Source: Verrucomicrobiota bacterium
GTDB lineage: Bacteria; Verrucomicrobiota; Verrucomicrobiia; Chthoniobacterales; UBA10450
Direction of reading: 5' to 3'
DNA length: 14,106 nucleotides
Assembly (NCBI GenBank): GCA_003221375.1
Contig: QHRI01000064.1
Coordinates: 1-14,106 of the forward strand
A program made the translations under genes and the position numbers. The notes under the pieces are model-generated. The model did not search any database. It was given only the letters and a program-made list of their open reading frames with translations, and had not been told where the DNA came from. Within the stretch, counting starts at the first letter, position 1. Every line of letters starts with the position of its first letter. This document shows positions 1 through 14,106 of the stretch, piece by piece.

Positions 1-706
1 ACGCAAGAATGAGCATCACACTGAGCAGCAGGAGGTTCATCAAATAGATCACAACCAGCGAGAAGAACGTGCCCTGATCGCTCAGGTCGGTCTGATTTTT
101 CGGAATCATCCAGCACGTAAAAGTGAAGTGGAAAGCCCATGTCACACCGATTACAGCATAAAGCCATCGACCGTATGGTTGCATATTCACGAAAAGGCTG
201 AGCCCGCCATAGACGGCAATTGCCAGAATGCTGTAGAGCGGGAAAAAATACGGCGCCAGCGCGATCCAAAAGTTGGCCTTGTCGGTAACGACATGCCCAC
301 CGTCACGGCCTACGCGAAACCGGCTCACCCGTCCGCCCATCAGCCAAACCCAAAGAGCATGGGTCAATTCGTGTCCAAAGACATAAATGAGGATTGGACG
401 CGGGAGACCGAAAAATGCGATCAACCACAGAACTGCACCCAATGAAAAAAACCAAAATTCTTCGGCTGCCCAGAGACGCTGTGTCACCGCTGCGCGCGCG
501 AAAGCGGTGAAAAATGTCTGACTCAGAATTGCGCAAATCGGTAGAAGGAAAATTGCAAAAACGAATTTTACCCAGCGCGTTGGCACCGTGAACGGATCCG
601 AGACCGGAACGAACGTGCGCGCCCGGGCTACGTTGCGCACAACTTTACGGCGCTTGGAATTGCGCTTTCCGCGATTGTTTGTCGATCTTCTCTTTCTCGC
701 AGCCAA
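1..706 (-). CDS. M50-like membrane zinc metalloprotease, partial (C-terminus off the left edge)
   Basis: The minus strand is open from a TAA at 719-721 to the window edge (about 235 codons), so the 3' end is missing. The protein is very hydrophobic. A basic N-terminus (RKRRSTNNRGKRNSKRR) is followed by several membrane segments, for example WVKFVFAIFLLPICAIL and FWFFSLGAVLWLIAFFGLP. Within a hydrophobic stretch lies GHELTHALWVWLMGG, coded around 359-373, which is an HExxH zinc-binding motif. It is followed by RVSRFRVGRDGGHVVTDKANF and more membrane helices. HExxH inside a membrane helix is the hallmark of M50/site-2-protease-like enzymes, which cleave substrates within or near the membrane. 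The second metal-ligand motif was not recognised. There is no ATG: starts available are TTG at 706 (used here) or GTG at 640. Neither has a good Shine-Dalgarno, and TTG lies beside a repeat, so GTG 640 is a real alternative. The family call is reasonable; the substrate is unknown. Confidence 0.72.
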   Translation of the reverse strand, partial: MAARKRRSTNNRGKRNSKRRKVVRNVARARTFVPVSDPFTVPTRWVKFVFAIFLLPICAILSQTFFTAFARAAVTQRLWAAEEFWFFSLGAVLWLIAFFGLPRPILIYVFGHELTHALWVWLMGGRVSRFRVGRDGGHVVTDKANFWIALAPYFFPLYSILAIAVYGGLSLFVNMQPYGRWLYAVIGVTWAFHFTFTCWMIPKNQTDLSDQGTFFSLVVIYLMNLLLLSVMLILA

Positions 707-710
707 AGTT

Positions 711-770
711 GCCGCAGATTACGCAGAGTTAGCCCACCAAAATCAAGACGGAACCGCGGATTACGCGGGT
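711..770. repeat. Direct repeat of a GATTACGC-containing 18-mer
   Basis: Two related 18-mers, GCCGCAGATTACGCAGAG (711-728) and ACCGCGGATTACGCGGGT (753-770), lie 42 bp apart between efp and the metalloprotease gene. They share the core CGC[AG]GATTACGC[AG]G. Similar GATTACGC-rich strings occur as dispersed intergenic repeats in some environmental bacteria (recollection, not checked). The element sits at the extreme 5' end of the metalloprotease reading frame. Confidence 0.45.
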
Positions 771-831
771 GCTGTGGATGAATTTGTATAGGGCAACCGG
801 AGCGGTTGACCTACAGTCGCGATACAATCTA

Positions 832-1389
832 TCACGCACGCCCCATGTAGGCGCGGGTGCGGGTGTCGATCTTGATCGTTTCGCCTTCCTTGATGAAGAG
901 CGGGACGTTAATGGTCATGCCGGTTTCCAAGGTCGCCGGCTTGGTCACATTGCTCGCGGTGTCGCCGCGCAGTCCCTCCGCGGATTCGGTAACCTTCAGA
1001 CTCACCGACGCGGGGAGCTCAACCTGCACAGGTTTGCCTTCTGCGTAGAGGACCTGTACGGAAAGATTTTCCACCAGGTAATCTTTGGCGTCGCCGATCA
1101 GACTCTCCTGCAACGTGATGGTGTCGTACGTCTCCGGATCCATGAAATGATATCCGTTGCGATCCTTGTAACTGAACTCGAGCTGTTTTCGCTCGATCTC
1201 GACCAGCTCCACCTTATCCGTCGAGCCAAAGCGAACATCTGCGCTTTTACCCGTATTGATGTAACGAATGATCGCCTGCACGAAGGCGCGTAAATTTCCA
1301 GGTGTGCGATGATGGACTTCGAGCACAATGGCGGCGTTACCATTGTATTTGATGGCCATTCCTTTGCGAAGATCGTTAGCTGCGGGCAT
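832..1389 (-). CDS. efp: Elongation factor P with Asn at the loop tip
   Basis: At 185 aa this is the normal EF-P length, and the three-domain pattern is recognisable. The N-terminal KOW-like domain spans about residues 1-65, with LRKGMAIKYNGNAAIVLEVHH. The middle OB domain includes GYHFMDPETYDTITL. The C-terminal OB domain has GLRGDTASNVTKPATLETG, VPLFIKEGETIKIDTRT and ends YMGRA. EF-P binds the ribosome between the P and E sites and relieves stalling at polyproline. The tip of the domain I loop, PGKG in E. coli with the modified Lys34, here reads T-P-G-N32-L-R-A-F. Asn therefore replaces the residue that is lysylated, rhamnosylated or hydroxylated in the best-studied systems. The ATG at 1389 has no strong Shine-Dalgarno. 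The gene lies downstream of kdsD on the same strand, separated by about 150 bp holding a palindromic repeat. Family assignment is near certain. Confidence 0.96.
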   Translation of the reverse strand: MPAANDLRKGMAIKYNGNAAIVLEVHHRTPGNLRAFVQAIIRYINTGKSADVRFGSTDKVELVEIERKQLEFSYKDRNGYHFMDPETYDTITLQESLIGDAKDYLVENLSVQVLYAEGKPVQVELPASVSLKVTESAEGLRGDTASNVTKPATLETGMTINVPLFIKEGETIKIDTRTRAYMGRA

Positions 1390-1490
1390 GATTTCTACGG
1401 GATGATTGGTTAAAAGTTACATCGTTACAACGTAAGCGTCGCAACGGTGACGGGGGACGCGAAGCTTACACGCGCTCGGCGATTTTGCAA

Positions 1491-1546
1491 TTGTAGGGCA
1501 GGCGCATCGCCTGCCTGAATCGGCCACCGACGCGGTCGCCCTACAA
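1491..1546. repeat. Palindromic REP/MITE-like element overlapping the kdsD stop
   Basis: A 56-bp element is bounded by perfect 9-bp inverted repeats, TTGTAGGGC (1491-1499) and GCCCTACAA (1538-1546). An inner perfect hairpin has arms GGCAGGCG (1497-1504) and CGCCTGCC (1508-1515) and a 3-nt loop. The right terminus overlaps the end of kdsD: on the minus strand TTG-TAG, the last sense codon and the stop, lies within the repeat arm. The structure suggests a mobile or dispersed palindrome. It may also act as an RNA hairpin between kdsD and efp. It lacks the T-run of a classical terminator. Confidence 0.6.
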
Positions 1547-2512
1547 TAGTTTCAATCGCGTCAAATCTTGTGAATCGACAATGCCAACAGGCATGCTGTT
1601 ATCATCAACCACGACCAGGTCATCGATGCGATGGCGTTCCAGCAGATTAAGAACTTCAACGGCGAGCTTGTCTTTGTGCACGGTGACGGGGTTCAACGTC
1701 ATTAGATCCGCAACGAGCCGTTCGCCAATCTTCGAATCGAATTGAAAATGCCGCACGAAATCGCCGTGGGTGAAAATACCCAGCAATTTCTGATTTTCGT
1801 CAATTACGACGGCCGCGCCGGCACGTACGCCGGTCATTGCCTTTAGCACGTCGCGAACGGGCGTATCAGTAGAAACAATGGCCATGGCTTCGCGCGGCCG
1901 CATGACTTGATGCACACGCATCAGCATGCTCCGGCCGATCATTCCCCCGGGATGGAACTTCGCAAAATTCTCCTTGTCGAAACCGCGCGCTTCCAGCAGC
2001 ACCATCGCCAGGGCGTCGCCGAGCGCCAGCATCACTGTGGTGCTCGACGTCGGCGCAAGGTTCAACGGGCACGCTTCCTGTTCGATATTGACGTCGAGAA
2101 ACAGATGCGCGTTTTGCGCGAGCGTTGATTCCGCATCGCCGCACATCGCGATAATCCGCACTTGGAATCGGGCGATCGCCGGCAGGATCCGAACCATTTC
2201 TTCCGTCTCCCCGCTTGCGCTCAAAGCAAGCACAACATCGCCATCGGCAATGACGCCTAGGTCGCCATGCAAAGCATTCGAAGAATCGAGCACTACTGCT
2301 GGAGACCCCGTGCTGGTGAGCGTGGCCGCGATCTTCGCGCCGATGTGCCCGGACTTGCCGACGCCCACTACCACGACTTTGCCGCGCGCCTCGATCGTCT
2401 CTTTGATGACTTCAACCGCCCGGGAGAAACTTTCGCCCAGACGTTCCCGCAATCGCTTGAGCTCAAAAATTTCTATGTCCAGGACACGTCCGGCCTTTTC
2501 AAGGTAGTCCAT
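1541..2512 (-). CDS. kdsD: D-arabinose-5-phosphate isomerase, KpsF/GutQ family (SIS + two CBS domains)
   Basis: This enzyme interconverts ribulose-5-phosphate and arabinose-5-phosphate, the first step towards Kdo for lipopolysaccharide or capsule, in the cytoplasm. At 323 aa it has the usual size. The SIS domain (about 30-200) carries VVGVGKSGHIGAKIA (Lys53), the phosphate-binding LSASGETEEM (98-106), EACPLNLAPTSSTT (Glu146) and FHPGGMIGR (His187). These match the Lys, Glu and His residues considered catalytic in E. coli KdsD. Two CBS domains follow: about 204-262 (VMRPREAM...GIFTHGDFVRHF) and about 268-323 (LMTLNPVTV...PVGIVDSQDLTRL). One oddity is that the family stretch HPxEAxHGDLG reads DSSNALHGDLG (76-86), so the His and Glu of HPxE are absent. 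ATG 2512 is used; upstream is ATTATATAG, a possible -10-like box with a very short leader. The stop lies in a palindromic repeat. Confidence 0.93.
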   Translation of the reverse strand: MDYLEKAGRVLDIEIFELKRLRERLGESFSRAVEVIKETIEARGKVVVVGVGKSGHIGAKIAATLTSTGSPAVVLDSSNALHGDLGVIADGDVVLALSASGETEEMVRILPAIARFQVRIIAMCGDAESTLAQNAHLFLDVNIEQEACPLNLAPTSSTTVMLALGDALAMVLLEARGFDKENFAKFHPGGMIGRSMLMRVHQVMRPREAMAIVSTDTPVRDVLKAMTGVRAGAAVVIDENQKLLGIFTHGDFVRHFQFDSKIGERLVADLMTLNPVTVHKDKLAVEVLNLLERHRIDDLVVVDDNSMPVGIVDSQDLTRLKLL

Positions 2513-2583
2513 CGAACTATATAATGTGGGCAGGTGTTATGACGGGCAAGCTCGACTGAGGCGGGTTGCATGTCAGGAACGAA

Positions 2584-2587
2584 AGGA
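2584..2587 (+). promoter_or_regulatory. Ribosome binding site fixing the start of the small secreted protein
   Basis: AGGA within GAAAGGAAAAAC lies 5 nt before ATG 2593. It favours that ATG over an in-frame TTG at 2566. The ATG choice also places a clean signal peptide at the N-terminus. Confidence 0.6.
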
Positions 2588-2592
2588 AAAAC

Positions 2593-2892
2593 ATGAAAAC
2601 ATTAATGATCGCAATCCTCGCCGCACTGGTTACGACCGTCTCGGCGCAAGAATTCAGAGCACCAATTGGCCCGCAAAAGCCAGTGCGAGCAATGCCCACG
2701 CCGCCGCCGATCTCAGCGCGTCCAGCGGTAGAGGGCGTGGTTCCTCGAGGGCTTGGCCCTGGTCGTAACCCGTTCCAGATGCTCAATCCGTGGGCGCCGG
2801 CACGCTACGGCACGTGGGTGGACAGCACTTCCTTCGATCCGAACCATCCCGGAAAATGGAACGGGATTAAGCTCTTCGAGATTGTCTTTTGA
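2593..2892 (+). CDS. Small secreted proline-rich protein of unknown function
   Basis: A 99-aa protein with a clear Sec signal peptide: MKTLMIAILAALVTTVSA, with probable signal peptidase I cleavage after Ala18 (VSA-QEF). The mature part of about 81 residues is rich in Pro, Gly and Arg (PIGPQKP, MPTPPPISARP, GLGPGRNPF). It ends in a less biased aromatic part, WAPARYGTWVDSTSFDP to KWNGIKLFEIVF. It has no cysteines and no membrane segment after the signal, so it is probably periplasmic or extracellular. It is divergent from kdsD, with the two starts only 80 bp apart, and is the only + strand gene in the left half. No family was recognised. The signal peptide and good ribosome binding site support a real gene. 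Confidence 0.7.
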   Translation: MKTLMIAILAALVTTVSAQEFRAPIGPQKPVRAMPTPPPISARPAVEGVVPRGLGPGRNPFQMLNPWAPARYGTWVDSTSFDPNHPGKWNGIKLFEIVF

Positions 2893-2900
2893 TTTGGGTT

Positions 2901-2931
2901 GGTGAGCGCAGGCAAGGCGCGTGCGCTCACC
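2901..2931. repeat. Perfect 10-bp inverted repeat (strong hairpin) after the small secreted gene
   Basis: Arms GGTGAGCGCA (2901-2910) and TGCGCTCACC (2922-2931) flank an 11-nt loop, 8 nt past the TGA of the secreted-protein gene. The + strand continues CC then seven A, not T, so this is not a canonical intrinsic terminator in either direction. It could still end or stabilise the upstream transcript, or be a repetitive palindrome. Confidence 0.5.
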
Positions 2932-3128
2932 CCAAAAAAACGCGTTGGAGTCTAATACCACGGTTCTATTGTCTGTTACTCACGACTTGCGCTCCTGGTT
3001 TGTTCACCTCTAATCGAGCGCTGCTTTTTGGATTTCCGCGGGCTGCTCCTTCACCGTTGCCACCACAGGCTGTGTTTTGAAAGCCGATGGCGGATCGGCC
3101 AAGCGTCAGTAGCTCCCGTTAGTAAACG

Positions 3129-4172
3129 CTACCCATGAGCAAACTGGGCAAAAAACTTTGCCAGCTGCGAACGCGCTGCCTGAAACGAGAGCTGTTCTAG
3201 CGCGCGCTGCTCTGATTCGGCCACAATGGCGCCGCGCAAATCAGCGTTCTTCACTAAATCGAGCGCCATCGAGGCAATCTCAGTGATGGTCCGGCCCTCA
3301 CCACACGTTTTCGAAAATGCAATTCGATCGATCGCGCCGTCGCCACCTACACAGGGTATTCGACAAAGAAGAGCGTCGCCCGCTACCTGGCCTGGCACAT
3401 GGCTGCGATCCAATTGCAACACGATCTTGTGCCGCGCCACATCCCGCAGATAATCCGGATACGGTTTCCGTCTCTCAATGACGCGGAGTTTTTCGTCTGG
3501 AAGTTTCAGCTCAGCCAGCAAACGCCGCGCTCTATTGCCATTCCGATTGACGACGGTGACCGGTTCAGCCGTTGCCTCACACAATTGACGCGCGACCAGC
3601 AGCGCCACAAAATGATTGCGCGATGGTACGTCCCATTCTCGCGTGCCAACATAGATACCGGATTGCTCGTCCGGACGCACACAAAAATTCCATCTCTGAT
3701 CTTCAACAGGATAAGGCGTCGGAATAAACGCGACCCGTCTCAGGCTCCAGCGACTGCTCTGATAGATTTCCATAGCTTCCGGAGTCGTCGCGATGCATCC
3801 TTCCGCTTGCGCCACAATTTTCATGAAGCGCGATAATCTGCCGTAGTCGCACAACTGTTGTGCAATCTGATGGAGTCCGGTTTCCTTTAACGAAACAACG
3901 ACGGTGCGACCGTGTTTTTTCAGGTCCGCTAATGCGCGCTCTGAAGCCCGGAAATCGCCGCGCAAAAGCAGAAGCACGGGCGTTTTCTCTGCTATCGCGC
4001 GACGCGTATCATGGTGAAAAGCTCCCTGCGTACAGGCGGCGAATGCGTGGAAGTTAATCGGCGGATGTGCTCCTTCGCCTGGCGCGGGCAGTTCGCGGAA
4101 CTCCTGTTCCGGATCGCGGCCCTTTGGATTGAGAACGGTCAGTCGAAAATCGTCCCCGCCTTGCGATGTCAT
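3129..4172 (-). CDS. Putative GT-B-fold glycosyltransferase-like protein
   Basis: A 347-aa protein with no signal peptide or membrane segment, so probably cytoplasmic. The best structural hints are a Rossmann-like first half (TPVLLLLRGDF, RTVVVSLKETG, AQAEGCIATTPEAMEIY) and a second half beginning SGIYVGTREWDVPSRNHF (171-188), where GT4-type enzymes open their C-terminal nucleotide-sugar domain. The segment KIVLQLDRSHVPGQVAGDAL to CRIPCVGGDGAIDR (about 249-283) sits where GT4 proteins bind the donor sugar nucleotide, but a textbook ExxxxxxxE motif is not evident. It lies downstream of the class A PBP gene on the same strand, 150 bp away, with a repeat cluster between them. ATG 4172 has no clear Shine-Dalgarno. 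The fold assignment is tentative and the substrate unknown. Confidence 0.6.
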   Translation of the reverse strand: MTSQGGDDFRLTVLNPKGRDPEQEFRELPAPGEGAHPPINFHAFAACTQGAFHHDTRRAIAEKTPVLLLLRGDFRASERALADLKKHGRTVVVSLKETGLHQIAQQLCDYGRLSRFMKIVAQAEGCIATTPEAMEIYQSSRWSLRRVAFIPTPYPVEDQRWNFCVRPDEQSGIYVGTREWDVPSRNHFVALLVARQLCEATAEPVTVVNRNGNRARRLLAELKLPDEKLRVIERRKPYPDYLRDVARHKIVLQLDRSHVPGQVAGDALLCRIPCVGGDGAIDRIAFSKTCGEGRTITEIASMALDLVKNADLRGAIVAESEQRALEQLSFQAARSQLAKFFAQFAHG

Positions 4173-4208
4173 TGCTTAGAAATGGAGAGAAATACGCGCG
4201 CCGGATTC

Positions 4209-4312
4209 AATGACGAAACCCAAATAACGAATGAACAATGACGAACGGGGGAAAGGTCGTCGCGCAGTTTGTTCGTCATTCGAACTTCGTCATTAATTCG
4301 ATATTCGTCATT
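4209..4312. repeat. Cluster of AATGACGAA / TTCGTCATT repeats
   Basis: Five exact copies of a 9-mer lie in the 150-bp gap between the PBP and glycosyltransferase genes. Two are AATGACGAA (4209-4217, 4237-4245) and three are the complement TTCGTCATT (4272-4280, 4286-4294, 4304-4312). The inner pair forms a perfect 10-bp inverted repeat, AATGACGAAC (4237-4246) with GTTCGTCATT (4271-4280), so the transcript can fold into a stem with a loop of about 24 nt. The mix of direct and inverted copies looks like a dispersed repeat family or a multi-site binding region. Confidence 0.6.
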
Positions 4313-4323
4313 TACGAAACCGC

Positions 4324-6954
4324 TTATTCCTCCGGATCGGCCGGCGGCGGTGTGGTTGATTTCGAGAGGGTTTCATCCTCTCTCTCTTGACCGAGCGGTT
4401 TCACTGGTATTGCACGGCGGATTTCGACTGGTTTCGTATCCTGCGGTTGGACCGGAATTGCTTTCCTGATCTCAGGAGCAGATTCCCCCGTTTGGCTACC
4501 GGATCCGTTGCTGTTTCCGGTGGCGTTGGCCGTTTTCACTGCGCTTTCTCCGGCTGCGCTATCGGTGTTTTGATTTGCGACTGTTTCAGCGGACGACTGC
4601 GGCGCAGGCTCAGGTTTCAATATTGGTTTGAGAGAATTGTAGGGATCCTTGTCAGCTAATAACGTCGGACCTTTTACAACGATTGGCGCGACCTCAGTCA
4701 GATTCACAGCCAATGCAGCGCGCGGCAAATCGCTCGAAGAAAAGAAGCGCGCGAGTCGTGCACGCGGCTCACCGTGGACATTGCAAGGCTCGGTCGGAAG
4801 CTGCGATTGCGTGCCAATCTCCATGTAAGTGGTACGCCGCCGTGCCGTATCGCCGTTCGCCGTTTTGACGGCGTCATAGCATTTGTCAGTGGCAAGTAAT
4901 CCGGATCTCGAACAAATCTCGACCTGTTTCAATCCGCCTGAAGTGGATGTCGGTTGCTTGAGTTCCCGCGGTGGATAGCGGTCAGCCGCGGCATTCATAA
5001 CGTCCACCCAAACAGGCAGCGCCAGTTCGCGCCCAAATGCACCGCGATAAATCTTTTGCGGCTTGTCGAAGCCTGCCCAAACGGCGCAGGTAAAATTGGA
5101 ATCATATCCAGTAAACAACGCATCGGTAAAATCGTATGCGGTGCCGGTTTTACCCGCTGTGGGAATTTTCTTCAGCCCAAACTGTGTGAAGGCAGCTTTT
5201 CCTGTCCCTGATTCAAGCGCGTCTGCGAGGCAGGAATGCACTTCATATGCGGTTTCAGGTTTGATGACGAGCTTCCGAATACTCTCCCGCTTCGCATCCC
5301 AAACTAATGTTCCATCCTTTTCCTCGATGCGCTCCAGAATATGCGACACGTTCGGCCGCCAACCGCCGTTTGGAAATATCGTGTACGCGAGCGCGAGTTC
5401 GGCCAAAGTAACCTCGCTGCTTCCGAGAAATGTGGCCGGATACGGACGAAGAGGCGAGTGAATCCCCGCTGCAGCGCAAAGCTGTAGGACGGCATCAACT
5501 CCCGCGTCCATTCCAATTCGGATACTTGCGCCATTTTTTGACTTGGCCAGGGCTTGTCTTGCTGTCATCGCACCTTCGTAACGGTTCTCGGCGCTTTCTG
5601 GTCCCCATTCTCCCAGAATTCCCGTTGTACCACCGATCATGACTGCGCGATTATCCAGTGGCGAGTCTTCCACCAGAGAGCCGGGATACATTCCTTTTTC
5701 GAAAGCAGCCGCATAAACAAACGGCAACATCGCTGTCCCCGCAGGACGGCGAGCTTGCAGTGCGCGGTCGTATTGGTTGTGTTCAAAATCGCGTCCGCCA
5801 ACCAGCGCCAGAATATCACCCGTTGCATTGTCCAGTCCGATGACGGCGCCCTGGAGGTACTCAGGCGGGGACTGATCAGACGTTTTCCCGTTTGCTTTGG
5901 CCTTGCGGAACAACGCGGCGTACTGGGCGTACGTCTGATGATTGTAATTCGGGCGTTGTTCGACTCGTTCGAGATTCCTGCGCAAGGAATCTTCGGCAAC
6001 CTTTTGAACATCGACATCGATTGTCGTGTGAATCCGATAGCCTTCGTTTATTGCGCGGTCCCATCCAACGGCTGCGATCACCTGCTGACGAATGTAATCC
6101 ACTGCGTAGGTCTGCCCCTGTGCGTTTTGCCGGCTCCCTACAACGATTTCCTGGGCTCGTGCGTTAGAGAATTGTTCGCGGCTGATAAAGCCCATATCGC
6201 GCATGCGATCGAGCGCATAATCCCGCGCTTCGCGTGAGGTGGCCCGGTCGGCCCACGGCGACAATCTATTCGGGCTTTTAATCAGACCTGCCAGCGTGGC
6301 ACACTCTGTCAGAGACATTTCCCGGGCCGGCTTGCCAAAATACCCCCGCGACGCCGCTTCCGCTCCGTAAAGGCCGCCCCCGAAGTAGATCCGATTCAAG
6401 TACAACTCCAGGATTTTCTGCTTGTTGAAGTTGTCTTCAATCCGTTGTGCCAGGAAAATCTCGAGCAGCTTGCGGCGAAATGTTTTTTCTTTGAGTGAAA
6501 AACTGTTTCGCGCCAGTTGCTGCGTAATCGTGCTAGCGCCCTGACGCACATGTCCGGCCGTCAAATTTTTCAGTGCTGCGCGGACGATGCCGAACAAATC
6601 GTAGCCGTGATGTTGATAAAATTTCGCGTCCTCAACGGCGACGACCGCATTAACGAGATCGTGAGGCAACTGGTCGTACGGCACGGTCTCGCGATTCTCG
6701 ACATAGATTTGGCCGAAGATTTTGCCATTGCGATCAAGGATTACGCTCGCTGATTCCATTTGTTCGAGCTTGCTCAGGTCGAACGCTTTCGCCTGCGTTT
6801 TGAGATCGGCAGCCAGACTGGAAATGTAAACGATCACGACAACGACAAGCACCGCAACGATGGCGACGGGGACGTAAAACCACGGTCTTAAATACCACGG
6901 TGGCCGAAAGCGATAGCCCGGCGGGGGCCTCAGATATGTAGCAGTCGGTTTCAA
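4324..6954 (-). CDS. Class A penicillin-binding protein (PBP1A-like) with degenerate transpeptidase motif
   Basis: An 876-aa peptidoglycan synthase. A cytoplasmic Pro/Arg-rich head precedes one membrane anchor (about 27-47). The GT51 glycosyltransferase domain follows (about 75-250), with E108-D in VVAVEDAKFYQHHG, QGASTITQQLARN (138-150), and RKLLEIFLAQRIE with LELYLNRIYFGGG. This part should polymerise lipid II. The transpeptidase domain (about 365-660) retains SKN (472-474) and KTGT (602-605). Where the SxxK nucleophile box belongs it reads RRPAGT407AML410PFVYAAAF, so the catalytic Ser and Lys are Thr and Leu. The periplasmic tail (about 765-876) is low complexity, with a duplicated EIR[KR]AIPV[QK]P motif (828-837 and 844-853). 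The start is TTG 6954, forced because the in-frame TAA is at 6958-6960; there is no clear Shine-Dalgarno. The family is certain. Transpeptidase activity is doubtful. Confidence 0.95.
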   Translation of the reverse strand: MKPTATYLRPPPGYRFRPPWYLRPWFYVPVAIVAVLVVVVIVYISSLAADLKTQAKAFDLSKLEQMESASVILDRNGKIFGQIYVENRETVPYDQLPHDLVNAVVAVEDAKFYQHHGYDLFGIVRAALKNLTAGHVRQGASTITQQLARNSFSLKEKTFRRKLLEIFLAQRIEDNFNKQKILELYLNRIYFGGGLYGAEAASRGYFGKPAREMSLTECATLAGLIKSPNRLSPWADRATSREARDYALDRMRDMGFISREQFSNARAQEIVVGSRQNAQGQTYAVDYIRQQVIAAVGWDRAINEGYRIHTTIDVDVQKVAEDSLRRNLERVEQRPNYNHQTYAQYAALFRKAKANGKTSDQSPPEYLQGAVIGLDNATGDILALVGGRDFEHNQYDRALQARRPAGTAMLPFVYAAAFEKGMYPGSLVEDSPLDNRAVMIGGTTGILGEWGPESAENRYEGAMTARQALAKSKNGASIRIGMDAGVDAVLQLCAAAGIHSPLRPYPATFLGSSEVTLAELALAYTIFPNGGWRPNVSHILERIEEKDGTLVWDAKRESIRKLVIKPETAYEVHSCLADALESGTGKAAFTQFGLKKIPTAGKTGTAYDFTDALFTGYDSNFTCAVWAGFDKPQKIYRGAFGRELALPVWVDVMNAAADRYPPRELKQPTSTSGGLKQVEICSRSGLLATDKCYDAVKTANGDTARRRTTYMEIGTQSQLPTEPCNVHGEPRARLARFFSSSDLPRAALAVNLTEVAPIVVKGPTLLADKDPYNSLKPILKPEPAPQSSAETVANQNTDSAAGESAVKTANATGNSNGSGSQTGESAPEIRKAIPVQPQDTKPVEIRRAIPVKPLGQEREDETLSKSTTPPPADPEE

Positions 6955-7285
6955 GCTTTACGAAGAACCAGGTCGCCCAAGGTACGCGCCAAATGCTCAT
7001 CGCTCAATGGCCAATGCGCATTAGTGCCTGGCGTTTCCTTTTGTACTAAAGGGCCTCGTAAAGCAACGATTCATGAATTGCCTTACCATTGCGGCACGTG
7101 CTGGCGGAAAAATTGAAGAGCTGGTGAAGTTTTGCTACTTTCTACGTTTTTGATGGAGCATTCAGCGTCCGCAGTTTTTGTAAACTATTCCGACGAGAAT
7201 TGTTACGTTGCCGCAAGTTCGCACTTGAGCGGACATTTTAGGCTTGACGCGATCGAACCGATTTGTTAGGTCATAAAGGGTGGAC

Positions 7286-7459
7286 ATGGTCAAAGGGTCT
7301 GTCCTAGCTGCGATCGAAGGAACTGTCGAAAGCTTGACGCGGCAGAGGATTCTGTTTTCCTTCGGGCTTCGCTGGCACGTTGGCGGCCTATGCGACGGTG
7401 ACACCCTAGCACTCATGGCAGTTATTCCGAACGTCGGGTTGGAAAAACATCCGGTCTAG
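7286..7459 (+). CDS. Possible small ORF, 57 aa, unknown
   Basis: ATG 7286 to TAG 7457-7459, starting MVKGSVLAAIEGTVESLT and ending VIPNVGLEKHPV. It has no signal peptide, membrane helix or recognised motif. The sequence before it (AAAGGGTGGAC) is only a weak ribosome binding site. It could be a real small protein, the remnant of a decayed gene, or chance; an antisense frame is also open across most of the region. It lies upstream of the GT2 gene on the same strand. Confidence 0.2.
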   Translation: MVKGSVLAAIEGTVESLTRQRILFSFGLRWHVGGLCDGDTLALMAVIPNVGLEKHPV

Positions 7460-7554
7460 CCCTGTTATGCGATCAATTTTCAACGACCGCCTGCAAAATG
7501 CTCACCTGATCGGGCACTCCGCTAGGGGCAATTGCCGCGGTCCATCTGAACTAT

Positions 7555-7560
7555 AGGAGG
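7555..7560 (+). promoter_or_regulatory. Strong Shine-Dalgarno of the GT2 gene
   Basis: A perfect AGGAGG lies 7 nt before GTG 7568 and decides this non-ATG start. It is the only full consensus Shine-Dalgarno noticed in the window, which suggests that translation of the right-hand cluster begins efficiently here. Confidence 0.8.
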
Positions 7561-7567
7561 TTTAACC

Positions 7568-8842
7568 GTGGGCGAGCTATCTGTAATTTTTCCGGCATTC
7601 AACGAGGAGGGAAATATCAGATGCACGGTAGAAACGATGATTCAGGTGCTCCCAAAGGTCGCGACGAGATGGGAGATCATTGTTGTGGACGATGGAAGCA
7701 GCGACGCGACTGCTCTGATCTGCCAAGAGTTGAAAAGTCAATATCCCGAAGTTGACTTGATTTGCCACCGACAGAACAGGGGATATGGCGCAGCGCTCAA
7801 GAGCGGAATTATGGCAGCCAATTACGATCTAATTTTTTTCTCGGATTCTGACGGGCAGTTCGATTTTCGCGATTTAGAGCAATTAATTTGTTGGTCAGAG
7901 GATTACGATATCGTGGCGGGGTACCGCGCAAAGCGACACGATCCGCTTTACCGCCGAATTAATGCTCTGGGATGGAATGTATTGGTGCGCCTGGTACTGG
8001 GCATCAAAATCCGAGACATCGATTGTGCCTTCAAGTTGTTCCGTCGCTCAGTTTTTGACCACGTCCAAATCAGATGTGTAGGGGCGATGGTCAACACTGA
8101 AATTCTTGCTCAGGCCACACAGCTCGGCATGCGTATACGCCAGGTCAAAGTAAAACATCTACCACGACGCTATGGAAAACAGTCCGGCGCAAACATCCAC
8201 GTCGTAATCAAGGCATTTCGTGAACTGTGTCGGCTTTGGCGGAAGCTTCGCCGGGTGGAACCGAACCAGGCCGGGCTATATTCCGCCACCAATGAAGCGC
8301 CGATCGAAGTAGGCTTTAAACCTAAATCTCCCTCGGCCGGCCTATATTCCGCCACCAATGACCCCCCGATCGAAGTAGGCTTTAAACCTAAATCTCCCTC
8401 ACTTGTTATCTTGCCTCTGACGACGTTCGCCGAGGACTGGATCCGGTGGCTCTTTCCTCGGTTGGAACACGCGCTAGCCACGCTTGTAGCCATGCTGGCG
8501 CTGATATTCCAGGATCCCAAGGCGCCCGCCATTACCGCTAGCGCTATCGTGGCAACGGCGCCGACGGCGTTTGCGCTGGCTCTCGAGCCTAACGAATCGC
8601 CGCCTGATCAATCGCATCCGCAACCGCCCGCGACTGCTCCGACGGCTACACCGCTGCCGCCGCCAGCGCGCGCCGTTGCTGCCTCGACGAGAAAAGCCCG
8701 GATTGCCAAACTGCGGCCGGCGCTGCGGATCCGCCTCGGGAAAACTATCGTGAATGAGTGGCGCCAGGTGAACAATGCGCGCAAGCGCGCACAAGCGGCT
8801 TTTGTTCGGGTAGGTCACAAACCCAGGCACACAATCCATTGA
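7568..8842 (+). CDS. GT2 family glycosyltransferase (DPM1/polyprenyl-phosphate sugar synthase-like) with long C-terminal extension
   Basis: Residues 1 to about 225 form a typical GT-A/GT2 domain: LSVIFPAFNEEGNI (4-17), IIVVDDGSSDAT (37-48) for the nucleotide, NRGYGAALKSGI (70-81), and the metal-binding FFSDSDGQFD (90-99). The acceptor-side segment is DIDCAFKLFRRSVF (150-163). The profile fits enzymes that move a sugar from a nucleotide sugar to polyprenyl phosphate, or a related GT2. After LWRKLRRVEP, where I would expect such an enzyme to end, about 190 extra residues follow. First are two 22-residue repeats (AGLYSATN[ED].PIEVGFKPKSPS, 235-278). Next is a hydrophobic segment (about 299-314, LEHALATLVAMLALIF), then an Ala/Pro-rich linker, then a basic end (about 375-424). 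GTG start with perfect AGGAGG. It is the first gene of the + strand cluster, 75 nt before the phosphatase-family gene. The extension looks repeat-derived. Confidence 0.88.
   Translation: MGELSVIFPAFNEEGNIRCTVETMIQVLPKVATRWEIIVVDDGSSDATALICQELKSQYPEVDLICHRQNRGYGAALKSGIMAANYDLIFFSDSDGQFDFRDLEQLICWSEDYDIVAGYRAKRHDPLYRRINALGWNVLVRLVLGIKIRDIDCAFKLFRRSVFDHVQIRCVGAMVNTEILAQATQLGMRIRQVKVKHLPRRYGKQSGANIHVVIKAFRELCRLWRKLRRVEPNQAGLYSATNEAPIEVGFKPKSPSAGLYSATNDPPIEVGFKPKSPSLVILPLTTFAEDWIRWLFPRLEHALATLVAMLALIFQDPKAPAITASAIVATAPTAFALALEPNESPPDQSHPQPPATAPTATPLPPPARAVAASTRKARIAKLRPALRIRLGKTIVNEWRQVNNARKRAQAAFVRVGHKPRHTIH
8270..8401 (+). repeat. In-frame 66-bp tandem repeat, two copies, inside the GT2 gene
   Basis: Copies at 8270-8335 and 8336-8401 differ at 5 of 66 positions. 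The shared core includes CTATATTCCGCCACCAATGA and CGATCGAAGTAGGCTTTAAA. Because 66 is a multiple of 3, each copy encodes a 22-residue unit ending FKPKSPS. The DNA is far better conserved than coding constraint alone would require, suggesting recent duplication or insertion of a dispersed repeat into the 3' part of the gene. Confidence 0.9.
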
Positions 8843-8916
8843 ATACATTGCCGTCTCTCAAATCAGCGTGCGATGCCGCCTTGCGTACGGGTCGACAAGA
8901 AACGCGTCCACGCGTC

Positions 8917-10284
8917 ATGTTGATAGGACTCGACTGCGCCGCGCCTGAGTTAGTTTTCGATCGCTGGCTTGATGATTTGCCAAACTTAAAGGGTCTCTGC
9001 CGAAACGGGATCTACGGACCGCTACGTTCATGCGATCCCCCTATCACAGTGCCTGCATGGTCGGTGATGATGTCGTCCAAGAGCCCCGGCACACTCGGAG
9101 TTTACGGCTTTCGAAACCGGGCCGATCACTCATACGACCGATACTCGATCGCAAATTCTCTCGCCATAAAAGAGGACCGAGTTTGGGACATTCTTTCGCG
9201 AAATGGGAAACGCTCGATTGTCATCGGCGTACCCGGAACATATCCGCCTCAACCACTCGATGGATTGTTGATCGGAGATTTTCTCACTCCCGATATCACC
9301 TGCAATTACACACATCCGCCCGAACTCAAAGACGAAATCGCGAGTGTCGTCGGAGAATATGTTGTGGATGTGCGGGATTTTCGCTCCGGCAATAAGAAAA
9401 AGGTGCTGGCTGACATTTATGAAATGACCCGTAAGCGCTTCCAGCTCGCCCGCCATCTTCTTGCGAAAGAAGAGTGGGATTTTTTCATGATGGTCGAAAT
9501 GGGCGTCGACCGAATTCATCATGCGTTTTGGGATAATATGGATCCAGCGCATCGCCTGTACGAGGCCGGTAATGAATTCGAGAATGCAATTCACGATTAT
9601 TACGAGGAAGTAGATCGTGAAATTGGCAGGTTGCTCGCCTTCGTCGATGACGGCACGGCTGTGCTCGTCGTTTCCGATCATGGTGCCAAGCGCATGGATG
9701 GCGGCATTTGTATTAATGAGTGGTTGATTGCAAATGGCTATCTCTCCTTAGCTGAACAGCCTGCTAGCCCCGTCCCACTCTCGAAAGCTCGGGTTGACTG
9801 GCCGCGAACAAAAGCATGGGGCGAGGGCGGCTATTACGCGCGCGTTTTCCTCAATGTTGCAGGCCGGGAGCCGAATGGAACCATCGCACCGGAAGATTAT
9901 GAAAAAGTGCGAGAGGAATTAGCGACAGGATTGAAAGCCATCCCCGATGAAAATGGAGAGGTAATCGGGACCAAAGTTTTTCGGCCGGAACAATTGTATA
10001 GAGAAGTGCGCGGCGTGGCCCCCCCGGATGGCGCTAACCATGCGGAGAATGGAATATTCGTTTTCCATCCGGCGGGACAAGGAATTGCGGGTGGGCGCCG
10101 AATCAAACGGCTGCGGATCACGGACATTGCGCCAACAATCCTGCAATTCTTCGGCATACCGGTTCCACACGACATGGAGGGTACCGCATTGACGTGGTCT
10201 TTTGCGGATTCCGTCGGTGACGTGGATTTATCAACGGCCAATACCGATTTGGTCGCTCCTTTCACAACCCTCGCTGCGAAGTGA
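8917..10284 (+). CDS. Alkaline phosphatase superfamily hydrolase (type I phosphodiesterase/nucleotide pyrophosphatase-like), copy 1
   Basis: About 455 aa with no signal peptide or membrane helix, so cytoplasmic. In this numbering, superfamily landmarks are MLIGLD6CA (metal), PPIT44VPAW with SSKSPG (likely Thr nucleophile), EMGVD198RIHH (metal), VVSD254H255GAK (metal) and GANH375AENGIF (third His). Family members hydrolyse or transfer phosphate mono- or diesters using two metal ions. The substrate here cannot be inferred. Start: the frame is open back to GTG 8758, but that would overlap the GT2 gene by 85 nt. ATG 8917 keeps the first beta strand at the N-terminus; TTG 8881 (adding RTGRQETRPRV) is the main alternative. 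None has a good Shine-Dalgarno. Its TGA overlaps the next start by 4 nt, implying translational coupling with a homologous partner. Confidence 0.87.
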   Translation: MLIGLDCAAPELVFDRWLDDLPNLKGLCRNGIYGPLRSCDPPITVPAWSVMMSSKSPGTLGVYGFRNRADHSYDRYSIANSLAIKEDRVWDILSRNGKRSIVIGVPGTYPPQPLDGLLIGDFLTPDITCNYTHPPELKDEIASVVGEYVVDVRDFRSGNKKKVLADIYEMTRKRFQLARHLLAKEEWDFFMMVEMGVDRIHHAFWDNMDPAHRLYEAGNEFENAIHDYYEEVDREIGRLLAFVDDGTAVLVVSDHGAKRMDGGICINEWLIANGYLSLAEQPASPVPLSKARVDWPRTKAWGEGGYYARVFLNVAGREPNGTIAPEDYEKVREELATGLKAIPDENGEVIGTKVFRPEQLYREVRGVAPPDGANHAENGIFVFHPAGQGIAGGRRIKRLRITDIAPTILQFFGIPVPHDMEGTALTWSFADSVGDVDLSTANTDLVAPFTTLAAK

Positions 10285-12014
10285 AGAAACACCCGAAAGC
10301 AGTCATCATAGGTTTGGATGCGGCGACGTGGACGCTCATCCGTCCCTGGATCGCCGAAGGCAGCATGCCAAACCTCGCAAAATTAATGAGAGTCGGTGTA
10401 GCCGGATCCCTCCAATCCGTTCTTCCGCCAATTACTCCACCGGCATGGACATCATTCATGACTGGCAAAAATCCTGGTAAGCACGGCGTCTTTCATTTTG
10501 TCGAAACCGAACGGGACGGTTACGAGATGAATTACGCCAACGGGGCTTCACGCCGCTCACCTACCATTTGGAAGTTACTCAATACTGCTGGGTTCTCCGT
10601 GGGTACTATGAATATTCCGTTTACGTACCCGCCCGAGACGTTGAAAGGGTTTCAAATCTCCGGCTTGGATACACCAACACCGAACAGTCCGTTCGTCTAT
10701 CCGCCCTCACTCAAACGCGAACTGGTCGATCATTTCGGCAAAATTAAGCATGACGTCCGCTTCCTTGGATTCATGTCAACGGATCGGCGCCGCGCGCAAG
10801 TTCTTTGCGAAATGGAAAAAATCGACCGGCAATGGGCGGCGATCGCTCTTTACCTCCTCGAACATCATCCACAGGACGTGATGATGTTCGTATTCATGTC
10901 GATCGATACCGTCCAACACTATTTCTGGCAGTACATGGATCGTAGTCATTTTCTTTACGATCCGAAGGCGAAACCTCTGTTCAGAAATGCAGTACGTCAG
11001 GTGTACGAACGACTCGATGCGGTGACCGGTGAGCTAATAGCGAAGCTTCCGGCCGATACGAGTGTGTTGGTAGTTTCCGACCACGGTGGCGGTCCGGTCG
11101 TTGATCGCACGCTGTTCCTAAACCGTTACCTGCACCAACTTGGCCTGTTACACTACCGCAAAAATGCACGTCGCATCCGATTACCAAGACTTGGCCTGGG
11201 TAAGATGTGTTCCAATATCCTGCGAGGCGGTTTTTCACTGCTGCGTCGGTCGCTCTCTTCACGCCAGAAGGCTTTTCTTGCGGAACTATTCCCTGCTCTA
11301 AGAAAAAGAGCAGAACTCGCTTACACGTCATTTCAAGACATCGACTGGAGTCGCACCAAAGCATACTGCAGCGAAGTGCTCGCCTCGCCACCGAGCATCT
11401 GGATCAATCTAAAAGGCGCAAAGAGCCGAGGAATTGTGGACCCAACCGAGTATGCGACCCTGACGGACTTTATCATTGAGAAATTGAAAGACCTGAAAGA
11501 TCCGCGCACCGGCAAGTCAATAATCGCTCGTGTTTATCGACGCGACGAAATCTTCCACGGTCCATTTTCCGACGAAGTCGCCGACCTCATCCTCGATTGG
11601 TGGAGCGAAGATAGCCTTTTTTCGACACAGCCAAGTTTCAAAAAGGACAGGAACAAACCGCCGGTTATCATTCGTGAGCATCGCCCATCAGAAGATAGCG
11701 AATGGGGCGGTACGCACAGGCGTGATGGAATTCTAATCGGCCGAGGGCCTATGTTGAAAACTGCTGCCGAGATCGACAATGCACAGTTGATCGATCTCGC
11801 TCCGACGCTGCTCTACATGCTCGGCGTGCCTGTACCGGAAGATACGGACGGCAAAGTTCTATCGAGCGCCTTCCGACCGGAATTCCTTGCTGCGCATCCG
11901 CTTCAGACTGGCGATGCTTCTGGCATTTCCGAGGCGAATCGCACCAGCGGTTATACGGACGAAGAGTCAGCCAAAGTCGAAGACCGCCTCCGGGCCCTGG
12001 GGTATCTCGAATAA
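10281..12014 (+). CDS. Alkaline phosphatase superfamily hydrolase (type I phosphodiesterase/nucleotide pyrophosphatase-like), copy 2
   Basis: A 577-aa paralog of the preceding protein, started by GTG 10281 in a GTGA overlap with its stop. Landmarks in order: AVIIGLD13AA (metal), PPIT52PPAWTSFMTGKNPG (predicted Thr nucleophile and following helix), MSID209TVQH213YFW (metal), VVSD267H268GGG (metal) and GGTH479RRDGIL (last His ligand). It has no signal peptide or membrane segment. Relative to copy 1 it carries a longer, basic insert (about 290-345, with RRIRLPRLGLGK) before SRTKAYCSEV. It ends in KVEDRLRALGYLE, a C-terminal tail style I associate with other members of this superfamily. Two adjacent divergent copies suggest related but distinct substrates or a heteromeric complex. 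Neighbouring glycosyltransferases point to sugar-phosphate or lipid-linked substrates (inference). Confidence 0.9.
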   Translation: MKKHPKAVIIGLDAATWTLIRPWIAEGSMPNLAKLMRVGVAGSLQSVLPPITPPAWTSFMTGKNPGKHGVFHFVETERDGYEMNYANGASRRSPTIWKLLNTAGFSVGTMNIPFTYPPETLKGFQISGLDTPTPNSPFVYPPSLKRELVDHFGKIKHDVRFLGFMSTDRRRAQVLCEMEKIDRQWAAIALYLLEHHPQDVMMFVFMSIDTVQHYFWQYMDRSHFLYDPKAKPLFRNAVRQVYERLDAVTGELIAKLPADTSVLVVSDHGGGPVVDRTLFLNRYLHQLGLLHYRKNARRIRLPRLGLGKMCSNILRGGFSLLRRSLSSRQKAFLAELFPALRKRAELAYTSFQDIDWSRTKAYCSEVLASPPSIWINLKGAKSRGIVDPTEYATLTDFIIEKLKDLKDPRTGKSIIARVYRRDEIFHGPFSDEVADLILDWWSEDSLFSTQPSFKKDRNKPPVIIREHRPSEDSEWGGTHRRDGILIGRGPMLKTAAEIDNAQLIDLAPTLLYMLGVPVPEDTDGKVLSSAFRPEFLAAHPLQTGDASGISEANRTSGYTDEESAKVEDRLRALGYLE

Positions 12015-12031
12015 TCGACCTACTAACCAAT

Positions 12032-13277
12032 ATGTTTGAAATCGACGCCTCAGCCGGATCCAACGTGAAAACTGCACCGTATCCGCCGATCGGAGCACAA
12101 CGCTATTCGATCGCCATGGTTGCAGCATGCCCATTCCCTGCTAATCACGGGTCGGCGGCAAGCATTCGAGAGATGTCCGACACGCTTTCGCGGATCCAAA
12201 CTTCACAGGACCGGCCCATTTCGGCCTGAGACGAACGCCAAAGTCGGGCCCTCGCCGGAGAAATTCCGGGAAGATTTAGCCCTGTTTCGATTGCTCAGCC
12301 GCGTCATTAAGCGCGAACGGATCGATATTATTCACGCGCATAACTATGAAGGCGCGCTAATCGGGGTCATGGCAAAATTGATCACCCGTCGTCCACTGCT
12401 TTACAATGCTGTGAACCTGATGTCTGACGAACTCGCGGGATACCGTTTCATTCGTCCTCCGTCCCTTGCTCGTGCTATTGCGCGCGGACTCGATTGGTTC
12501 GTTCCAATTTTCCCTGATCACATCACCGCAGTTTCCCCCGAGTTGAAGCGGTGGTTTGTGAAGCGCGGAATCGCCGAACGAAAAGTGGATATGATCCCTG
12601 CGGGCATCGTTCCTGAGATGTTCGATAATCCGGATCCAGAAAAGATCCGTCGCCGTCATCAAATTGATGGTGGTGCGATCATTATGTATACGGGCGTCTT
12701 GAATGCCTTCCAGAGAATCGACTACCTGCTTCGCGCTTTTTCAGTCGTTTCAAAGCAGCTACCCGATGCCCGATTGGTGATGGTGAGCCCGCTGGTCTCC
12801 GAATCGCACGAAAAAGAACACAAAGAGGCAGCAGAGCGCCTCGGTATTTCCGATTCCATCATGTGGATTGCTCCCCATTCGCTCGAAGATTTGCGGAATT
12901 ATCTCGCGCTCGCCGACGTGACGGTGATTTCGCGCCCGGAATGCCCGGGGCATCCGGTCAAATTGTTGAACTACATGCTGGCAGGAAAGCCGATTGTTTG
13001 TTTTGAAGGCGCAGCCAAAGGCCTGCGCCATTTGCACGACGCCTTAATCGTGCGTGATCACGATTGCGAAGCGCTCGGCAACGGGATTGTCACATTGCTG
13101 AAGGATCGCGAGCTGGCTGTCCGTCTCGGAGCAAACGCACGCGCAACCGTGCTTGCTAATTTTGATTGGCGAATAATTTGCCGGCGGATCGAGAGCATTT
13201 ACCAACGATTGCTCGGAAAACCAGAATCCTGCGGCATTCAAAATAAACACCATGCGTTTGCACGGCTGCCATCCTGA
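12032..13277 (+). pseudogene. GT4 family glycosyltransferase, frameshifted near the N-terminus
   Basis: The N-terminal part is read from ATG 12032: it reaches RYSIAMVAACPFPANHGSAA and IREMSDTLSR, the typical first strand, loop and helix of a GT4 enzyme, then stops at TGA 12227-12229. The rest is in another frame, from about 12198 (KLHRTGPFRPETNAKVGPS) to TGA 13275-13277. It includes DIIHAHNYEG, TAVSPELKRWFVKRGI, VDMIPAGIVPEMF, MYTGVLNAFQRIDYL, APHSLEDLRNYLALADVTVIS, and the donor-site segment CPGHPVKLLNYMLAGKPIV. The second-strand region expected between DTLSR and the HR segment (about 20 residues) is missing. A deletion of 3n+2 nt near 12191-12200 would explain both the gap and the frame change. 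An ATG at 12120 opens the second frame, but its first 25 or so residues are an out-of-frame reading of the conserved N-terminus, so a 385-aa product from there is unlikely to fold normally. A sequencing or assembly error is the alternative. Confidence 0.8.
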
Positions 13278-13935
13278 TCCTTTTCATGCCGTGGCTTCGC
13301 CAGTCGCACACACTCTCGCCGGGTTTTGGACATTTCTGCTCCTAACTGCTCGTTCGAAGCTGCTGCTCATCGCCGCTTGCGTCCGTTATCTGCCGCAGCT
13401 TATTTTGCTGGTCCTGCTTGCGAATTTGCCTGACATCGATTTTCTCTTCGGCCTTGGCGACCGCGCAAATTGGGACGCCTTCCATCATGGGTTTACGCAC
13501 AGCTTCGTAGCAGCATTTGTTGTCGCGTTTGCTGTCACCTGCGTGTGGCGGATGGCTGGGAGCTTTTGGCGAAGCTTTAGTCTTTGTTTTTTGGCGTACA
13601 GCTCACATCTCCTGATCGACTTCTTCACCGGCACGAAGCTTGGATGGAATTCGACTGGCTCTGGCATTCCTCTATTGTGGCCTTTGGCGAAGGAATTCGG
13701 CTCTCCGCTGATACTTGTTGTCGGGGTCAAACATAAGGATTTTCCCGCGCTCTTCAGTTTGGCAAATCTCCAGTCGAGCCTGTATGAGCTTTTGGTTTTT
13801 GGCGTATTCACAGCAGCTCTGCTGGTGGCATGGCTACGGCATCAGAAAAGTCGAGGCGTGTCTCACCAGCCGCAAACGCCAGCGCGTGCTGTCTACAACT
13901 CCAACTCGATGCAATCCAATGAAAGAATCCCCTAA
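13252..13935 (+). CDS. YdjM/DUF457-like inner-membrane metal-dependent hydrolase
   Basis: A 227-aa polytopic membrane protein with four or five hydrophobic segments. It has the His/Asp pattern of the membrane-bound metal-dependent hydrolase family: ASPVAH20TLAG, LANLPD61ID63F, FHH79GFTH83SF, and SSH119LLID123FFTG, followed by SGIPLLWPLAKEF. The reaction is unknown for most members; it is probably hydrolysis at or in the inner membrane. ATG 13252 overlaps the broken GT4 frame by 26 nt. GTG 13291, giving MASPVAHTLAG, is an equally good start because homologs commonly begin at that motif, and no Shine-Dalgarno decides. The C-terminal 30 residues are polar and look disordered. It overlaps the next gene by 17 nt and so belongs to the same transcription unit. 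Confidence 0.8.
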   Translation: MRLHGCHPDPFHAVASPVAHTLAGFWTFLLLTARSKLLLIAACVRYLPQLILLVLLANLPDIDFLFGLGDRANWDAFHHGFTHSFVAAFVVAFAVTCVWRMAGSFWRSFSLCFLAYSSHLLIDFFTGTKLGWNSTGSGIPLLWPLAKEFGSPLILVVGVKHKDFPALFSLANLQSSLYELLVFGVFTAALLVAWLRHQKSRGVSHQPQTPARAVYNSNSMQSNERIP

Positions 13936-14106
13936 CCTACCGGCACGGCCTATCGGCACCAGCGCACTACACTCGGAACGCGACGCGCTCTCCACTAACC
14001 GGCAAGAGTTCGCGGTTGCTGCGCCGAAACGTTCCCACTGGATCGTTTTCCTGGTCATCTGCGGCTTGCTTGGTCTCTTGGTATTCAAAACCGTTCTACA
14101 CCTCAT
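13919..14106 (+). CDS. Single-pass membrane protein, N-terminal fragment (right edge)
   Basis: ATG 13919 opens a frame without stops to the window end (62 full codons). A polar, Pro/Ser-containing cytoplasmic head (KESPNLPARP to EFAVAAPKRSH) is followed by one membrane helix, HWIVFLVICGLLGLLVFKTV. Such an N-terminus is seen in membrane-anchored periplasmic proteins, including efflux adaptor subunits, but there is too little sequence to name a family. It overlaps the hydrolase gene by 17 nt, which supports co-transcription. No clear Shine-Dalgarno. Confidence 0.6.
   Translation, partial: MKESPNLPARPIGTSALHSERDALSTNRQEFAVAAPKRSHWIVFLVICGLLGLLVFKTVLHL

Follow-up and report, generated by a model that had tools for sequence, protein, structure and literature searches.

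In the window, i.e., the whole stretch of 14,106 nt analyzed here, we identified a gene for a class A penicillin-binding protein (PBP) in which the nucleophile box S-x-x-K of the transpeptidase (TP) domain is replaced by Thr-Ala-Met-Leu. Based on comparison of its sequence with those of its relatives, we consider it likely, with a probability of roughly 80%, that this 'T-type' PBP is a glycan polymerase whose pseudo-transpeptidase is kept as a scaffold or docking module, with cross-linking performed in trans.

The reverse complement of positions 5725-5736 reads ACAGCGATGTTG, i.e., the codons ACA GCG ATG TTG, the first of which is residue 407 if the TTG start is counted as residue 1. A first-pass annotation had placed Thr407-Ala-Met-Leu410 at the SxxK position, with RRPAG and PFVYAAAF as flanks, SxN at 472-474 and KTGT at 602-605, and all of these were found in the window DNA as claimed, SxN being SKN. 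Its statement that the box can be aligned unambiguously also holds, as GTAML lands on GSSFK (4oon) and GSTIK (3udf) in a sequence alignment to solved PBP1a chains; since this alignment puts the box on SxxK, the register is secure, and a frame or alignment slip was ruled out. Pfam detected a GT51 domain at residues 77-251 (PF00912, 210.5 bits) and a Transpeptidase domain at 369-627 (68 bits, above the cut-off). In agreement with the annotation, the GT51 motifs are intact, with the catalytic residues E108, D109, Q138, G139, R161, and K162 in columns that are invariant among 59 aligned sequences. The NCBIfam model TIGR02074 (PBP_1a_fam) scored 519.4 against a cut-off of 508.75. An AlphaFold2 model revealed a mean pLDDT of 75 (below 50 in the loop 442-447), and its best Foldseek matches are class A PBPs, the best one in the PDB being E. 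coli PBP1b (5hlb, full-length, E 7.6e-40). Thus, judged by fold and GT51, the window protein belongs with the class A PBPs, of which it has the GT51 catalytic motifs, the transpeptidase fold behind GT51, and the SxN and KTG motifs. The SxxK feature of that class is absent (TAML), so that classifying the protein as bifunctional is not warranted, though the PBP1A model takes it. With its full TP domain, it also falls outside the MtgA type, defined as GT51 without a transpeptidase domain. One of the nearest named relatives, from a Candidatus Udaeobacter MAG, is 91% identical to the window protein. Coordinates are listed in Table 1.

Table 1. Features of the T-type PBP gene and its downstream neighbor in the window
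Feature	Position	Strand	Basis
T-type class A PBP gene, 876 aa, TTG start	4324..6954	(-)	ORF, TIGR02074, fold match PBP1b/PBP1a
N-terminal helix, residues 24-57, putative membrane insertion	6784..6885	(-)	AlphaFold2 model
GT51 glycosyltransferase domain	6202..6726	(-)	PF00912, invariant catalytic columns
Degenerate transpeptidase domain	5071..5850	(-)	PF00905
Thr407-Ala-Met-Leu410 replacing S-x-x-K	5725..5736	(-)	DNA reading, alignment
Signature D434-NRxVMIGGxxGILGEWGxE-453, clade-specific, with short insert lacking a counterpart in the intact paralogue	5596..5655	(-)	
SxN motif Ser472-Lys-Asn474, intact in the window protein; GKN or SKI in many relatives	5533..5541	(-)	
KTGT motif (602-605), intact in the window protein	5140..5151	(-)	
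Tail motif copy 1, EIRKAIPV, C-terminal	4450..4473	(-)	
Tail motif copy 2, EIRRAIPV, C-terminal	4402..4425	(-)	
347-aa ORF directly downstream of the PBP	3129..4172	(-)	without Pfam or NCBIfam match

Neighboring genes in the window (832-2512, minus strand; 7568-13935, plus strand) encode elongation factor P, a SIS+CBS protein of the sugar-phosphate isomerase type, a family 2 glycosyltransferase, two type I phosphodiesterases, a group 1 glycosyltransferase, and a YdjM-like protein. The 347-aa ORF adjoins the PBP gene in 22/22 loci of the family examined, several genomes being counted twice and three assigned to the family by similarity, and in 0/33 other loci.

The altered box turned out to be a property of a whole subfamily. 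When the window protein was aligned with its 120 best database matches, all 121 rows had Thr407 and Leu410. A larger alignment of 355 rows (301 distinct 120-aa cores) comprised the window protein, 240 database proteins (the best 120 matches of each of two queries at 90% clustering, not a random set), and 114 genome genes, whose ORFs were read stop to stop and six of which duplicate a database core. Here, residue 407 is Thr in 348 rows, Ser in 6, and Val in 1, while Lys410 is missing in 337 and retained in 18, its place otherwise being taken by L, T, V, I, F, A, G, Q, or H; a T..K box occurs in 15 rows. Counted on distinct cores, the figures are 294 Thr, 6 Ser, 1 Val, and 18 Lys410. Thus, the check proposed in the first-pass annotation, whether T-x-x-L marks a conserved subfamily, gave a positive result, with a fourth position that is mostly not Lys. 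The other motifs are retained to differing degrees: Lys473 is kept in 352/355 rows and Lys602 in 346/355. Among Udaeobacter-like rows, SKN is present in 121/121, KTG in 119/121, and KSG in 2/121, K-x-G thus being complete (121/121). The Akkermansia relatives mostly have T..L, Asn474 of SxN is replaced by I, V, or C in 120/120, and the Lys of KTG is lost in 7/120; in rows from the rest of the order, Ser472 is changed to Gly or Ala in 38/55. Named Haloferula and Akkermansiaceae records carry the boxes TAFH and TAFF.

Within the sample of the window's order, 70 of 77 genomes had a match to the window PBP that was similar at subfamily level and longer than 550 aligned residues. The other seven were two genomes of 0.9 Mb each without any match (G067 and G076), one with the paralogue only, and four with fragments. 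The box could be read in 69 of the 70 (67 Thr, 2 Ser), and all 13 sampled families of the order contain a T-type PBP, as does Akkermansia. Outside Verrucomicrobiota, class A PBPs had S..K in 63/63 cases, these being the best-scoring among the matches listed and not a random set. The 17 Verrucomicrobiota among 80 named loci revealed 13 Thr, one truncated locus, and three S..K, the latter belonging to two paralogue-type proteins and locus L196. Surveys at class level (37/76 genomes matched by the window protein at E <= 1e-3) and at phylum level (20/145 Verrucomicrobiota genomes with any match to a T-type query, E <= 1e-40) showed that the T-type subfamily is not phylum-wide.

For 66 class A PBPs, a careful tree was calculated with the box columns excluded. 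In it, the 42 T-type rows, assigned beforehand by similarity and not by box, formed one clade (support 100/100); intact paralogues, fused proteins, and proteins from other phyla lay outside. A quick tree of 103 rows agrees (T-type clade of 65 rows, SH-aLRT 91). According to these trees, the clade covers the window's order, probably Chthoniobacterales to judge from named relatives, together with Akkermansia and its kin. The fewest changes on the 66-row tree were five at the nucleophile position and seven for Lys/not Lys. An S-x-x-K box in close relatives, which the first-pass annotation had regarded as evidence against its reading, was not seen near the window and was limited to 3/355 rows on two distant branches. 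These rows, L163 and L164 (genus g38) and L196, have SKN and KTGT, carry the insert of the T clade, and nest inside it at two places, so that the shortest account has one early Ser-to-Thr change followed by two later returns. As a possible source of the three rows, gene conversion from the intact paralogue was also considered. Residue 451 is Ala in exactly these three rows and Gly in the other 352. Three further rows with Ser407, all from Akkermansia, kept Leu410 and Gly451, and Ala451 therefore tracks S..K and not Ser alone. A volume swap between positions 407 and 451 (Thr+Gly vs. Ser+Ala) was considered and fits the S..K rows, but not the Gly451 of the three Akkermansia Ser rows. The pairing of S..K with GEWA amounts to two independent co-occurrences and is suggestive only.

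Selection on the TP domain was assessed against the intact paralogue in 17 genomes with both PBPs (136 pairs; G105, G109, and G179 omitted). TP-to-GT distance ratios had a median of 1.12 for the T-type PBP vs. 1.21 for the paralogue, the T-type value exceeding that of the paralogue in 62/136 pairs, and the mean entropy of TP sites was 0.96 vs. 0.95 bits (261 sites). Sites newly free in T-type proteins include 410 and 472. Those newly fixed form the block DNRxVMIGGxxGILGEWGxE (434-453) between the nucleophile box and SxN, which holds a five- to six-residue insert missing from the paralogue. The 114 genome rows of the alignment had been picked by this insert signature, and residues 434, 449, and 450 are testable only on the other 241 rows; in all 241 of them, D434, E449, W450, G451, and E453 are present. 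Altogether, the altered TP domain is under ordinary constraint and not decaying, which fits the earlier suggestion that retention of the whole domain points to a structural or regulatory role. As in a pseudo-enzyme, the fold is kept (examined in the window protein), the catalytic residues are lost across the clade, the domain is constrained, and an intact-looking paralogue occurs in related genomes carrying both PBPs.

This second class A PBP, the existence of which the first-pass annotation had suggested checking, is present in genomes of the window's genus, family, and order and has S..K, SRN, and KTGT. It is about 640-750 aa long, and in Akkermansia about 860-940 aa. It was not found in the window's own assembly, which is 59% complete in 455 contigs and contains one GT51 gene. 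The assembly does harbor two other transpeptidase genes, both class B-like with intact boxes, one (MEPGSTFK/KTGTAQ) beside a gene that by eye looks like murE and the other with PPGSTFK/KTGTAQ, as well as a SEDS gene fragment at a contig end. In Akkermansia, a third GT51 protein of about 605-613 aa (L183, L184) was observed, with an even more degenerate TP part (GELFTP or GDLFTP, without KTG).

Furthermore, we identified fusions of GT51, a degenerate class A TP domain, and a complete PBP2-like class B PBP in a neighboring lineage, Methylacidiphilales/Verrucomicrobiota (L165-L168; P0242-P0361), mostly about 1,240-1,440 aa in length. In the set of 119 fused proteins, from which P0274, without GT51, was dropped, the first TP domain has neither the Lys of SxxK (0/119) nor that of KTG (0/119), and the second, class B domain has its Ser and Lys in 119/119. 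Since the degenerate TP domain of these proteins is not nested in the T clade, they represent an analogy and not the same loss. Even so, they show the arrangement proposed here within a single chain.

The C-terminal tail of the window protein carries two copies of a short motif that is shared with other proteins. A degenerate DNA pattern for E[IV]R[RK]AxPV matched 38 places in eight genomes of the family, compared to one place for the backward control (loci beyond window positions 4402-4473, minus strand: L001; L327-L362). The places were assigned by reading ORFs, two T-type and one FtsI-like by coordinates, and Pfam was run on a single example of each class B type, of the RodZ-like protein (HTH_25), and of the TPR protein. 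Of the 38 places, 28 fall into T-type PBPs (10), FtsI-like (7) and PBP2-like (4) class B PBPs, and a RodZ-like membrane protein (7), and the other ten into a periplasmic TPR protein (4), a secreted protein (1), one small membrane protein (2), and ORFs of no clear meaning (3). Nine further genomes, two from the same family and seven from other families in the order, yielded 14 places (backward control: 3), namely five T-type tails, one class B PBP tail, five after signal-peptide-like starts, and three unclear. In the order, 47 T-type tails were counted as complete, and 24 of them matched the motif strictly. Of the 23 that did not, seven are truncated at the end of the locus; among the other 16, about ten have near variants, e.g., EVRRAEAI, as judged by eye. 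E[IV]R[RK]AxPV is missing from 118/120 Akkermansia T-type proteins. A related motif, IPxAEP[VL], was detected at 27 places in four Akkermansia genomes (L363-L389; control: 0), distributed over the intact class A PBP (6), PBP2-like (6), OmpA-like (12), and deacetylase-like (1) proteins and short ORFs (2), the OmpA-domain and deacetylase-like names being given by eye. The shared tail motif hints at a docking signal to partners. Since it is mostly missing from Akkermansia T-type proteins and sparse in other families, docking by this motif cannot be general. Near the ends of the intact paralogue (L055, L064, L068) and of a third class B PBP (L318-L321), we observed a stretch resembling F-[FRE]-x-[LF]-F-G, possibly a second pairing signal.

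From these observations, we propose that the T-type PBP is a membrane-anchored GT51 enzyme that would polymerize glycan strands. Its TP domain would be an old pseudo-enzyme in which the nucleophile Ser was changed to Thr and Lys was lost in most of the clade with the fold kept, and it is predicted not to acylate with stem peptides or beta-lactams, in line with the loss of penicillin binding and DD-transpeptidation expected in the first-pass annotation. It may be kept as a scaffold or docking module, perhaps with a site for non-covalent peptide binding, and Thr407 perhaps serves as a helix N-cap. Class B PBPs and the intact class A paralogue would form the cross-links of its glycan in trans, and the shared periplasmic tail motif may bring the T-type PBP to these enzymes. 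A counterpoint to a dead TP site is that SKN and K-x-G are intact in all 121 Udaeobacter-like rows, which is more than such a site would need. Activity may also persist or have returned in the 18 Lys410 rows, including the three S..K rows with SKN and KTGT.

Other readings have to be weighed against that of a polymerase with a pseudo-transpeptidase. The most serious one, which we nevertheless regard as improbable, is that Thr407 acts as an unusual nucleophile with another base, e.g., Lys473 or Lys602, in a slow, beta-lactam-insensitive transpeptidase. The much greater steadiness of Thr407 (348/355) than of Lys410 (18/355) and the conservation of both candidate bases are in its favor, and it is least unlikely in the 15 T..K rows. 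It is opposed by the variety of residues replacing Lys410, by the loss of Asn474 in Akkermansia, and by the Gly or Ala at position 472 in most rows from the rest of the order. In beta-lactamases, moreover, a Ser-to-Thr change at the nucleophile abolishes activity. Very unlikely, in our view, is a TP domain that is a functionless, decaying relic retained through its joining to GT51. The uneven loss of catalytic residues across the T clade would fit such a relic, as would the many listed Akkermansia-like homologues without precomputed PF00905. Against this, constraint on the domain is not relaxed in comparison with GT51 or the intact paralogue, and the domain contains a new invariant block and occurs in Akkermansia as well as in each of the 13 sampled families of the order; a simple relic was rejected on the distance ratio and the entropy comparison.

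Even less credit is given to selection by soil antibiotics for a beta-lactam-insensitive polymerase. A site without an acylating Ser is predicted not to bind penicillin, and the habitat of the group is soil, but the clade at whose base the change sits also contains gut Akkermansia, and related genomes retain PBPs of classes A and B with SxxK that are still targets in principle. The incompleteness and fragmentation of the window's assembly would leave room for an artefact of sequencing, assembly, or binning, or for a mutation confined to one MAG. This account is refuted by relatives with the same box: the TAML-type box is found in 121/121 nearest proteins from several sources, and Thr extends across other families, leaving it a negligible probability. 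Going beyond the preferred reading of a polymerase with a pseudo-transpeptidase, we offer a tentative scenario, which we hold to be possible though rather doubtful. The ancestor of the order and Akkermansia may have given up cross-linking in one class A PBP, and the GILGEWG insert may have rebuilt the TP domain as a non-covalent module coupling polymerization to class B PBPs and RodZ. The tail code (E[IV]R[RK]AxPV; IPxAEPV on other Akkermansia wall proteins) would serve as an address label, and two branches would have switched back independently (S..K with GEWA).

Akkermansia muciniphila is listed among bacteria with a classical wall and class A PBPs in the part of PMC8406291 consulted, and among those with a classical wall in that of PMC5814848; these parts do not mention a missing active site. 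Among the papers listed in a full-text search of the openly accessible journal literature, there was no description of the T-type subfamily or of the fusion. Class A PBPs are taken as bifunctional, and annotation models name the window protein accordingly. A clade spanning an order and Akkermansia seems to have uncoupled polymerization from cross-linking with the domain retained. T-type PBPs may thus be regarded as natural separation-of-function proteins that offer a route to a non-catalytic role of the TP domain, with two apparent natural reversals available for comparison. The tail motif may help to learn how the polymerases and the cross-linkers of the wall come together.

With the PBP1A family (TIGR02074; E. 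coli PBP1b, A. baumannii PBP1a 3udf), the window protein shares the N-terminal helix, GT51, the TP fold, SKN, and KTGT. It differs from that family by lacking the Ser nucleophile and the general-base Lys, by the extra insert DNRxVMIGGxxGILGEWGxE, and by a long tail with EIR[RK]AIPV motifs. In predicted activity, i.e., glycan polymerization only, it resembles monofunctional GT51 enzymes (MtgA/SgtB). While MtgA has no transpeptidase domain, the window protein keeps a complete one under constraint. The Methylacidiphilales/Verrucomicrobiota fusions likewise join GT51 to a degenerate class A TP domain, but have their own degeneration (A-L-L-Q, G-N-x, G-M-P-G), carry a complete PBP2-like enzyme behind it, and lie outside the T clade. 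Finally, Staphylococcus aureus PBP2 works with PBP2a under beta-lactams, so that a class A glycosyltransferase is combined with transpeptidation by another PBP. While the site is chemically blocked in that case, it would have been lost in evolution in the T-type PBP.
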